From Streptomyces rapamycinicus NRRL 5491 (lineage in GTDB: Bacteria; Actinomycetota; Actinomycetes; Streptomycetales; Streptomycetaceae), in assembly GCF_024298965.1 (NCBI RefSeq), contig NZ_CP085193.1:1488001-1552000 (forward strand): DNA of 64,000 bases, written 5' to 3'. Both the position numbers and the translations under genes were made by a program. This document shows, in pieces, positions 1 through 64,000 of this stretch (positions are counted from its first letter, which is position 1; each line of letters starts with the position of its first letter). Under the pieces are notes generated by a model. The model saw only the letters and a list, made by a program, of their open reading frames with translations. It was not told the origin of the DNA and did no database searches.

Positions 1-1299
<1,299 letters not shown>

Positions 1300-1328
1300 C
1301 TCAACCCTCCTCCCAGTCTGTCTCCCAG

Positions 1329-1344
1329 TATCCCAAAAGGGATA
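1329..1344. promoter_or_regulatory. Short inverted repeat upstream of dnaK paralogue
   Basis: TATCCC-AAAA-GGGATA is a perfect 6-bp-arm repeat in the 83-bp gap between the end of sth and the start of dnaK. It is too weak for a convincing terminator. It could be an operator for the dnaK transcript, but no HspR or HrcA consensus is recognisable. Confidence 0.35.
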
Positions 1345-1382
1345 TTCGGAAGTGGGGCGCGGAGGAGGGCCGGGGCCGGGGG

Positions 1383-2786
1383 TCAGTCCCGCAGGTGGTC
1401 CACCTCGCGCATCTTGTTGGTGGCGTCGAGCGCGGCGACCTTGTAGGACTCGGCGAAGGTCGGATAGTTGAACACCGCGTCCACCAGATAGTCGACGGTG
1501 CCGCCGCAGCCCATCACGGCCTGGCCGATGTGGATCAGCTCGGTGGCGCCGGTGCCGAAGCAGTGCACCCCGAGCAGCCGCCGGTCCTCCGGGGAGACCA
1601 GCAGCTTCAGCATGCCGTGGGCGTCGCCGACGATCTGGCCCCGGGCGAGCTCGCGATAGCGGGAGACCCCGACCTCGAAGGGCACCTTCTCGTCCGTGAG
1701 CTGGTCCTCGGTGCGGCCGATGAAGCTGATCTCGGGGATGCTGTAGATCCCGATCGGCTGGAGGCGGTGGATCGGGTTCACCGGCTCCTCGCACGCGTGG
1801 TACGCCGCGCTGCGCCCCTGCTCCATGGAGGTCGCGGCCAGGGCCGGGAAGCCGATGACATCGCCGACGGCGTAGATGTGCGGCACGGCGGTGCGGTAGT
1901 GCTCGTCCACCGCGATCCGGCCCCGCCGGTCGGCGGTGAGCCCCGCCTTGGCGAGGTCCAGCGCGTCGGTGAGCCCCTGGCGCCCCGCGGAGTACATCAC
2001 CGTGTCGGCGGGGATCTTCTTACCGCTCTCCAGGATGGTCAGGGCGCCCTTCGGATGGCGCTCGACGGCCGCCACGGTCTCGCCGAAGCGGAAGGTGACG
2101 GCCAGGTCGCGCAGCCGGTACTTCAGCGCCTCGACGATCTCGACATCGCAGAAGTCCAGCATCCCCTCGCGCTGCTCGACCACGGTGACCTTGCTGCCCA
2201 GGGCGGCGAACATCGAGGCGTACTCGATGCCGATCACCCCGGCGCCCACGATGACCATGGAGCGCGGCACCCGCTCCATGTTGAGGACGCTGTCGGAGTC
2301 CATGATCGTCCGCTCGTCGAACTCCACGCTCGCCGGGCGGGCCGGCCGGGTGCCGGTGGCGATCACGATGTGCTGGGCGGTGAGCAGCTGCTCCTGGCCG
2401 GTGGCGTCCGTGACGGCCACGGTGTGGCCGTCCACGAACCGCCCGGTGCCGGAGAACATCGCGACCCGGTTGCGGGACAGCTGATTGCGGACGACGTCCA
2501 CCTCACGGCCGACCACATGCTGGGTGCGGGCCGTCAGGTCGGCGACGGTGATCTCCTCCTTGAGCCGGTAGCTCTGGCCGTAGAGATCCCGCTGGGTCAG
2601 TCCGGTGAGATAGAGCACCGCCTCACGCAGGGTCTTGGACGGAACGGTTCCGGTATGCAGGGAGACCCCGCCCACCATCTCCTTACGGTCGACGACGGCT
2701 ACCCGGCGACCGAGCTTCGCGGCTGCGATGGCAGCCTTCTGGCCGCCCGGCCCGGACCCGATCACAAGCATGTCAAAGTCGGTCAC
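1383..2786 (-). CDS. sthA: Soluble pyridine nucleotide transhydrogenase (Sth/SthA)
   Basis: This is a cytosolic FAD enzyme that transfers hydride between NADPH and NAD+, balancing the two pools. It belongs to the class I flavoprotein disulfide reductase family. The GTG start gives 467 residues. The FAD motif GSGPGG is at residues 10-15, a second Rossmann motif [10 protein letters not shown] lies near residue 185, and a C-terminal dimerisation domain follows. In place of the redox CxxxxC of lipoamide and mercuric reductases the sequence reads [13 protein letters not shown], with Ser42 and Thr47. This absence of a disulfide is expected for Sth. The longer frame up to 2906 has no family-like N-terminus, so GTG 2786 is preferred although no strong ribosome site precedes it. 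The gene lies 83 bp upstream of the dnaK paralogue on the same strand. Confidence 0.93.
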
Positions 2787-2829
2787 GGCCCGAGTCTGAC
2801 ATCGGATGACGCCTCGCTGGAAGAGTGAA

Positions 2830-3600
2830 TCACCGGTCAACCCGCCCCGGAGCGGGCGGGCTTGGGGCGGACTGCTCGGCGTGGGGCCAGAGATGGCCCT
2901 GGGCATCCCGAGCCAGGGAGGTCAGGGACGCCAGCAGAACGAGACCGACCAGCCCGGTCGGCAGGGCGGGCGCGGCCCGCGCGGCGTGGGCCACCAGCAG
3001 CCCGCCGGCCGCGGCGCCCACCACCAGGCCCGCCAACAGCGCGATGCTGAGCCGGCGCACCGTTCCGCTGCGCACCGCGTCGACCAGCACCCCGGTCAGG
3101 GCGCCGGTGAGATACGTGGTGGAGAAGCCGGGCGGCCCGACGGCCCGCACCAGACCGCTCTGGCCTCCCATGGCGAGCGCGGCCACCGCCAGCAGCCCGA
3201 GCTGCCGGCCACCGGAGGGGTGGCCGTCGGCGGACGCCCACACCGCCCAGAGCCCGCCGAGCGCGAGCAGTTCCACCGTGAGCGCGCACCGGCCGCGCAG
3301 GGCGGGCCGGGAGCCGCGCACGATCCGGCCGCTGACCAGCGCGCCCACGATGTATCCGCCCATGGCGACCGCGGAGTCCCGGGCGAGCGTCGCGTCCAGG
3401 GACGCGGTGGACATGCCGAGCAGGGAGAGATTGGCGGTCATGACGCTGGTGAAGACGCCGCCCAGGGCCAGAAAGCTCATCGCGTCCATCGCCCCGGTCG
3501 CCACGGTCAGCGCGACGGCGGCCACCGCTCCCCCGGAAGCGCAGGCCCGGCCGGGGGGCCGTGCTTTCGGTGCGGGGTCGGTGTCGCTCTCTTCGGCCAT
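2830..3600 (-). CDS. DUF1275 (YoaK-like) integral membrane protein
   Basis: The product is a 256-residue, strongly hydrophobic protein of the DUF1275/YoaK family, whose function is not established. After an acidic cytosolic N-terminus, about six membrane segments follow. The family-typical first segment reads [20 protein letters not shown], and [13 protein letters not shown] lies in the middle. GGAGGG sits eight bases before the ATG, which fixes the start. It ends 43 bp upstream of sth on the same strand, so readthrough into sth is possible. No substrate can be inferred from the sequence. Confidence 0.85.
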
Positions 3601-3701
3601 CGGCAACCCTCCGGCCACCTCGGGTGCCCCGGGCGGCCCACCGGAAACAGCGGCCGGGGAGCGCCGGGGCCTCCTCGGCACCCGCCCGGCACGCCGGGGC
3701 G

Positions 3702-4331
3702 TCAGGACCCGGCCGGGGCGGCGGACGCCTGCCGCCGCCGGTGTTTCGCGGCCTTGGCGCTGTTGCCGCACAGCCGCATGGAGCACCACCGGCGCCTTCT
3801 GCCCGGTGTGGGGTCGAGGTAGATCATCGTGCACAGCGAGGAGTCGCACGCCCGCAGCGCCTCGCGCCGCTCCGGGTCTCCGAGCACCGCTATGAGGTCG
3901 CGGACGACGGCCGACTGCAGCTCCCGCCCGGACAGCGGACGATCGGCGCCGTCCACCTCGACCCCGGTGCCGGTGGCCCTCAGCAGCGGCTGCGGTGGGG
4001 CCGGGCGCGCCCGGTCGTTGAGCAGCGCGACGGACGCGGCGGCCGGGGCCCGGCCGTGGACGGCCGCCGCCACCACGTCGTACGCCGCCTCGCGCAGCGT
4101 CCGCAGTTCGGTGAGGAGCTCCTCGGTGACGGCCTCGCCGTGGAGCCGCAGCCCGACGCCGTCGCACCACTCCCGCAGCCGGTCGAGGGTGCCGAGGCGC
4201 TCGATCGGGGTGCTGCCGCGCCGCCCGAGGGAGGCGACGAGGTTCAGGGCGAGGCTTCCGGCGTCGAAGCGCAGTGCCCGCAGCCGAGCGCTGACCCGCG
4301 GCCGCGGGAGCTGCTCCGTCGAGGAGTCCAT
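3702..4331 (-). CDS. ABATE/CGNR-type zinc-finger transcriptional regulator
   Basis: The product is a 209-residue protein of the CGNR zinc-finger family: an N-terminal ABATE (ligand-binding-like) domain and a C-terminal DNA-binding zinc ribbon. The ribbon cysteines are visible as Cys162, Cys167, Cys183 and Cys188. The signature that normally reads CGNR is here Cys188-Gly-Asn-Ser191, followed by a basic helix AKAAKHRRR. A Ser in place of the family Arg is unusual but the basic helix remains. It is divergent from a ketopantoate-reductase-like gene, and an 8-bp-arm palindrome lies in the 55-bp gap. A local regulator of that neighbour and of itself is the simplest reading (inference). The ATG has only a weak ribosome site. 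Confidence 0.85.
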   Translation of the reverse strand: MDSSTEQLPRPRVSARLRALRFDAGSLALNLVASLGRRGSTPIERLGTLDRLREWCDGVGLRLHGEAVTEELLTELRTLREAAYDVVAAAVHGRAPAAASVALLNDRARPAPPQPLLRATGTGVEVDGADRPLSGRELQSAVVRDLIAVLGDPERREALRACDSSLCTMIYLDPTPGRRRRWCSMRLCGNSAKAAKHRRRQASAAPAGS

Positions 4332-4338
4332 GTGAATA

Positions 4339-4362
4339 TAGTAACCGCCTGAAGGGTTACTA
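4339..4362. promoter_or_regulatory. Palindromic operator between CGNR regulator and panE-like gene
   Basis: TAGTAACC-N8-GGTTACTA is a perfect 8-bp-arm palindrome in the short divergent intergenic region. It is positioned to block both promoters and is the obvious candidate binding site for the adjacent CGNR-type regulator. Confidence 0.6.
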
Positions 4363-4386
4363 AGCGGCTGAGGACGAGGGGACATC

Positions 4387-5325
4387 ATGCGGATCGCGAT
4401 CATCGGCGCGGGCGGCGTCGGCGGATACTTCGGCGCGCGGCTCGCCGCCGCGGGGGACGAGGTCACCTTCGTGGCCCGGGGCCGCCACCTCGCGGCGATC
4501 CGGGAGAGGGGGCTGACGGTGCGCAGCCCGCTGGGGGATCTGCGGGTGCCGTCCGAGGCGGTCGTTCCGACGGTTTCCGACCTCGAGGCCCCGGACCTGG
4601 TCATGGTGGCGGTGAAGCTGTGGGACACCGAGGACGTCGCCCGGCAGCTGGCGCCCCTCGCCGAGGGCGGCGCCGCGGTCGTGTCGTTCCAGAACGGAGT
4701 CCAGAAGGACACGGAGCTGCGGCGCCATCTGCCCGCGGGGTCGGTCCTCGGCGGGGTCGGCTATATCTCGGCGTTCATCGAGGAGCCGGGGGTGGTGGTG
4801 CACAACGGCACTCTGCAGCGGCTGGTGTTCGGGGAGTACGACCGCAAGGAGTCCCCGCGCGCCCGCCAGTTCCTCGACCGCTGTCTCGCGGCCGGTGTCG
4901 ACGCGGAGATCAGCGGGGACATCGAGCGCACCATCTGGGAGAAGTTCGTCTTCCTGGTGGGCCTTTCCGGGACGACGTCGGCGGTGCGGCAGCCGATCGG
5001 CGTGGTCCGCGGGAATCCGGGGTCACGGGATCTGCTGCGCGATGTGATGCGCGAGGTGGTCGCCGTGGGACGGGCCAAGGGGGTGGACCTGGACCCCGGT
5101 TTCGCCGATGACCGGCTCGCCTTCTGCGACACGCTGCCCGCCACGATGACGTCCTCGATGCACAACGACCTCCTGCGCGGCAACCGCCTGGAACTGAGCT
5201 GGCTCAGCGGGGCCGTGGCCGGTCTCGGCGCCGAACTGGGGGTCGCCACCCCGCGCAACCGGGCCATCGCCGACATCCTCGCCCCCTACGCGCTGGGCGA
5301 TCCGGCCGAGACGGGCGGCGCGTAG
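4387..5325 (+). CDS. Ketopantoate reductase family oxidoreductase (PanE/ApbA-like)
   Basis: This is a 312-residue NADPH-dependent reductase of the 2-dehydropantoate 2-reductase fold. The nucleotide loop GAGGVGGYFGA is at residues 7-17. FQNGVQ in the middle and the conserved lysine in IWEKFVFL (about residue 175) match the family active site. True PanE makes pantoate for coenzyme A, but Streptomyces genomes carry several paralogues acting on other 2-keto acids. This copy is not beside panB, panC or panD but beside a dedicated regulator, which favours a specialised role (inference). GAGG precedes the ATG. A bidirectional hairpin follows the stop. Confidence 0.85.
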   Translation: MRIAIIGAGGVGGYFGARLAAAGDEVTFVARGRHLAAIRERGLTVRSPLGDLRVPSEAVVPTVSDLEAPDLVMVAVKLWDTEDVARQLAPLAEGGAAVVSFQNGVQKDTELRRHLPAGSVLGGVGYISAFIEEPGVVVHNGTLQRLVFGEYDRKESPRARQFLDRCLAAGVDAEISGDIERTIWEKFVFLVGLSGTTSAVRQPIGVVRGNPGSRDLLRDVMREVVAVGRAKGVDLDPGFADDRLAFCDTLPATMTSSMHNDLLRGNRLELSWLSGAVAGLGAELGVATPRNRAIADILAPYALGDPAETGGA

Positions 5326-5328
5326 CTC

Positions 5329-5372
5329 AGAGCCTGTGTCATATCCCCAGCCGGGGATATGACACAGGCTCT
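5329..5372. terminator. Bidirectional terminator, perfect 20-bp arms
   Basis: A perfect inverted repeat with 20-bp arms (5329-5348 and 5353-5372) and loop AGCC fills the gap between two convergent genes. Its last base enters the stop codon of the DUF2000 gene. There is no U-tract. The near-perfect symmetry is consistent with a shared terminator. Confidence 0.8.
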
Positions 5373-5836
5373 CAGCGCAGCAGGGGGAGCTTCCCGATGA
5401 GCCTGCTCACCTTGTTCCGCGGGCCGACGATGCTGACCGCGAGACAGTCGAGATCCTCGGTCTTGGTGCCTGCCAGGCTGTCGAGGTACTCGTCGTAGAC
5501 CCGTGAGGTCTGGGCCTGTCCGGGCATGTCGACGAGGAACAGGTCGTCCTTCTCGGCGGCCTTGGCCCGCAGCTCGCGCAGCGCCGCCGGCTCGGCCGCC
5601 AGGATCGAGCAGCCGGCCCACGGCAGCCCCGGGTGGCCGGCGCCGGAGCCGTCCGTGCCGTCCGGCCCCAGCAGCTCCGGCATCGCCCGGCCGACGGCGG
5701 CGGCCATGCAGGCCGCGGCGTTCACCGCCCGGCCCGCGGGCAGCTCCTCGTTCACGACGATCACCCACTTGAGCTTCGCCTGCCGGGTGGACTGATCGGT
5801 GCGTACGTCCTCGTCGGACAGCTGGGGAACGGACAC
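5372..5836 (-). CDS. DUF2000 family protein (peptidyl-tRNA hydrolase 2-like fold)
   Basis: The product is a 154-residue protein of the DUF2000 family, which structural work places in the Pth2-like fold; no enzymatic role is established. The N-terminal block KLKWVIVVNEELPAGRAVNA and the helix AACMAAAVG match the family. The C-terminal NKVSRLIGKLPLLR also fits. The GTG start is fixed by AAGGAG eight bases upstream, although the frame is open far beyond. The gene is divergent from an AsnC-family regulator with a 99-bp gap. Such pairing with Lrp/AsnC regulators suggests control by the neighbour (inference). Confidence 0.85.
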   Translation of the reverse strand: MSVPQLSDEDVRTDQSTRQAKLKWVIVVNEELPAGRAVNAAACMAAAVGRAMPELLGPDGTDGSGAGHPGLPWAGCSILAAEPAALRELRAKAAEKDDLFLVDMPGQAQTSRVYDEYLDSLAGTKTEDLDCLAVSIVGPRNKVSRLIGKLPLLR

Positions 5837-5935
5837 GAGCGGTACTCCTTGTCGATGGCTAATGTGGTGGACGGTACCCATCCATCCGAGCCGGAGCACG
5901 GCTAGCCGAATTTCCTCAGGCAAGGGAGCGCTTTC

Positions 5936-6430
5936 GTGGAACTTGATGCACTCGACCGTGCTCTTCTGCGGGAGCTGCAGAACGATGCACGGCAGACCAA
6001 TCGCGAGCTGGCCCTGCGCACGGGGGTCTCGCCGTCGACCTCCCTGGAGCGGGTCCGGGCGCTGCGGGAGCGCGGCATCATCAGCGGCTATCACGCCGCC
6101 GTCGACCTGGAGGCGGTCGGCCGCCCCGTGCAGGCGCTGATCTCGGTGCGGATCCGCCCGCCGTCCCGGCCGGTCATCGAGGGGTTCCGGGAATGGGCCG
6201 CCCAGCTGCCGGAGACCATCGGGCTGTTCGTCACCTCCGGCCCCCATGACTTCCTCATCCATGTGGCGGTGCCGGACACCAACGGACTCTACGCGTTCGT
6301 CATCGACCGCCTCACCGAGCGCCGTGAGGTGGCGGACGTGCAGAGCACGATGGTGTACGAACACGCCCAGCCGCGCTGTATCGACCCCGCCCCCGCCGAG
6401 CGCCCCGCGTCCTCCCGACGGAGGCGATGA
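5936..6430 (+). CDS. Lrp/AsnC family transcriptional regulator
   Basis: This is a 164-residue feast/famine regulator. The N-terminal AsnC-type helix-turn-helix (LDALDRALLRELQNDARQTN, recognition helix near 30-45) is followed by a RAM ligand-sensing domain (ALISVRIRPPSRPVIEGFRE ... TSGPHDFLIHVAVPD). Proteins of this family bind amino acids and form octamers. The C-terminus carries a short Pro/Arg-rich tail. The GTG start has AGGGAG upstream. The gene is divergent from the DUF2000 gene and convergent with the NCS1 permease, from which a strong hairpin separates it. Its targets are probably itself and the DUF2000 gene (inference). Confidence 0.9.
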   Translation: MELDALDRALLRELQNDARQTNRELALRTGVSPSTSLERVRALRERGIISGYHAAVDLEAVGRPVQALISVRIRPPSRPVIEGFREWAAQLPETIGLFVTSGPHDFLIHVAVPDTNGLYAFVIDRLTERREVADVQSTMVYEHAQPRCIDPAPAERPASSRRRR

Positions 6431-6455
6431 CGGGGAAAGGGCCAGGCGCGCCGAA

Positions 6456-6492
6456 GGGCGGGCGGCGTCGCCGTTCGCGACACCGCCCGCCC
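6456..6492. terminator. Bidirectional hairpin terminator
   Basis: Stem 6456-6470/6478-6492 (15 bp, one mismatch, 7-nt loop) lies between the convergent AsnC regulator and NCS1 permease genes. It is very GC-rich and has no U-tract, as is common in Streptomyces. Confidence 0.7.
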
Positions 6493-6510
6493 CGGTTCAT
6501 CGACGCGGTG

Positions 6511-7938
6511 TCAGGAGCCCGCCACCGCCGCCGTCTTCTCCTGCTGGGGCTCGGCCGTGCCGGGGGTGTCCCGCGCCCACAGCGGCCGCAGCCGGTAGGT
6601 CAGCAGATACAGCACCGCCGAGGCGCCCGCCGCGACGAACATGCTCAGATCGCCCGCGTGCGGATACGCCGAGGCGAACGCCCCGGTGTAGAGGTCGGAC
6701 TGCCAAAACGGCACCGAGGCCAGCACCCCGCCGACCCAGGCGACGAAGCCCCAGGAGAGCACCCGCCCGCGGTCGTACAGCTCGGCGATCCGGCTGCGGT
6801 CGGAGCGGCCGCCCAGGTGGTAGTCGAGCAGCAGCACGGTGGCGAACGGCGCGATGAAGTACGCGGTGAGGTTGAGGAACACCGAGAACTTGTCCTCGAC
6901 CCCGGAGTGTCCCCACAGGCTGATCCCATACGCCAGCGCGCAGATGAGCGTGACGGCCTGGGTCCGGGTGACCGGCACCTTCAGCGTCTGGACGGAGATC
7001 GCGCCGCCGTAGACGTTGAGGAAGTTCTGCGCGAGCGCGGAGAGCCCGATGGCGATCAGCGCGGGGATGGCGAACGGCCCGGTCAGCTGGTGCAGGGCGG
7101 TGATGGAGTCGGTGCTGGTGGCGTTGGAGCCGAGCAGCACACCGAGGATGCCGAGCCAGCAGATGGTGACGAAGTTGCCGAGCCTGGTGAACCAGGCGGT
7201 GCGCTTCACCACGCTCGGCGAGTCGGGCAGATAGCGCGAGTAGTCCGAGGCGAACGGGGCCCAGGCGACGAGGAAGGAGAGGAACCAGCCGCCGAAGGTG
7301 ATCCAGCCGCCGGTGGAGCCGACGAAGTCCGCCGCCTTCGGATCGGCGTCGAAGGTGCCCGCGCCCCGTACCAGGGCCACCACCGTGATCATCACGAACA
7401 GCGGGGTGAGGACGTAGGTCAGCACCCGCTGCAGGAAATTGATCATGTTGTAGCCGTAGATGGACACCACCAGCTCGACCAGGGTGAGTGCCAGTCCGCA
7501 GACCCAGAAGGGCAGATGGGTCAGCTCGGCGATGGCCTTGCCGCCGAGGATCACGGTCACGGCGGCCCAGCCGACCCCGGCGAACACGTTGATGTACGCC
7601 ACCGGCAGGAAGTTGCCGAAGAAGCCGAGCGGGCCCCGCGCCTGGATCTGCTGGGGCACCCCCAGCCGTACGCCCATCCGGGACATCACGGCCATCAGCA
7701 GCGAGCCGAGACCCGCGCCGACCACGATGGCGGCGACGGCGGCGCCGAAGCTCAGGCCCAGCCCGACCGCGCTGAACCCGAGCAGGATGATGGGGAAGTT
7801 GAGACCGGCGGCGAACCAGACGAAGAACTGCGAACTGGGCTTGCCGTGCCGCTCGTTGTCGGGGATGTGGTCGACCCCGAAGGGCTCCACCTTGGTGACC
7901 GCGCTGCCGTACACCGGCGCCGTGTCATCGTGGGTCAT
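6511..7938 (-). CDS. NCS1 family nucleobase/cation symporter (CodB-like permease)
   Basis: This is a 475-residue membrane transporter of the NCS1 family (purines, pyrimidines, hydantoins, thiamine-like compounds). About 12 transmembrane segments are visible. NCS1 hallmarks include the N-terminal VEPFGVDHIPDNERHGKPSS, WFAAGLNFPIILLG in helix 1, and FASDYSRYLP in the middle. AGGAG precedes the ATG. It lies 81 bp downstream of the flavin-reductase fusion on the same strand, so the two are probably cotranscribed from the divergent promoter. Its place in a monooxygenase/hydrolase/dehydrogenase cluster suggests it imports that pathway's nitrogen heterocycle or related small molecule (inference). 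The substrate cannot be read from the sequence. Confidence 0.92.
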   Translation of the reverse strand: MTHDDTAPVYGSAVTKVEPFGVDHIPDNERHGKPSSQFFVWFAAGLNFPIILLGFSAVGLGLSFGAAVAAIVVGAGLGSLLMAVMSRMGVRLGVPQQIQARGPLGFFGNFLPVAYINVFAGVGWAAVTVILGGKAIAELTHLPFWVCGLALTLVELVVSIYGYNMINFLQRVLTYVLTPLFVMITVVALVRGAGTFDADPKAADFVGSTGGWITFGGWFLSFLVAWAPFASDYSRYLPDSPSVVKRTAWFTRLGNFVTICWLGILGVLLGSNATSTDSITALHQLTGPFAIPALIAIGLSALAQNFLNVYGGAISVQTLKVPVTRTQAVTLICALAYGISLWGHSGVEDKFSVFLNLTAYFIAPFATVLLLDYHLGGRSDRSRIAELYDRGRVLSWGFVAWVGGVLASVPFWQSDLYTGAFASAYPHAGDLSMFVAAGASAVLYLLTYRLRPLWARDTPGTAEPQQEKTAAVAGS

Positions 7939-8019
7939 GGGCGTGCTCCTGGGACGGGAGGAGTGGGCGTCAGGGGGTGACGGGGGGCCGGTGGCGCCGC
8001 GGATCGGGGCGGCGGTGTC

Positions 8020-8937
8020 TCACCACGGCAGCGGCGCGGTCTGGGAGATGTCGAAGAAGCCACCGCCGCTGTAGACCAGCGGGGCCAGCTCCTCATGGCG
8101 GGCGGACACCACCCGGCCGGTGAAGACGGTGTGGCTGCCGGCCTCCAGCCGCTCGCCGATCTCCACCTCGAGCTGGGCGCAGGACCGGTCGAGCAGCGGG
8201 ACGCCGAACTCGCCGGGGGTCCAGGACAGCCCGGCGAACTTGTCGTCCGCCTTGGAGGCGAAGGTCTTGGCCACATCGAGCTGGCCGGCGGCGAGGATGT
8301 TGATCCCCAGATGGCTCGCCCGGTGCAGCGCGGGATGGGTCGTGGAGCTGCGCTGCACGCAGACCAGCACCATCGGTGGATCCAGCGAGATGCTGGCGAA
8401 CGCGTTCACCGCCAGCCCCCGGGGTTTGCCGTCGTCGTCGCAGGTCACGACGGTGACTCCGGTGATGAACTTGCGGTGCACGCCACGGACCACATCGGCG
8501 TCCACGGCCGCCTGCTGGGTGGTGGTGATGATCCCGAGCGCCTCCAGCAGCTGGCGCGGGTCCCAGGTCACCCACTCCTCGCTGACCACACCGTGGTCGA
8601 AGCGGGTGAAGGTGGCGCCGGAGACCTCGACCGGCCTGCCGGTGGCCGGGACCCCGAGGAAGTCACCGGTGTGGCTGCCGGTGCTGCGCCAGCGGATCGC
8701 CAGCGATTCGCCGTCCTCGACGATCTCCTCGATCTCGGTGCGGAGATCGGGAAACGCCCGGCGGATGGCGCGGATGGACTCCTTGAACTGCTCCCGGTCC
8801 TGGGGGGCCGCGGCGGGCCCGCGGCGGCGTACATAGGCGGGGCCGAGCAGCTGGTCGAGCGCGTCGACCTCGCCCCGGTCCCAGACCGCCTGCCAGGTGG
8901 AGCGGAGGCGGGCGGTGCGGTCAAGAGTGTGCGTCAT
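8020..8937 (-). CDS. SnoaL-like (NTF2-fold) domain fused to NAD(P)H:flavin reductase
   Basis: The product is a 305-residue two-domain protein. Residues 1-130 are a SnoaL/ester-cyclase-type NTF2-like domain (LRSTWQAVWDRGEVDALDQL; IAIRW-like strand; GVVSEEWVTWD). Residues about 147-305 are an FMN-binding flavin reductase domain (VHRKFITGVTVVTCDDDG, LAVNAFASISLDPPMVLVCV, HLGINILAAGQ). The reductase half would supply FMNH2 to the divergently encoded luciferase-like monooxygenase, making a two-component system. The NTF2 half could bind substrate or an unstable oxygenated product (inference). A ribosome site GAGGGAAG precedes the ATG, and a TTGACA-N17-TACGGT promoter lies upstream. The domain fusion is not the usual architecture of either family. 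Confidence 0.88.
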   Translation of the reverse strand: MTHTLDRTARLRSTWQAVWDRGEVDALDQLLGPAYVRRRGPAAAPQDREQFKESIRAIRRAFPDLRTEIEEIVEDGESLAIRWRSTGSHTGDFLGVPATGRPVEVSGATFTRFDHGVVSEEWVTWDPRQLLEALGIITTTQQAAVDADVVRGVHRKFITGVTVVTCDDDGKPRGLAVNAFASISLDPPMVLVCVQRSSTTHPALHRASHLGINILAAGQLDVAKTFASKADDKFAGLSWTPGEFGVPLLDRSCAQLEVEIGERLEAGSHTVFTGRVVSARHEELAPLVYSGGGFFDISQTAPLPW

Positions 8938-8959
8938 GACGTCTTCCCTCAGTCAGCTC

Positions 8960-8972
8960 TTGTATGGCAGAG
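8960..8972. promoter_or_regulatory. Operator-like half site over the leftward +1
   Basis: TTGTATGGCA (8960-8969) repeats exactly the left ten bases of the palindrome ahead of the GntR gene (13924-13933). It lies just downstream of the leftward -10 box, around the predicted transcription start, where a repressor would act. Confidence 0.5.
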
Positions 8973-8973
8973 G

Positions 8974-9002
8974 ACCGTAGAAAGGCCATCGACGACTGTC
9001 AA
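8974..9002 (-). promoter_or_regulatory. Leftward promoter for fusion reductase-permease unit
   Basis: Read on the minus strand: TTGACA (9002-8997), 17-bp spacer, TACGGT (8979-8974). This is a near-ideal vegetative (HrdB-type) promoter with a start predicted near 8967. Confidence 0.7.
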
Positions 9003-9082
9003 CACCCTGGGACAGATGAGCCGAGAAAGTTCCGGGTGCCCACTAAAGCCACAGGTCAAGGTTGTTTTCCTGAGGCCGGCCC

Positions 9083-9111
9083 TTGACGGGCCCGATATGG
9101 ACTCCTAGCCT
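9083..9111 (+). promoter_or_regulatory. Rightward promoter for monooxygenase operon
   Basis: TTGACG (9083-9088), 17-bp spacer, TAGCCT (9106-9111), predicted start near 9118. The promoter overlaps the longest open frame upstream of the monooxygenase, which excludes the upstream start codons and supports ATG 9158. Confidence 0.7.
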
Positions 9112-9114
9112 CCC

Positions 9115-9126
9115 TGCCATGGCACA
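9115..9126. promoter_or_regulatory. Operator-like palindrome over the rightward +1
   Basis: TGCCATGGCA (9115-9124) is a perfect 10-bp palindrome sitting on the predicted rightward start. ATGGCACA (9119-9126) matches exactly the right half of the palindrome before the GntR gene (13928-13935). Confidence 0.45.
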
Positions 9127-9157
9127 GCGTGAGCCGGAAGAACAGGACGGACGCTGC

Positions 9158-10297
9158 ATGCGCTTTTCGATATTCCACAACCTCGGTGCCCCGGGCCGTC
9201 TCGGTGAGTACGCCGAAGTCATGGACGAAGCCCGCGAGTTCGCGGTCACCGCGGACCGGGCGGGCTTCTGGTCCACCTGGTACACCGAACACCACTTCGG
9301 GCACGAGGCGATCGAGATCACCCCGAACCCGGTGCTGATGGGGGCGGACATCGCCGCCCGTACCGAACACATCCGGATCGGCCAGGCGGCCTCGATCGCC
9401 ACCTTCTGGCATCCGCTGCGGCTCGCCGAGGACATCGCGATGCTCGACCAGCTCTCGGGGGGCCGGGTCGAGGTCGGCCTCGGCCGGGGGCTGTACGGCC
9501 GTGAGGCGCTCAACCTCAACGCCCTGGCCGATCCGCGCGACCAGGAGCAGAACCGCGCCCTGTACGACGAGACCGTGGAGGTCCTGCGCAAGGCGTGGAG
9601 CGGCGAGTTCTTCTCGCACCAGGGCCGGTTCTACGAGTTCCCCTCCCCCGGGGTGAAGTGGAACCACCCCCTCTCCCCCGCCACCCCGGAGTACACCGAC
9701 GCGGGTGTCATCACGAAGATGCAGGTCACGCCGTTTCCTTTGCAGCGGCCGCACCCTCCGCTGTGGCAGGTGATCGACAGCCCCCGCTCGATCAAGTCCG
9801 CCGCGGCCGACGGTGTCCAGGGGCTCTTCTGGCTCCCTCCGGTCTCCGCGCTCAAGGAACGGTTCGAGCTCTACCGGGACACCGCGAGCCAGGCGTCCGG
9901 GCGCGAGTACGCGCTGGGCGAGGGCATCGGCCTGGTGCGCGATGTGTATGTCGCCGACACCATGGAGCAGGCACGCGCCGAATTCGAAGAGGCGGTGATG
10001 ACCACCTACCGGTGGATCATGCACTGGCGGGGGCTGTCCAACCTCATGGAGGCGGGCGAGGAGCTCACCGACGCCCATGAGCTGTCCTTCGACTTCCTCC
10101 AGGGGCGCAATCTGCTGGTCGGCACCCCCGAGTATGTCTCGGAGAAGATCGCCGAGCTGCGCGACGAGGTGGGCCTGGAACATCTGCTGCTGTGGACCAC
10201 CCACCCCGGTCTGCCGCACCGCAACGCCATGCGCAGCCTGGAGCTGTTCGCCGAGAAGGTCATGCCGCAGTTCACCACCGGTGGCGGTCATGGCTGA
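9158..10297 (+). CDS. LLM-class flavin-dependent monooxygenase
   Basis: This is a 379-residue member of the bacterial luciferase-like superfamily, which uses reduced flavin and O2. The TIM-barrel start MRFSIFHNLGAP, the signature YTEHHFGHEAI and the nucleotide-site stretch LSGGRVEVGLGRGLYGRE are visible. Together with the divergent flavin reductase it forms a plausible two-component monooxygenase (FMNH2 type rather than F420 type). It heads an operon with overlapping junctions: the stop overlaps the next start by 8 bp. Within this family, members linked to NCS1 permeases and hydrolases oxidise or cleave N-heterocycles (RutA in uracil breakdown, PyrA-type enzymes in pyridine breakdown). A ring-cleavage or N-dealkylation role is therefore inferred, not shown. 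Confidence 0.88.
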   Translation: MRFSIFHNLGAPGRLGEYAEVMDEAREFAVTADRAGFWSTWYTEHHFGHEAIEITPNPVLMGADIAARTEHIRIGQAASIATFWHPLRLAEDIAMLDQLSGGRVEVGLGRGLYGREALNLNALADPRDQEQNRALYDETVEVLRKAWSGEFFSHQGRFYEFPSPGVKWNHPLSPATPEYTDAGVITKMQVTPFPLQRPHPPLWQVIDSPRSIKSAAADGVQGLFWLPPVSALKERFELYRDTASQASGREYALGEGIGLVRDVYVADTMEQARAEFEEAVMTTYRWIMHWRGLSNLMEAGEELTDAHELSFDFLQGRNLLVGTPEYVSEKIAELRDEVGLEHLLLWTTHPGLPHRNAMRSLELFAEKVMPQFTTGGGHG

Positions 10298-10898
10298 GGC
10301 ACAGCTGCGCAAGGTCGTCACCGTCGCCGATGAGCTGCTGCTGGAGCTCGGCCGCCCGGTCGCGGCGCCGGTGCGCCGGGTCGCGGCGGCCGCGGTGATC
10401 AGCAACCCCTGGGCCGGCGGCGGCTTCGTCGCCGACCTGGGGCCCGAGGTCGAGCGGATCGCACCGGGGCTGGCCCGGCTGCTCACCGACCGGATCAGCG
10501 AGGCGCTGGGCGGGGTCGACCGGATCGAGTCCTTCGGCAAGGCCGCGATCGTCGGTCTGGACGGGGAGATCGAGCACGGCGGCGCGCTGATCCACACCCC
10601 GTTCTTCGGCAATGTCTTCCGCGAGCTGACCGAGGGCACCTCGATCATCGTCTTCAGCGACGACCGGCTTCCGGCCGGTGAACCGCTGACCGTGCCGCTG
10701 TGGCACAAGACCGCGGCCGCGACCCGCTCGCACTACCAGACCTGCCAGATCCGTATCCCCGACGCGCCCCGCCCGGACGAGATCGTCGTCATCGCGGCGG
10801 GGGCGTCCGGCCCCCGCCCGAACGCCCGAATCGGGGACCGCGCCACCGACCCCCTCATCCGCCTCGCCGATCTGGACGACCTGGAGACCGTGACATGA
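10290..10898 (+). CDS. AA_synth (DUF1185) family protein, copy 1
   Basis: The product is a 202-residue protein of the amino acid synthesis (AA_synth, formerly DUF1185) family, whose reaction is not established. Shared motifs with the next gene are KVVT/KIIT at the N-terminus, ISNPWAGGGFVADL, FGKAAIVGLDGEIEHGGALI and RSHYQ. The start overlaps the monooxygenase stop (ATGGCTGA) and the end overlaps the start of copy 2 (ATGA), implying translational coupling and perhaps a hetero-oligomer. The strictly conserved EHG/ALIH segment is a likely active-site region. It could be a hydrolase or isomerase for the ring-opened product (inference). Confidence 0.8.
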   Translation: MAEAQLRKVVTVADELLLELGRPVAAPVRRVAAAAVISNPWAGGGFVADLGPEVERIAPGLARLLTDRISEALGGVDRIESFGKAAIVGLDGEIEHGGALIHTPFFGNVFRELTEGTSIIVFSDDRLPAGEPLTVPLWHKTAAATRSHYQTCQIRIPDAPRPDEIVVIAAGASGPRPNARIGDRATDPLIRLADLDDLETVT

Positions 10899-11446
10899 AC
10901 ATCCGCAAGATCATCACCTTCACCGAGGACATCCACAGCGAGGGCGGCCGCCCGGTGGACCCGCCCGCCCGTACGGCCGTGGTGCTCGCCGTCATCGAGA
11001 ACCCCTGGGCCGGTCAGGGCTTCGTGGCGGATCTGCTGCCCGGGATCGACGAGGTGGCGCCGAAGCTGGGCGAGCTGCTGGCGCCCCGCGTGGTCGAGGC
11101 CCTGGGCGCGCCGGTGGAGGCGTACGGGAAGGCCGCGATCGTGGGTCTCGACGGGGAGGTCGAGCATGGCTCCGCGCTGATCCACACCCTCAAGTTCGGC
11201 GACCACTTCCGCCGCGCGGCGAACGCCACCACGCTGCTCCCGGCCGTGGAGAAGCGGGCCGCCGCGGGCACGGTCTTCGACATCCCGCTCAAGCACATCA
11301 CCGACGCCACCATCCGCTCGCACCACCAGAGCATCGAGGTGCGGGTGGCGGACGGGCCGCGCGCCGACGAGATCGTCGTCGGGCTGGCGGCGGCCGCCCA
11401 GGGCCGCCCGCAGGCCCGGCTGGCGCCACTGTCGACGGAGCGGTGA
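10895..11446 (+). CDS. AA_synth (DUF1185) family protein, copy 2
   Basis: The product is a 183-residue homologue of the preceding protein. It has IENPWAGQGFVADL, YGKAAIVGLDGEVEHGSALI, and RSHHQSIEVRVADGPRADEI near the C-terminus. It is shorter at the C-terminus and differs in the central segment (LKFGDHFRRAANATTLLP against TPFFGNVFRELTEGTSIIVF). The two copies are diverged, not recent duplicates. The start is inside the stop of copy 1 (ATGA). Tandem pairs like this suggest a complex of two related subunits or two successive steps (inference). No signal peptide is present, so the protein is cytosolic. Confidence 0.8.
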   Translation: MNIRKIITFTEDIHSEGGRPVDPPARTAVVLAVIENPWAGQGFVADLLPGIDEVAPKLGELLAPRVVEALGAPVEAYGKAAIVGLDGEVEHGSALIHTLKFGDHFRRAANATTLLPAVEKRAAAGTVFDIPLKHITDATIRSHHQSIEVRVADGPRADEIVVGLAAAAQGRPQARLAPLSTER

Positions 11447-11453
11447 GCAGGCG

Positions 11454-12392
11454 GTGAGTGACATGGGCAGGTCCGAGGCGGGTGCCCCGGCGCGCGTCCC
11501 GGCCTCCCGGGCCGGGGCCCCGGTGGCGCTGAGCCACGAAGCGCACGGCGACGGCCCGGAGCTGGTGTTGCTGCACGGCGTCGGCCTCGACCGCCGGATG
11601 TGGGACCGGTGCCTCCCGGCCCTCGCCGCCCGGCACCGGGTGACGCTGGTCGATCTGCGCGGCCACGGCGCCTCCCCGGCCGCGGCGGCCGGGGTGTCGC
11701 TCGCCGAGCTGGCCGCCGATGTCGGGGCGCTGCTGAGCGGCCCCACACATGTGGTCGGCTTCTCGCTCGGCGCCCTGGTCGCCCAGCGGCTGGGTCTCGA
11801 CCGGCCGGAGCTCACCGCCTCGCTCACCCTGGTCAGCTCGGTCGCGGGCCGGTCGGAGGAGGAACGGGCGGCGGTGGCCCGCCGCCAGGAGCTGGCCGCC
11901 CAGGACTTCGGGGCGGCCGCGTGGGCGGCGGTCGACCGCTGGTTCTCGCCCGCCTGGCGGGCCCAGGACCCCGAGCCGGCGCGGCAGGTGCTCGATACGC
12001 TGCTGGCCAACGACCGGGCCTCCTACCTGGCCTGTTACCGGATCTTCGCGACCGCCGACACCGCGCTGTGGCGGTGGCTGCCCCGGATCGCCGCGCCCAC
12101 CGTGGCGGTGACCGGTGAGCGGGATCCCGGCTCGACCCCGGCCATGTCGCACCGGCTGGCCGAGCGGATCCCGGGCGCCCGGGCGGTGATCGTGCCCGGC
12201 GCCCGCCATCTGCTGCCGCTGGAATGCCCCCGGGAACTCGCCGACGTGATCCTCGCCCAGACCGGAGGCCACGCGGAAAACCACGCCGGAAACCGGACCG
12301 GAAGCCACGCCGGAAACCACATCGGAACCCACGGAAGCCATACCGGAACCCACCCCGGAACCCCCACCGGACAGGAGTCCCACCGCTCATGA
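11454..12392 (+). CDS. Alpha/beta hydrolase with His/Gly/Thr-rich C-terminal tail
   Basis: This is a 312-residue alpha/beta-fold hydrolase. The oxyanion strand ELVLLHGVGLDRRMW, the nucleophile Ser104 in VGFSLGA, the acid in GERDPGS and the His in ARHLLPLE are all present. It resembles 3-oxoadipate enol-lactonase or RutD-type hydrolases. The last 45 residues (roughly 268-312) are a degenerate repeat rich in His, Gly, Thr and Asn, encoded by imperfect 12-15-bp repeats. Such a tail is not part of the fold; it may be a metal-binding or purely expanded segment. GTG 11454 follows the AA_synth stop by seven bases, and the end overlaps the aldehyde dehydrogenase start (ATGA). The role is probably hydrolysis of an ester, lactone or amide intermediate. 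Confidence 0.86.
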   Translation: MSDMGRSEAGAPARVPASRAGAPVALSHEAHGDGPELVLLHGVGLDRRMWDRCLPALAARHRVTLVDLRGHGASPAAAAGVSLAELAADVGALLSGPTHVVGFSLGALVAQRLGLDRPELTASLTLVSSVAGRSEEERAAVARRQELAAQDFGAAAWAAVDRWFSPAWRAQDPEPARQVLDTLLANDRASYLACYRIFATADTALWRWLPRIAAPTVAVTGERDPGSTPAMSHRLAERIPGARAVIVPGARHLLPLECPRELADVILAQTGGHAENHAGNRTGSHAGNHIGTHGSHTGTHPGTPTGQESHRS

Positions 12393-13876
12393 ACCCCCTG
12401 CCGCGCCATGACCACTACATCGCGGGCGAGTGGACCGCCCCCGCCGAAGGCGGCTACTTCGCGAGCGTCAACCCGGCCACCGCCGAGCCCTGGTACGAGG
12501 CGGCGCGCGGCACCGCCGCCGATGTGGACCGTGCGGTGGGCGCCGCCCGCACCGCCTTCGAGGATCCGCGCTGGCGCGATCTGAGCCAGACCCGGCGCGG
12601 CCGGCTGCTGCGGAACCTGGGCGATCTGATCGGTGAGCACGCGGAGCGGCTGGCCCGTACCGAAACCCTCGACAACGGCAAGCTGCTGCGCGAGATGCGG
12701 GCCCAACTCGCCGGGCTGCCCGAGTACTTCCACTACTACGCGGGACTCGCCGACAAGATCCAGGGCGAGGTGATCCCCGGGGCCGGCCGCGAGCTGCTCA
12801 ACTACACCCTGCGCGAACCGGTGGGCGTGGTCGGCGCCATCACCCCCTGGAACTCCCCGCTGCTGCTCACCACCACCAAGCTGGCCCCGGCCCTGGCCGC
12901 GGGGAACACGGTGGTGGTCAAGCCCTCGGAGCACACCTCGGCCTCGCTGCTGGCGCTCGCGCCGCTCTTCGAGGAGGCGGGGTTCCCGCCGGGAGTGGTC
13001 AATGTGGTCACCGGGTACGGGCCGGAGGCGGGCGGGCCGCTGACCGAGCACGACGGCGTGTCCAAGGTGACCTTCACCGGCTCCAGCGGGACCGGCCGCC
13101 GGATCGCCCGCATCTGCGCCGACCGGCTGATCGGCTGCACCCTGGAGCTCGGCGGGAAGTCGCCCAACATCATCTTCCCGGACGCCGACCTGGGCTCGGC
13201 CGCCATGGGCGTGATCGCGGGCATCTTCGCGGCCGCGGGCCAGACCTGTGTGGCGGGCAGCCGGGTGCTGGTGCACCGGGAGGTGTACGACGAGATCCTG
13301 GAGCGGGTGACGGCGCGGGCGGCCACGATCCGCATCGGCGATCCGCTGGCGGAGACCACCGAGCTCGGCCCGCTCGCCATCGCCGAACAGCTGGAGAAGG
13401 TCGAGTCGTACGTCGAGCTGGGGCAGGCCGAGGGCGGAAAGGTGGTCTGCGGCGGCAGGCGTCCCGAGACCGGTCTCGACGGGTACTTCTACTCCCCCAC
13501 CGTCTTCACCGGCACCGACAACGGGATGCGGATCTGCCAGGAGGAGATCTTCGGGCCGGTCGCGACCGTCATGCCCTTCGGCTCCGAGGAGGAGGCGCTG
13601 GCCATCGCCAACGACTCCGCGTACGGCCTGGCGGCGGGCGTGTGGACCCGCGATGTGAACCGGGTGCACCGGATGGCCGCGCGGCTGGAGGCCGGGACGG
13701 TGTGGGCCAACACCTATCGCTCGATGTCGCCGATGTCGCCCCGGGCCGGGTTCAAGACCAGCGGGATGGGGACCGAGCACGGCACGGAGGTCATCCGGGA
13801 GTACACCCGGCTGAAGAGCGTCTGGATCAACACCAGCGAGGAGCCCGCCGGGGATCCGTTCATCCTGAGGTCCTGA
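12389..13876 (+). CDS. NAD(P)-dependent aldehyde dehydrogenase
   Basis: This is a 495-residue class 3-type aldehyde dehydrogenase. Catalytic Cys287 lies in GQTCVAGSR, general base Glu253 in LELGGKSPN, and the Rossmann turn in FTGSSGTGRRIA; the N-terminal block reads HYIAGEWTAPAEGG. It oxidises an aldehyde to the acid, most likely the last step before central metabolism in this cluster. AGGAG (12373-12377) precedes the ATG. The longer upstream frame runs through the repetitive tail of the hydrolase gene and is rejected. Translation is coupled to the hydrolase by an ATGA overlap. The substrate (for example a semialdehyde) is inferred from context only. Confidence 0.93.
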   Translation: MNPLPRHDHYIAGEWTAPAEGGYFASVNPATAEPWYEAARGTAADVDRAVGAARTAFEDPRWRDLSQTRRGRLLRNLGDLIGEHAERLARTETLDNGKLLREMRAQLAGLPEYFHYYAGLADKIQGEVIPGAGRELLNYTLREPVGVVGAITPWNSPLLLTTTKLAPALAAGNTVVVKPSEHTSASLLALAPLFEEAGFPPGVVNVVTGYGPEAGGPLTEHDGVSKVTFTGSSGTGRRIARICADRLIGCTLELGGKSPNIIFPDADLGSAAMGVIAGIFAAAGQTCVAGSRVLVHREVYDEILERVTARAATIRIGDPLAETTELGPLAIAEQLEKVESYVELGQAEGGKVVCGGRRPETGLDGYFYSPTVFTGTDNGMRICQEEIFGPVATVMPFGSEEEALAIANDSAYGLAAGVWTRDVNRVHRMAARLEAGTVWANTYRSMSPMSPRAGFKTSGMGTEHGTEVIREYTRLKSVWINTSEEPAGDPFILRS

Positions 13877-13921
13877 ACTCCTGAGCTCCTGAGATCCCCG
13901 GCCCCTGGACCGAGGAAGGGT

Positions 13922-13938
13922 TGTTGTATGGCACAACA
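13922..13938. promoter_or_regulatory. GntR/FCD-type operator
   Basis: TGTTGT-ATGGC-ACAACA is a 6-bp-arm palindrome containing TTGT-N5-ACAA, the shape of known FadR/FCD-subfamily operators. It lies upstream of the GntR promoter. Its two halves recur at the divergent promoters 5 kb away (8960 and 9119). Confidence 0.6.
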
Positions 13939-13955
13939 TATCTGCGTTCCCGCAG

Positions 13956-13985
13956 TTGACGGGAGGCAATGGCCACACCTAGGGT
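13956..13985 (+). promoter_or_regulatory. Promoter giving leaderless gntR transcript
   Basis: TTGACG (13956-13961), 18-bp spacer, TAGGGT (13980-13985). The predicted start falls at about 13991-13994, that is at the ATG, so the transcript would be leaderless. Confidence 0.55.
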
Positions 13986-13993
13986 CCCGTGCC

Positions 13994-14674
13994 ATGCAAC
14001 GACCCACAGGGAAGCGGCTTCAGCAGACCAGCATGCAGGCGAGGGTCGCCGAAGAGCTGCGGCAGATGATCATCAGTGGTGAGCTGCCGCCCCGCTCCAG
14101 CCTCTCCGAGATGGCGCTGTCCGAGACCTTCGGCGTCAGCCGGACGCCCATCCGCGAGGCCCTCAAACAGCTCCAGATCGAGGGCTTGGTCGAGGTGCGG
14201 CCACGGGTCGGCACATTCGTCGCCGTACCGTCCCGGCGCGAGCTCACCGAGCTGTTCCAGATGAAGGAGCTGCTGGAGGGCGCCGCCGCCCGGCTGCTCG
14301 CCTTCCGCGGGAACGTACCGGAAGTGGAGCGGCTCGAGGCCAATATGAAGGCGGCCGACGCGTCCGTCCGGGACGGCGACGCCGAGCAGTACGCGGCGCT
14401 GGTCCACGAGTTCCACGATCTGATCGTGGTGGGCGCGGACAACAGCAAGCTGGAGGCGCACTACCGCACCCTGATGAACCAGCTGGCCTACGCCCGGCTG
14501 GTGCGCACCTCGCTGTCCCGGCCCGGTCGGCTGGACGAGTCCGACGACGAGCACCATCGCGTCCTCAATCTGATCCAGGCCAAGGACGGCGACGGCGCGG
14601 AGCGGGTGATGCGGGAGCATGTGCGGATGAGCCACCAGGCCCTGATGGCGGGCATGGACGAGCGCCGGGCCTGA
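13994..14674 (+). CDS. GntR family (FadR/FCD subfamily) transcriptional regulator
   Basis: This is a 226-residue regulator. It has an N-terminal winged helix-turn-helix (VAEELRQMIISGELPPRSSL, recognition helix around FGVSRTPIREALKQL) and a C-terminal all-helical FCD domain. The metal/ligand residues of the FCD domain are visible in VHEFHDLIV, DEHHRVLNLI and MREHVRMSH. FCD regulators sense carboxylic acids and usually repress their catabolic cluster. ATG 13994 is chosen because TTGACG-N18-TAGGGT ends eight bases before it. An alternative start at 13928 has a good Shine-Dalgarno (GGAAGGG) but lies inside the putative operator. Probable repressor of the 6.5-14.7 kb cluster. Confidence 0.88.
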   Translation: MQRPTGKRLQQTSMQARVAEELRQMIISGELPPRSSLSEMALSETFGVSRTPIREALKQLQIEGLVEVRPRVGTFVAVPSRRELTELFQMKELLEGAAARLLAFRGNVPEVERLEANMKAADASVRDGDAEQYAALVHEFHDLIVVGADNSKLEAHYRTLMNQLAYARLVRTSLSRPGRLDESDDEHHRVLNLIQAKDGDGAERVMREHVRMSHQALMAGMDERRA

Positions 14675-14888
14675 CAGGGCGGTTCACTCGTGGGTGCCGG
14701 AGCGCAGCCGTCCGGACACACTGAGCACACACGGCCCCGGGACCTACCGGGGGCCCGGACGGCGATCCTGTCGTACGTTGGCAGAAGACCCAGATGGCGG
14801 CCCACATCCCGCGCGGGGTCGTGACCGGCATGGTCTTGAGGAAACCGGGCTCGGGGAGAACCGATCGCCGAAGACCAGGACGAAGACC

Positions 14889-17174
14889 ATGAACGATGTG
14901 CGCAGACGTACGGTGCTCGCCGCCGCCGGGGGGACGGCCATCGCGGGCAAGGCCGCGGCCGCCCATGCCCATGCCCCGCCCGCCCCCTCCGCCGACCGGG
15001 CCCGGCCGGGGCGGGAGCCCGGCCCGTACGAGACCAGGATCCAGGCCCTGATGGCGCGGATGTCCGTCGACGAGAAGCTCGGCCAGCTCCAGCAGCTCGC
15101 CTGGACCGGCGCCACCGGGCCGGGTGGCGGGCAGACCGCCGCCGCGGAGAAGGCTGCCCGCAGGGGCAGGCTCGGCTCCGTGCTCAACATCTACGGGGCC
15201 CGTACCACCAACACGCTGCAGCGGATGGCCGTCGAGGAGTCCCGGCTGGGCATTCCGCTGATCTTCGGGCTCGATGTCATCCACGGCATGTGGACCACCT
15301 TTCCCATCCCCCTCGCCCAGGCCGCCGCCTTCGATCCCGCGGTGGCCGAGTGGGACGCGGAGGTGTCGGCGCGGGAGGCCCGCTCCAACGGGGTGCACTG
15401 GGCGTTCTCGCCGATGATGGACGTCACCCATGAACCGCGCTGGGGGCGGATCGCCGAGGGGGACGGCGAGGACCCGTATCTGGCGGCGCGGCTCGCGGCC
15501 GCCAAGACCCGCGCCTACCAGGGCGACGACCTGCGCTCCCGGCGCCACCTCGCGACCTGCGCCAAGCACATGATCGCCTACGGGGGCGTCGAGGGCGGCC
15601 GCGACTACAACACGGTGGATGTCTCCGAGGCCCGGCTGCGCAACTTCTACCTCCCCCCGTTCCGGGCGGCCCTGGACGCCGGGGTGGCCACGGTCATGGC
15701 GAGCTTCAACACCGTCAGCGGGGTCCCCGCCCACGGCTACCGGCATGCGCTGACCGAGATCCTCAAGGAGGAGTGGGACTTCGGCGGCTTCGTCGTCAGC
15801 GACTACAACGGCGTTCAGGAAATGATCGTCCACGGCTACGCCGCCGACCGCTCCGACGCCGCCCGGCTGGCCTTCAACGCCGGGATCGACATGGAGATGG
15901 CCAGCACCACCATCAACGAGTACGGCAAGCGGCTGCTGCGCAGAGGTGAGATCACCACCGAGCGGCTGGACGACGCGGTGGCCCGCATCCTGCGGCTGAA
16001 GTTCCGGCTCGGGCTCTTCGAGCACCCCTACGCGGACGAGGACACGGCGATCGCCGGGCCCACGAAGGCGTCCCGGGCGGCGGCCCGCGAGGCGGCCGGC
16101 CGCACCATGGTGCTGCTCAAGAACGAGAAGTCCACGCTCCCGCTGGACAGATCGGGCTCCATCGCCGTCGTCGGCCCCTTCGCCGACTCCACCGATCTGC
16201 GCGGCTCCTGGGCCGGGACCTGGGCCGAGAAGTTCCGCCCGGTCACCGTGCTGGACGCGGTGAAGGACGCGGCGCCGAAGGCCCGGATCAGCCATGTCGA
16301 GGGCGTGGACGCGTCCGGCCGGAACACCCGGGGCATCGCGCGGGCGGCCTCGGCGGCGAGAGCGACCGATGTGACCGTGGTGGTGGTCGGGGAGGCGGCG
16401 ACGCTCAGCGGGGAGGCGTCCGTACGCAGCGACCTGGGGCTGCCCGGCCGTCAGGAGCGACTGATCTCCGCGATCGCGGACACCGGCGCGCCGTTCGTGG
16501 TGGTGCTGCTCAGCGGACGTCCGCTGACGATGGCGGGCTGGCTGGACCGCACACCCGCCGTGCTGCAGGCGTGGCATCCGGGGATCGAGGGCGGCAACGC
16601 CGTCGCGGATGTGCTCTTCGGCACCGTGAACCCCGGTGGCAAGCTGCCCGTGACCTTCCCGCGCACGGTCGGGCAGATCCCCGTCTACTACAACCACGAG
16701 AACACCGGACGCCCCTACGACCGGGCCAACCACTACACCTCCAAGTACCTCGACCTGGCCAACGGGCCCCAGTTCCCCTTCGGCCACGGCCTCAGCTACA
16801 CCACCTTCGACATCGGCGAACCCCGGCTCAGCGTCAGCCGCGTCCGGGCCGAGGCGCTGCGCAAGGGCGACACCGTCGAGGTCGCGGTGGCGGTGCGCAA
16901 CACCGGGCGGCGCAAGGGCGATGAGGTGGTGCAGCTGTACATCCGCGATCCGGTGGCGAGCATCGTGCAACCGGTGCGCAGGCTCAGTGGCTTCCGCCGG
17001 GTCAGCCTCGGCCCCGGCAGGGCCACCACGGTCAGGTTCCGGCTGAGCGCCGAGGAGCTGGGTTTCTGGACCCAGGATCCGCACGGCCGGTTCCTGCTCC
17101 AGAAGGGCGAGATCCGGGTCTTCGCGGGCAACAGCTCCCTGGCCGAGCGGGGCCGCACCCTCACCATCACCTGA
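14889..17174 (+). CDS. Tat-exported GH3 beta-glucosidase/beta-xylosidase (BglX-like)
   Basis: This is a 761-residue secreted glycoside hydrolase family 3 enzyme that removes terminal beta-linked glucose or xylose. A twin-arginine signal (RRRTVLAAAGG, then Ala-rich) occupies residues 1-35. The GH3 N-domain follows, with the KH motif in CAKHMIAYGG and the nucleophile Asp305 in VVSDYNGV. Then come the GH3 C-domain (AVVGPFADSTDLRGSW; GKLPVTFPR) and a fibronectin-III-like C-terminus (VAVRNTGRRKGDEVVQLYI). Longer frames upstream lack family similarity. Its role alongside the GH1/GH16 genes further on is probably beta-glucan oligosaccharide breakdown (inference). The 214 bp before it show no clear operator. 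Confidence 0.93.
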   Translation: MNDVRRRTVLAAAGGTAIAGKAAAAHAHAPPAPSADRARPGREPGPYETRIQALMARMSVDEKLGQLQQLAWTGATGPGGGQTAAAEKAARRGRLGSVLNIYGARTTNTLQRMAVEESRLGIPLIFGLDVIHGMWTTFPIPLAQAAAFDPAVAEWDAEVSAREARSNGVHWAFSPMMDVTHEPRWGRIAEGDGEDPYLAARLAAAKTRAYQGDDLRSRRHLATCAKHMIAYGGVEGGRDYNTVDVSEARLRNFYLPPFRAALDAGVATVMASFNTVSGVPAHGYRHALTEILKEEWDFGGFVVSDYNGVQEMIVHGYAADRSDAARLAFNAGIDMEMASTTINEYGKRLLRRGEITTERLDDAVARILRLKFRLGLFEHPYADEDTAIAGPTKASRAAAREAAGRTMVLLKNEKSTLPLDRSGSIAVVGPFADSTDLRGSWAGTWAEKFRPVTVLDAVKDAAPKARISHVEGVDASGRNTRGIARAASAARATDVTVVVVGEAATLSGEASVRSDLGLPGRQERLISAIADTGAPFVVVLLSGRPLTMAGWLDRTPAVLQAWHPGIEGGNAVADVLFGTVNPGGKLPVTFPRTVGQIPVYYNHENTGRPYDRANHYTSKYLDLANGPQFPFGHGLSYTTFDIGEPRLSVSRVRAEALRKGDTVEVAVAVRNTGRRKGDEVVQLYIRDPVASIVQPVRRLSGFRRVSLGPGRATTVRFRLSAEELGFWTQDPHGRFLLQKGEIRVFAGNSSLAERGRTLTIT

Positions 17175-17227
17175 GCCCGGATACCCCCGCCCGTCAGCGA
17201 CGTCACAGCGCCGCGGCCGAATTACTT

Positions 17228-17249
17228 GTAGGGTGCATGCTGACCCTAC
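17228..17249. promoter_or_regulatory. Inverted repeat upstream of AEC transporter
   Basis: GTAGGGT-N8-ACCCTAC is a perfect 7-bp-arm palindrome with a GCATGC core, about 120 bp before the transporter start. It may be an operator or a leader hairpin; no family is recognised. Confidence 0.45.
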
Positions 17250-17367
17250 GCACCCGGAAGACGCCCTTGATGACCGCCGCGCCCTGGCCCTCGACCACCA
17301 CGACGAGCGGACGAGACCCCGTGGCACCCCGCACACCCGGCTCCGGCCACGGTGGGGTGGAGGCCCA

Positions 17368-18288
17368 GTGGGCGGTGTGATCACCGGCTTCGGTGTCATC
17401 GCGACCATCATCGTCACCGGCTATGTCATCGGGCGCCGCCGCTCCTTGGGCGCCCACGGCCGCGACGTGCTCACCAAGCTCTCCTTCGATGTGGCCTCCC
17501 CCGCGCTGCTGTTCACCACGCTCTCCAAGGCCGACCTCTCCGTCGTCGTCTCCACACCGCTGCTGGTGACGGCCCTGTCCACCTTCGTGGTCGCGGGCAC
17601 GTTCGTGGCCGTCGGCGCCGTACGGCGGTGGAGCGTCGGCCGGACGACGATCGGCGCGCTGTGCGCGAGCTACGTGAACGCGGGCAACCTCGGCATCCCC
17701 ATCGCGATGTACGTCCTGGGCGACGCGAGCCTGATCGCGCCGGTGCTGCTCTTCCAGCAGCTCGTCATGACCCCGATCGCCCTGACGGTCATCGACCTCT
17801 CCCGCCCCGATACGCGCCCCTCGCTGATCCGCAGGCTGACCAGCCCGTTCCGGAACCCCATCGTGATCGGCTCGCTGTCGGGCGTCCTGGTGTCCGCCAC
17901 CGGCTGGCGGGTCCCCGGGCCCGTCGTGGAACCGCTCTCGCTGCTGGGCGGCATGGCCGTGCCCGCCGTGCTGCTGGCCTTCGGGATCTCGCTGCCGGGC
18001 AGTCAGCTCCCCGGGCGCGGCGAGGAGCGCGGGCCGGTGCTGCTGTCGGTGGCGCTGAAGTCCTTCGCCCAGCCGGTGGTGGCGTGGGCCATCGCGGCGG
18101 GTGTGTTCCGGCTGAGCGGCCCGGCGCTGTTCGCCGCCGTCGTCACCTCCGCGCTACCGGCGGCTCAGAACCTGTTCACGTACGCCACCCGGTATCAGAC
18201 CGCCACCGTCCTGGCCCGTGAGTCGATCCTGCTGTCCACGCTGCTCGCACCGCCGGTGCTGATGACGGTGGCCGCGCTGCTCGGCTGA
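17368..18288 (+). CDS. AEC (auxin efflux carrier) family transporter
   Basis: This is a 306-residue membrane permease with about ten hydrophobic helices in two inverted halves. AEC hallmarks are GFGVIATIIVTGYVIGRR at the start, the polar-containing helix CASYVNAGNLGIPIAMYVLG, and LPAAQNLFTYATRY in the second half. Bacterial members export or exchange small carboxylates such as malate or malonate; the substrate here is unknown. GTG 17368 is preceded by GGTGGAGG. The frame is open farther upstream but that part is hydrophilic and crosses the palindrome at 17228. It has no obvious operon partner and is followed by the sigma-factor promoter region. Confidence 0.85.
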   Translation: MGGVITGFGVIATIIVTGYVIGRRRSLGAHGRDVLTKLSFDVASPALLFTTLSKADLSVVVSTPLLVTALSTFVVAGTFVAVGAVRRWSVGRTTIGALCASYVNAGNLGIPIAMYVLGDASLIAPVLLFQQLVMTPIALTVIDLSRPDTRPSLIRRLTSPFRNPIVIGSLSGVLVSATGWRVPGPVVEPLSLLGGMAVPAVLLAFGISLPGSQLPGRGEERGPVLLSVALKSFAQPVVAWAIAAGVFRLSGPALFAAVVTSALPAAQNLFTYATRYQTATVLARESILLSTLLAPPVLMTVAALLG

Positions 18289-18478
18289 AGAACTTTGTTT
18301 GCCCCTGGAGGCCCAGGGCAGGCGGATATTCGTGCTTCGGACCGTAGGCACGCACCGCGGGAGCAGTCTGCAATGCTCCAGACCGCGGCGGCGCGCCGGT
18401 CCGCACGTCCCCGTGAACCTCCCGCGATGCACTCCCGGTCCCAGGTGACCCGTCAGCCCATCGCAGGAGGTGTGTTCC

Positions 18479-19297
18479 ATGACGACCGCGACGCAGGACA
18501 TGACACGGCCCCGGACCGGCCCCACGAAGCACCCGCACGACGACGCGCCGGACACCAGCACCGAGTTCGCGGAAATGGCCCGGCTCCCCGACGGCCCGGA
18601 GAAGGAGGCGCTGTGCCGCCGGGTCGTGGAGGCGTGGATGCCGATGGCCGAACGGCTGGCCCGGCAGTACCGCAACCGCGGCGAATCCCTGGAGGATCTG
18701 CAGCAGGTGGCCGCGCTCGGCCTGGTGAAGGCCGTCAAGCGGTACGACCCGGAACACGGCACCGCCTTCGCCGGGTTCGCGGTGCCCACGATCGTCGGCG
18801 AGATCAAGCGCCACTTCCGGGACCATCTGTGGGTGCTGCATGTCCCCCGCCGGGTCCAGGATCTGCGCAACCGGGTGCGGGCCGCCCACCGCGAGCTGTC
18901 CCACGGGGTGGACGACCGGCCGCCGCGGGCCCAGGAGATCGCCGAGCGCACCGGGCTGACCGAGAAGGAGGTGCGCGCCGGCATGGAGGCCATGGGCAGC
19001 TACACCCCGCTCTCCCTGGACGCCCAGCCGACCGGCGCAGACGACGGCTACTCGCTGGCCGACACGCTCGGCGCCCAGGAGCCCGCGTACGATCGGGTGG
19101 TGGACCGCGAGGCAGTGCGCCCCGGTCTCAGCCGGCTCCCCGACCGGGAGCGGCAGATCCTTTACATGCGTTTCTTCTGCGATATGACACAGAGCCGGAT
19201 CGCCGAGCAGCTGGGCATCTCCCAGATGCACGTCTCACGGCTCATCAACCGCACCTGCTCCACCCTGCGCGCACAGGCGCTCGCCGAGGCCAACTGA
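18479..19297 (+). CDS. SigB/SigF/SigG-group (SigF subfamily) sigma-70 factor
   Basis: This is a 272-residue group 3 sigma factor of the stress and sporulation type. Region 2 is seen in LARQYRNRGESLEDLQQVAA and VKRYDPEHGTAFAGFAVPTI, region 3 in PRRVQDLRNRVRAAHREL, and region 4 in LPDRERQILYMRFFCDMTQSR with helix-turn-helix IAEQLGISQMHVSRL. AGGAGG sits eight bases before the ATG. GTTT-N15-GGGCAG at 18297-18321 loosely resembles the GNNT-N14-16-GGGTAY promoters read by this group, so autoregulation is possible. No anti-sigma factor gene is adjacent. Nearby genes (SDR, HdeD-like, DUF2267) are typical general-stress genes, consistent with a stress locus. Confidence 0.9.
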   Translation: MTTATQDMTRPRTGPTKHPHDDAPDTSTEFAEMARLPDGPEKEALCRRVVEAWMPMAERLARQYRNRGESLEDLQQVAALGLVKAVKRYDPEHGTAFAGFAVPTIVGEIKRHFRDHLWVLHVPRRVQDLRNRVRAAHRELSHGVDDRPPRAQEIAERTGLTEKEVRAGMEAMGSYTPLSLDAQPTGADDGYSLADTLGAQEPAYDRVVDREAVRPGLSRLPDRERQILYMRFFCDMTQSRIAEQLGISQMHVSRLINRTCSTLRAQALAEAN

Positions 19298-19436
19298 GCC
19301 GGTCGCCACGTTGCGCCGCTGGAACGATGTGCATCGCCTTAGCGGGTGACCGTGGCGCCGTGGGGGGCTACGGCTCCCCCGGCGGGCTGCGAGGGTCGGG
19401 GCGGCGGGTGACGGACCAACGAAGGAGACCGAGCCA

Positions 19437-20276
19437 GTGAACAGCAATCCCGATCGTCCTCCTCCGGTGCACGTCCCGGAACTCCTCAAGGGGCAGAAGG
19501 CGCTGGTCACCGGGGCGAACTCGGGGATCGGAAAGGCCACCGCGATCGCGCTGGGGCGCTCCGGCGCCGATGTGGTGGTCAACTACGCCAGTGACCGGCC
19601 GGCCGCCGAGGCCGTCGTCGCCGAGATCCAGAGCCACGGTGTGCGGGCCTACGCCCATCAGGCGGATGTGTCCCAGGAGGACCAGGTCGTCGACCTGGTG
19701 TCCACCATGGTCGACCGTCTGGGCACCATCGACATCCTCGTCGCCAACGCGGGGCTCCAGCGGGACGCGCCCACCACCGAGATGACGCTCGAACAGTGGC
19801 AGAAGGTCATCTCCGTCAACCTCACCGGCCAGTTCCTGTGCGCCCGGGAGGCCATCAAGGAGTTCCTGCGGCGCGGTGTGGTCCCGGAGGTGTCGCGGGC
19901 GGCCGGGAAGGTCATCTGCATGAGCTCGGTGCACCAGACCATCCCCTGGGCCGGCCATGTGAACTACGCGTCGTCCAAGGGCGGCGTGGCGATGCTGACG
20001 CAGACCCTGGCCCAGGAGTTCGCACCCCATAAGATCCGGGTGAACGCGATCGCGCCGGGCGCCGTCAAGACCCCGATCAACCGCGGCGCCTGGCAGACCC
20101 CCGAGGCACGCGACTCCCTCCTGCGGCTCATCCCGTACGGCCGCGTGGGCGACACCCTGGACATCGCCAACGCCGCCGTCGTCCTGGCCTCCGACCTGTG
20201 CGACTACGTGGTGGGCACCACCCTCTACGTCGACGGCGGCATGACCCTCTTCCCGGGCTTCGCCACGGGTGGCTGA
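19437..20276 (+). CDS. Short-chain dehydrogenase/reductase (glucose 1-dehydrogenase-like)
   Basis: This is a 279-residue classical SDR. The cofactor motif TGANSGIGKATA is at about residues 23-34, VANAG marks the core, and the catalytic tetrad Ser ... Tyr177-x3-Lys181 lies in NYASSKGG. The C-terminal VVGTTLYVDGGMTLFPGF is typical of glucose 1-dehydrogenases. It would oxidise a sugar or alcohol with NAD(P)+ in the cytosol. GTG 19437 has AAGGAG upstream. It follows the SigB-type sigma gene by 140 bp in the same direction and may be a target of that factor (inference); no convincing GGGTAC promoter was found in the gap. Confidence 0.87.
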   Translation: MNSNPDRPPPVHVPELLKGQKALVTGANSGIGKATAIALGRSGADVVVNYASDRPAAEAVVAEIQSHGVRAYAHQADVSQEDQVVDLVSTMVDRLGTIDILVANAGLQRDAPTTEMTLEQWQKVISVNLTGQFLCAREAIKEFLRRGVVPEVSRAAGKVICMSSVHQTIPWAGHVNYASSKGGVAMLTQTLAQEFAPHKIRVNAIAPGAVKTPINRGAWQTPEARDSLLRLIPYGRVGDTLDIANAAVVLASDLCDYVVGTTLYVDGGMTLFPGFATGG

Positions 20277-20322
20277 GCGGGGGCCGGGGCTCGGCGGGCG
20301 GAATTCGGGAAGACTGGCACGC

Positions 20323-20964
20323 ATGCCCGAGGCCCCGGTTTCCCTCATCCACCCCGTGCCCTACTACGCCCAGTGGGAGTCGCCCGCCCTGGTGCCCGAC
20401 ATCATCGCGGGCACCCTGTCGGCGGCCGACGATCCGCTGTGGCAGAAGTCCGGGGCCGCGAGCCCGGAGGAGTACGCGTTCTGGTCGTGGCGGCTGTGCG
20501 GGATGGCATGTCTGCGCATGGCGCTGGACCACTGGCGCGGCACCGCGCCACCCGCGGTGACACTCGCCGAGGAGTGTGTCGAGGCGGGGGCGTATGTGCG
20601 CCACCCGGACCGGGTGGACGGGCTCGTCTACGCCCCGTTCGCCGACTACGCGCGGCGGCGCTGGGAGCTGTTCGCCGAGTCCCGGCCGCGGCTTCCGGCC
20701 GAGGAGCTGCCGGGACATCTCGCGGCCGGGCGGCTCGCGATGCTGTCCGTCCACCCCTCCCTCCGCACCCTGGACCCGCGGCCGCCGCACCGGGGCGGCC
20801 ATCTGGTGCTGGCCGTCGGCGCCACCCCGGACCATCTCCTCGTACACAATCCATCGGGCTTCCCGGACGGCTCCCAGCGCTTCGCCGAGGTCCCCTGGGA
20901 CGACCTCGGGCGGTTCTACGCGGGGCGTGGTGTCCTGCTCGGTCCGGGCGAGCCCCGGTCGTAG
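20323..20964 (+). CDS. Peptidase C39-like (papain-fold) family protein
   Basis: This is a 213-residue cytosolic protein with the C39-like cysteine peptidase signature. Cys59 lies in RLCGMACLRMAL, His in RGGHLVLAVG, and an Asn/Asp-type third residue in HNPSGFPDG. There is no signal peptide or ABC-transporter fusion, so it is not a bacteriocin-processing C39 transporter. Substrate and role are unknown. It starts 46 bp after the SDR, with GGGAAG about a dozen bases before the ATG, and may belong to the same transcript. Activity is inferred from motif retention alone. Confidence 0.75.
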   Translation: MPEAPVSLIHPVPYYAQWESPALVPDIIAGTLSAADDPLWQKSGAASPEEYAFWSWRLCGMACLRMALDHWRGTAPPAVTLAEECVEAGAYVRHPDRVDGLVYAPFADYARRRWELFAESRPRLPAEELPGHLAAGRLAMLSVHPSLRTLDPRPPHRGGHLVLAVGATPDHLLVHNPSGFPDGSQRFAEVPWDDLGRFYAGRGVLLGPGEPRS

Positions 20965-21089
20965 GGCTCGCGCCGCCCGGCCCGCCCGCCACCCGGCCGT
21001 CTCACTCGTGCGCACCGTTGTGGTTTCCGCGCGGCCGGGTACCCATGTGGTTCCCGTAGATCATCCACGCACCGTCCCAGGGAGCCGCA

Positions 21090-21917
21090 GTGAAGTTCGG
21101 CGTATCCACGTTCGTCACCGACCAGGGCATCCGGCCCGCCCCCTTGGGGCGGGCTCTGGAGGAGCGCGGTTTCGACGCGCTCTTCATCGCGGAGCACAGC
21201 CATATCCCGGTGGACCGCCGTACCCCCTATCCGGGTGGCGGGGACCTGCCGGAGGTCTACTACCGCACCCTGGACCCGTTCGTGACGCTGGCCGCGGTCG
21301 CCACGGTCACCCGGCGTCTGCTGCTGGGGACCGGTATCGCCCTGGTGGTGCAGCGGGATCCGATCACCACCGCCAACGAAGTGGCCTCCCTCGACCTGAT
21401 CTCGGAGGGACGGGCCGCGTTCGGGGTCGGCGCGGGCTGGAACCGCGAGGAGATGGAGAACCACGGCACCGATCCGTCCACCCGGGGCCGGCTGATGGAC
21501 GAGCGGCTGCGGGCCATCCGCGAGCTGTGGACGAAGGAGAAGGCCGAGTTCCACGGGGAGTTCGTGAACTTCGACCCCGTCTTCCAGTGGCCCAAGCCGG
21601 TCCAGCGACCGCATCCGCCGATCTATGTGGGCGGTGCCGGCGACGCCGCGTTCCGGCGGATCGCCGCCGTCGGCGACGCCTGGCTGGCCAACAGCGGATC
21701 CCCCGAGGAACTGCGCCCGCAGATCGAGCGGATGCGCGAGGTGGCCGGCCGCGAGGTGCCGGTGACGCTGTACGCGATGCCCGAGGACGCCGACGTGACC
21801 GAGGGGTATCAGCGCATCGGTGTGGAGCGGGCGCTGTTCTATCTGCCGACGATGCCGGAGGCGGAGACGATCGCACGGCTGGACTCGATGGCCCGGATCG
21901 CCGCCCGGTTCCAGTGA
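21090..21917 (+). CDS. LLM-class F420-dependent oxidoreductase
   Basis: This is a 275-residue luciferase-fold oxidoreductase of the F420-dependent subgroup (TIGR03619-like). The N-terminus reads MKFGVSTFVTDQGIRPAPLG, with FIAEHSHIPVDRRTPYPGG, the cofactor-site stretch SEGRAAFGVGAGWNREEME and PHPPIYVGG. These enzymes transfer hydride from reduced cofactor F420 to diverse small molecules. The GTG start has GGGAG upstream. The next gene is a PPOX-fold protein of the F420-linked type only 16 bp downstream, so the pair forms a small F420 unit. GGGTAC at 21037-21042, upstream, looks like a SigB-group -10 box but lacks a matching -35. Confidence 0.87.
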   Translation: MKFGVSTFVTDQGIRPAPLGRALEERGFDALFIAEHSHIPVDRRTPYPGGGDLPEVYYRTLDPFVTLAAVATVTRRLLLGTGIALVVQRDPITTANEVASLDLISEGRAAFGVGAGWNREEMENHGTDPSTRGRLMDERLRAIRELWTKEKAEFHGEFVNFDPVFQWPKPVQRPHPPIYVGGAGDAAFRRIAAVGDAWLANSGSPEELRPQIERMREVAGREVPVTLYAMPEDADVTEGYQRIGVERALFYLPTMPEAETIARLDSMARIAARFQ

Positions 21918-21933
21918 GGTGCCGGGGGTCTCG

Positions 21934-22365
21934 ATGCCGCAGCTGACGGGCGCGCAGGCGCGGGAGCGCTTCGCACGGGCCAGGCTGGCCCGGCTGGCCA
22001 CCGTCGGCGCCGAGGACCGCCCGCATCTGGTGCCGGTGGTCTTCGCGCTGACCGGTGACACGGTGGTGACGGCCGTCGACCACAAGCCGAAGCGGACGAC
22101 ACGGCTGAAACGCCTGGACAACATCCGCGCCCACCCCGCCGTGTGCCTCCTGGTCGACGACTACGACGAGAACTGGGACCACCTGTGGTGGGCGCGCGCC
22201 GACGGCACGGCCCGCGTCCTGCCACCGGCCGACGAGTCGCCGGTGGCCGCGGACCACGTCCGGCTACTCGTGGACACCTACCCGGCCCAGTACCGGGACC
22301 GGCCGCCGCGCGGGCCGGTCGTGGAGATCACCGTCGACCGGTGGAGCGGCTGGCGGGCCGACTGA
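21934..22365 (+). CDS. PPOX-class F420-dependent enzyme (TIGR03668-like)
   Basis: This is a 143-residue split-barrel flavin/deazaflavin-binding protein of the pyridoxamine-phosphate-oxidase fold. It starts MPQLTGAQARERF and shows RLARLATVGAEDRPHLVPVV, the basic cofactor-binding patch DHKPKRTTRLKRLDNI and the family end VDRWSGWRAD. Such proteins bind F420 and reduce small substrates or act as cofactor chaperones. It follows the F420 oxidoreductase with the same orientation and probably the same transcript. It converges on the DUF2267 gene with a gap of only 20 bp. GTG 21920 is a possible alternative start. Confidence 0.85.
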   Translation: MPQLTGAQARERFARARLARLATVGAEDRPHLVPVVFALTGDTVVTAVDHKPKRTTRLKRLDNIRAHPAVCLLVDDYDENWDHLWWARADGTARVLPPADESPVAADHVRLLVDTYPAQYRDRPPRGPVVEITVDRWSGWRAD

Positions 22366-22385
22366 GCCCACCGTCCGTGGGCGGG

Positions 22386-22763
22386 TCAGCGCACGGACTC
22401 CGCCATCCTCGCGAACTCGCCGCCCAGCTGGGACATGGCGTGGCCGTACTCCTCGGCGGAGACGGCCTCCCGGAGCGTGGCGAGGACCGCCCGGACACCC
22501 CGGTCGGCCTCCGGCTCGGACAGCCCGGTGCGCAGGTGCACCCTGCGGACCGACTCCTCGGGGTCGAAGATCTCCATCTCCTCCGGCCCGCGCCGAAGGG
22601 ACTCCCGGAGGTGTCCGGGCAGCTCCTGGGCGAGGTCGCGGGCCTCGCCCGCGCTCAGGCGGGCCGCCAGGGTCTCGAGCGTGGCGCGGGTGACGTCGGC
22701 CGCCTCCTGCCGTGACAGCTGAGTGCGCTCCGCCACCGTCTGGAAGAACTCCCGGTCGTCCAT
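22386..22763 (-). CDS. DUF2267 family protein
   Basis: This is a 125-residue soluble protein of family DUF2267, function unknown. The pattern FFQTVAERTQLSRQEAADVTRATLETLAARLS ... AQELPGHLRESL is characteristic and is predicted to be all-helical. The remainder (FDPEESVRRVHLRTGLSEPEAD) looks like a second copy of the same helical unit. GGGAGG precedes the ATG. It is divergent from the HdeD-like gene. DUF2267 genes often sit among stress-response genes, which fits the nearby SigB-type factor (inference). Confidence 0.82.
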   Translation of the reverse strand: MDDREFFQTVAERTQLSRQEAADVTRATLETLAARLSAGEARDLAQELPGHLRESLRRGPEEMEIFDPEESVRRVHLRTGLSEPEADRGVRAVLATLREAVSAEEYGHAMSQLGGEFARMAESVR

Positions 22764-22911
22764 GCGGGCCTCCCTATGACGCGCACCAGGACACGGCCTC
22801 ACCACCACCTTGCCACGCGGGTCCACCGCCCGCGAGGCGCTGGAACCGGCGCGGAGGGACGATGGATCTGTGGGCTACGGCCATCGTGTCCCCCCGAGGA
22901 GGTGGACGACC

Positions 22912-23628
22912 ATGACTTACTCCTCCGACAGTCCGCATGGTGCCGGGCAGCCGAGAGAGGAACCCTACGGCCGGCCGGGAGAGCGGCCCGCCGATGAAGG
23001 CAACCCCTACGCCACGATGCAGAACATGCTGTCCAACACCACCTGGCAGGTCATGGTGACCGCGGGTCTGGTGGCGATCGCGCTCGGTATCATGGTGCTG
23101 GCGTGGCCGGGTCCCTCCCTGGTGGTGATCGGCGTCCTGTTCGGCGCGTATCTGCTGATCAGCGGGATCTTCCAACTGGCCGGGGCCTTCGGTTCGCATG
23201 TCCCGAGGACTCTGCGGGTGCTGAGTTTCGTCACCGGCGCGCTGAGTGTGCTGCTGGGACTGCTCTGCTTCCGGGGTCCGGCCCAGTCGATCCTGCTGCT
23301 CGCGCTGTGGATCGGCTTCGCCTGGCTGATCCGGGGCGTGATGATGACCGCCATGGCGATCTCCGGTGAGGGCATGCCCGCCCGGGGCTGGCAGGTGTTC
23401 CTCGGCCTGCTCACCATCCTGGGCGGGATCATCCTGATCGTGGCGCCCTTCGGCTCGATCACCGCGCTCACCGTGGTGGCCGGTATCTGGCTGCTCGCGC
23501 TGGGCATCATCGAGATCATGCACGGCATCCAGCTGCGCACCAGTCTCGGCGGACCCGGCGCCCCGCGCGCCGAGCACCGGGGGGCGCACTTCCCCCGCTT
23601 CCGCTCGCAGCCGCATCCTCAGGCGTAG
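22912..23628 (+). CDS. HdeD-like (DUF308) membrane protein
   Basis: This is a 238-residue membrane protein with a hydrophilic 45-residue N-terminus, six transmembrane segments and a basic C-terminal tail. The segments come in pairs of the DUF308 type (TWQVMVTAGLVAIALGIMVL; VVIGVLFGAYLLISGIFQLA; VFLGLLTILGGIILIVAPFG). E. coli HdeD contributes to acid resistance; the Streptomyces role is not known. A very strong ribosome site (GAGGAGGTGG) fixes the start. It is followed by a strong hairpin terminator, so it is monocistronic. Confidence 0.86.
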   Translation: MTYSSDSPHGAGQPREEPYGRPGERPADEGNPYATMQNMLSNTTWQVMVTAGLVAIALGIMVLAWPGPSLVVIGVLFGAYLLISGIFQLAGAFGSHVPRTLRVLSFVTGALSVLLGLLCFRGPAQSILLLALWIGFAWLIRGVMMTAMAISGEGMPARGWQVFLGLLTILGGIILIVAPFGSITALTVVAGIWLLALGIIEIMHGIQLRTSLGGPGAPRAEHRGAHFPRFRSQPHPQA

Positions 23629-23633
23629 CCCGG

Positions 23634-23667
23634 CCGCCGCGACGGCCGTGAGTGGCCGTCGCGGCGG
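23634..23667 (+). terminator. Terminator of HdeD-like gene
   Basis: A perfect 14-bp stem (23634-23647/23654-23667) with 6-nt loop starts five bases after the stop codon. There is no U-tract but it is very stable. Confidence 0.8.
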
Positions 23668-23743
23668 ACCGCGGACGATCAGGGTCAGGGGCTCCGGCTC
23701 CGGACGGGATGGCGGGGCGGGGTGTGTCAGCGGGTCCGCACCG

Positions 23744-23902
23744 TCAGCGGGTCTGCACCCACCACGCCATCAGACCGATGGCCGCGGTGCCGCACGCGTA
23801 CGAGGCACCCCGGACGAAGTTGGCGGCGGCGAGTCGGCCGTATCGACGCCATCTGCTGCTGGAACGGCTGGGTACCGGCGGGCGAACCTCCATGGTGTGC
23901 AT
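23744..23902 (-). CDS. Small single-pass membrane protein (52 residues)
   Basis: This small frame has an ATG preceded by AAAGGGG at proper spacing. It encodes 52 residues: a basic, Ser/Arg-rich N-terminus (SRSSSRWRRYGR) followed by one hydrophobic helix with Cys (ASYACGTAAIGLMAWW) and a short end WVQTR. The positive-inside pattern gives N-in topology. Function is unknown. A 17-bp perfect palindrome lies just upstream at 23926-23942, and an AT-rich interval (23970-24020) before it could hold a promoter. It lies between the HdeD terminator and the GH2 gene. Reality rests on the ribosome site, the palindrome and the protein-like character; it is short enough to be chance. Confidence 0.55.
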   Translation of the reverse strand: MHTMEVRPPVPSRSSSRWRRYGRLAAANFVRGASYACGTAAIGLMAWWVQTR

Positions 23903-23925
23903 ATGGAGCCCCTTTCGTGAGCGTA

Positions 23926-23942
23926 CGGACAGTGACTGTCCG
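23926..23942. promoter_or_regulatory. Perfect 17-bp palindrome
   Basis: CGGACAGT-G-ACTGTCCG is an 8-bp-arm palindrome with a single central base, 24 bp before the start of the small membrane protein. It is a likely operator; the regulator is unknown. Confidence 0.5.
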
Positions 23943-24049
23943 ACACGAGGGAACGACGCGCTGGAGAAAGCATACAAAAGTGTGAACTTGCTCCATGCAT
24001 CGGACTCGCCGAAAAAATTCCTTTCGACACGATTTCAGGACATGGGCGG

Positions 24050-26815
24050 TCAGCGGGCCTTGGCGGTCGCGGGGACGGTGCGGGTGGCGGTGTTCCAGCC
24101 CGAGATCCGCACCGAGGGAGCCGAACCGCCCAGATCCGCCGTGCGATAGGTGGCGCTGAGCGTCACCGACTCACCCGGCCACAGGCTCACCTCGTTGTCC
24201 GACCAGCGAACGGGCAGGACCGGCTTGCCCGAGCCGTTCACCAGATGGGCGTCCACGAGCAGTGCCGGTGTGCGTCCGCTCCCGGTGTTGCGCAGGGTGA
24301 CGGTCGTGGTGGCGGTGGAGTCCGGTCCGCCGGTCGTGGTGGCGGTGGCGGACACCGGCGCCTCGGCCATGTCGTCGAGCCCGGTCAGATCCGCGTACGA
24401 GGTGGTGGGGGTGTAGTACCAGTCGGTGTTGTCCCAGTCGAGCACGTCCTTGTCGGTGGAGAGCCAGTACACATTGCGGCTGACCTCCTTGCCCGCGCCA
24501 TCGGTGAGCTGGAGCTTGACCAGATACGCGCCGGACAGCCCGCTCACATCGGCCGGGACGGTGAGCGCGGTGGCCTTGCCACCGTCGCCCGGCACCCGGA
24601 GCCCGGTGGCGCTCTTGTCGAACTTCCGGGTGCCGTCGGGGGTGTAGAGGCTGACCCGGGCGGTGAGACCGGTGGCGGCGGTGTGCTCGCTGTTGACCAC
24701 GACCACCGAGCGGGAGTCGTAGGAGTACTGGATGTGCAGCGGCTCATTGGCCTTCTTGGCGCCGTAGTATGCCCCGCCCTGGTCCGAAAAGCGGTCGAAG
24801 AGCTGCCAGTGGAGCGAGGTCCAGCCGCTGTTGAGCATCCAGTGGACGACGCCGGTGGCGGGCCGGGAGGTGTCGGAGAAGTTGCGCGCGTACGCCTCGA
24901 ACTGGGCGCGCACCGCCTCGTACCGCGCCAGCCCGGCCTTGCGCACGTAGTCCGTCAGCCCGGTCGGCTTTCCGTAGCGGCCGATCAACGCGTTGTCGAA
25001 CAGCTTGAGGTCACCGAAGGTGGCAGACGGGGAACGGTGGTACTGCTTGGCCGACGGGTTCCGCCACAGGGTTTCCAGTTCGCTCGGGGACATCATGCGG
25101 CGGAGCGTGTCCAGGGTGGGGATGTCGGGTCCGGCGCTGGTCTCGGAGTTGAAGCCGGTGGCGCCGCCCTCGCGCTTGGCGTACCAGTAGTCCGGCGGCA
25201 CCCAGTCGTAGGGGCCGGTCATCTTCATGCCGGACTTCCCCAGTCGCGGTGAGGACTTGGCGGAGGCGGCGGGGATCACCGGGTTCGGCCAGTCGGCGGC
25301 CTCGAGGGCGTCCAGGTAGTTCTTCTCGATGGTGGCGTCGGGCGCGAAGTCGCTGCCGATGAGGAAGGAGATGACGCTGGGGTGGTCGCGCAGCCGCGCG
25401 GCCTCGGCGGCCATCGAATCCTTGGCGACCGGGTAGTCGGCCGGGGTCCACTTCTCCCCCGTCTCATCGCCGTTGACCTGGCCCTCCCACTTGTCACAGC
25501 ACTCCCAGCCGGGGAGGGTCAGGATGCCGTAGCGGTCGGCGAGGTCGAAGAACTCGTCCGGCTCGACATGGCCTTCGAGGCGGACGGTGTTCAGCCCCAG
25601 GTCGAGGGTGTACTTCAGCCGGTCCTCCACCGAGCGGGCGTCCCAGCGCAGAAACACATCGGGGGACCAGCCGCCCGCCTTGATCAGCAGCGGGCGCCCG
25701 TTGATGCGGTACTGGCGGGCACCGTCGGCGTTGAGCGGCGCCTTGACATCGCGGATGCCGAAGCTGTGGTGGGCGGTGTCGGAGGGGGTGCCCGAGACGG
25801 TGGCGGTGAGGTCGAGGTCGTACAGCGGCTGGTCGCCCATCCCGGCGGGCCACCACACCTTGGGCCGGTCCAGGCGCAGTTGGGGGAAGTCGGCGGGGGT
25901 GAAGGTGACGGCCTTGGACTCGTGCGGGGCGAGCGAAACCGCGCGGCTGACGGCCGCGGGGCCGGCCGTGCCGGAGACCGTGGCGGTGACCGCCGAGGCG
26001 GAGTCGTTGCGGACCCGCGCCTTGACGGTGAGCTCGGCGGAGGCGAGCGATTCGGTGTCCAGCCGGGTCGTCACATGTGCGTCGCGCAGGGCCACCGGGC
26101 CGCCGCGGCGGACCAGCACATCGCGGACGATGCCCATGTTCTCGTCGGGCGGGGGCTGCAGCCAGTCGATCCAGCCCATCGTGAGGTTCTTGCGCGGATC
26201 GTTGGGCTGGACGCGGAACGCCACCGTATTGGTCCCCGCCCTGACCAGGTCGGTGACGTCCAGCTCATGCTGGGTGTACGCACCGGCGATCCGGTCCTTG
26301 GTGGCCACCTGGACGCCGTTGACGTACACATCGGCGGCGGACACCACACCGCTGACGTCCAGATAGGTGCGGCGGGAGGGGTCGGCCACGGTGAAGTCGC
26401 CGCGGTACCACCAGGGGACGGCGAAGTCGGCCGCGGGAATCTTGTCGAGGTTGGTCGAGTAGAACGGATCCGGGTACGCACCGGCCGCGAGCAGCCCGGC
26501 GAGCACCGTCGACCGGGGCCCCACCGAGTGCCAGCCGGACGCGGGGTAGCCGGGGGTGGAGATGGCCGCGGGGGTGTCGGACACCTTGGCCGAGGACTGC
26601 GTGGCGAAACCCGCGAGCGGGGTCGCGGTGCCGGGAGCCGCGCCCACCCGGGTCACCGGGGTCGGACCGCCCGCCACCGGTCCGCTGCGCGGGGGCGCGG
26701 CGCCGGTGGTGAGGGAGACGGTGAGGAGCAGGCCGCCGACCGCGAGCGAGGCGGTCAGAACGCGCCGGACGCGGGCTCGCGCCCGCCGCCGGAATGGTGC
26801 CGGACGGAGGACCAC
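24050..26815 (-). CDS. csxA: Secreted exo-beta-D-glucosaminidase (GH2, CsxA-like)
   Basis: This 921-residue secreted glycoside hydrolase family 2 enzyme releases glucosamine from the non-reducing end of chitosan oligomers. A signal sequence (RRRARARVRRVL, then a hydrophobic core) covers about 1-40. Next come GH2 sugar-binding, Ig-like and TIM-barrel domains, with C-terminal beta domains to 921. The CsxA-specific acid is Asp489 in IGSDFAPD, where other GH2 enzymes have Asn-Glu. The nucleophile is Glu558 in NSETSAGPDIP. The frame extends to GTG 26842, but GTG 26815 has AGGGAG and is chosen. A vegetative promoter and a chitosanase-type palindrome lie upstream, so chitosan-responsive repression is likely. 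Confidence 0.92.
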   Translation of the reverse strand: MVLRPAPFRRRARARVRRVLTASLAVGGLLLTVSLTTGAAPPRSGPVAGGPTPVTRVGAAPGTATPLAGFATQSSAKVSDTPAAISTPGYPASGWHSVGPRSTVLAGLLAAGAYPDPFYSTNLDKIPAADFAVPWWYRGDFTVADPSRRTYLDVSGVVSAADVYVNGVQVATKDRIAGAYTQHELDVTDLVRAGTNTVAFRVQPNDPRKNLTMGWIDWLQPPPDENMGIVRDVLVRRGGPVALRDAHVTTRLDTESLASAELTVKARVRNDSASAVTATVSGTAGPAAVSRAVSLAPHESKAVTFTPADFPQLRLDRPKVWWPAGMGDQPLYDLDLTATVSGTPSDTAHHSFGIRDVKAPLNADGARQYRINGRPLLIKAGGWSPDVFLRWDARSVEDRLKYTLDLGLNTVRLEGHVEPDEFFDLADRYGILTLPGWECCDKWEGQVNGDETGEKWTPADYPVAKDSMAAEAARLRDHPSVISFLIGSDFAPDATIEKNYLDALEAADWPNPVIPAASAKSSPRLGKSGMKMTGPYDWVPPDYWYAKREGGATGFNSETSAGPDIPTLDTLRRMMSPSELETLWRNPSAKQYHRSPSATFGDLKLFDNALIGRYGKPTGLTDYVRKAGLARYEAVRAQFEAYARNFSDTSRPATGVVHWMLNSGWTSLHWQLFDRFSDQGGAYYGAKKANEPLHIQYSYDSRSVVVVNSEHTAATGLTARVSLYTPDGTRKFDKSATGLRVPGDGGKATALTVPADVSGLSGAYLVKLQLTDGAGKEVSRNVYWLSTDKDVLDWDNTDWYYTPTTSYADLTGLDDMAEAPVSATATTTGGPDSTATTTVTLRNTGSGRTPALLVDAHLVNGSGKPVLPVRWSDNEVSLWPGESVTLSATYRTADLGGSAPSVRISGWNTATRTVPATAKAR

Positions 26816-26846
26816 GGATGTCTCCCTGAGGGCAGGCAGCACATTG

Positions 26847-26865
26847 GTTAAGTAGGTTTCCTAAC
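26847..26865. promoter_or_regulatory. CsnR-type operator before GH2 gene
   Basis: On the minus strand it reads GTTAGGAAA-CC-TACTTAAC, an imperfect palindrome. It matches the box before the GH75 chitosanase gene (52514) over its left nine bases. It lies 10 bp after the -10 box, at the transcription start. The Streptomyces ROK regulator CsnR is known to bind a palindrome at chitosanase genes. Confidence 0.65.
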
Positions 26866-26874
26866 AACCAACGG

Positions 26875-26903
26875 ACCGTAGAGAGCTGAGCGAGCCATGT
26901 CAA
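26875..26903 (-). promoter_or_regulatory. Promoter of exo-glucosaminidase gene
   Basis: On the minus strand: TTGACA (26903-26898), 17-bp spacer, TACGGT (26880-26875). This is a near-consensus vegetative promoter. Confidence 0.75.
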
Positions 26904-27152
26904 CCAGCCCCGCCGAGAATGCCCTTCCGGCGGATAGCCCGAGTGAGGCCGGAGCCACGGGCACGCGCGGTCACGCGCGGGGCGGTCAGCCCAGGACAGG
27001 CGCGGCGCACGCGCGGGGCGGTCGGCCTGGCCAGGCGCGGCGGCGCGGCCGGGCGGGGCCAGGACACGCGCGGCACCGACGGCGCGGCCAGGCACGGAGC
27101 AGCCGACACGGCGCGGCCAAGCGCGGCACGGTCGTCGCAGCCAGGCGCGGCA
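26904..27152. other. Gene-free, GC-rich low-complexity stretch
   Basis: This roughly 250-bp interval lies between the GH2 promoter and the hairpin after the eRF1-like gene. It is a patchwork of degenerate GCGCGGC and CACGCGCGGGGCGGTC repeats. Frames through it encode only Arg/Gly/Ala low complexity, and no ribosome site or protein family is seen. Confidence 0.6.
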
Positions 27153-27190
27153 CGGTCAGGCGCGGAGCGCTGGCGCTCCGCGCCTGACCG
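27153..27190 (-). terminator. Terminator of eRF1-like gene
   Basis: A perfect 17-bp stem (27153-27169/27174-27190) with a 4-nt loop lies 40 bp past the stop of the minus-strand gene. Confidence 0.8.
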
Positions 27191-27192
27191 CC

Positions 27193-27246
27193 GTGCCCTC
27201 GTTCAGACGTGCCAGCGCAGTGCCATCGTTCAGGCGTGCCAGCGCA
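27193..27246. repeat. 27-bp tandem duplication of a gene 3' end
   Basis: Two copies (27193-27219 and 27220-27246) differ at two positions. The second contains the last codons and stop of the eRF1-like gene, so the stop codon and preceding codons are repeated in the untranslated tail. Confidence 0.8.
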
Positions 27247-28384
27247 GCACCGCACCCAGGCCTCCGGCCGGTCCCCGGAGTCCCTCGGGTACCACCAGCA
27301 CCTCGGTGTCGGCCACCGTCGCGGACCGCATCAGCGCGTCGTCCGCGCGGGCGGGCTCGGGTGCTCTGACGCCCATGGCGCGCGCCTGGGAGCGCTGCAC
27401 GGCCACCTGATCGGCGTCCGGCCCGATCCACACCTCGTGGCGCATATCGCCCCCCGCGTGCCCCAGCAGCAGCGTGGCCGCCTGGTGGCGGCGCATGGCC
27501 TCCACCACCGCCGGTACGCCCTCCGCCGCCCCGCTGCTCGGCGGCCCGGTGCCGTCGTGGCCGGCCAGGGCCGGTCCGCCGGGGCGGCCGCGCCCGGCGC
27601 GGAAGAGGTCGAGGACCGTCTCCAGATGGGCGCGGGCGTACTCCGCCCGGGCGTGGTCGATCTCCGCGTTCAGCTGCTCGGAGCAGCCGGCGGCCCTGCT
27701 GCCGTGGCGGGTCTCCTCCGTCTTGGCCCGCAGCGGCTCGGGCAGCCGGTCGCGTACGGCCCGGCGCTCGCGCGGATCGCCGGACAGGATCAGCAGGTCG
27801 GCGTCGGTGTCCGTCCACTGCCGCATCAGCTCGTCGGCCACGCGGTCGGCGGTCTGCTCCCAGCTGTTCCCGACCCGGTTGCGGTAGTGCCACTCGAAGC
27901 GGTCGGCGGGCACCGACCGATGGCCCCGGCCATGCGCTCTTCGGCCCCCGGCGCGCCCCGCCGGGCGGGCGCCGGTGTCGTCCCGCAGTTCCAGATCGGC
28001 CCCCGCCTGGTCGACGAAGGCCACCAGACAGGCCGGCCACTCACCGCGGAACGCGGCCAGCGGCGCCACTCGCGGCAGCATCGACCAGGACGTCACCACG
28101 TCGATCGGGGACGTGGCCAGCGGCAGGTCGAGCACCACTTCGCCGTCCGCGGCGAACAGCGCCCGCCCCGCGGACACCCTGGCCCATTGCTCACCGGCCA
28201 GCCGCTCGATCACCGCGTCACAGGTGGCGCGGTCGGCGCCCTGGCCGGTCAGCTGATCCGCCACGAACCGCTCCCGCAGCCTGCGCCGCCTGGGCGCGTC
28301 CTCCGTGCTGCGGGAAGTGTCCATGTACACGCCCGCCCATGGACCGGGGCGATCGAACAACGGCTTCAGGAATCCAACGTCCAT
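27230..28384 (-). CDS. Rv2629/baeRF2-type eRF1-like protein
   Basis: This is a 384-residue protein of the actinobacterial family that resembles eukaryotic release factor 1 and Vms1 (baeRF2/Rv2629). It starts MDVGFLKPLFDRPGPWAGVY. It has an acidic central domain (RFEWHYRNRVGNSWEQTADR) and a C-terminal L7Ae-like domain that ends VVPEGLRGPAGGLGAVLRW. Relatives are tied to dormancy and hypoxia in mycobacteria and may act on stalled ribosomes or peptidyl-tRNA; the activity is not proven. GGGGGAGG fixes the ATG against a longer upstream frame. The gene is divergent from polX and followed by a 17-bp hairpin; its 3' end is tandemly duplicated. Confidence 0.85.
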   Translation of the reverse strand: MDVGFLKPLFDRPGPWAGVYMDTSRSTEDAPRRRRLRERFVADQLTGQGADRATCDAVIERLAGEQWARVSAGRALFAADGEVVLDLPLATSPIDVVTSWSMLPRVAPLAAFRGEWPACLVAFVDQAGADLELRDDTGARPAGRAGGRRAHGRGHRSVPADRFEWHYRNRVGNSWEQTADRVADELMRQWTDTDADLLILSGDPRERRAVRDRLPEPLRAKTEETRHGSRAAGCSEQLNAEIDHARAEYARAHLETVLDLFRAGRGRPGGPALAGHDGTGPPSSGAAEGVPAVVEAMRRHQAATLLLGHAGGDMRHEVWIGPDADQVAVQRSQARAMGVRAPEPARADDALMRSATVADTEVLVVPEGLRGPAGGLGAVLRWHA

Positions 28385-28502
28385 GACCTCCCCCAAACCC
28401 GGGGAAACATACGGAAGAAACCGGTCGACCCGACTCGCGCGGATCGCCGTTTCGCTCCTGACACCAGCATCCCTCCACCTCACCGGGATCGCCAGAGCCG
28501 AC

Positions 28503-28508
28503 TAAAAT
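28503..28508 (+). promoter_or_regulatory. -10 box for leaderless polX transcript
   Basis: TAAAAT lies exactly seven bases before the polX ATG and no Shine-Dalgarno is present, so the transcript probably starts at the ATG. The -35 region is not consensus. Confidence 0.5.
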
Positions 28509-28515
28509 CGCTCTC

Positions 28516-30261
28516 ATGGCTCGCTCCAACGAGGAGGTCGAAGCCCTCCTGCGCGAATACGCCGATCTGCTCCTGATCACGGGCGGGGACGCGTTCCGGG
28601 CGCGTGCGTACGAGAAGGCCGCCCGGGCGATCGGCGGCCACGCGGCCGACATCTCGCAGTTCGACGCGAAGGCGCTGCGGGACATCCCCAATGTGGGCCG
28701 GTCGATCGCCGACAAGGTGGTCGAGTATCTGCACACCGGGACCATGCCCGCCGTCGAGGAGGCGCGCGCCGCCATCCCGGCCGGGGTGCGGGAGCTGACC
28801 GCCATCCCGGCGCTCGGGCCGAAGAAGGCCATGATCCTCTACGAGGAGCTGGAGATCTCCTCGATCGACCAGCTGGCCCAGGCCATCGAGGACCACCAGC
28901 TGCGCGACCTCAAGGGCTTCGGGCCAAAGTCCGAGGAGAACATCCTGCACGGCATCGGGCTGATGCGTGCCGCGGGCAACCGCATCCCGCTCGACGAGGC
29001 CATGGACGTGGCCGATGACATCGTCTCCGCCCTGTCCAAGGTGCCCGGCTGCCGGCGGTGTGCGTACGCCGGGTCGCTGCGCCGGATGAGGGAGACCGTG
29101 GGCGATGTGGACATCCTGGTGGCGGCGGAGGAATCCTGCCCGTTCATGGAGGCGTTCACCCGGCTGCCGCTCACCTCCGAGGTGATCGCCCACGGCCAGA
29201 AGAAGACCTCGATCCGCACCACGAAGGGGCTCCAGGTGGATCTGCGAGTACTGCCGCTGGACTCCTGGGGCGCGGGACTGCTCTACTTCACCGGCTCCAA
29301 GGCGCACAACATCCGCATCCGCGCGATCGCGGTGCGCCATGGCCTCAAGCTCTCCGAGTACGGCCTCTTCGAGACCAAGAGCGGCAAGACCATCGCCTCA
29401 CGGAGCGAGGAGGACGTCTACGCCCGGCTCGGCATGGACTGGATCCCGCCGGCGCTGCGCGAGGACCGGGGCGAGGTCAAGGCGGCCCTCGAAGGCCAAC
29501 TCCCCCGGCTGGTCGAGGAGTCCGACCTCCGGGGCGATCTGCACACCCACACCAACCTCACCGACGGGCTGGAACCGCTGGCGGACATGATCGCCAAGGC
29601 GGAGCGGCGCGGCTACGCGTACTACGCCATCACCGATCACGCGCCCAAGCTGTACATGCAGCAGATGACCGAGGAGAAGATGCTGGCCCAGCGGGAGCGG
29701 GTGCGCGCACTCGACCGGGGGCGCGGCCGTGGGGACACCCGGCTGCTGCACGGTGTGGAGCTGAACATCGACGTCGACGGTGACGTGGACTGGCCGCCCG
29801 AGTTCCTCGAGGACTTCGATCTGTGCGTGGCCTCGGTGCACACCCAGTTCGGCCTGGACCGCAAGGCCATGACCCGGCGGCTGGTGAGGGCCTGCGAGAA
29901 CCCGCATGTGCATATCATCGGCCATCCGACCACCCGGCTGATCGGCAAACGGCCCGGTATCGACGCCGACTTGGACGAGGTGTTCGCCGCCTGCGCCCGT
30001 ACCGGCACCGCGCTGGAGATCAACGCACATCCGGACCGGCTCGATCTGTCGGACGAGAACATCCTGCGGGCCAAGTCGCACGGGGTGATGTTCGCCCTGG
30101 ACAGCGACGCCCACTCGACCCGGGATCTGGACAATATGCGGTACGGGGTGGGCATGGCCCAGCGGGGCTGGCTGACCCCGGACGATGTCATCAACACCTG
30201 GTCGCTCACCCGGCTGCGGCGTTTCCTGCGCAAGGACACGGGGCACCAGCCCCCAACATGA
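28516..30261 (+). CDS. polX: DNA polymerase X with PHP exonuclease domain (PolX)
   Basis: This 581-residue repair polymerase fills short gaps and has 3'-5' exonuclease activity. It has an N-terminal 8-kDa domain, helix-hairpin-helix motifs (LRDIPNVGRSIADKV; IPALGPKKAMILYEEL), and a polymerase X palm with Gly186-Ser187 and Asp197-Val-Asp199. A C-terminal PHP domain carries metal ligands in DLHTHTNLTDG (Asp341, His343, His345), ITDHAPK, HGVEL, and DSDAHST at the end. There is no ribosome site, and TAAAAT seven bases upstream suggests a leaderless mRNA. The stop overlaps the start of the uracil-DNA glycosylase gene (ATGA), so the two form a base-excision repair operon. Confidence 0.95.
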   Translation: MARSNEEVEALLREYADLLLITGGDAFRARAYEKAARAIGGHAADISQFDAKALRDIPNVGRSIADKVVEYLHTGTMPAVEEARAAIPAGVRELTAIPALGPKKAMILYEELEISSIDQLAQAIEDHQLRDLKGFGPKSEENILHGIGLMRAAGNRIPLDEAMDVADDIVSALSKVPGCRRCAYAGSLRRMRETVGDVDILVAAEESCPFMEAFTRLPLTSEVIAHGQKKTSIRTTKGLQVDLRVLPLDSWGAGLLYFTGSKAHNIRIRAIAVRHGLKLSEYGLFETKSGKTIASRSEEDVYARLGMDWIPPALREDRGEVKAALEGQLPRLVEESDLRGDLHTHTNLTDGLEPLADMIAKAERRGYAYYAITDHAPKLYMQQMTEEKMLAQRERVRALDRGRGRGDTRLLHGVELNIDVDGDVDWPPEFLEDFDLCVASVHTQFGLDRKAMTRRLVRACENPHVHIIGHPTTRLIGKRPGIDADLDEVFAACARTGTALEINAHPDRLDLSDENILRAKSHGVMFALDSDAHSTRDLDNMRYGVGMAQRGWLTPDDVINTWSLTRLRRFLRKDTGHQPPT

Positions 30262-31022
30262 CCACTTCCGGATCCGACCGCTCCTACCCCGCCCGTCAGG
30301 CCCCCGGCGCCGAAACCCTCGCCGAGCTGGACGCACGGGTCGTCGACTGCCGTGCCTGCCCCCGGCTGGTCCAGTGGCGGGAGGAGGCCGCCCGCACCAA
30401 GCGCCGGGCCTACGCCGACTGGGAGTACTGGGGGCGACCGGTGCCCGGGTTCGGACCACCGGACGCCGGGGTGGCGATCGTGGGGCTCGCACCGGCCGCC
30501 CACGGTGGAAACCGCACGGGCCGGATGTTCACCGGCGACCGCGCCGGCGACTTCCTGTACGCGGCGCTGTACGACCTGGGGCTGGCCAGCCGGCCGACCG
30601 CCACCCACCGCGGCGACGGCCTGGAGCTGTACGGGGTCAGGATCACCTCGCCGGTGCACTGCGCCCCGCCCGCCAACCGGCCCACCCCCGAGGAGCGGGA
30701 CACCTGCCGCTCGTGGCTGGCCCGGGAGCTGCGGCTGCTGCGGCCGACGCTGCGGACCGCGGTGGTGCTCGGAGCGTTCGGCTGGCAGGCCGTGATGCCC
30801 GCCCTGGAGGCCGCCGGATGGACCGTGCCCCGGCCCCGGCCGGTATTCGGACACGGCGCGCGGGCCACACTGCGGGCGGCCGACGGCGGGCCGCCGCTCA
30901 CCCTCTTCGGCTGCTACCACGTGAGCCAGCAGAACACCTTCACCGGGCGGCTCACCCCGGCCATGCTGCGCGAGGTGCTCGGCGCGGCGGCGGGGGCGGC
31001 GGGGCTTCCGGTCTCCGGCTAG
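30258..31022 (+). CDS. Uracil-DNA glycosylase, family 5 (UDGb)
   Basis: This is a 254-residue iron-sulfur uracil-DNA glycosylase that removes uracil (and in this family some other deaminated bases) from DNA. [4Fe-4S] ligand cysteines appear as Cys31 and Cys34 (CRACPRL) with further cysteines in HCAPP and RDTCRSW. The family 5 motif GLAPAAHGGNRTGRMFTGDR lacks the polar catalytic residue of family 4, as expected for UDGb. The C-terminal loop is CYHVSQQNTFTGRLT. It is translationally coupled to polX, and the pair could process uracil lesions through gap filling in one pathway. Confidence 0.92.
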   Translation: MTTSGSDRSYPARQAPGAETLAELDARVVDCRACPRLVQWREEAARTKRRAYADWEYWGRPVPGFGPPDAGVAIVGLAPAAHGGNRTGRMFTGDRAGDFLYAALYDLGLASRPTATHRGDGLELYGVRITSPVHCAPPANRPTPEERDTCRSWLARELRLLRPTLRTAVVLGAFGWQAVMPALEAAGWTVPRPRPVFGHGARATLRAADGGPPLTLFGCYHVSQQNTFTGRLTPAMLREVLGAAAGAAGLPVSG

Positions 31023-31051
31023 GGCCGGGAGGGCAGTCGTGGAGAAGGGGA

Positions 31052-31087
31052 GGCCCCGGGCACTGGGGCAGGAGGGCGCCCGGGACC
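31052..31087. terminator. Hairpin between convergent UDG and protease genes
   Basis: A stem of ten positions with one mismatch (31052-31061/31078-31087) and a 16-nt loop lies in the 86-bp convergent gap. It is a plausible shared terminator. Confidence 0.5.
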
Positions 31088-31108
31088 TCGTTCATGGGGT
31101 GGGCCGGA

Positions 31109-32710
31109 TCAGTTGAGACCCTGGCCCGCGACGCTGCCGGTGTCACCGGCCCCGGCGGCCGCGCCCGCGTCACCGGCACCCGCGTTGCCCGCGCCTGCGT
31201 CATCGGCACCACCGGCCGCGTCACCGGCTCCGGCGTTGCCCGCGCCTGCGGCGTCACCGGCGCCGCCCGCCGCATCACCGGCACCACCGGCCGCATCACC
31301 GGCACCGCCCGCCGCGTCACCAGCACCACCAGCCGCGTCACCGGCGCCGCCGCCGTCCGCGCCGATGACCGCTCCGGTGGCCTCCAGCGCGGCGGTCACC
31401 GGCTGGAAGAACGTCTCGCCGCCCTGGGTGCAGTCGCCGCTGCCGCCGGACGTCAGCCCGACCGCCGCGTCCTCGGCGAACATCGCGCCACCGCTGTCGC
31501 CGGGCTCGGCGCACACATCGGTCTGGATGAGGCCGTTGACGATATCGCCGTTGCCGTAGTTCACCGTGGCGTTGAGGCCGGTGACCGTGCCGTCGGTGAC
31601 CCCGGTCGTGGAGCCGGAGCGCTGCACCTTCAGGCCTACGCTCGCCTCGACGGCGCGCCCGATCTCCTGGGTGTTGCCGTTCTGGAGGTCGACCGTGCTG
31701 GACGGCTGGGTGGTGGCGTCGTCGTACATCACTAGCGCGAAGTCGTTCTCGGGGAACTTGGAGTCCTGCACCGTGCCCACCTGCTGGGCCCCGGCCTCGT
31801 CCGAGGTCCAGGTCTGGGATTCGTTGCCGCAGTGGCCCGCGGTCAGGAAGCCCGGCGCGCCGTCGACGCTGACGTTGAAGCCGAGGGAACAGCGGGCGCC
31901 ACCGCCGAAGATGGCATCGCCGCCGTCGAGCCCACCGGCCGCGGCGTCCCCACCGCCCCCGGCGTCACCCGCACCACCAGCGGCATCACCGGCGCCACCA
32001 GCGGCATCGCCCGCACCACCCGCGGCGTCCCCGGCGCCACCCGCGCCGGCGTCATCCGCACCACCGGCGCCCGCGTCGCCCGCACCACCCGCCGTTCCGG
32101 CGGCGTCCCCGGCACCCGCGTCACCCGCGTCACCCGCCGCGTCCCCGGCGCCCGCGCCGCCGTTGTCGCCGGGCTGGGCCGCCTCCTCGCCGTCGAACTT
32201 CTTGAACTCACCCTGGCTGCGCTTGACGCTGACCGTGTCCGCCATCTGGCCCGTGGACTTGGTCAGCGTGTCCCACTTCGTACCGGTCACCGTCCGGTCG
32301 GCCGTCACCTGGACCTTGTTGGTGACCGGGTCGATCGACCAGGCGGTGCCGGGCACCGACGCGTCGCTGCTCAGCGTCTGGGTGGCGGCCTTCAGATCGG
32401 CCATGCTGTTCTGGACGACCTTCGCCACGGCGCCCTTGGCCCGCACGGACTCGGCGGAGTCCTCGTCCACCACGTTCATGACCAGCTGGCGGTTGCCGTT
32501 GTCGTAGTACCAGCCCGCGCCGTTGTCACCGAGGTCCGAGGCGAGACTCCTCGCGAGCTTCACCGCGGCCGGGGACGAGAAGGTCTTGGCGCCCGACGTC
32601 TCGTCCGGGTTCGCGTTCGCGTTGGGCAGCAGAATGGCGGCTGCCCCGAGCGCGGTGATGGCGGCTCCGGAAATGGCGAGGGTCCGCTTGTTCACACGTC
32701 GGTGGCTCAA
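31109..32710 (-). CDS. Secreted S1 (chymotrypsin-fold) serine protease with repeat linkers
   Basis: This 533-residue exported protease is related to streptogrisin/alpha-lytic types. TTG 32710 is chosen because GGAGG sits eight bases before it; GTG 32695 is an alternative. A signal peptide (KRTLAISG core, cut near ANA33) is followed by an inhibitory propeptide-like region to about 195. Next is a Gly/Ala/Asp-rich repeat linker (about 197-265). The catalytic domain has His293 (LTAGHCG), Asp323 (PENDFALVMY) and Ser406 (EPGDSGGAMF). A second GDAAGGA-type repeat tail of about 85 residues ends the protein. Family members usually have no such flanking repeats. Confidence 0.88.
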   Translation of the reverse strand: MSHRRVNKRTLAISGAAITALGAAAILLPNANANPDETSGAKTFSSPAAVKLARSLASDLGDNGAGWYYDNGNRQLVMNVVDEDSAESVRAKGAVAKVVQNSMADLKAATQTLSSDASVPGTAWSIDPVTNKVQVTADRTVTGTKWDTLTKSTGQMADTVSVKRSQGEFKKFDGEEAAQPGDNGGAGAGDAAGDAGDAGAGDAAGTAGGAGDAGAGGADDAGAGGAGDAAGGAGDAAGGAGDAAGGAGDAGGGGDAAAGGLDGGDAIFGGGARCSLGFNVSVDGAPGFLTAGHCGNESQTWTSDEAGAQQVGTVQDSKFPENDFALVMYDDATTQPSSTVDLQNGNTQEIGRAVEASVGLKVQRSGSTTGVTDGTVTGLNATVNYGNGDIVNGLIQTDVCAEPGDSGGAMFAEDAAVGLTSGGSGDCTQGGETFFQPVTAALEATGAVIGADGGGAGDAAGGAGDAAGGAGDAAGGAGDAAGGAGDAAGAGNAGAGDAAGGADDAGAGNAGAGDAGAAAGAGDTGSVAGQGLN

Positions 32711-33037
32711 CTCACTGACCTCCAGTCGGGGATGCGCGGCAGGCGTGTGCGGAACGCTTGCCGCGTTCCACCACGCCCCCGCGCGGGGCCACCACGTCGT
32801 ACGTGGACGCGTTCGCCCCGCTCTCACCCGTACTCAAGGTCTGATGAATGGCTGCGCCGAACGATCCGGATCGGTAAGCTCCGCCGGTTCGGCCGATCGT
32901 CCCGGCTGTTCCGCCCGGCGGTTCTTTCCCCTACCCGCCCCTTCCCGTTACCAGGGGCTTCGCCCCTGGACCCAGACCCCGGGTCTGGGGCGGAGCCCCA
33001 GTTGAGGGAAGGGGCGGGGAACAGCCCGCCGCAGGCG
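32711..33037. other. Intergenic stretch: protease leader plus REP-like element
   Basis: No gene is supported here. The protease-proximal 200 bp must hold its promoter, although no clear -35/-10 pair is seen. The other part is the palindromic element at 32934-33018, which ends just before the rhamnose mutarotase stop. Confidence 0.6.
32934..33018. repeat. REP-like branched palindromic element
   Basis: Perfect 13-bp outer arms (32934-32946/33006-33018) enclose three smaller hairpins, including CCAGGGGC-TTC-GCCCCTGG and CAGACCC-C-GGGTCTG. The same outer and inner sequences frame the long array at 35521-36288. In both cases the 18 bp after the element (GCCCGCCGCAGGCGTCA) are also shared. It probably acts as terminator for rhaM. 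Confidence 0.75.
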
Positions 33038-33409
33038 TCACGATCCGCCGGACACCCCTTGACCGCGCTCGGCGGCCTCGGCCTGGGCCCGCAGCTCCCA
33101 CACCTCGCCGAGCGACATCCGCTCCGCCTCGGCGGGGGAACCGCCGGTGTCCTCGAAGTGGTCGACGTACGCGCCGATGAACTCCTGCCAGCGCTGGTTG
33201 GCCGGGTCCTCGTCCAGCGCCGCCATCGCGGCCGCGAAGTCCTCGCAGTCCACGAGGTGGAAGAGATGGCGTCCACTGCGCCAGATCCGCCAGTTGGTGA
33301 TCCCGGCCCGGCGCAGCGCCGCCAGCAGGTCCTCCGGGACCGTGGCGTGCTCCCGCTCATAACCGGACTCCTGGCCCTCCTTGAGAACCGAGTGCAACGC
33401 CACCCGCAT
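33038..33409 (-). CDS. rhaM: L-rhamnose mutarotase
   Basis: This is a 123-residue cytosolic enzyme that interconverts the alpha and beta anomers of L-rhamnose. The family pattern is clear: MRVALHSVLKEGQESGYERE, VPEDLLAALRRAGITNWRIW, the active-site His/Tyr region GRHLFHLVDCEDF, and NQRWQEFIGAYVDHFED. GGAGGAG fixes the ATG; upstream codons encode a Glu-run from a CTT repeat and are rejected. No other rhamnose catabolic gene is adjacent, so it appears orphaned. It is separated from the GH16 gene by a hairpin. Confidence 0.9.
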   Translation of the reverse strand: MRVALHSVLKEGQESGYEREHATVPEDLLAALRRAGITNWRIWRSGRHLFHLVDCEDFAAAMAALDEDPANQRWQEFIGAYVDHFEDTGGSPAEAERMSLGEVWELRAQAEAAERGQGVSGGS

Positions 33410-33450
33410 CGGCGCTCCTCCTTCTTCTTCTTCTTCCGCTGCTTCCCAAA

Positions 33451-33477
33451 GCCGGGCGGCCACGGCGGCCGCCCGGC
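33451..33477 (-). terminator. Terminator of GH16 gene
   Basis: A perfect 11-bp stem (33451-33461/33467-33477) with a 5-nt loop lies 20 bp after the GH16 stop and before the rhaM ribosome site. On the minus strand it is followed by TTTGGG. Confidence 0.7.
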
Positions 33478-33497
33478 AACGATCCATGATGCAGCGC

Positions 33498-35390
33498 TCA
33501 CCCTTTCTGTTCGACGCGCACCCAGTCCACCTCCGCCTGCACTCCCCCGGACGCGATCCGGTCGACGCTGGACTGCGGCAGGCCCCAGTAGGGGGTGGTG
33601 ACCTTGTTCCACCCGGCCGGGTACGCCCCGCCCAGGGCGAGATTGAGGATCACGTACTGGTTGTGGCCGAAGACCCACTGGCCACGGGTGGACTCGAGCT
33701 TGTTGCGGCTCGTCTCCTGGACCACCCGGTCGTCGACGAGGAAGCGCATCCCGGTGGGTGTCCACTCCACCGCGTAGGTGTGCCACTGGTCGGCGCGGCC
33801 GCCGCCCGGGTAGGTCTGGCGGGCGCCGATGTTGCCGTCCGCCGAATAGCCGGGGCCGTGCAGGGCGGTGCTGGTCCAGTCGGCGTAGCCGATGTTCTCC
33901 ATGATGTCGGTCTCACCGGAGGAGGGCCAGGACACCGAGGGATCGTCCACATCGCTGCCCAGCAGCCAGAACGCGGGCCAGTAGCCGTCGCCGACCGGCA
34001 GCTTCATCCGGGCGCTGACCCGCCCGTAGGTGAAGTCCAGCTTGATGTGGGTGTCGATGCGTCCAGAGGTGAAGTCGTACGTGCCGCCGCCCGCCTGGGT
34101 GCAGCCCTTGCAGTACTTCGCCCTGAGGACGAGATTGCCGTTCTCGGTGCGGATGTTGTCGGAGGAGTCGGCATACGCCTGAGACTCGCCGTTGACCGAT
34201 CCCATCTCCTGGCCGGTCCGCACCACACGCCACTTCGAGCGGTCGAGGGAGGCGCCGGTGAAGTCGTCGAAGAACGTCGTCTTGTACGCCCCGGACTGTT
34301 CACCGGGGAGGGCCGGGTACGCGGCGGAGGCGCTCCCACCCGTGCCCCAGACCTGGAACTCGTAGAGGGAGTAGCCGAATTGGGCGGTGGCCGGGGCCGG
34401 GTTGTAGAAGGAGCGGCGCTCCTTCCCCAGCATCCGCACATAGCGGCCCGTGGCGGGCTGCGACAGCCTCACGGTGTCATGGCGGCCCACCGCGTCCGCG
34501 GGGGACTTCACATCCGCGCGGCGGGCGGCCACCTCGGCGGCGGAGGGCTGGTGGACCGTGCGCCATGTGCGGTTGTCGTCGGATACCTGCACCTGGTAGT
34601 CGACGGCGTAGGCGGCCTCCCAGTAGAGGTCGACGGTGTCGATCGTGGAGGTCGCGCCGAGGTCCACCGAGACCCAGCGGTCGGCGTTCCAGTCGCTGGA
34701 CCAGCGGGTCTGGTCGTCCTTGAGGTTGGCGGGCCAGCCGCCGTCGGTCACGAAGGCGGGCGAGTTGCCCGCGTGCTGGTAGTAGTTGGAGTAGGCGGGG
34801 TGGTTCAGGGCGAGATTGGTGCGGGTCGTGGACGCCGGGGCGGGCTCACCGCCGTACACCTTGAACGAGTACAGCGAATAGCCGTGCGGTGTGCCGCGCT
34901 CGATGCCACGCATCCGTACGTAGCGGCCGACGACGTCCTGCGGATGGGTGTGGGCGGTGATGGATCCTCCGGTACCGGCGTCCTCGGTGTAGAAGGGGGT
35001 CCAGTCGGTGCCGTTCTTGGACACCTCCAGGACGTACTTCTTGCCGTAGGCGGCCTCCCAGTCCAGGACGACCCGGTCGATCCGGATGGTGGCGCCGAGG
35101 TCGACGCGTATCCACGCGTTGTCGGTGAACGGGCTGGACCAGCGCGTCGACCCGTTGCCGTCGAAGGCCAGGCCGGGCGCGGTGCCGTCGTTCTCGCTGC
35201 CGGACGCGGTGACGGCGCCGTGGTCCGCGGCGTACGCGGCCGCCGCCCGGTCGGTGTCCCACGTCGCCTGGGCGGCGGTCGCGGTGGAGTGCGAGGTGGG
35301 TGTGGCGAGGGCCGGGCCCGTGGTCAGCACCGCCACCGTGGCCAGGGTGGCGAGGGCGCTCAGCAGAATGCGGGGGGTACGGGATGGCAT
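33498..35390 (-). CDS. Secreted GH16 beta-glucanase with two CBM32 (F5/8C) modules
   Basis: This is a 630-residue exported endo-beta-1,3-(1,4)-glucanase-like enzyme. A signal peptide (ILLSALATLATVAVL, cut near ALA) comes first. A CBM32/discoidin module (about 45-180; FDGNGSTRWSSPFTDNAW; YSLYSFKVYGG) and a second one (about 190-355) follow. The GH16 catalytic domain occupies about 375-630, with nucleophile Glu493 and acid/base Glu498 in GETDIMENI. GAGGAG precedes ATG 35390. The frame stays open for another 770 bp upstream only because the adjacent 78-bp repeat lacks stops in that frame; that extension is not coding. It sits next to a GH1/ABC uptake unit, so it probably feeds it with oligosaccharides. 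Confidence 0.92.
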   Translation of the reverse strand: MPSRTPRILLSALATLATVAVLTTGPALATPTSHSTATAAQATWDTDRAAAAYAADHGAVTASGSENDGTAPGLAFDGNGSTRWSSPFTDNAWIRVDLGATIRIDRVVLDWEAAYGKKYVLEVSKNGTDWTPFYTEDAGTGGSITAHTHPQDVVGRYVRMRGIERGTPHGYSLYSFKVYGGEPAPASTTRTNLALNHPAYSNYYQHAGNSPAFVTDGGWPANLKDDQTRWSSDWNADRWVSVDLGATSTIDTVDLYWEAAYAVDYQVQVSDDNRTWRTVHQPSAAEVAARRADVKSPADAVGRHDTVRLSQPATGRYVRMLGKERRSFYNPAPATAQFGYSLYEFQVWGTGGSASAAYPALPGEQSGAYKTTFFDDFTGASLDRSKWRVVRTGQEMGSVNGESQAYADSSDNIRTENGNLVLRAKYCKGCTQAGGGTYDFTSGRIDTHIKLDFTYGRVSARMKLPVGDGYWPAFWLLGSDVDDPSVSWPSSGETDIMENIGYADWTSTALHGPGYSADGNIGARQTYPGGGRADQWHTYAVEWTPTGMRFLVDDRVVQETSRNKLESTRGQWVFGHNQYVILNLALGGAYPAGWNKVTTPYWGLPQSSVDRIASGGVQAEVDWVRVEQKG

Positions 35391-35520
35391 GCGGCTCTCC
35401 TCGATGGGGTCGTGGGGGTGCACGTGTGATGCCGATGGGTGTTCGTACCGATGTGCCGATGTGCCGATGTGCCGTCGTGCCGAGGTGCTGTGCGTCGTGG
35501 CTGTGTGCCGGGGGCGGATC
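35391..35520. other. GH16 upstream region with short tandem repeats
   Basis: This is the leader of the GH16 gene. A 9-bp repeat built on GATGTGCC occurs about four times around 35449-35480. No clear promoter or operator palindrome is recognised. Confidence 0.5.
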
Positions 35521-36288
35521 TTCCCCTCCCCGCCCCTTCCCGATACCAGGGGCTCCGCCCCTGGACCCCGAGGTCTGGGGCAGAGCCCCGCCACGCGGCG
35601 GAGCCGCGTACCGATGCTGTGGGAAGGGGCGAAGCCCCCGGCCCGGGGCCTGGGACAGAGCCCCTGGCCCGGGATCCGGGGCGGAACCCCCTGGCCCAGG
35701 GTCTGGAGCGAAGCCCCTGGCCCAGGGTCTGGGACGGAGCCCCCGGACCGGTGCCTGGGGCGCAGCCCCAGGCCCGGATCTGGAGCGGAACCCTCGAACC
35801 GGAATCCGAGACCGAGCCCCCGGACCGGGGTCTGGGACCGAGCCCCTGGACCGGGGTCTGGAGCGGAACCCCCAAACCGGAATCCGAGGCCGAACCCCCG
35901 AACCGGAATCCGGGATGGAACCCCCAAACCGGGGCCTGGGACCGAGCCCCCGGACCGGAATCCGAGGCCGAACCCCCGAACCAGAATCCGGGATGGAACC
36001 CCCAAACCGGGGCCTGGGACCGAGCCCCCGCACCGGAATCCGAGGCCGAACCCCCGAACCAGAATCCGGGATGGAACCCCCAAACCGGGGCCTGGGACCG
36101 AGCCCCCGCACCGGAATCCGAGGCCGAACCCCCGAACCAGAATCCGGGATGGAACCCCCAAACCGGGGCCTGGGACCGAGCCCCCGGACCGGAATCTGGA
36201 GCGGAACCCCCAAACCGGGGTCTGGGGCGGAGCCCCTGGTCCGGGGTCTGGGGCGGAGCCCCGGTTCGGGAAGGGGCGGGGAGGGGAA
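35521..36288. repeat. Nested tandem repeat (26-bp monomers, 78-bp units) within 23-bp inverted repeat
   Basis: Perfect 23-bp arms (35521-35543/36266-36288) flank about 24 copies of a degenerate 26-bp monomer of the form GAATCCGRGR-N4-AACCCCC. From about 35935 four copies repeat exactly every 78 bp (35935, 36013, 36091, 36169), each made of three monomer types. The outermost parts match the REP-like element at 32934, so this looks like one such element whose interior expanded. All six frames are largely open, which yields Pro/Gly/Arg pseudo-ORFs of several hundred residues that are not genes. It lies downstream of the GH1 gene and upstream of GH16. Confidence 0.9.
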
Positions 36289-36325
36289 CAAGCCCGCCGC
36301 AGGCGTCAAGCCCCCTCGCACACCC

Positions 36326-37690
<1,365 letters not shown>

Positions 37691-37700
37691 GTACGTCCTT

Positions 37701-37775
37701 TCAGAGGCGGGAAGGTCAGAGGCGGGAAGGTCAGACGTGGGAAGGTCAGACGTGGGAAGGTCAGACGTGGGAAGG
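37701..37775. repeat. Five tandem 15-bp repeats between permease and GH1 genes
   Basis: Five exact-length units: two of TCAGAGGCGGGAAGG and three of TCAGACGTGGGAAGG. They fill nearly the whole 89-bp space between the permease stop and the GH1 start within the operon. Confidence 0.9.
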
Positions 37776-37779
37776 CCGG

Positions 37780-38667
37780 TCACTTCACGGCTCCGGCGGT
37801 GAGTCCGGCCACGAGATAGCGCTGCAGCAGCAGGAAGCCCGCGACCACGGGGACGCTGACGACGAGCGAGGCGGCCATGACCTGGTTCCAGTACACCTCG
37901 GTCTGGGTGGCGTAGCCCTGGAGGCCCACGGCGAGGGTGCGGGTGGTGTCGTTGGTCATCACCGACGCGAAGAGCACCTCGCCCCAGGCGGTCATGAACG
38001 CGTAGACGGCGACGGCGACGATGCCGGGAATCGCGGCCGGGACGACGACCCGGAACAGCGCGCCCAGCGGTCCGCAGCCGTCCACCAGCGCCGCCTCGTC
38101 CAGATCGCGTGGCACCGAGTCGAAGTACCCGATGAGCATCCAGATCGAGAACGGCAGCGAGAAGGTGAGATAGGTGAGGATGAGCCCGCCCCGGGAGCCG
38201 AAGAGGGCGATGCCGGTGGCGTTGCCGATGTTCACGTAGATGAGGAACAGCGGCAGCAGGAAGAGGATCCCGGGGAACATCTGGGTGGACAGGACGGTGA
38301 CGGTGAACACCCGCTTGCCCCGGAACCGGTACCGGCTGACCGCGTACGCGGCGAACACGGCGATCACCACCGAGCAGACGGTCGCCGCGCCCGCCACGAT
38401 GGCCGAGTTCATGAAGTACTCGGCGAGCGGCACGGTCGACCAGATGTCGATGTAGGGGCGGATGGTCAGTCCGCTCGGCAGCCAGCGGAACGTCCCCGAG
38501 ACGTCCTCCAGTGGCTTCAGGGAGCTGGAGACCATGACGTACACCGGCAGCAGGACGAACCCGGTGAGCAGGGTGAGGAAGATCCGGCGGGCCCAGAGGA
38601 AGGACCGGGGGGCGGCCATCGGTGAGCGGGGCCGCGCCGGGGAGGTGCCCGGGGAGGTGCTAGACAT
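37780..38667 (-). CDS. Sugar ABC transporter permease (MalG-like, second)
   Basis: This is a 295-residue inner-membrane permease of the CUT1 family (CebG/MalG type) with six helices. The EAA loop that contacts the ATPase reads [27 protein letters not shown] precedes the ATG, which overlaps the stop of the other permease gene by 8 bp. No ATPase gene is in the operon; in Streptomyces the shared ATPase MsiK normally serves such systems (established for cellobiose and maltose uptake, inferred here). It works with the neighbouring permease and binding protein to import beta-gluco-oligosaccharides. Confidence 0.93.
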
Positions 38668-39658
38668 CGGCCGTCTTCCTTCGTCGGGAGGTCAGCAGCA
38701 GGTACAGGCCCGTCACCACGAGCAGGAAGAGCAGCAGCAGGACGGACATGGCGGACCCGGTGCCGAAGTTCCAGGTGGCGAACGTCGTCTGGTAGACGTG
38801 GATCGAGATGAGGTCCGCGGCCTCCGGCGCTGCCTTGCCGAACAGCACATACGGGGTGTTGAAGTCGTTGAACGTCCACAGGAACAGCACCAGCACCAGC
38901 ACCTGGTTGACCGGGCGCAGCGAGGGCAGGGTGATGCGGCGGATCTGCTGCCACATCCCGGCGCCGTCGAGGGCGGCCGCCTCGTAGAGCTCCTTGGGGA
39001 TGTTCTGGAGACCCGCCATGACGATGAGGAACGCGAACGGCCAGCCCTTCCACACCGAGACGGTGAGCAGGGCGATGAAGCTGTTGTCGCCGATGAGCCA
39101 GAACGAGGGCTTGTCGGTGAGGCCCAGCTGATCGTGGAGGACGTGGTTCACCAGCCCGTTGTCGTGCTGGAACATGAACGCCCAGGTGATGACGGCCGTG
39201 TAGACGGGCAGCGCGTACGGGACCAGGAACAGGGTGCGCAGCACGCCCCGGCCGCGGAAGGTGTCCTGGAGGAAGATGGCGGTGGCGGTGCCCAGCAGCC
39301 AGCACAGCCCGACCGACAGCACGGTGAAGCCGCAGGTGACCCAGAACGAGTGGAGCAGCGCCTCACCGGCCGGCGCGTTGATGTCGACCGAGATCTTGTA
39401 GTTGTCGAAGCCGGACCAGGGGGCGGCGCTCCAGTCCCGGATGGAGAACCGGGTGAGCGCCTTGAAGCTCATCAGGATGCCCATCACCATCGGCACCAGA
39501 TGGACCAGGAGCTCGAGGACCAGGGCGGGCAGGAGCAGCAGATACGGCAGTCCGATGCGGCGGATCCGCCCGGGGCGGCGCGGGCCTCGCGCCGCCCCGG
39601 GGGTGCTCCCCGACACGGTCCGCCGGTCTGCCTCGGCGGTGGCGGTCGTGGTGGTCAT
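38660..39658 (-). CDS. Sugar ABC transporter permease (MalF-like, first)
   Basis: This is a 332-residue CUT1 permease (CebF/MalF type). After a short cytosolic N-terminus rich in Arg come six hydrophobic helices starting IGLPYLLLLPALVLELLVHL. The EAA loop IPKELYEAAALDGAGMWQQI is well conserved. The start ATG lies 13 bp after the binding-protein stop, and its end overlaps the second permease start. Together with the second permease it forms the translocation pore. Confidence 0.93.
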   Translation of the reverse strand: MTTTTATAEADRRTVSGSTPGAARGPRRPGRIRRIGLPYLLLLPALVLELLVHLVPMVMGILMSFKALTRFSIRDWSAAPWSGFDNYKISVDINAPAGEALLHSFWVTCGFTVLSVGLCWLLGTATAIFLQDTFRGRGVLRTLFLVPYALPVYTAVITWAFMFQHDNGLVNHVLHDQLGLTDKPSFWLIGDNSFIALLTVSVWKGWPFAFLIVMAGLQNIPKELYEAAALDGAGMWQQIRRITLPSLRPVNQVLVLVLFLWTFNDFNTPYVLFGKAAPEAADLISIHVYQTTFATWNFGTGSAMSVLLLLFLLVVTGLYLLLTSRRRKTADV

Positions 39659-39671
39659 GAGGTGTCCGCGC

Positions 39672-40994
39672 TCACTTCGCCGGCATCTGCTGCTGGGCCT
39701 TCTCCAGCTTGGCCGTCACCGATGCGGTGGTCACCGGGCGTCCGGCGGCGGCGTCCGCGAACAGTTCCTTGACGGCCGTGCCCACGGACGTCTCGAACTG
39801 CGACTCGTCCGCCACCTGCGGCAGCGCCTCCGCGCTCTTGGCGAGGGTGTCCCGCAGGGCGGCCGTCGCCTGGGTGTTGAACGCGGGGTCGGACTGGGCG
39901 GCCTTGACCGGCGGGATGGAGCCGTACGCCTTGTTGAGGATCTTCTGCTCCGGGTCGCTGGTCATGAACTTCACGAACTTCAGGGCGCCGTCGTGGTTGT
40001 CGGTGTTCTTGAAGACGGCCAGGTTGATGCCGGCGACCATCGAGTTGACGGCGGTGCCGGTGCCGGGGGTGCCGGAGCGTACGGGCGCCGGGGCCACGCC
40101 CCACTCGTCGTCCTTCATGCCCAGGGAGGCGAAGGTGGCGGAGGCGGTCTGCCACAGGACCATGGCCGTCTTGCCCTTGGCGAAGTCGCTGAGGGACTGG
40201 TTCTGCGCGTATTCGGCGTTGCCCGGGGCGATGATCTTGTCCTTCGCCATCAGGTCGACATACTGCTTGATCGCGGAGACCGCGCCGTCCGAGGTGAAGT
40301 CGGGCTTGCCGGCGGCGGTGAAGAAGTCCGCGCCATGCTGCTTGGCGAAGACGAACACCTGGTGGATGTTCTCCGAGAGGTTCGCGCCCTCGGCGCCGAG
40401 GCCCCACTTGCCGTCCTTGGAGAGCTTCTTGCCGTCGGCGACGATGTCGTCCCAGGTGGCGGGCGGCTTGGAGATGCCCGCGTCGGCGAACATCTTCTTG
40501 TTGTAGTAGAGCGCGTACGCCATCGAGTACAGCGGCACCGCGGCCGGGTCCTCGCCCTTCACCCCGGTAGAGCCGAGGGCGGAGTCCACGAAGCGGTCCT
40601 TGCCGCCGATGCCGCCGAAGTTCTTGTCGTCCCACGACAGCAGCGCCCCGGACGCCTGGAGTGAGGCGCTCCAGGTGTTGCCGATGTTCAGCACGTCGGG
40701 GCCCTGGCCGGAGGTGGTGGCGGTGAGGATCCGGTTCAGCAGCTCGGACCAGGGGATGACCTCGAGTTTCACTCTGATCCCGGTCTGTTTCTCGAACTTG
40801 TCGAGCTCGGGCTTCAGGACCTTCTTGTCCACCGCGATGCTGGCGCCCTGGTTCGAGGCCCAGTACGTGAGCGTCTTGGGCGAGTCGTTGGATCCTTCGC
40901 CGCCGGCCGTCGAGGAACCGCCTCCGCAGGCCGAGACGGCGAGGGCGAGTGACAAGGTGACGGCGCCTATGGCCGCGACTCGGATGCTGCGCAT
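39672..40994 (-). CDS. Sugar ABC transporter substrate-binding lipoprotein
   Basis: This is a 440-residue extracytoplasmic solute-binding protein of family 1. A lipobox LAVSAC (Cys about residue 23) followed by Gly/Ser-rich spacer indicates a membrane-anchored lipoprotein. Mature features include LTYWASNQGASIAV, DVLNIGNTWSASLQ, YSMAYALYYNKKMFADAGIS and the sugar-stacking aromatic residues typical of CUT1 binders. It opens the operon with two permeases and GH1 and is divergent from a ROK regulator across a 182-bp gap that carries a TTAA-arm repeat. AGGAG lies only two bases from the ATG, unusually close. Confidence 0.93.
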   Translation of the reverse strand: MRSIRVAAIGAVTLSLALAVSACGGGSSTAGGEGSNDSPKTLTYWASNQGASIAVDKKVLKPELDKFEKQTGIRVKLEVIPWSELLNRILTATTSGQGPDVLNIGNTWSASLQASGALLSWDDKNFGGIGGKDRFVDSALGSTGVKGEDPAAVPLYSMAYALYYNKKMFADAGISKPPATWDDIVADGKKLSKDGKWGLGAEGANLSENIHQVFVFAKQHGADFFTAAGKPDFTSDGAVSAIKQYVDLMAKDKIIAPGNAEYAQNQSLSDFAKGKTAMVLWQTASATFASLGMKDDEWGVAPAPVRSGTPGTGTAVNSMVAGINLAVFKNTDNHDGALKFVKFMTSDPEQKILNKAYGSIPPVKAAQSDPAFNTQATAALRDTLAKSAEALPQVADESQFETSVGTAVKELFADAAAGRPVTTASVTAKLEKAQQQMPAK

Positions 40995-41077
40995 GGCTCC
41001 TGGTGTCCCTTCCGGGAGTGGTCAATGCCAAGAAGGGCCCGGGTACGCCACCGCGTTCAACTCCCGAAGCCTCTCAC

Positions 41078-41104
41078 GGCTTAATTTAGGACGTGAGTTA
41101 AACC
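41078..41104. promoter_or_regulatory. Candidate ROK operator
   Basis: GGCTTAA-N13-TTAAACC pairs at six of seven arm positions and is the only AT-rich patch in the divergent ROK/ABC gap. AT-rich arms around a GC core are typical of ROK-family (NagC, XylR) sites. Confidence 0.5.
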
Positions 41105-41176
41105 TCAAGAGAAGGTCGCGTCAAGAGATCCGGCGGAGGTATCTTGCGGCGCGTAGTCCGGAGTTGAGGAGGCCAG

Positions 41177-42484
41177 GTGACGGCGAACAACGGCCGTACG
41201 GTTCGTGACCTGCGGCGGGAGAACCGTGCCGCCGTGCTGCGCCGGTTGTACTTCGACGGGCCGATGAGCCGCTATTCGCTGGCCCCCGCGACCGGGCTGA
41301 GTTCAGGTTCCATCAGCAATGTGGTCGCCGAACTGCTCGCCGAGGAGCTGGTGGAGGAGGCCGGGAGCGTGGACTCCGACGGCGGCCGCCCCCGCACCCT
41401 GCTGCGGATCGCCCCGCACAGCGGCCACATGATCGGGGTGGACGTCGGCGAGACCCGGGTCCGCGTCGAGCTGTTCGACCTCGCGCTGGCCGAACGGGCC
41501 CATGCGGACCGGCCGTTGCCCACGCGCGGCCCCGGGCACCAGGACCGCTACGACAGCGAGCTGATCGCGGGCCATATCCGCGACGGCATCGCCGAGGTCC
41601 TGGCGGCGGCCGGGCTCGCCCCCGATCGGCTCCTCGGCGTCGGCATCGGCGTCCCCGGCATCGTGGAACACTCCGAGGAGCGCGGTGCGGTGGTGCACTG
41701 CCAGCCGATCGGCTGGGAGGCGGTCCCGCTGGAGCGGATGCTGCGCGGACCGGACCATCTCCCCCAGGAGGTCCCGTACTTCATCGAGAACGGCGCCAAG
41801 ACGCTGGGGCAGGCCGAGATGTGGTTCGGCGCCGGGCGCGGTGCGCGCAACGCGGTGGTCGTGCTCTTCGGATCGGGCGTCGGCGCCTGTGTCGTCACCG
41901 AGGACGTCGAGCACGGCCGGGCGGTGGAGTGGGGCCATCTCACGGTACGGGTGCGGGGCCGCCGGTGCCGCTGCGGGGCGCTGGGCTGCCTGGAGGCGTA
42001 CGCGGGTGCGGAAGCGCTGCTGGAGCGCTGGCAGGAGGCTGGCGGGCAACCGCCGTCCGACACCGACGAGGAGACCGCCCTGACGGCGATGCTGGCCGCC
42101 GCCTACCCCGAGGACGGTGGCGACCCGGACCCGGTGGCGGCCGGCGTCCTCGCCGAGACGGCGGAGTACCTGGGCGCGGGTCTTTCCGACCTGATCAACC
42201 TCTTCCAGCCCGAGCGCATCCTGGTCGGCGGCTGGGCCGGGCTCCAGCTCGGCGCGCGCTTCCTGGACTCGGTGCGCCGCCACGCGCTCTCGTACGCGCT
42301 GCCGTACCCGTCCGGACGCGTCGGCATCGACCTGGGGGCGCTGGGGCCGGACGCGGTGACGGTGGGCGCCGCGATCCTGCCGCTCGCCGACTTCTTCGCC
42401 CGCGGCGGGCGCCGCCTGCCCGCCGGGCCCTCACCGGAGCCGTCCCCCGCGTGGCGCACCACCCTGGGCACGCGGCTGGCGTAG
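41177..42484 (+). CDS. ROK family transcriptional regulator
   Basis: This is a 435-residue sugar-responsive repressor. An N-terminal winged helix-turn-helix (RRENRAAVLRRLYFDGPMSR, recognition helix in TGLSSGSISNVVAELL) is followed by a ROK domain with IGVDVGETRVRVEL and GVGIGVPGIVEHSEERG. The zinc motif reads CRCGALGCLEAY. GTG 41177 has GAGGAGG. It is divergent from the beta-glucoside ABC-GH1 operon and is the likely regulator of it through the repeat at 41078. CsnR, the chitosan regulator, is also a ROK protein, so control of the two chitosan genes in the window is an alternative. Confidence 0.9.
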   Translation: MTANNGRTVRDLRRENRAAVLRRLYFDGPMSRYSLAPATGLSSGSISNVVAELLAEELVEEAGSVDSDGGRPRTLLRIAPHSGHMIGVDVGETRVRVELFDLALAERAHADRPLPTRGPGHQDRYDSELIAGHIRDGIAEVLAAAGLAPDRLLGVGIGVPGIVEHSEERGAVVHCQPIGWEAVPLERMLRGPDHLPQEVPYFIENGAKTLGQAEMWFGAGRGARNAVVVLFGSGVGACVVTEDVEHGRAVEWGHLTVRVRGRRCRCGALGCLEAYAGAEALLERWQEAGGQPPSDTDEETALTAMLAAAYPEDGGDPDPVAAGVLAETAEYLGAGLSDLINLFQPERILVGGWAGLQLGARFLDSVRRHALSYALPYPSGRVGIDLGALGPDAVTVGAAILPLADFFARGGRRLPAGPSPEPSPAWRTTLGTRLA

Positions 42485-42564
42485 GGGCGGGGCGGGCGCT
42501 GCGCACCTGGCGCGGGAATCGCGTAGGGGCGGGGCGGGCGCTGCGCACCTGGCGCGGGGATCGC
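42481..42564. repeat. 42-bp tandem duplication at the ROK stop codon
   Basis: Two 42-bp copies (42481-42522, 42523-42564) differ at only a few positions. The first begins at the stop codon of the ROK gene (TAG 42482-42484), so the duplication is anchored on the gene end in the convergent gap with LacI. Confidence 0.85.
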
Positions 42565-42616
42565 GCGCACACGCTGCGCCCACGTCCGGCGCGGGGCTGC
42601 GCCGACTCCCGTGCCG

Positions 42617-43657
42617 CTACGCCGACTCCCGTACCACCAGCTCAGGTTCGAAGAGGACCGCGACCGGATCGGTGCGCAGCCCCCGGACGTGCTCGTCGAG
42701 CAGCCGGGCCATCGCCGCCGCCATGTCCTCCACCGGCTGGCGCACCGTGGTCAGCGGCGGGCGACAGGTGGCGGCCACGCTGGAGTCGTCGAAGCCGACG
42801 ACCGCGACATCGTCGGGCACCCGCCGGCCGCGCTCCCTCAACACCTGGCAGACCCCCCGGGCCATCAGGTCGTTGGCCGCGAACACCCCTTCCACATCGG
42901 GGTGTTCGGCGAGCAGCGTGGTCATCGCGGCCACCCCGCTGTCCAGCGTGAAGCCGCCCTCGGCCACCGGAACGTACGGGTGGCCGCCGCGGGCCATGGT
43001 GTCGCGGAACCCGGCGAGCCGCTCCTGGCTCGCCGCCACCGCCCACGGCCCCGACACGGTGGCCACCTTCCGGCACCCCCGGGCCAGCAGGCGCTCGGCG
43101 GCGATGCGGCCACCGTCCCAGTGCGCCAGGTCGACATGGCTGAGCGCCACCGGCCGCACGGGCCGGGCGAACAGCACGGCGGGCAGTCCTGCCTCGGCGA
43201 GCAGCGCGGGCAGTGGATCGTCGGGGTGGGTGGACACCACGAGGGCCCCGTCGGCGTTCCCCTGCCGCAGGTACCTCACCACCTCCTGCCGGGCCCCGGG
43301 GGACTCGGCGAACATCAGCACCGGGTGCGTCGAGCGCGGCCGCAGGAATCCCACCACGCCACCGACCACCCGGCCGAAGAACGGGTCCGAGAACACCCGG
43401 GCGGCGAAGGCGTTCTGCTCCTCCTCCGAGGTGTCCCCGGCCCCGGAGACGACGAGCGCCACGGTGCCGGTGCGCCGGGTCACCAGCGATCTCGCCGCCC
43501 GGTTGGGCGCGTAGCCGGTCCTCTCGATCGCCAGCCGGACCAGGTCCTGGATGGCCGGATCCACATTGCGGACGCCATTGACGACCCGGGACACGGTCGC
43601 CCGGGAGACACCGGCCTCCCGGGCGACATCCTCCAAGGTCGGGGCCTGTCGGTTCAT
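42617..43657 (-). CDS. LacI family transcriptional regulator
   Basis: This is a 346-residue repressor with the LacI headpiece LEDVAREAGVSRATVSRVVN (about 8-27), a hinge helix near NRAARSLVTRRTG, and a periplasmic-binding-like sensor domain (GVFAANDLMARGVCQVL). A GAGCGCTC-centred box lies 36 bp upstream of its start and two more occur at the DUF1996 and beta-helix promoters. Autoregulation and control of those polysaccharide genes are therefore likely. TAGGGT six bases before the ATG may give a nearly leaderless transcript. The sensor domain would bind an oligosaccharide; which one is unknown. Confidence 0.92.
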   Translation of the reverse strand: MNRQAPTLEDVAREAGVSRATVSRVVNGVRNVDPAIQDLVRLAIERTGYAPNRAARSLVTRRTGTVALVVSGAGDTSEEEQNAFAARVFSDPFFGRVVGGVVGFLRPRSTHPVLMFAESPGARQEVVRYLRQGNADGALVVSTHPDDPLPALLAEAGLPAVLFARPVRPVALSHVDLAHWDGGRIAAERLLARGCRKVATVSGPWAVAASQERLAGFRDTMARGGHPYVPVAEGGFTLDSGVAAMTTLLAEHPDVEGVFAANDLMARGVCQVLRERGRRVPDDVAVVGFDDSSVAATCRPPLTTVRQPVEDMAAAMARLLDEHVRGLRTDPVAVLFEPELVVRESA

Positions 43658-43692
43658 GTCCGCACCCTAGTGGCAGCGTGTCCCGGGGGCAT

Positions 43693-43702
43693 AGAGCGCT
43701 CT
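43693..43702. promoter_or_regulatory. LacI-type operator, box 1 (lacI)
   Basis: AGAGCGCTCT is a perfect 10-bp palindrome between the GH5-like stop and the LacI start, of the central-CG type bound by LacI-family proteins such as CebR (GGGAGCGCTCCC). Confidence 0.65.
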
Positions 43703-43710
43703 CCCGTCGC

Positions 43711-45459
43711 TCAGCGGTAGACGCCGAACTCGTAGAGGGAGTAGCCGTAGCCGGTGCCACGGGCCGTGCCGTGGACGCGGACGTAGCGCCCGGTACCGGA
43801 GACGTCGAAGTCGTCCACACCGCCGTTGCCGTCGGTCACCTCTCGGACGGTGCGCCAGCTGTTGCCGTCGTCGGAGGTCTGGATGGTGTACGCCTTGGCG
43901 TAGGCCGACTCCCACACCAGCTGGACGTGGGTGAAGGAGGTGGACGCGCCGAGGTCCACCTGGAGCCACTGCGGATCGCTCCAGTCGGTGGCCCAGCGGG
44001 TGTCCGCCCTGCCGTCCACGGCGTTGGCCGGGGTGCAGGGGCAGTCGCCGCCACCGGTCTGGTACGAGGAGGCGGTGGCGGGCCTGCCGAGGGCCGCGTT
44101 GGTGCCGTTCACGGCGGGCGGGACGACCCGTACGGAACGGGTCTCGATGCCGACGTTGCCCTTGCCGTCGGTGGCCTTGACGTACACCTTCCACACGCCG
44201 GGGCGGTCCGGCGCGGTGACCCTCAGCCGGCCGCCGCCGAGGTCGGTGGCGGGCAGCGGGATGAGCCTCTTGTCCTTGTCGAGGTACATCGTGCCGCCCA
44301 GCACCTGGTAGGAAATGGCATCGCCGTCGGGGTCGGTGGCCCTGACCGCGAGGGTCAGGTCGCGGCCCGCCTCCACCTTGGCGGCATCGCCCTCCACGGC
44401 CAGCGAGGAGACGACCGGCGGTGAGTTGTCGCGCGAGGTGTCCGCGCCGTAGGCCTTCTTCACCGCGTAGTACGACAGCCGCTTCTGTCCGCCGGGCAGC
44501 AGATTGAACCAGACACCACCGAAGTCGTCCTCGGTGCCGTAGTGGAACATCGTGGCGCCGAGCGCGACGCCCTCGTGGCCGGTGACGCAGTTCCACGCCT
44601 TGGCGTAGCCCGCGGCCTTGGCCTGGTCGGTGGGCTCCTCCGGCACCCCGTTGGAGTCGTCGGGCACCTCCCACTCCCCCGCCGGGCCGGTCTCGGTGAC
44701 GATGTACGGCTTGGTGTAACCGCCCTGCTCCCAGGTGGCCTTGATATCGCACACGGCGTTGTAGGAGTTGACGGCGTACAGATCGAGGTCGGGGGCGTTC
44801 CTCCGGTAGTACGGCCACGCGCCGGTCCAGGCATCCGTGGAGGTCACCGGATGGCCGGGGTCGATGGCATGGACCTTCTTGGCGATGTCGTTGACGAACG
44901 TGGTGTAGGCGTCCCGCTGCCGCTCCAGCTCATCGCCGCTGTAGCAGTTCTGGAGGCCGAGCACCGACTCGTTGCCCACGTTCCACATCAGCACGCCCGG
45001 GTGGTCCTTGTAGGCGGAGACCCACTTGGTGAACTCGGCGGCCATCTGATCCTTGTAGGCGGTGTCCGTCCGGTAGTTCACGCAACCGCCGCTGCCCGGT
45101 CCGCCACCGGGCTGCAGCCAGAATCCGGCGATCACCTTGATGCCGTGGGCGGCCGCGGAGTCGAAGAGGGGTTCGCTGGTGGCGTCGGTTCCCCAGGTGC
45201 GGATGGTGTTCACGCCCATCGACCGCAGATCGGGGAGGTAGCGTTCGGCGTCCGCGATGGCGGGGCCCCAGGTCAGGCCCTTGATCTGATACGGCTGGCC
45301 GTCCACGGTCAGCCGCCAGTCGCCCTGGGTGCCGGCGACCTCGACGACGCTTCCGGCGGCGTGTGCCCGCTGGCCGGGCAGCGCGAGGGCACCGGCGGCC
45401 AGCAGACCGGCGGCGAGGGGCGCCGCGATACGGCGTGGTGCGGTACGGATCCGGGTCAT
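43711..45459 (-). CDS. Secreted GH5/GH2-like TIM-barrel glycosidase with CBM32
   Basis: This is a 582-residue exported enzyme. A signal peptide is cut near AHA-34. A TIM-barrel clan A domain (about 45-345) has acid/base Glu164 in MWNVGNES and nucleophile Glu256 in IVTETGPAGEW. A cadherin/Ig-like domain (about 355-445) and a C-terminal F5/8C (CBM32) module (about 450-582) follow. The barrel start IKGLTWGPAIADAERYLPDL recalls GH5, GH72 and GH2 barrels; the family assignment is uncertain. It lies downstream of the DUF1996 gene, separated by a hairpin and repeats, and next to the LacI gene. Substrate unknown, probably a beta-glucan. Confidence 0.85.
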   Translation of the reverse strand: MTRIRTAPRRIAAPLAAGLLAAGALALPGQRAHAAGSVVEVAGTQGDWRLTVDGQPYQIKGLTWGPAIADAERYLPDLRSMGVNTIRTWGTDATSEPLFDSAAAHGIKVIAGFWLQPGGGPGSGGCVNYRTDTAYKDQMAAEFTKWVSAYKDHPGVLMWNVGNESVLGLQNCYSGDELERQRDAYTTFVNDIAKKVHAIDPGHPVTSTDAWTGAWPYYRRNAPDLDLYAVNSYNAVCDIKATWEQGGYTKPYIVTETGPAGEWEVPDDSNGVPEEPTDQAKAAGYAKAWNCVTGHEGVALGATMFHYGTEDDFGGVWFNLLPGGQKRLSYYAVKKAYGADTSRDNSPPVVSSLAVEGDAAKVEAGRDLTLAVRATDPDGDAISYQVLGGTMYLDKDKRLIPLPATDLGGGRLRVTAPDRPGVWKVYVKATDGKGNVGIETRSVRVVPPAVNGTNAALGRPATASSYQTGGGDCPCTPANAVDGRADTRWATDWSDPQWLQVDLGASTSFTHVQLVWESAYAKAYTIQTSDDGNSWRTVREVTDGNGGVDDFDVSGTGRYVRVHGTARGTGYGYSLYEFGVYR

Positions 45460-45518
45460 GGTGATGTCTTTCGGTGTGTCGGAAGGGGGCGAGTGTCGGA
45501 GGGGAAGTCGAGTGCGGA

Positions 45519-45559
45519 CGGCCCGGCCGCGACGGGGTGCCCCGCGAGCGGCCGGGCCG
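45519..45559 (-). terminator. Hairpin between DUF1996 and GH5-like genes
   Basis: A perfect 12-bp stem (45519-45530/45548-45559) has a 17-nt loop that itself can pair (GGGG/CCCC). It may terminate or attenuate DUF1996 transcription before the GH5-like gene. Confidence 0.55.
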
Positions 45560-45564
45560 CGAGG

Positions 45565-45634
45565 CCACGGCGGCTACGGCGGTCGCTGTGCTACGGCGGC
45601 TACGGCGGTCGCTGTGCCACGACGGCTACGGCAG
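45565..45634. repeat. 26-bp tandem repeats at the DUF1996 gene end
   Basis: Two full units (45565-45590, 45591-45616) and a partial third extend into the stop codon of the DUF1996 gene. The unit core is CTACGGCGGTCGCTGTG. Confidence 0.85.
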
Positions 45635-46744
45635 CTCGTAGTTCTCGTCGAGGGCCGCTCCGGCCTCGGGGTGGGTCTGGTCATAGCCGCGGGCGTCGCA
45701 CTGCAGCGCCCCGACCACACAGTGGTCGACCAGCGCCTTGAGCGTGGGCGCGTCCCAGGCGTTGAAGAAGTCGTAGTGGAACGACCAGCTCGGACCGCTG
45801 GCCAGCCTCGCCCGGGAGAGGTCGCCGTTGACCGGGAAGGCCATCTTGAACTCGATCATCGGCAGCGCCACCGGGTGGTCGGCGGGGCACACGTTGTTGT
45901 TCGTGCCGGGGTTGACCACCGGGTAGGCCATGTGGCTGCGGTGGCCGGGGGTGTCCAGGTACTTCCCGTCCCAGCAACTGGACGCCTGGAAGCGGATGTT
46001 GAGCTGGACCTCGGGACGGCTCGGGCAGTCCTTGGGGAATTCGACGTTGAAGAAGCTGTCACCGCATTCCCAGCCCTCCACGAAGCCGGGGTGACGGCGG
46101 AACTCCTCGGCGGTCTGCATCGGGTCGCCCACCACGAACCGCAGCCCCTTGGGGAACGGCCGCACACTGGTGTAGTCGGTCACGCCCGCCTTGTAGTAGA
46201 TGGTCTGCGGGCCGGTGGGCAGCACCGGCTTGTCGCCGTTGAACAGCGTGGGCATCCAGTAGCCCGACTTGTCCCCCGGTGCCTTGCAGGTGGTGCGGCC
46301 GGCGTCGAGGGAGGCCGTGGTGCTGGCCGCGTCGGTCGTGGTGTTGCCCATGAAGGTGTGGTCATGGGACGCGCCCGGCTGCTGCGGATACACGATGGGG
46401 TCGTCCGGCCTGGTGTGGCTCACCGAGCAGTTGGCCTGGAACTCGTGGAAGTAGCGGTGAGGCGGTTCCTTCGTGGACGGGGTGACGCCGGTGACCGGCG
46501 GGTTCGCGGGAATGTAGCCGTCGCCGTCCGGGTCCTCGGGCGAGGAGGCGGACGACGCCGCCATGGTGTGCCCCGTGTGGGCCACCTGCCCCGCATGGGC
46601 CGCGTGGGCCGCCGTGACACCGCCGCCTGCGGACTTCGCCGCGGGCGTCTCGGCGCTCATCGCGATACCGCCGAGCCCGAGGGTGGTCAGCAGCAGCGCG
46701 CCCGCGATCAGGGTGGATGAAACGATCTTCGATCTCCGTGCCAT
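45626..46744 (-). CDS. Secreted DUF1996 domain protein
   Basis: This is a 372-residue exported protein of family DUF1996, best known from fungi and actinomycetes and often next to carbohydrate enzymes; its activity is unknown. A signal peptide covers about 1-30. A His/Ala-rich linker and an EDPDGDGYIP segment precede the domain. Conserved His, Cys and Asp residues appear in FQANCSVSHTRPDDPIVYP, ASHDHTFMGN, SCWDGKYLDTPGHRSHMAYP and WSFHYDFFNAW. These suggest a metal site and disulfides. AGGAG precedes the ATG. A GAGCGCTC palindrome at its promoter links it to the adjacent LacI regulator. Confidence 0.88.
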   Translation of the reverse strand: MARRSKIVSSTLIAGALLLTTLGLGGIAMSAETPAAKSAGGGVTAAHAAHAGQVAHTGHTMAASSASSPEDPDGDGYIPANPPVTGVTPSTKEPPHRYFHEFQANCSVSHTRPDDPIVYPQQPGASHDHTFMGNTTTDAASTTASLDAGRTTCKAPGDKSGYWMPTLFNGDKPVLPTGPQTIYYKAGVTDYTSVRPFPKGLRFVVGDPMQTAEEFRRHPGFVEGWECGDSFFNVEFPKDCPSRPEVQLNIRFQASSCWDGKYLDTPGHRSHMAYPVVNPGTNNNVCPADHPVALPMIEFKMAFPVNGDLSRARLASGPSWSFHYDFFNAWDAPTLKALVDHCVVGALQCDARGYDQTHPEAGAALDENYELP

Positions 46745-46873
46745 GGGGACTCCTGCCACATGGAGAGAGGGTGAGGGTGGCCGGGCGGCCCTCGCACGGC
46801 GAGGACTCGCGACGCCGTGGGTGCGGACCGAGCCGTCCGCATGACGGGCCGTCACCGGCCCGCGACAACAATG

Positions 46874-46887
46874 GGAGAGCGCTCTCC
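46874..46887. promoter_or_regulatory. LacI-type operator, box 2 (DUF1996)
   Basis: GGAGAGCGCTCTCC is a perfect 14-bp palindrome immediately downstream of the predicted DUF1996 transcription start. Confidence 0.75.
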
Positions 46888-46895
46888 GATATGGG

Positions 46896-46925
46896 AGTGT
46901 CCGGGCGGGAGTGCGAAGGTGTCAA
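46896..46925 (-). promoter_or_regulatory. Promoter of DUF1996 gene
   Basis: On the minus strand: TTGACA (46925-46920), 18-bp spacer, GACACT (46901-46896). The -35 is consensus, the -10 weak. Confidence 0.5.
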
Positions 46926-47090
46926 GGCGTCGAGCGGAAAGGATCAGACGCCGGTCCTCCTTTCCCTCTTGAACACAACGGCCAGAGCCGCGCCGACCAC
47001 AAATCTCCCCAAGTTCGCCCGAAGCAGGGGATCCACCAGGGCAGTTGACGTTCAAAAAGCAACAACATGTAAGGACTGCGGTCACAACTC

Positions 47091-47119
47091 TTGACGAGTC
47101 ATTCACATGGATGAAGCAT
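47091..47119 (+). promoter_or_regulatory. Promoter of beta-helix gene
   Basis: TTGACG (47091-47096), 17-bp spacer, AAGCAT (47114-47119); the start is predicted near 47126, next to box 3. Confidence 0.5.
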
Positions 47120-47129
47120 GCGACGGCAA

Positions 47130-47141
47130 GAGAGCGCTCCC
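47130..47141. promoter_or_regulatory. LacI-type operator, box 3 (beta-helix gene)
   Basis: GAGAGCGCTCCC contains a perfect GAGCGCTC core at 47132-47139, right after the predicted rightward start. Confidence 0.65.
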
Positions 47142-47186
47142 TCACCCCCCATCCCGTTCATTTACTGAACCAGGAGAGACGCCCCC

Positions 47187-48992
47187 ATGACGCCTTCCCC
47201 CACGTCTTCCTCCTCCGGCCGCTCCGCGGTCGGCCGCCGGGCGGTACTCGGCGCCGCGGCCGCCGTGGCATCGGTCCCCGCCCTCGGCGGCCTGGCCACT
47301 TCCGCGGCCGCCGCCCCCTCGGGCCGGGGCAGAAGCCCCAAGGCCCTGCCCGGCGGCGGCGACCTCGGCCCGAACGTGATCGTCTTCGATCCGGCCACGC
47401 CCGGCATCCAGGGCAAGCTGGACGAGGTGTTCAAGAAGCAGGAGTCGGCGCAGTTCGGCACCGGGCGCTACGCCCTGCTGTTCAAGCCCGGCAGCTACAG
47501 CGGGCTCAACGCGCAGATCGGCTTCTACACCTCCATCGCCGGGCTGGGGCTGTCCCCCGACGACACGACCATCAACGGCGACATCACGGTGGACGCCGGG
47601 TGGTTCAACGGCAATGCCACCCAGAACTTCTGGCGTTCGGCGGAGAACCTCGCGGTCGTACCGGTCAACGGCACCAACCGCTGGGCCGTGGCACAGGCGG
47701 CCCCCTTCCGGCGGATGCACGTCCGCGGCGGGCTCAACCTCGCCCCCGACGGCTACGGCTGGGCGAGTGGCGGCTACATCGCGGACAGCCGCATCGACGG
47801 CCAGGTCGGACCGTACTCCCAGCAGCAGTGGTACACCCGCGACAGCGCGATCGGCGGCTGGCTCAACGGCGTGTGGAACATGGTGTTCTCCGGTGTGGAG
47901 GGCGCGCCCGGGCAGAGCTTCCCCAACCCGCCGTACACCACGCTCAACACCACCCCGGTCTCCCGGGAGAAGCCCTTCCTGTACCTCGACGGCAGCGAGT
48001 ACCGGGTCTTCCTGCCCGAGAAGCGCACCAACGCCCGCGGGGTCACCTGGGGCAACGGCACCCCCAGGGGCACCTCGCTGCCGCTGTCGCAGTTCTACGT
48101 GGCCAAGCCCGGCGTCACCGCGGCCACCCTCAACGAGGCGCTCACCCAGGGGCTGCATCTGCTGCTCACCCCGGGGATCTACCACCTCGACCGGCCGGTC
48201 CAGGTGAACCGCGCCAACACCGTCGTCCTGGGGCTCGGCTACGCCACGCTCATCCCCGACAACGGCGTCACCGCGCTGAAGGTCGCCGATGTCGACGGGG
48301 TGCGGCTGGCCGGTTTCCTCATCGACGCCGGACCGGTGAACTCAGCCACGCTGCTGGAAGTCGGTCCACAAGGTGCCTCCGCCGACCACTCGGCCAACCC
48401 CACCACCGTCCAGGACGTGTTCATCCGCATCGGTGGCGCGGGCCCCGGCAAGGCCACTACCAGCATGGTGATCAACAGCCGGCACACCATCGTCGACCAC
48501 ACCTGGGTCTGGCGCGCCGACCACGGTGACGGGGTGGGCTGGGAGACCAACCGCGCCGACTACGGCGTCCGGGTCAACGGCGACGACGTGCTGGCCACGG
48601 GGCTCTTCGTGGAGCACTTCAACAAGTACGACGTACAGTGGTTCGGGCAGCGGGGCCGGACCATCTTCTTCCAGAACGAGAAGGCGTACGACGCCCCGAA
48701 CCAGGCGGCCATCCAGAACGGCTCCATCAAGGGCTACGCCGCCTACAAGGTGGCCGATTCGGTGACCACGCACGAGGGATGGGGGCTCGGCAGCTACTGC
48801 TACTACAACGTCGACCCGAGCATCGTGCAGCACCACGGCTTCGCCGCGCCGAACGCGTCGGGGGTGAAGTTCCACAATCTGCTGGTCGTCTCGCTCGGCG
48901 GGCAAGGCCAGTACGAGCGCGTCATCAATGACACCGGATCTCCCACCTCGGGCACCTCCACCGTGCCGTCCACCGTGGTGTCATATCCCTGA
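47187..48992 (+). CDS. Tat-exported right-handed beta-helix protein (GH55/pectate-lyase-like)
   Basis: This is a 601-residue secreted protein. A twin-arginine signal ([19 protein letters not shown]) covers about 12-45. The mature part begins [20 protein letters not shown] and shows two beta-helix blocks ([40 protein letters not shown]). Conserved [16 protein letters not shown] and [19 protein letters not shown] follow. Streptomyces relatives are often mislabelled as adenylyl cyclase or coagulation-factor proteins; the fold fits GH55-like enzymes, but catalytic residues cannot be assigned. It is under a LacI-type box shared with the DUF1996 gene, so it probably acts on the same polysaccharide. 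Confidence 0.78.
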
Positions 48993-49069
48993 TCTACGAT
49001 GCCTCGCGGGTCGGTGCCCCCGGTGAACCGCCCCTCGAAGTGCCGACCGCCCAGGAAGGACCACACGCC

Positions 49070-49543
49070 ATGACCATCACCCCCGTGCGCGACCGCTCCA
49101 CGATCATGGTGCTCAACGGACCGAACCTGAACCTCCTGGGCCGCCGGCAACCCGAGATCTACGGCACCGACACCCTGGCCGACATCGAGAAGCTGGTGGC
49201 CGAGACCGCCGCGCCGCACGGTCTGACGACCGACTGCCGGCAGAGCAACCACGAGGGCCAGCTGATCGACTGGATCCATGAGGCCCGGGAGCGCCACGCG
49301 GCGGTCATCATCAACCCCGCGGGGTACTCCCACACCTCCGTCGCCCTGCGCGACGCCCTGGCCACCTGCGACGGTCTGCCGATCGTGGAGGTGCACATCT
49401 CCAACATCCACCAGCGGGAGACCTTCCGGCACCACTCCTATGTCTCCGCGCTGGCCAGCGGGGTGATCGCCGGATGCGGTGTGCAGGGATACGCGTTCGC
49501 CGTCGAGCGGGTGGCGGCCCTGCTGGCCGCCGCCAGGGCGTAG
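49070..49543 (+). CDS. aroQ: Type II 3-dehydroquinate dehydratase
   Basis: This is a 157-residue dodecameric-type enzyme converting 3-dehydroquinate to 3-dehydroshikimate. The N-terminal [19 protein letters not shown] carries the catalytic Tyr and Arg on the flexible lid. The substrate-binding [30 protein letters not shown] and [19 protein letters not shown] include the catalytic His. The ATG has AGGAAGGA upstream. No other shikimate genes are nearby; isolated copies in Streptomyces can serve quinate catabolism or be a second aroQ. It follows the beta-helix gene by 77 bp. Confidence 0.94.
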
Positions 49544-49562
49544 GCGCAGGCGTGCGACACCG

Positions 49563-49598
49563 CAGGCCCTGATCAGACCTCAGGCCCTGATCACACGG
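49563..49598. repeat. 18-bp tandem duplication at the DeoR gene end
   Basis: CAGGCCCTGATCA occurs at 49563 and again at 49581. The second copy holds the last codons and stop of the DeoR gene, so the gene end is duplicated in its 3' untranslated part. Confidence 0.75.
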
Positions 49599-50374
49599 AC
49601 ACCGGCCTCGGTGTACGGAGCGACCAGTTCCTCATCGGCGCCGGTGTCCGTGATCAGCACATCGATCTCGTCCAGTGCGCAGATCCGGGCGAACGCCCGG
49701 CGTCCCAGCTTGGAGCTGTCGGCCACGACCACCACCCGGGTGGCCCGGCCGGCCATGAGGTGGTTGATGCTGGCCTCGCCCTCATGGTGGGCGGTCGCGC
49801 CCTGGACCGTGTCCAGCGCGTCCACACCGAGGATCGCCAGATCCAGCGACACCTGGTCCAGCACTCCGGTGGCCAGCGGCCCCATCAGCTCGAAGGACTG
49901 CGGACGGGCCACCCCACCGGTGAGCACGATCTTCACCTGGGGGCGCACCGCCAGCTCATTGGCGATGTTCAGGGCGTTGGTGACGACCGTGACGGCCGGG
50001 CCGCCGCCCGATGTGGAGAGGTCACCGCGCGTGGAGAGGGCGCGGGCCACCTCGGTGGTGGTCGTCCCGCCGTTGAGCCCCACGATCGAGCCCGGTTCGG
50101 CCATCCGGGCCGCGGCCGCGGCGATGCGCTGCTTCTCCGAGGCGCGCCGGGCGGTCTTGTAGCGCAGCGGTAGGTCGTACGAGAGGTTGTGCGCGACCGC
50201 GCCGCCGCGGGTGCGCGTCAGCATCTGCTGCTGGGCGAGTTCATCCAGGTCGCGCCGGATGGTCGCGGCGGACACCGCCAGCTCGGCGGCCGCCTCTTCG
50301 ACATCGACTCTGCCGTCCCTGGCCAGCAGATCCAGCAGGGCGTTCCACCGCTCGGGCCGTTTCACGCCGATCAC
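49580..50374 (-). CDS. DeoR family transcriptional regulator
   Basis: This is a 264-residue sugar-phosphate-responsive repressor. A DeoR helix-turn-helix (RVDVEEAAAELAVSAATIRR, DLDELAQQQMLTRTRGGAV) is followed by a DeoRC sensor domain of the ribose-5-phosphate-isomerase-like fold (GLNGGTTTTEVARAL, VTNALNIANELA, VVVADSSKLGRRAF). GTG 50374 with GGGGAG upstream is chosen over the longer frame and over GTG 50365. It is divergent from a SIS-domain and class II aldolase pair and probably represses them until an amino-sugar phosphate accumulates (inference). Confidence 0.9.
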   Translation of the reverse strand: MIGVKRPERWNALLDLLARDGRVDVEEAAAELAVSAATIRRDLDELAQQQMLTRTRGGAVAHNLSYDLPLRYKTARRASEKQRIAAAAARMAEPGSIVGLNGGTTTTEVARALSTRGDLSTSGGGPAVTVVTNALNIANELAVRPQVKIVLTGGVARPQSFELMGPLATGVLDQVSLDLAILGVDALDTVQGATAHHEGEASINHLMAGRATRVVVVADSSKLGRRAFARICALDEIDVLITDTGADEELVAPYTEAGVRVIRA

Positions 50375-50499
50375 CCTACCCCGCTCCCCGCATGCATCGG
50401 CTCTGGACTTCCGTGCGTGATTCTGCGCATTATCAGCCCGTACGAAACAACTCCGCGCATCCATAGCGCTCGGGTCATCCGTGCGACGAGGGGAGTCCC

Positions 50500-51393
50500 A
50501 TGAGCCACACCGAGGCCGAGATCGCGAGTCAGCCCGACTGCTGGCGGCGTGCCATCGCCCTGGCCCGGGATCCGGAAGGGCCCGTACGGGCGGCGCTGCC
50601 CCGGGCGGGTGAGCGGGTCGCCGTCGTCGGCTGCGGCACCTCGTGGTTCATCGCCCAGTCGTACGCGGCGCTGCGCGAGGCGGCGGGCCAGGGCGAGACG
50701 GACGCGTTCGCGGCGTCGGAGACGCCGCTCGGCCGCGCCTACGACCGGGTGGTCGCGCTGTCCCGGTCCGGCACCACGACCGAGGTGCTGGAGCTGCTCG
50801 GCGCGGTGCGCGGCCGGGTGCCCACCACCGTCGTCACGGCGGTCCCCGACTCACCCGTCGTGGGCGCCGCGGACGCCGCGGTGGTGCTCGACTTCGCCGA
50901 TGAGCGGTCGGTGGTGCAGACCCGCTGGGCCACCACCGAACTCGCCCTGCTCCGCGCCCACTTGGGAGCCTCCCTGGACCACCTGGAGGCGGACGGGGAG
51001 GCGGCGCTCGCCGAGCCGCTGCCCGGGCCGCTCGTGGACGCCGGACAGTTCACCTTCCTCGGGCGGGGCTGGACCTACGGGGTCGCGCAGGAGGCCGCGC
51101 TCAAGATGCGCGAGGCGGCGGGGGCGTGGACCGAGGCGTATCCGGCCAAGGAGTACCGGCACGGCCCGATCAGCGTGACCGGCCCGCGGAGCGTGGTGTG
51201 GTGGCTGGGCGAGGGCGCGTCGGATGTGGCGGACGAGGAGATCACCCGCACCGGTGGCCGGGTCGCCGGCCACGGCCGCGACCCGCTGGCCGAACTGGTG
51301 GTGGTGCAGCGGCTCGCGGTCGCGATCGCGGCGGCGCGCGGGCTCGACCCCGACGAGCCGCGCCATCTCACCCGCTCGGTGATCCTCGGCTGA
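50500..51393 (+). CDS. SIS-domain phosphosugar isomerase/deaminase (AgaS-like)
   Basis: This is a 297-residue cytosolic protein with two SIS domains and no glutaminase domain, so not a full GlmS. Domain 1 shows VAVVGCGTSWFIAQSYAALR and ALSRSGTTTEVLELL; domain 2 shows FLGRGWTYGVAQEAALKMRE and YPAKEYRHGPISV. AgaS-type enzymes convert galactosamine- or glucosamine-6-phosphate to a ketose phosphate plus ammonia. GGGGAG precedes the ATG. It is divergent from a DeoR regulator and 106 bp upstream of an aldolase, which fits an amino-sugar pathway lacking only a kinase here. Confidence 0.85.
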   Translation: MSHTEAEIASQPDCWRRAIALARDPEGPVRAALPRAGERVAVVGCGTSWFIAQSYAALREAAGQGETDAFAASETPLGRAYDRVVALSRSGTTTEVLELLGAVRGRVPTTVVTAVPDSPVVGAADAAVVLDFADERSVVQTRWATTELALLRAHLGASLDHLEADGEAALAEPLPGPLVDAGQFTFLGRGWTYGVAQEAALKMREAAGAWTEAYPAKEYRHGPISVTGPRSVVWWLGEGASDVADEEITRTGGRVAGHGRDPLAELVVVQRLAVAIAAARGLDPDEPRHLTRSVILG

Positions 51394-51499
51394 GCGGGGA
51401 CGGGCGCGGCCGCGAGGCCGAGCGGTCCGCGCGGGTATGAGCGGATCGCGGGATACGGGACAGGACCGGAACACGGGAACGGGTGGAAGGAGCCGGTAG

Positions 51500-52339
51500 A
51501 TGCCCCTGGTGGCCACCGGAGAGATCGTCGGGGCGGCCGCGCGGGCCGGGCTCGGCGCGGGTGCGTTCAATGTCATCCAGATCGAGCACGCCCAGGCCAT
51601 CGTGGCCGGGGCTGAGGCGGCGGGCGCGCCGGTGATCCTCCAGATCAGCGAGAACGCGGTGCGGTATCACGGCGCCCTGGCCGCCATCGGGCGGGCGACC
51701 GTGGAGGTGGCCCGCGCGGCGCGGGTGCCGGTGGCCGTGCATCTGGACCACGCCACCGGGCCGGAGCTGGTGCGGGAGGCGGTGGGCCTCGGCTTCGGCT
51801 CGGTGATGTTCGACGCCTCGGCCCTGCCTTACGACGGCAATGTGGCGGCGACCGCCGAGGTGGCGGCCGACTGCCATGCCCACGGGGTGTGGGTGGAGGC
51901 CGAGTTGGGCGAGGTGGGCGGCAAGGACGGCGTCCACGCGCCGGGCGCCAGGACCGAACCGGCCGAGGCCGCCGCCTATGTGTCGGCCACGGGAGTGGAC
52001 GCGCTCGCGGTCGCGGTGGGCACCTCGCACGCGATGGTCGTCAAGGCCGCGGTGGTGGATCTGCCGCTGGTGGCGGCGCTGCGCGCGGCCGTGCCGGTAC
52101 CGCTGGTGCTGCACGGCTCCTCCGGGGTGCCCGAGGCGGATCTGACCCGGGCGGTGGAGGCGGGGCTGACGAAGGTGAACATCGCCACCCATCTGAACGT
52201 GGCCTACACCCGGGCGATCCGCGACCATCTGGCCGGTCACCCCGAGGTGGTCGACCCGCGCAGGTATGTCGCGGCCGCGCGGGACGCGGTGGCGCGCGAG
52301 GTGACGCGGCTGCTGAAGCTGGTGCGGGCCACGCCCTGA
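51500..52339 (+). CDS. Class II (zinc) ketose-bisphosphate aldolase (GatY/KbaY-like)
   Basis: This is a 279-residue Zn-dependent aldolase cleaving fructose- or tagatose-1,6-bisphosphate. Zinc and catalytic residues are visible in VHLDHATGPELV (catalytic Asp, first His), VEAELGEVGGKDG, AVGTSHAM, LVLHGSSGVPEADL and KVNIATHLN. AAGGAG precedes the ATG. As the partner of the AgaS-like gene and DeoR regulator it would act on tagatose-bisphosphate from galactosamine-type sugars. No phosphofructokinase or PTS gene lies nearby, so the phosphorylation step must be encoded elsewhere. Confidence 0.9.
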   Translation: MPLVATGEIVGAAARAGLGAGAFNVIQIEHAQAIVAGAEAAGAPVILQISENAVRYHGALAAIGRATVEVARAARVPVAVHLDHATGPELVREAVGLGFGSVMFDASALPYDGNVAATAEVAADCHAHGVWVEAELGEVGGKDGVHAPGARTEPAEAAAYVSATGVDALAVAVGTSHAMVVKAAVVDLPLVAALRAAVPVPLVLHGSSGVPEADLTRAVEAGLTKVNIATHLNVAYTRAIRDHLAGHPEVVDPRRYVAAARDAVAREVTRLLKLVRATP

Positions 52340-52471
52340 GGGGCACGCGGGGGAGCCACGCGCCGGGCATTGCGCGCCCGCGGATCACACGCCGAGAGCG
52401 CCTGCGAGAAGCTGCTGCGAACGCCGCCGATTCGCGCGGCAATACGCATCGGCTTCCGCGGCGCCAACGTA

Positions 52472-52501
52472 TTGACATGAGCTTATCAACTCGCCCAAGA
52501 T
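52472..52501 (+). promoter_or_regulatory. Promoter of chitosanase gene
   Basis: TTGACA (52472-52477), 18-bp spacer, CAAGAT (52496-52501), predicted start near 52508 just before the operator. Confidence 0.6.
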
Positions 52502-52513
52502 GCCCCAGTCGAG

Positions 52514-52532
52514 GTTAGGAAAGGTTCCTAAC
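52514..52532. promoter_or_regulatory. CsnR-type operator before chitosanase gene
   Basis: GTTAGGAA-AGG-TTCCTAAC is a palindrome with perfect 8-bp arms between the predicted +1 and the ribosome site. It is the same motif as before the exo-glucosaminidase gene (26847-26865). Confidence 0.75.
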
Positions 52533-52545
52533 AAAGGGGTGTCCT

Positions 52546-53247
52546 ATGCGCAAGCGTTTCGCGTTCGTGATCGCCACGGCCGGTCTGCTGGCCGGCTCCG
52601 TCACCGCCGGCGCCCACGCCAACACCCGGGGCCCCGCACCGGCCCCCGCGTCCACCAAGGAGGGCACGGTCACCGCTGCGCAGCTGCTCGCCAAGGTGCA
52701 GAGCTGTTCCCAGATATCCAGTGGCAAGTACCGCACCGACGAGGAGACATCGGCCACCGTCCCGGTCTGCGGTGCCAATGGGGCGGTCTTCTGGAAGGCC
52801 GACATGGACGTCGACTGCGATGGCCAGGTGACCTCCCGGTGCAACGAGGACACCGACCCGTGGTTCCAGGACGACACCGCCTTCCACCAGTCGGACGGCA
52901 AGCCCCTCGTCGCCGACAAGCTGCCGTATGTCGTGGTGCCGAGCCCGAGCTCCACCTGGGACTACCGGCAGGCCGGCATCAAGGGCGGCGGTGTGGTCGC
53001 GGTCATCTACAACAACAAGGTCGAGTACGCGGTGGTGGGCGACACCGGGCCGAACAAGATCATCGGTGAGGCGTCCTATGCCACGGCCAACGCGCTCGGC
53101 ATCGACCCCGACCCGGAGACCGGCGGCGCCGAGTCGGGGGTGACGTACATCCTCTTCAAGAACTCCTCCGTCTCCCCCATCGAGAACCACGACAAGGCCG
53201 TGTCGGTCGGCGACGGCCTGGCGAAGCAGTTCGTCCAGAACAACTGA
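52546..53247 (+). CDS. Secreted GH75 chitosanase
   Basis: This is a 233-residue exported endo-chitosanase of family 75, cutting beta-1,4 links in chitosan. A Sec signal (MRKRFAFVIATAGLLAGSVT, cut near AHA) is followed by an Ala/Pro linker and the catalytic domain. The family signature is VFWKADMDVDCDGQ (Asp86-Met-Asp88-Val-Asp90) and the block VVAVIYNNKVEYAVVGDTGP. AAGGGG precedes the ATG. A palindromic operator and vegetative promoter lie upstream and a U-tract terminator follows, so it is a monocistronic inducible gene. With the GH2 exo-enzyme it can degrade chitosan to glucosamine. Confidence 0.93.
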   Translation: MRKRFAFVIATAGLLAGSVTAGAHANTRGPAPAPASTKEGTVTAAQLLAKVQSCSQISSGKYRTDEETSATVPVCGANGAVFWKADMDVDCDGQVTSRCNEDTDPWFQDDTAFHQSDGKPLVADKLPYVVVPSPSSTWDYRQAGIKGGGVVAVIYNNKVEYAVVGDTGPNKIIGEASYATANALGIDPDPETGGAESGVTYILFKNSSVSPIENHDKAVSVGDGLAKQFVQNN

Positions 53248-53253
53248 CCCGCC

Positions 53254-53296
53254 ATCGTCGGGGAACGTGCGGCACCGCCGCGCGTTCCCCGATGAT
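53254..53296 (+). terminator. Rho-independent terminator of chitosanase gene
   Basis: A long stem (53254-53272/53278-53296, two G-T pairs) with a 5-nt loop is followed by a T5 run, an unusually classical intrinsic terminator for this genome. Confidence 0.9.
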
Positions 53297-53349
53297 TTTT
53301 CCCGGGCCGGGCGGTCTGCACCGGTGAACGCCGCGACAGGAGGTGGACG

Positions 53350-53769
53350 TTGACCGGTCCCGAGCCCGAGAAGCCGCCCATGCCGTCCCCAGCCGTGCTG
53401 GTGCTGGTCCAGCCGGTCACCCGCACCGAGGTGACACGGCTGTGCGAACGGCTGACCGCGCTGGCGCGCCGGGCCGGACCGGGGCCGGTCACCGTGGACG
53501 TGGGCGGGGTGGGACGGCCGGACCTGGCCGTGGTCGAGGCCCTGGCCCGGCTGCGGCTGACCGCCGGCCGGCTGGGGCGCGGGATCCAGCTCCGCAACGC
53601 CCGCGGCGAGCTGCGACGCCTGCTCGCCTGGACGGGGCTGGACGAGGCCCTGCCGGCCCCCGCGCCGTTAGGCCATGCCCTCGGGCCCGAGCCAGGCGGG
53701 GAGGCCGAACAGCGGGAACAGGCGCTCGGTGTCCAGGAAGGAGTTGAGCCCGGTGATCCGGCCCCCTGA
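53350..53769 (+). CDS. STAS-domain protein (MlaB/anti-sigma antagonist-like)
   Basis: This is a 139-residue small protein. The STAS-like fold is seen in [40 protein letters not shown] and [24 protein letters not shown] start is forced by AGGAGGTGG a few bases upstream. STAS proteins usually bind anti-sigma factors or lipid-transfer partners. Its last 34 codons overlap the 3' end of the convergent ECF sigma gene, and Leu107 is a TTA codon (53668-53670), formed by the complement of the sigma stop TAA. In Streptomyces TTA codons make translation depend on bldA tRNA. Whether the overlapping C-terminus is functional is unclear. Confidence 0.72.
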
Positions 53770-54669
53770 TATCTCCAGGACCTGGAGCGCCCAGGGCTCA
53801 TGGCGGCCGTCGGCGCCACCCGGGCGGTACTGGCCGAAGGCGGGCATGCCGTTGGCCACGGTCGGCACCAGACGGGAGCCGCGGCAGCCGATGCCATGGC
53901 CCAGCAGCCACTGGCGGATGTCCTCGTGGCCGCGCAGCCACAGCTCGTACGGCGGCATGGAGAGCGTGGCGTCCTCGTGCAGCAGGGCGGTGAGGGAGTC
54001 CAGGTCATAGCGCTCGAAGGCGTCCACATAGCGGGCCAGCAGCGCGCGCTGCTCCTCGTCCAGCGGCTTGACCGGATCGGAGTCGCTGATCTGGCTCGCG
54101 GCGAGGGTGGCCCGGGCGCGCTGCAGCGCGCTGTTGACCGACGCGACGGTGGTGCCCAGCAGCTCGGCGACCTCGCTCGCCTTCCAGGCCAGCACCTCGC
54201 GCAGGATCAGCACCGCCCGCTGGCGGGGCGCCAGATGCTGGAGCGCGGCGATGAACGCGAGCCGCACCGCGTCCCGCTGGGCCGCGACCTCGGCGGGGTC
54301 TCCCCCGTCCGGCAGCACCTGGCCGTCCGGGACCGGCCCGATCCAGGTGGCCTCCGGCTGCTCGGCGAGCGTGGCCGGGAAGGGGGTGGCCGCGGAGGTC
54401 AGATCCATGGGCCGGGCCCGCCGCTTGCTCCCGCTGAGCATGTCCAGGCAGACATTGGTGGCGATGCGGTAGAGCCACGACCGCAGCGCGGACCGGCCCT
54501 CGAAGCGGTCCAGGCCCCGCCAGGCGCGCACCATCGTCTCCTGGACGGCGTCCTCGGCCTCGAAGGCCGAGCCCAGCATCCGATAGCAGTAACCGGTCAG
54601 CTGCGTGCGGTACGGCTCCAACTGGAGCTCGACACCGGTCGCGCCGTCCACCGCCGCCACATCACTCAT
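53668..54669 (-). CDS. ECF sigma factor with SnoaL-like C-terminal domain (SigX5/SigG type)
   Basis: This is a 333-residue extracytoplasmic-function sigma factor. Sigma region 2 is [20 protein letters not shown] with [15 protein letters not shown]. Region 4 is [20 protein letters not shown] with helix [18 protein letters not shown]-terminal NTF2/SnoaL-like domain (about 210-333) replaces a separate anti-sigma factor as the regulatory module in this class. GAGGTG precedes the ATG. No anti-sigma gene is adjacent. It converges on and overlaps the STAS gene by 102 bp, an arrangement that could give antisense interference. Confidence 0.9.
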
Positions 54670-54792
54670 CGCCGCACCTCGATCGCTTCGATCGCTCTTC
54701 GGACTCCCATCGGCGCCAAACCTAGCGGGCCCCACTGACAACGGCGCCGACCTGCGCAAACGACAGACGGCTCGGGGCGCCGGACGGGTGAC

Positions 54793-55032
54793 TCAGGACA
54801 CCGGGCGGGCACTGACCGCGGCGGCGTGCACCTGATGACCGCCGCTGGCCATCATCCGTACCTCCGCGCGGTCGCTGATCTCCGCCCGCACGATGCCGGT
54901 GTCGTCCACGTACACGGGGTGACCGCCCGGACCGCTGCTCTCCGTACGGTGCACCACCACGACGTCCTCGGCTCCCGGGTCCGGGGCGGTCGTATCCAGG
55001 AAGACCAGCTCATACCTCTCTCGGCTCCGCAT
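54793..55032 (-). CDS. DUF6296 family small protein
   Basis: This is a 79-residue soluble protein. The pattern RYELVFLDTT ... DVVVVHRTESSGPGGHPVYV and GIVRAEISDRAEVRMMASGG matches the small actinobacterial DUF6296 family of unknown function. GGAGGAGGG fixes the ATG inside a longer, Arg-rich chance frame. It lies between the P-type ATPase gene and the ECF sigma gene on the same strand. No role can be inferred. Confidence 0.72.
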   Translation of the reverse strand: MRSRERYELVFLDTTAPDPGAEDVVVVHRTESSGPGGHPVYVDDTGIVRAEISDRAEVRMMASGGHQVHAAAVSARPVS

Positions 55033-55124
55033 CACGCCCTCCTCCGCACCGACCCGCCCCCGCCATCTCAAACCGGGACATTCAACACTATCGCTCGGGC
55101 CGGGCGGCGCAAGAGGTTCGGTGC

Positions 55125-58100
55125 TCACCGCGGTGCGGCGGCCGCCGGCCCGTCCTCGGCGTCCGTGCGCTCCTCCGCCGCCGCCTCCCCGGGCGGCGTC
55201 GTGTCGAGGTGCAGCATCGGCGCGAGGACGGGGCCGAACAGGGTGGCCACGGTGATCGAGCCCAGGGTGATGGCCCAGGCGAACGGGCCGAGCGGGGCGC
55301 AGTCGAAGAACTGGCTGACGCCCGGGGTCTGGATGATGGCGGCGAGCACCGCGGCGGAGCCCAGGCCGGCGATCAGGACGTGCCGGTCCAGGCCGCCCGT
55401 CGTCAGCGTCTGCGCCAGCTGGGTGCCGACCAGGGCGGCGAGCGCCACCGTACTGGCCCGGCGGCCCCGGCCGGTGAGCCGGGCGCCGGTCCACGCCAGT
55501 CCGGCCCCGGCGGCCGTGATGACGCCCCGCAGCAGCATCTCCTTGGTGAGCGCCACGCCCAGCGAGCGGCTGGGGCCCTCCTTGAGCAGCCGTTCGCCGG
55601 TGTGCCCGGTGGGCTCGCGCACCGCGATGGCGAGCGCGGGCGCGAGGTCGGTCAGCAGGTTGACCAGCATGATCTGACGCGCGCTCAGGGGCGTGGTGCC
55701 GGTCAGGGCGGAGGCCGCCACGCTGAAGGTGACCTCGCCGAAGTTGCCGCCGATGAGGATGGCCAGGGCGGCCCGGACCGAGGCCCACATGGCCCGCCCC
55801 TCCATCAGGGCCGAGACGATGGTCTCCAGGCGGTCGTCGGTGACGACCAGGTCCGCCGCGGCGGTCGCGGCGGGGGTGCCCCGCCGGCCGAGGGCGATCC
55901 CGACGTCCGCGAGCCGGATCGCGGGGGCGTCGTTGGCGCCGTCGCCGGTCATGGCCACCACCCGGCCGAGGCGCTGATACGCCTGGACGATGCGGACCTT
56001 GTGGTGCGGGCTGCACCGGGCGATCACGTCCACCGTGGGCAGCAGCTCGTCCAGCCGCTCGTCGTCCATCTCGTCCAGCTCCGGACCGGTGCTCACCTTG
56101 GGCTCGGAGACATCCATGACGGTGGCCGCGATGGCGTCCGCGGTGGCGGGGTGGTCGCCGGTGAGCATCACCGTCTGCACCCCGGCCTCGCGAAGCCGCT
56201 CGGTGGCCGGGCCGGCGCTGGTGCGGACGGGGTCGGCGAGCGCGATGAAGCCGAGGAAGTCCAGGTCCCGCACGGTGCCGTCGGTAAGGTCCTCGCCCGC
56301 CCGCATCGGGCGCTCGGCCACCGCCAGCACCCGCCGCCCCGCTCCGGCCAGCTCCTCGGCGGCGTCGGCCAGCTTCTTGATGTCCTCCGCGTCCAGTGGG
56401 GTGGCCCGGCCGGTGCCCGGTGTGCGCCGCCGGGCGACCCGCTCCAGGACGCCCTCGGGCGCTCCCTTGACGCTGAGGAGCGCGCCGTGCGGGGTGCGCC
56501 CGGCGGTGGCGTGGTAGGCGCGGGAGGGTTCGAAGGGCAGCGAGTCGGTACGGCGCCAGCGGGGCGCACCGCGCCGCACCCCGACCCCGGCCCGGCGCGC
56601 CCCGACGCTCACCGCGCGGTCGGTCCGGTGCGCCATGGGCTCGGCCTGGCGGGCCGGCGGGGTCGCGCGCAGGGCGGCGGCGAGCACGGCCTTACGGGGC
56701 GCGTCGAGCCGGTCGGCGGGGAGCGGGCCGCCGCCGTCGCTGACGGCCGCGAGCTGGAGGGTGCCCTCGGTGAGGGTCCCGGTCTTGTCGAAGCACAGCA
56801 CGTCGGCGCGGCCGAGCGCCTCGATGGTGCGGGGGTTGCGGACCAGGGCGCCGAGGTCGGCCAGCCGCCGGGCGGCGGCCAGCTGGGCGGCGTTGACCAG
56901 GAACGGGAGCCCCTCGGGGACGGACGCCACGGCGAGGTTGACGGCGGAGGCGAGGTTTTCGGTGGGCGGCAGGCCGTGCAGCAGTCCGGCGCCGGCGACC
57001 GCGGCGGCGGACCCGACCGCGATGGGCACGCTGGAGCGGGTGAGCGCGGTCAGCCGGGCCTCGACACCGGTGACGGGGGCGGCCTGGCGGGCGGTGGCCA
57101 GGCTGCGGCCGACCTCGGTGGCCGGTCCGGTGGCCACGACGACGGCCTCCGCCCGCCCCGCGGAGACCGTGGTGCCCTCGTAGAGCATCGACCGGCGCTG
57201 GGTGATGTGGGCGCCGACGACCGGCGCCGGGGACTTGTGCACGGGGAGGGACTCGCCGGTCAGCGAGGACTCGTCGACCTCGAGCCCCTCGGCCTCCAGC
57301 ACCCGGCAGTCGGCGGGCACCACGTCCTCCGGGCCGAGCACGACGATGTCGCCGGGGACCAGGTCCCCGGCGGTCACCAGGCGTTCCGTACCGCCCCTGC
57401 GGACCCGGGCGCCGATCGCCGAGCGGGCGAACAGCTCGGACAGCGCCCGCTCGGTCCTGACCCGCTGGAATCCGCCGACGAGCGCGGAGATGCCGGTGAT
57501 GGCGGCCACCAGCGCGGCGTCGGTGCGCGAGCCCACGGCGGCGGCCAGGGCGGCCCCGGCGGCCAGGACCGGGGTGAGCGGGTTGGCGAGCTCCTCGATG
57601 AACGCGGCGGGCAGGGTGGTGCCGGTGGGCTCGCCCCGGCGCGGCCCCTGCGCGGTGCGGGACGCCGCCTCCTCCGGGGTCAGCCCGCCGGGCCCGGTGC
57701 GCAGCCGCTCCAGCACCCGGGGGACGGGCATCAGATACCAGGGGGTGGTGGTCACCGGCGGGTCCATGGGGCGGGCGAGGAGCTGGCGGGCCCGCCAGTT
57801 GCCCAGGGCGAAGGCCAGGGTCCCCGCGGTGGTGCCCGACGCCGCGCCGCGCGCGGTGGCCTGGTCCGGGGGCGCCTGGAGGGCGGCCACCGCGCCGATG
57901 GCGCTGCCGCCGGCCGACAGCAGGGCGCTCTCCCGGTCGACCCGCGCGGCCACGCCGACGGCGTCCACGATCAGCCCGGCCGACTCCAGGTCGGCGCCGA
58001 CGAGCAGATGGGCGCCCCAGGCGGGGGGCTCACCGTCGCGGTGCACCCCGATGCCGCAGTCGGCGGCGCCCAGGGCCCGGCGGTTGCCGGAGAGCAGCAG

Positions 58101-59630
58101 CACCACGGCGCCGTCGGCCTGGAGGGAGCGTACGGAGGCCACCAGGCGGCCGCCGGAGGGCACCACCGCGTCGGCGAAGGTGATGTCCGCGGGCTGCTGC
58201 CGGTCGGTGGCCAGGACGATGCGGGACCCCGCCCGCCGGGCGGCGGCCGCCACGGCCTCGGCGCCGGGCACGGCCTGCGGGGCGAGGCCCACCACCGCCT
58301 GGAGCTTGCTTCCCCGGGCCAGGCCGAGCACCCGCTCGCTGCCCCTGCGGCGGAGCCTCGCCGCGGTCTGCTGCCCGGTGCGGCCCGTCAGCTCCAGCGT
58401 GTCCAGGGCGCCGAGCACCCATCCGCCTGCGCGGCGGGTCTCCAGGGGCTCATCGGAGTCGAAGAGGTCGAAGAGCCGCTCGGCGGTCCGCTCGGGGTCG
58501 GCGCCGCCGAGGAGTTCCAGGTCGATGGGCTCGTAGCGGTCGCCGCGCAGCGCCGCCTCGTCCAGCACAACGGTGTCGACCTGGCCCAGCCGCCGCAGCG
58601 AGCTGCGGTCCATGGCCAGGACGCCGCGCAGCGCCAGGAACCGGCCGAGGCTGGTCGCGAACCCCTCCCGGCCCGCCCCCGGCGCCTTGGGTACGGAGGA
58701 GAACCCGACGGCGAACCCGCGGCGCGGGCCGGCGAAGGGGGCGGTGAGGACGCCGGCCACGGCCCCGGCGGCCATGGAGCGCTCCGCGAAGCGCTCCACG
58801 GCGTCCTTGGGGGGCGGCCCGGGCCGTTCGACCACGATGGGCTCGGCCACCACGTCCTGGGGGCCGTGCACCAGTTGCGGCTCCATCGCGGCCCAGGCCC
58901 GGCCCTCCGCCTCCGCCTCCCGCCACAGGGCCATCCGCTGGATGAGGTCGAGCGCGAGCCCCCCGCCCCGGGTGGCCACGCCCTGGGTCAGCGCGCTCAG
59001 CACCGGCAGCGTCGATTCGGTCGGCCGGCCCCGGGTGATGGCCAGGGCGAGGCGCCGCAGGCGGGGGTGGTTCTGGATGACGGACATGGCGGCGGCCACC
59101 TCGGTGGGCAGCTTCAGCCAGGGGACCAGGCGCAGGGCGGTGGCCACGCTCAGGCCCACGACGTCCGCGGCCATGACGGCCAGCGACTGGGCCTCCCTGG
59201 CACCGCCGGAGGGGTGGCGTGGTTCGGGGGCCCATTCGTCGAACTCCTCGGCGGGCCCGGCGGGCTCCTGGATCTCCGCGCGCTCGATCCGGGCGATCAG
59301 GTCGAGTTCGGACGGGGGCGGCTTGCCCACGGCCACCACGACCCGCTCGGAGGGCGCGTTCACACGGGCCCACCGCACCCGCGGATGCTCCTCGAGCGCC
59401 CGCTCCACCCGGCGGGCCACCTGCTCGCCGCCGATGCCGTGCACCCCGCGGACCTCGATGTAGTACCGCCCCGGGTAGGACCAGATCCCGCGCTCGGAGG
59501 GCCGGACCAGCCGTCCGACGGCTCCGGCGGCATCCCGCACGCCCGCGGCCACGCCGCTCTTGATGGGCGCGAGCAGCAGCGAGGGCGGCAGGGGCAGGCG
59601 CAGTGCTGACAGCGACGGCAGCGGTGACAT
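55125..59630 (-). CDS. Giant cation-translocating P-type ATPase (CtpI/CtpH-like)
   Basis: This is a 1501-residue membrane ATPase, much longer than the usual 800-1000. The first half (1-650) has a degenerate metal-binding-like segment (VERALEEHPRVRWARVNAPS) and a HAD-like region without catalytic residues. The functional ATPase core follows: TGES with Glu793, PEGLP, phosphorylation site Asp948 in CFDKTGTLTEG, and MTGDGANDAPA with Asp1234. C-terminal helices then lead to 1501. The double layout matches mycobacterial CtpI/CtpH. The ion is unknown. GGAGGTCC fixes ATG 59630. It is divergent from a basic membrane protein gene across about 80 bp. Confidence 0.9.
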   Translation of the reverse strand: MSPLPSLSALRLPLPPSLLLAPIKSGVAAGVRDAAGAVGRLVRPSERGIWSYPGRYYIEVRGVHGIGGEQVARRVERALEEHPRVRWARVNAPSERVVVAVGKPPPSELDLIARIERAEIQEPAGPAEEFDEWAPEPRHPSGGAREAQSLAVMAADVVGLSVATALRLVPWLKLPTEVAAAMSVIQNHPRLRRLALAITRGRPTESTLPVLSALTQGVATRGGGLALDLIQRMALWREAEAEGRAWAAMEPQLVHGPQDVVAEPIVVERPGPPPKDAVERFAERSMAAGAVAGVLTAPFAGPRRGFAVGFSSVPKAPGAGREGFATSLGRFLALRGVLAMDRSSLRRLGQVDTVVLDEAALRGDRYEPIDLELLGGADPERTAERLFDLFDSDEPLETRRAGGWVLGALDTLELTGRTGQQTAARLRRRGSERVLGLARGSKLQAVVGLAPQAVPGAEAVAAAARRAGSRIVLATDRQQPADITFADAVVPSGGRLVASVRSLQADGAVVLLLSGNRRALGAADCGIGVHRDGEPPAWGAHLLVGADLESAGLIVDAVGVAARVDRESALLSAGGSAIGAVAALQAPPDQATARGAASGTTAGTLAFALGNWRARQLLARPMDPPVTTTPWYLMPVPRVLERLRTGPGGLTPEEAASRTAQGPRRGEPTGTTLPAAFIEELANPLTPVLAAGAALAAAVGSRTDAALVAAITGISALVGGFQRVRTERALSELFARSAIGARVRRGGTERLVTAGDLVPGDIVVLGPEDVVPADCRVLEAEGLEVDESSLTGESLPVHKSPAPVVGAHITQRRSMLYEGTTVSAGRAEAVVVATGPATEVGRSLATARQAAPVTGVEARLTALTRSSVPIAVGSAAAVAGAGLLHGLPPTENLASAVNLAVASVPEGLPFLVNAAQLAAARRLADLGALVRNPRTIEALGRADVLCFDKTGTLTEGTLQLAAVSDGGGPLPADRLDAPRKAVLAAALRATPPARQAEPMAHRTDRAVSVGARRAGVGVRRGAPRWRRTDSLPFEPSRAYHATAGRTPHGALLSVKGAPEGVLERVARRRTPGTGRATPLDAEDIKKLADAAEELAGAGRRVLAVAERPMRAGEDLTDGTVRDLDFLGFIALADPVRTSAGPATERLREAGVQTVMLTGDHPATADAIAATVMDVSEPKVSTGPELDEMDDERLDELLPTVDVIARCSPHHKVRIVQAYQRLGRVVAMTGDGANDAPAIRLADVGIALGRRGTPAATAAADLVVTDDRLETIVSALMEGRAMWASVRAALAILIGGNFGEVTFSVAASALTGTTPLSARQIMLVNLLTDLAPALAIAVREPTGHTGERLLKEGPSRSLGVALTKEMLLRGVITAAGAGLAWTGARLTGRGRRASTVALAALVGTQLAQTLTTGGLDRHVLIAGLGSAAVLAAIIQTPGVSQFFDCAPLGPFAWAITLGSITVATLFGPVLAPMLHLDTTPPGEAAAEERTDAEDGPAAAAPR

Positions 59631-59709
59631 CGAGGGACCTCCGCTCTCCGGGCGGCCTGCCCGGTTCATCCCGATTACCCTGAAAGGGGAAGAAGATTCC
59701 GATCACCGT

Positions 59710-60426
59710 GTGGACGTGAGACCAGTGACCACTCCCGCTACTTCACGCAAGCGCAGTTCCTCGACCGCCGCGAAGAAGACGGCATCACCGGCACGCGGCG
59801 GCAAGTCGACGACGAAGTCCCAGACCACGCCGACCACCTCGAAGCCCTCGCAGGCCAAGAGGACGACGAAGTCCACCAGGCCGTCGAAGACCACCCAGCG
59901 GCAGCGGACGGCGAAGGCCGCGAAGGGCCCCATGGAGACATCGCGCAGCGACGGCAGGCGCCGTCTGACCGTCACGGTGCCCACGTTCGATGCCATGGGC
60001 CATGCCACGAAGGAGGGGTTCGACACCGTCGGCCACGCCACCAGGGAAACCCTCGACACCGTGGGCCACGCCACGATGGAGACCTTCGGGACGGTCGGCC
60101 ACGCCACCACCCGTGCGACCGGTGGTGCGGCCAAGGTGGCGATGATGCCGATCGAGATGGCCCGCCGGGTGCTGCCCGCCAAGGGCGGGCTCCCGCTGTA
60201 CGTGGGGCTCGGGGCGCTGGGCGCCGTGGAGGTCATCGAATGGCCGGTGGCCCTCGGCATCGGGGTCGGTTACGCGGTGCTGCGCAAGGGCGGCATCATG
60301 GCCGAGCCGTCCGAGCGGCGCGGCACGGCCCGCGGCGGGGGCCGTACGGCGGGCCGCTCGAGTTCGAAGAGCGCCCGTTCCGGGAGCCGTTCGCAAACGC
60401 GTAGGTCCGCGAAGGCCGCGGCGTAA
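59710..60426 (+). CDS. Basic membrane protein with 11-residue repeats
   Basis: This is a protein of about 238 residues, not matched to a named family. Residues 1-75 are Lys/Arg/Ser/Thr-rich (TTKSQTTPTTSKPSQAKRTT), like a disordered DNA- or polyanion-binding tail. Residues about 95-140 contain four 11-residue units of the form DTVGHATRETL, a hendecad pattern typical of amphipathic helices. A single hydrophobic stretch (LYVGLGALGAVEVIEWPVAL and on) follows, then an Arg/Ser-rich end. The start is uncertain: GTG 59710 is used, with GTG 59716 and 59725 possible; AAGGGG lies 15-20 bases upstream. It is divergent from the giant ATPase and may work with it. Confidence 0.7.
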   Translation: MDVRPVTTPATSRKRSSSTAAKKTASPARGGKSTTKSQTTPTTSKPSQAKRTTKSTRPSKTTQRQRTAKAAKGPMETSRSDGRRRLTVTVPTFDAMGHATKEGFDTVGHATRETLDTVGHATMETFGTVGHATTRATGGAAKVAMMPIEMARRVLPAKGGLPLYVGLGALGAVEVIEWPVALGIGVGYAVLRKGGIMAEPSERRGTARGGGRTAGRSSSKSARSGSRSQTRRSAKAAA

Positions 60427-60564
60427 CGCTTCGACCAGCGGCTTCGCGCCGCATCAACTCCGTCCGCAAAGCGGTCAAAAAACGGGCACAACTCTGTTGG
60501 AAACGGGCACCCCACAGTCACCGTAGCGTTGGTATACACCAGGAAGCGGGCCTAACACCCGTCA

Positions 60565-60574
60565 CTGAATTCCC
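60565..60574. promoter_or_regulatory. PimM-like half site before PAS-LuxR gene
   Basis: On the minus strand GGGAATTCAG agrees with eight of ten core bases of the symmetric PAS-LuxR site (GGGAWWTCCC core) as I remember it. It lies 110 bp before the PAS-LuxR gene, so autoregulation is conceivable. Confidence 0.3.
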
Positions 60575-60687
60575 CCTGGGGTCCGGCGCATTGCGTGGCC
60601 GCGATGCGCCGACCCTCCGTCACCTGGGGGTTCACCCGAGACGGACTGACCACTCCGTCACGAACCGACCGAAAGCGGTGACTCCTC

Positions 60688-61344
60688 TTGGCCCTCCCCC
60701 ACAGCGCTCAGAGTGCCCCTCGAGTGCCCGGACAGGCAGTGTCCGCCGCCTCGCGGCACGCCACCGGAATGGCCACGCTCGCCCCTGACCTCCATGTGGT
60801 GGCCGGGGACGAGGACTTCTTCCGACACTTCGGCGCCTCGTCCGCCGAGTTGTGCGGCCGCAGCCTGTTCGACCTGCTGCACCCCAGCACCCCCTCCGTC
60901 CTGCGGGAACACTTCTCGCGGCTGCACGACGGGCGGCGCACCCGCTTCACCGAGCGCGTCCTCGGCTACCACTCACGGGGCAAGGTGTTCTCGGGCAAGC
61001 TCACCGGCACGGCCATCCAGGGCCGGTCCGACCGACTCGCGGCCATCGTCGTGATGGTCAAACCGGATGACGAACGACCAGAGGAGGAACCGACCCCCAC
61101 CAGCCAGAAGCTGCTGTCGCCGCTGGAGGCCCGGATACTCGAGGGCGTGGCCACCGGCGCGTCGACCGTACAGATGGCCGCCAAGCTCTATCTCAGCAGA
61201 CAGGGCGTCGAATACCACGTGGGATCCATGTTGCGGAAGATGAAGGCACCCAACCGGGCGGCCTTGGTCTCGCGCGCCTACGCGGCGGGCATGCTGACCG
61301 TCGGCACCTGGCCGGCCCGCGTTCGCCCGGAATTCATCAAGTGA
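60688..61344 (+). CDS. PAS-LuxR transcriptional regulator (PimM family)
   Basis: This is a 218-residue regulator with an N-terminal PAS fold (MATLAPDLHVVAGDEDFFRH, LCGRSLFDLLHPSTP, LTGTAIQGRSDRLAAIVVMV) and a C-terminal LuxR helix-turn-helix (LLSPLEARILEGVATGASTV ... YLSRQGVEYHVGSMLRKMKA). The tail RAYAAGMLTVGTWPARV is the hallmark of the PimM/AmphRIV class that activates polyene macrolide clusters and also controls primary metabolism. No polyketide genes are in the window. TTG 60688 is the longest start but lacks a good ribosome site; ATG 60769 aligns with the PimM start and gives 191 residues. Confidence 0.87.
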   Translation: MALPHSAQSAPRVPGQAVSAASRHATGMATLAPDLHVVAGDEDFFRHFGASSAELCGRSLFDLLHPSTPSVLREHFSRLHDGRRTRFTERVLGYHSRGKVFSGKLTGTAIQGRSDRLAAIVVMVKPDDERPEEEPTPTSQKLLSPLEARILEGVATGASTVQMAAKLYLSRQGVEYHVGSMLRKMKAPNRAALVSRAYAAGMLTVGTWPARVRPEFIK

Positions 61345-61537
61345 CGCAAATCATGTGACGCCGCGTCATACGGAACAGGCCCGGGGCAGTGCCGCCCCGG
61401 GCCTGTCGTCTTCGGCGGCCCGGCCGATACGTCATGACTCCCGCGGCCCGGCCGGTACCTGACGATTCCCGCGGCCCGGCCGATACCTCACGGGTCCCGC
61501 GTGGCACGCCTCCGTCGCTCAGTAGGCTGAGACGGCC

Positions 61538-62374
61538 ATGCGTTCACTCCCCACCGGATCGCGCACCGCGCGACGACGCCCCCGCCCCGGGCTGCCCCGC
61601 GCCCTCCTGCCCGCCGTGGTGGCCGCCTGCGCCGCCGTGACCGCCGCGGGGTGCGCGGCCCAGGCGGGGGTGCGGGACGACGGCGCGGCGCCCTCGCTCT
61701 CGGCACCGGCCAGCGCGGTTCCGCTGTGGCCCCGGTACACCCCCTCGGCCGTGACCACGCCCCGCGAGAAGCCCGACTTCGCCCGCTACCTTCCGGTGGA
61801 CAAGGTCAAGGTGCCCTCGGGCGGACTGGCCGCCCTGTCCGCGAAGAACCTGCTGCTCCACGACCCCAATGTGCCTGCGGTGGTGCAGAAGGAGGTCTCG
61901 CTGTGCCCGGACGGCGGCTACTGCCCGCTGCGGGACACCGTCCACCGCGATCTGACCGGTGACGGCCGGGACGAACTGGTGGTGGCGGCCGATCTGCCGG
62001 CGTTCGAGCGGACGCTGCTTCAGGTCTACACCGCCCCGGGCCGCACGGTCCGTCCCGTGCTGATCTACTGGGGCCCGCCCGGGCTCACCGGCGAAACCTT
62101 CGGCCGTGATCTGCTGATCTCCGCGATCGGCGGAGACGGCCGGGTCACCACCCGCTTCCGCTGGAACGGCACCGTCATGGCGGCCGTGACACCCGAGGAC
62201 GGCACGGCCACCCGGACCCCGCTCCCGGACGGCGCGGCCACCGGGCCCCCCGTCCCGGGTGAGGGCGCGGCCGCCCGGACCGCCGACCCCGGCGCCGCAC
62301 CGGAGGCCGTGCCGAGCAGCACCGGCGCAGCCGCGGACACGGGTACCCGTACGGAGACGAGGACGACGCGATGA
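61538..62374 (+). CDS. CseA-like lipoprotein
   Basis: This is a 278-residue exported lipoprotein. A basic start (SRTARRRPRP), a hydrophobic core and lipobox VTAAGC (Cys about 39) indicate acylation. The mature domain (FARYLPVDKVKVPSGGLAAL, DLTGDGRDELVVAADLP) has an EF-hand-like DLTGDGRDE loop. An Ala/Thr/Pro-rich tail follows. In S. coelicolor cseA encodes a lipoprotein that restrains the CseBC cell-envelope system. This gene occupies the same place ahead of a CseB/CseC-like pair, but no sigE precedes it. The stop overlaps the next start (ATGA). Confidence 0.8.
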   Translation: MRSLPTGSRTARRRPRPGLPRALLPAVVAACAAVTAAGCAAQAGVRDDGAAPSLSAPASAVPLWPRYTPSAVTTPREKPDFARYLPVDKVKVPSGGLAALSAKNLLLHDPNVPAVVQKEVSLCPDGGYCPLRDTVHRDLTGDGRDELVVAADLPAFERTLLQVYTAPGRTVRPVLIYWGPPGLTGETFGRDLLISAIGGDGRVTTRFRWNGTVMAAVTPEDGTATRTPLPDGAATGPPVPGEGAAARTADPGAAPEAVPSSTGAAADTGTRTETRTTR

Positions 62375-63132
62375 CCACCGCCTTCACCCCGCCCGGCCCG
62401 GGCTCCCCGACCGAGGCGCATCTGCTGCTCGTCGAGGACGACGAGGTGATCCGCAATACGGTGCGGATGGCCCTGGAGCGGTACGGCTTCACCGTGTCCA
62501 CCGCGGGCGACGGCCTCACCGGGCTGGAGATCTTCCGGGAGAGGCAGCCCGATCTGCTGCTGCTGGATGTGATGCTGCCCGAACTGGACGGCATCGGACT
62601 GTGCCGCCGGGTCCGCGAGTTCAGCCTGGCGCCGATCCTGATGATGTCCGCGCGCGGTGACTCCCTGGACGTGGTCTCCGGTCTCGAGGCGGGCGCCGAC
62701 GATTATGTGATCAAGCCGTGCGAGAGCGCGGTCCTGGTGGCCCGTATCCGCTCGCTGCTGCGCCGCGCCTCCTTCACCCCCGTGGCCCGCGCCTCGCGCG
62801 CCGAGGCGCGCGGCGGGGCTCCGGAGGCGGATGGCGCGGCCGGTCCCGACACCCTCGTCTTCGGCGATCTGACCATCGACACCCGCGGGATGGAGGTGCG
62901 CCGCGCCGGAGAGCCGCTGGCCCTGACCCCCACCGAACTGCGGATGCTGCTGGAGTTCGCCGGCTCGCCCGGTGTGGTGCTGGAGCGCCGTACGCTGCTC
63001 AGCCGGGTCTGGGACCACGCGTGGCAGGGCGACACCCGTGTGGTCGACCTCCATGTGCAGCGGCTGCGGGCCAAGATAGGCGCCGAACGGATCGAGACGG
63101 TCCGCGGCTTCGGCTACAAGCTGCGGCGCTGA
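62371..63132 (+). CDS. OmpR/PhoB-type response regulator (CseB-like)
   Basis: This is a 253-residue two-component response regulator. The receiver domain has LLVEDDEVIR, phosphoacceptor Asp66 in LLLLDVMLPELDG, the switch Ser in MMSARGD, and Lys in YVIKPCESAVL. The usual KPF reads KPC. After a linker rich in Ala and Gly comes a winged-helix effector domain (LTPTELRMLLEFAGSPGVVL, VDLHVQRLRAKIG, VRGFGYKLR). It resembles CseB along its length. It is translationally coupled to the lipoprotein gene and precedes the kinase by two bases. Likely responds to envelope stress. Confidence 0.93.
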   Translation: MTTAFTPPGPGSPTEAHLLLVEDDEVIRNTVRMALERYGFTVSTAGDGLTGLEIFRERQPDLLLLDVMLPELDGIGLCRRVREFSLAPILMMSARGDSLDVVSGLEAGADDYVIKPCESAVLVARIRSLLRRASFTPVARASRAEARGGAPEADGAAGPDTLVFGDLTIDTRGMEVRRAGEPLALTPTELRMLLEFAGSPGVVLERRTLLSRVWDHAWQGDTRVVDLHVQRLRAKIGAERIETVRGFGYKLRR

Positions 63133-63134
63133 CG

Positions 63135-64000
63135 ATGACGCTGAGATGGCGGATAGTCGCCCTGGTCGCGGCGGCGACCTGTGCCGCCGCGGCCGCGGTG
63201 GGCGTGCTGGTGCACCACGCCTCGCGCGACCGCGAACTGTCCCAGGCGCGTGACGGGGCGCGGACCACGCTCGACCGCGCCGCGGTCATCTACGCCCGCA
63301 CCGGCGCCGTCCAGGGCTCCGGGGCGGTGCTGGACGCGCCCGGGCTCCCCGGGGATCTGCGGCGCCTGGTGGAAAAGGGCCACCAGGGCACCGAGTTCAC
63401 CACCGGCCCGGGCGGGCCCGCGATGTGGGCGGCCCGGCCCGCCGATGACCAAGTCCTGTCCGTACGCCTCGACATGAGCACCACGATGCGCGACATCGGC
63501 GCGCTGGACACCAACATCATCCTGGCCGGGCTGATGACCACCGCCGTGGTGCTGCCGCTGGGGGTGCTGACCGCCGAGCGGATGAGCCGGCGGCTGCGGC
63601 TGGCGGCGGCCACCGCGCGGCGGATCGCGGCCGGGGACCTGGACGCCCGGATCTCCCCCGCCACCCGCCCGCACGACGAGATCGCCGAGATCTCCGGGGC
63701 CGTGGACTCGATGGCCGCCGCGCTGCAGGAGCGGCTGCTCGACGAGCAGCGGTTCACCGCCGATGTGGCGCATGAGCTGCGTACTCCGCTGATGGGTCTG
63801 GTCACCGCCGCCGAGTTGCTCCCACCGGGCGAGGCGGCCGGGTATGTGCGCGACCGCGTGCGGGTGCTGAGCACGCTGGTCGAGGATCTGCTGGAGATCT
63901 CCCGGCTGGACGCGGGGGCGGAGGAGGCCGATCTGTCTCCCTGCCCACTGGGGCCGGTGCTCGAGGAGGCCATCGCGGGCACCGGGCTGCCGGCGCGGCT
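63135..64000 (+). CDS. Sensor histidine kinase (CseC-like), truncated by window edge
   Basis: The first 288 codons of a membrane histidine kinase are present; the frame is still open at the last base. Segments are a short cytosolic start MTLRWRIVALVAAATCAAAA (first helix), an extracytoplasmic sensor loop of about 110 residues, a second helix (LAGLMTTAVVLPLGVL), and a HAMP domain (RRIAAGDLDARISPATRPHD). The H-box ADVAHELRTPL carries His213. The ATP-binding domain lies beyond the window. It is the cognate kinase of the preceding response regulator by operon position; the input is probably a cell-wall signal as for CseC. Confidence 0.92.
   Translation, partial: MTLRWRIVALVAAATCAAAAAVGVLVHHASRDRELSQARDGARTTLDRAAVIYARTGAVQGSGAVLDAPGLPGDLRRLVEKGHQGTEFTTGPGGPAMWAARPADDQVLSVRLDMSTTMRDIGALDTNIILAGLMTTAVVLPLGVLTAERMSRRLRLAAATARRIAAGDLDARISPATRPHDEIAEISGAVDSMAAALQERLLDEQRFTADVAHELRTPLMGLVTAAELLPPGEAAGYVRDRVRVLSTLVEDLLEISRLDAGAEEADLSPCPLGPVLEEAIAGTGLPAR

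Follow-up and report, generated by a model that had tools for sequence, protein, structure and literature searches.

The closest described counterpart of the locus analysed here is the trigonelline (Tgn) system, TgnA-F, of Acinetobacter baylyi ADP1, for which an Acinetobacter locus (L097) serves as our stand-in. L097 encodes a putative GntR-type regulator, an AA_synth protein, an alpha/beta hydrolase, a flavin reductase, a luciferase-like monooxygenase (LLM), an aldehyde dehydrogenase (ALDH), an NCS1 permease, and an enzyme resembling succinate-semialdehyde dehydrogenase (SSADH). Three database clusters bearing the name 'flavin-dependent trigonelline monooxygenase oxygenase component' match its LLM at 93-94% identity. 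The Rut system (RutA-G) also combines an LLM, a flavin reductase, an alpha/beta hydrolase, and NCS1-like uptake, and the Pyr pathway of Arthrobacter sp. 68b, which acts on unmethylated pyridine, includes two-component LLM ring cleavage, an ALDH, a hydrolase, and an SSADH. Trigonelline and its isomers are osmolytes in plants and plankton. A further ring-opening catabolic cluster with an AA_synth (DUF1185) protein, HcdD, is the 7-hydroxycoumarin cluster of Pseudomonas mandelii 7HK4; in contrast to the locus described below, the published passages on HcdD name no LLM and concern reduction and lactone-opening chemistry, and its authors could show no effect of HcdD (PMC7913881).

We propose that a locus of Streptomyces rapamycinicus NRRL 5491 is probably an operon of Tgn type, with a non-orthologous oxygenase, that breaks down an N-methylpyridinium betaine; trigonelline (N-methylnicotinate) is the most likely substrate.

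Gene content compared with the Tgn and Rut systems

The window, which is the whole 64,000-nt stretch of DNA that was analysed, carries eight genes in two divergent units (6511-14674). An ORF and Pfam check confirmed each domain that the original prediction had claimed:

6511-7938, minus strand: NCS1 permease, predicted substrate importer (PF02133, E 6.9e-34)
8020-8937, minus strand: fusion of a SnoaL/NTF2-like domain and a flavin reductase, predicted TgnB role (PF07366 and PF01613)
9158-10297, plus strand: form I LLM flavin monooxygenase, predicted ring-opening oxygenase in the role of TgnA, though no TgnA orthologue (PF00296)
10290-10898, plus strand: AA_synth paralogue 1, TgnF-like (PF06684, E 1.6e-59)
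10895-11446, plus strand: AA_synth paralogue 2, TgnF-like (PF06684, E 1.2e-61)
11463-12392, plus strand: alpha/beta hydrolase, predicted TgnD role in N-formyl enamine hydrolysis (PF12697/PF00561)
12389-13876, plus strand: ALDH, predicted TgnC role (PF00171, E 1.8e-174)
13994-14674, plus strand: GntR-family FCD regulator, predicted binder of the operator sites (PF00392 and PF07729)

The hydrolase may alternatively start at a GTG (11454) and the regulator at an ATG (13928). Tight transcriptional coupling, as first proposed, holds for the LLM-to-ALDH unit, with an overlap of 8 nt between LLM and AA_synth1 and of 4 nt (ATGA) between the two AA_synth genes and between hydrolase and ALDH, but not for the regulator, which with a start at 13994 lies 117 nt from the ALDH, an operator-like palindrome intervening. 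The divergent gap between the reductase fusion and the LLM gene measures 220 nt, and no Rfam family was found within positions 6000-15000.

L097 has relatives of the window proteins for all enzyme roles but SSADH. The original prediction had named other parallels and missed the Tgn pathway, which by the gene content of L097 is the closer one. The two AA_synth paralogues (48% identical to each other) share 47% and 42% identity with the L097 protein, and the window ALDH is 47% identical to the L097 ALDH beside the LLM versus 33% to the SSADH-like enzyme. Identity is 39% for the flavin-reductase part and 35% over 79 aa for the regulator against the putative GntR-type regulator; the hydrolase (28%, same Pfam family) and the NCS1 permease (25%) are distant. 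The window thus has the pair of LLM and flavin reductase, a TgnC-type ALDH, and a TgnF-type AA_synth of a Tgn-type locus. It departs from Tgn in its LLM, which is not orthologous to TgnA (27% identity, separate clade), in its doubled AA_synth, in its two divergent units, and in its SSADH (TgnE), of which none was found within or beside the cluster. Elsewhere in the same genome, the best SSADH-like places show 59% identity, in a match that contains a TGA, and 51%. The window reductase has an N-terminal SnoaL domain, and the L097 reductase has an unassigned C-terminal part instead.

AA_synth proteins had been thought to stand in for amidohydrolases. However, AA_synth co-occurs with an alpha/beta hydrolase in L097, and the role given for TgnF in the published passages on it is stimulation of succinate-semialdehyde oxidation (PMC7913881). 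The presence of AA_synth in the Acinetobacter tgn-type locus makes it a normal part of such clusters, and the hydrolase role falls to the alpha/beta hydrolase. We rejected AA_synth as the hydrolase because a separate alpha/beta hydrolase is encoded in L097, in 28 of 29 form I loci, and in all 49 form II loci (the two forms are described below). Both paralogues reach the PF06684 score and, in an alignment by eye, retain the conserved ExEH, His98, His144, Arg172, and Arg176 of BB2672; the position of BB2672 His174 is occupied by Gln or Asn.

A Rut-like pyrimidine pathway, or another lactam or hydantoin pathway, would also account for the LLM, flavin reductase, NCS1 permease, and alpha/beta hydrolase, yet it is very improbable: scores against the NCBIfam cut-offs were 74.7 of 254.75 bits for RutF and 54.8 of 238.5 bits for RutD, RutA was not among the matches listed for the LLM (25 of 28 families), and the cluster includes no RutB- or RutC-type gene. 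With no protein at the RutF or RutD cut-off, NCBIfam does not support membership in Rut itself, and the earlier statement that the gene set differs from Rut stands.

Conservation across actinobacteria

We retrieved 80 loci with AA_synth2 as the only query (the best 80 of 345 relatives); this set is enriched in close Streptomyces, yet covers nine named families. Conserved synteny, which had been set beforehand as the test of the cluster, was found: the full core of SnoaL-flavin reductase, AA_synth1, AA_synth2, hydrolase, ALDH, FCD regulator, and LLM is present in 73 of the 80 loci. The remaining seven comprise four short contigs (L013, L015, L050, and L055) and three loci that miss one or two core parts (L039, L051, and L060). 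Starting from the LLM gave the same picture. An LLM-first search across the phylum yielded too few matches (2 of 396 at E 1e-100, counting the own genome), so the LLM was sampled at genus level, where 15 of 392 genomes (16 matches at E 1e-60, own genome included) have a window-type LLM. Other genomes account for 15 of these matches, each of which lies beside AA_synth1 and 14 of which also lie beside AA_synth2; the exception (L117) is at a contig end. The gene set is a conserved actinobacterial cluster, not a chance assembly. Together with the parts for uptake, flavin-dependent oxygenation, aldehyde oxidation, and hydrolysis, this synteny bears out the original prediction of a self-contained oxidative catabolic cluster for a probably N-containing substrate.

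SnoaL and flavin reductase are fused in 33 of the 80 loci and separate neighbours in 38, and exactly one carrier, NCS1 or BCCT (betaine/carnitine/choline family), is encoded in 71, with BCCT replacing NCS1 in 39. Database names of cluster members are generic only, and a literature search of limited scope, which does not exclude one in print, found no account of the actinobacterial cluster or of form I.

Genes of methylamine-assimilation type lie near 13 of the 80 loci: 11 have a GMAS-like synthetase at a distance of at most 9 kb, and MgsC/GlxB-like genes accompany those 11 and two more. The closest solved relatives of the synthetase include 'Glutamate--methylamine ligase', and the gene is single-copy and at the cluster in six of eight genomes (six picked for nearness, two without). 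In one locus (L141), a gene resembling sarcosine/N-methyltryptophan oxidase adjoins the methylamine-type set. Loci L011-L017 and L019-L024 lack a GMAS-like gene within 9 kb, and the S. rapamycinicus genome has no close one (best 36%). These neighbours bear on whether the cluster might instead act on an unmethylated pyridine (pyridine, nicotinate, or picolinate), like the Pyr pathway. The latter has similar kinds of parts, and isochorismatase-like hydrolases occur within 9 kb in 8 of the 80 loci; we nevertheless regard this as quite unlikely, given that BCCT so often takes the place of NCS1 and that methylamine-type genes adjoin clusters of both forms.

Two forms of the cluster and a shared putative operator motif

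Among the 80 loci, 29 are form I, like the window, and 49 are form II; these tallies do not come from labelling by intact ORFs alone, which leaves three loci unlabelled. Form II (e.g., L091 on pDCT5 of Arthrobacter dokdonellae) has a regulator, reductase, AA_synth pair, hydrolase, and ALDH of the same kinds. It differs in its TgnA-type LLM, which is located downstream of the ALDH and in most cases follows a tautomerase gene, in a carrier that is often BCCT rather than NCS1, and, in some loci, in SSADH and flavin-supply genes. A tautomerase is encoded in 42 of the 49 form II loci versus 1 of the 29 form I loci. Trees were built from the window, the 80 loci, and plasmid loci, plus protein-search rows for the LLM tree; rows without an intact or sufficiently long ORF were left out, giving subsets of 44 and 43, 38 (ALDH), 37 (LLM), and 32 and 31 rows (the tests with p-AU 0.057 and 0.122). 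The form II LLM shares 51% identity with the TgnA-type protein of Acinetobacter and groups with it at 100/100, whereas the window LLM falls in a separate clade. The window LLM has just 27% identity to the TgnA-type protein, and other LLMs come nearer to it (33%), so it may act on a different substrate.

In the ALDH tree, monophyly of form I is rejected (p-AU 1.85e-7), and at least three changes of LLM type are implied. L030-L032 combine a hydrolase, ALDH, and LLM of form II type with an AA_synth pair that groups with form I (99/94); placing the hydrolase with form I is rejected (p-AU 1.9e-79), but the rejection of a form II placement for the AA_synth proteins is not firm (p-AU 0.057). L039 has a form II LLM in a scrambled gene order and falls on the form I side of the hydrolase tree, so that form II and L030-L032 are not one clade there, although such a clade is not rejected (p-AU 0.122). 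As judged from these sequences, the oxygenase type has been exchanged between clusters, and an LLM clade other than that of TgnA occupies the TgnA place.

The intergenic regions of the window contain the following elements, the promoters and the palindrome having been picked by eye:

8959-8972, plus strand: putative operator CTTGTATGGCAGAG, downstream of the reductase/permease -10
8974-9002, minus strand: candidate reductase/permease promoter, -35 TTGACA (9002-8997), 17 nt, -10 TACGGT (8979-8974)
9083-9111, plus strand: candidate LLM promoter, -35 TTGACG (9083-9088), 17 nt, -10 TAGCCT (9106-9111), largely conserved
9114-9127, plus strand: putative operator CTGCCATGGCACAG, near the predicted oxygenase transcript start
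13921-13938, plus strand: palindrome TTGTTGTATGGCACAACA, putative operator upstream of the regulator gene
13987-14000, minus strand: second motif copy GTTGCATGGCACGG, putative operator at the regulator start

CTTGTATGGCAGAG is present in each of the 13 form I Streptomyces gaps that were aligned, with a single base changed in L028, and the reductase/permease -35 is also largely conserved there; neither promoter was reported by a stricter scan. The operator at 9114-9127 reads CTTGCATGGCACAG in some relatives, and motifs similar to TTGTTGTATGGCACAACA precede their FCD genes. A pattern was trained on the window and 12 form I Streptomyces. Most of its exact matches lie close to the start of a cluster gene: 52 of 58 across the 49 form II loci, and 18 of 19 across 12 form I loci that had not been used for training. 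For 60 permuted motifs, the corresponding averages were 0.23 and 0.1. The test is partly fitted because one position was widened (G to S) after matches in the same loci were known. The same operator type occurs in 30 of the 49 form II loci (L091 lies outside that test); the 19 without an exact match include most Micrococcaceae. The putative operator motif is therefore common to many loci of both forms.

These comparisons also weigh on whether form I opens a different N-methylpyridinium compound (e.g., 1-methylnicotinamide, N-methylisonicotinate, or homarine, which is N-methylpicolinate) through the same chemistry and hence with another oxygenase. The separate LLM clade and the lack of a detected tautomerase in 28 of the 29 form I loci would fit, as would Streptomyces samsunensis, which has both forms (L014 and L056), so that the two may not be redundant. 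The missing SSADH would suit a route to glutamate or 2-oxoglutarate, and in the published passages on the matter TgnA/TgnB were argued, on steric grounds, to be unlikely to act on homarine (PMC8269262). A single substrate is favoured by the operator motif in both forms, by form II FCD regulators 50-71% identical to that of the window (outside L029-L032), by NCS1 permeases 76-84% identical to that of the window in eight form II loci, and by repeated exchange of the LLM type between otherwise alike clusters. On balance, a different substrate for form I appears unlikely.

Proposed pathway

For the trigonelline operon that we favour, we infer the substrate, the order of reactions, and the function of every protein; the chemistry is taken over from the Tgn pathway. 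The NCS1 permease would import the zwitterion, and the fused reductase would supply reduced flavin with which the LLM and O2 would cleave the ring directly between C5 and C6, yielding an N-formyl-N-methyl-enamine aldehyde or its lactol. The ALDH would oxidize the aldehyde to the acid, and the alpha/beta hydrolase would convert the N-formyl enamine to formate, methylamine, CO2, and succinate semialdehyde. Uptake followed by ring opening agrees with the order first proposed, but hydrolysis before oxidation does not, as aldehyde oxidation likely precedes hydrolysis. The two AA_synth proteins may aid the last steps, in keeping with the semialdehyde oxidation that TgnF is described as stimulating, perhaps by speeding decarboxylation or imine/enamine resolution, and a semialdehyde dehydrogenase encoded elsewhere would complete the route. 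The FCD regulator would control three promoters through CTKNYATGSCANNG-type sites in response to an inducer.

A more far-reaching version is rather unlikely: the form I LLM might have been recruited independently as a second oxygenase that opens the ring of pyridinium betaines, form I might be a hitherto undescribed pathway for an isomer closed to TgnA (homarine or a relative), and the AA_synth pair might be a hetero-oligomeric helper enzyme with a RutC-like role. If the trigonelline operon is correct, it would assign a function to a cluster that is spread over soil actinobacteria under generic protein names, offer a direct test of the role of the mis-named 'amino acid synthesis' family, and mean that two separate branches of the luciferase-like family fill the key ring-opening step. 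Eight residues (W41, P56, F83, W84, Y113, H154, V265, and F372 in window numbering) are common to form I and TgnA/form II and occur in at most two of six other LLMs, which is no more than suggestive.

Gene content and distribution of the cluster

Gene coordinates and domains bear out the original prediction's placement of eight genes in two divergent units, and the tight coupling it described is real, with gene overlaps of 8, 4, and 4 nt.

6511-7938, minus: NCS1 permease, downstream of the SnoaL-flavin reductase (FR) fusion gene
8020-8937, minus: SnoaL-FR fusion
9158-10297, plus: luciferase-like flavin monooxygenase (LLM)
10290-10898, plus: AA_synth1 (PF06684)
10895-11446, plus: AA_synth2 (PF06684)
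11463-12392, plus: alpha/beta hydrolase
12389-13876, plus: aldehyde dehydrogenase (ALDH)
13994-14674, plus: GntR-family FCD regulator, 117 nt after the ALDH gene if it starts at 13994

The host genome (12.47 Mb, one contig) has only two AA_synth genes, both in the cluster, and AA_synth is rare across the family, with 6 of 200 genomes carrying it, the host included. Searching genome contigs with AA_synth2 yielded 345 relatives, the nearest named ones being Streptomyces. We took the best 80 with flanks of up to 9 kb and scored their gene content by tblastn with the window proteins. The full core (SnoaL-FR, AA_synth1, AA_synth2, hydrolase, ALDH, FCD, and an LLM) is present in 73 of these best 80 loci; four others lie on short contigs (L013, L015, L050, and L055) and three lack one or two parts (L039, L051, and L060). 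Nine families are represented among the named loci: Streptomycetaceae, Pseudonocardiaceae, Thermomonosporaceae, Micrococcaceae, Microbacteriaceae, Mycobacteriaceae, Nocardioidaceae, Kineosporiaceae, and Nocardiopsidaceae. Sampled from the LLM side, the gene occurs in 15 of 392 same-genus genomes, including the host (16 matches, two in one genome), which may overlap partly in species with the loci fetched by AA_synth2; AA_synth1 adjoins the LLM in all 15 matches outside the host. A distant actinobacterium (LLM identity 53%) has LLM, a single AA_synth, and hydrolase genes in a row.

The SnoaL and FR parts are fused in 33 of the 80 loci and are separate adjoining genes in 38 (e.g., L042:6016-6444 and L034:4282-5243); one locus has them apart, four have the reductase only, and four have neither. 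Because they are fused or adjoining in most loci, the two parts probably act together. Several unrelated records (L091:3924-4873, L130:8220-9603, L131:9231-9872, and L033:11763-12521) have flavin-supply genes (riboflavin kinase, NUDIX, and RibA/RibB types) next to a gene for an LLM oxygenase.

Oxygenase forms and cluster phylogeny

The loci carry two oxygenase forms. Form I (29 loci) has the window-type LLM upstream of AA_synth1, and form II (49 loci) has a different, TgnA-type LLM, usually downstream of the ALDH gene; 42 of these 49 also have a small tautomerase gene. In L063 a remote LLM accompanies form I, and L051 lacks both forms. Form I is monophyletic (99/99) in the LLM tree of 37 rows, separate from form II and TgnA (100/100); LLMs of unrelated contexts fall beside form I, weakly supported (86/79). 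The other cluster genes do not follow this split. An ALDH tree of 38 rows rejects a single form I clade (p-AU 1.85e-7, log-likelihood 234 lower) and requires at least three switches of LLM type: form II locus L035 is nested (100/100) among the form I loci L034, L036, and L038, and L058, which retains the tautomerase, is nested in form II despite its form I LLM. Three mixed loci (L030-L032) have NCS1, reductase, AA_synth pair, and FCD genes 74-91% identical to those of the window, together with the hydrolase, ALDH, and LLM of form II. Grouping of their hydrolase with form I is rejected (p-AU 1.9e-79), and their AA_synth1 and AA_synth2 group with form I (99/94), though placing them with form II is not firmly rejected (p-AU 0.057). 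We read the eight genes as a cluster of the trigonelline (Tgn) type whose oxygenase comes from another LLM clade.

In Streptomyces sp. Ru73 (L029), the NCS1, AA_synth pair, and FCD genes of a form I shell are present but the form I LLM is missing; immediately next to them, on the other strand, lies a form II set comprising LLM2, tautomerase, ALDH, hydrolase, and AA_synth2. The window cluster is flanked (4387-6430 and 14793-17174) by a 2-dehydropantoate-reductase-like gene, an Lrp-type regulator, and a GH3-type glucosidase (the last called by eye). These recur in 7, 8, and 9 form I loci, respectively, all from close Streptomyces, and therefore mark the cluster boundaries. The window hydrolase (309 aa) has a C-terminal tail rich in His, Thr, and Gly, encoded by a tandem repeat (12263-12371; periods 12, 24, and 33 nt); the protein ranges from 249 to 354 aa in 11 further Streptomyces loci of form I that were examined and measures 250, 285, and 259 aa in L033, L034, and L049, respectively.

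Putative operators

Two boxes, CTTGTATGGCAGRG and CTKSCATGGCACAG, are common to 13 aligned form I gaps. The window has two such sites, where chance alone would give 0.58, and two were reached in 10 of 100 shuffles, so the case rests on conservation rather than rarity. Both window sites lie just after a -10 box identified by eye, and upstream of the regulator gene there are a further palindrome, the third, and a fourth motif copy. When one position of the pattern was relaxed (CTKNYATGSCANNG), a change made after the first motif results had been seen, 52 of 58 exact matches in the 49 form II loci fall near cluster gene starts (6.6% of the sequence; 30 of 49 loci), as do 18 of the 19 matches in the 12 form I loci outside the training set (10 of these 12). 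Permuting the pattern sixty times gave means of 0.23 (form II) and 0.1 (form I) such matches, with a maximum of 4. The motif is absent from most Micrococcaceae form II loci; where present, the shared putative operator suggests a common inducer.

Proposed relation to trigonelline catabolism, and substrate clues

The form II LLM of Arthrobacter dokdonellae pDCT5 (L091) has relatives of 50-52% identity in proteobacterial clusters, those of Leisingera (L095), Sinorhizobium (L096), and Acinetobacter (L097), all of which hold AA_synth, hydrolase, reductase, LLM, and ALDH genes. Three database clusters labelled 'flavin-dependent trigonelline monooxygenase oxygenase component [Acinetobacter]' share 93-94% identity with the Acinetobacter LLM, whose locus further contains an NCS1 permease and a succinate-semialdehyde dehydrogenase (SSADH)-like gene. 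Between the window proteins and those of L097, identity is 47% and 42% for AA_synth, 47% for the ALDH beside the LLM, 39% for the reductase domain, 28% for the hydrolase, 27% for the LLM, and 25% for NCS1. The closest SSADH-like place in the host genome (1184750-1186213) has a TGA within the match.

Tgn chemistry as worked out by Perchat et al. 2018 reportedly involves C5-C6 cleavage and formamido intermediates, giving methylamine, formate, and CO2; the assignment of TgnA-E to their positions reportedly comes from the same study. PMC8269262 gives ring opening by TgnA/TgnB as the first step. PMC7913881 describes TgnF, a homologue of the DUF1185/AA_synth protein HcdD, as stimulating TgnE-dependent succinate-semialdehyde oxidation, with no comparable stimulation detectable for HcdD. 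The AA_synth fold is Bacillus chorismate mutase-like (PMC2954203). Both window paralogues retain the ExEH motif, His98, His144, Arg172, and Arg176 of BB2672, so neither looks dead. RidA/RutC proteins belong to the same fold class, and by this analogy our guess is that AA_synth may act on imine/enamine or beta-formyl-acid intermediates.

All functions assigned to the cluster proteins are inferred from sequence. Catabolism of an N-heterocycle is very probably the role of the cluster, an N-methylpyridinium betaine is its likely substrate, and the chances that this is trigonelline itself are roughly even. Carriers are NCS1 only in 32 of the 80 loci, BCCT only in 39, both in three, and neither in six; a family scan confirmed two of them as BCCT (betaine/carnitine/choline family). 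In 11 of the 80 loci there is a type III glutamine-synthetase gene no more than 9 kb away, and MgsC/GlxB-like genes occur in those 11 and two more. Among eight hand-picked genomes (six with the gene known nearby, two without), six have the synthetase gene at the cluster, as the sole copy passing E 1e-80. The solved proteins nearest to it carry the names 'Type III glutamate--ammonia ligase' and 'Glutamate--methylamine ligase'. In L141, where the synthetase set lies beside a form I cluster with NCS1, a gene adjoining that set is similar to N-methyl-L-tryptophan oxidase (253.4 bits against a cut-off of 257) and to monomeric sarcosine oxidase. These neighbours suit methylamine as a product. This clue fails for the window's nearest relatives, since the host genome has no close copy of the synthetase gene (best 36%), the L020 and L033 genomes gave none, and the loci L011-L017 and L019-L024 have none within 9 kb.

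Eight of the 80 loci (L045, L056, L057, L058, L075, L078, L085, and L087), all of which carry an NCS1 gene, also have an isochorismatase-like hydrolase gene no more than 9 kb away, whose product might turn a pyridine carboxamide into the corresponding acid.
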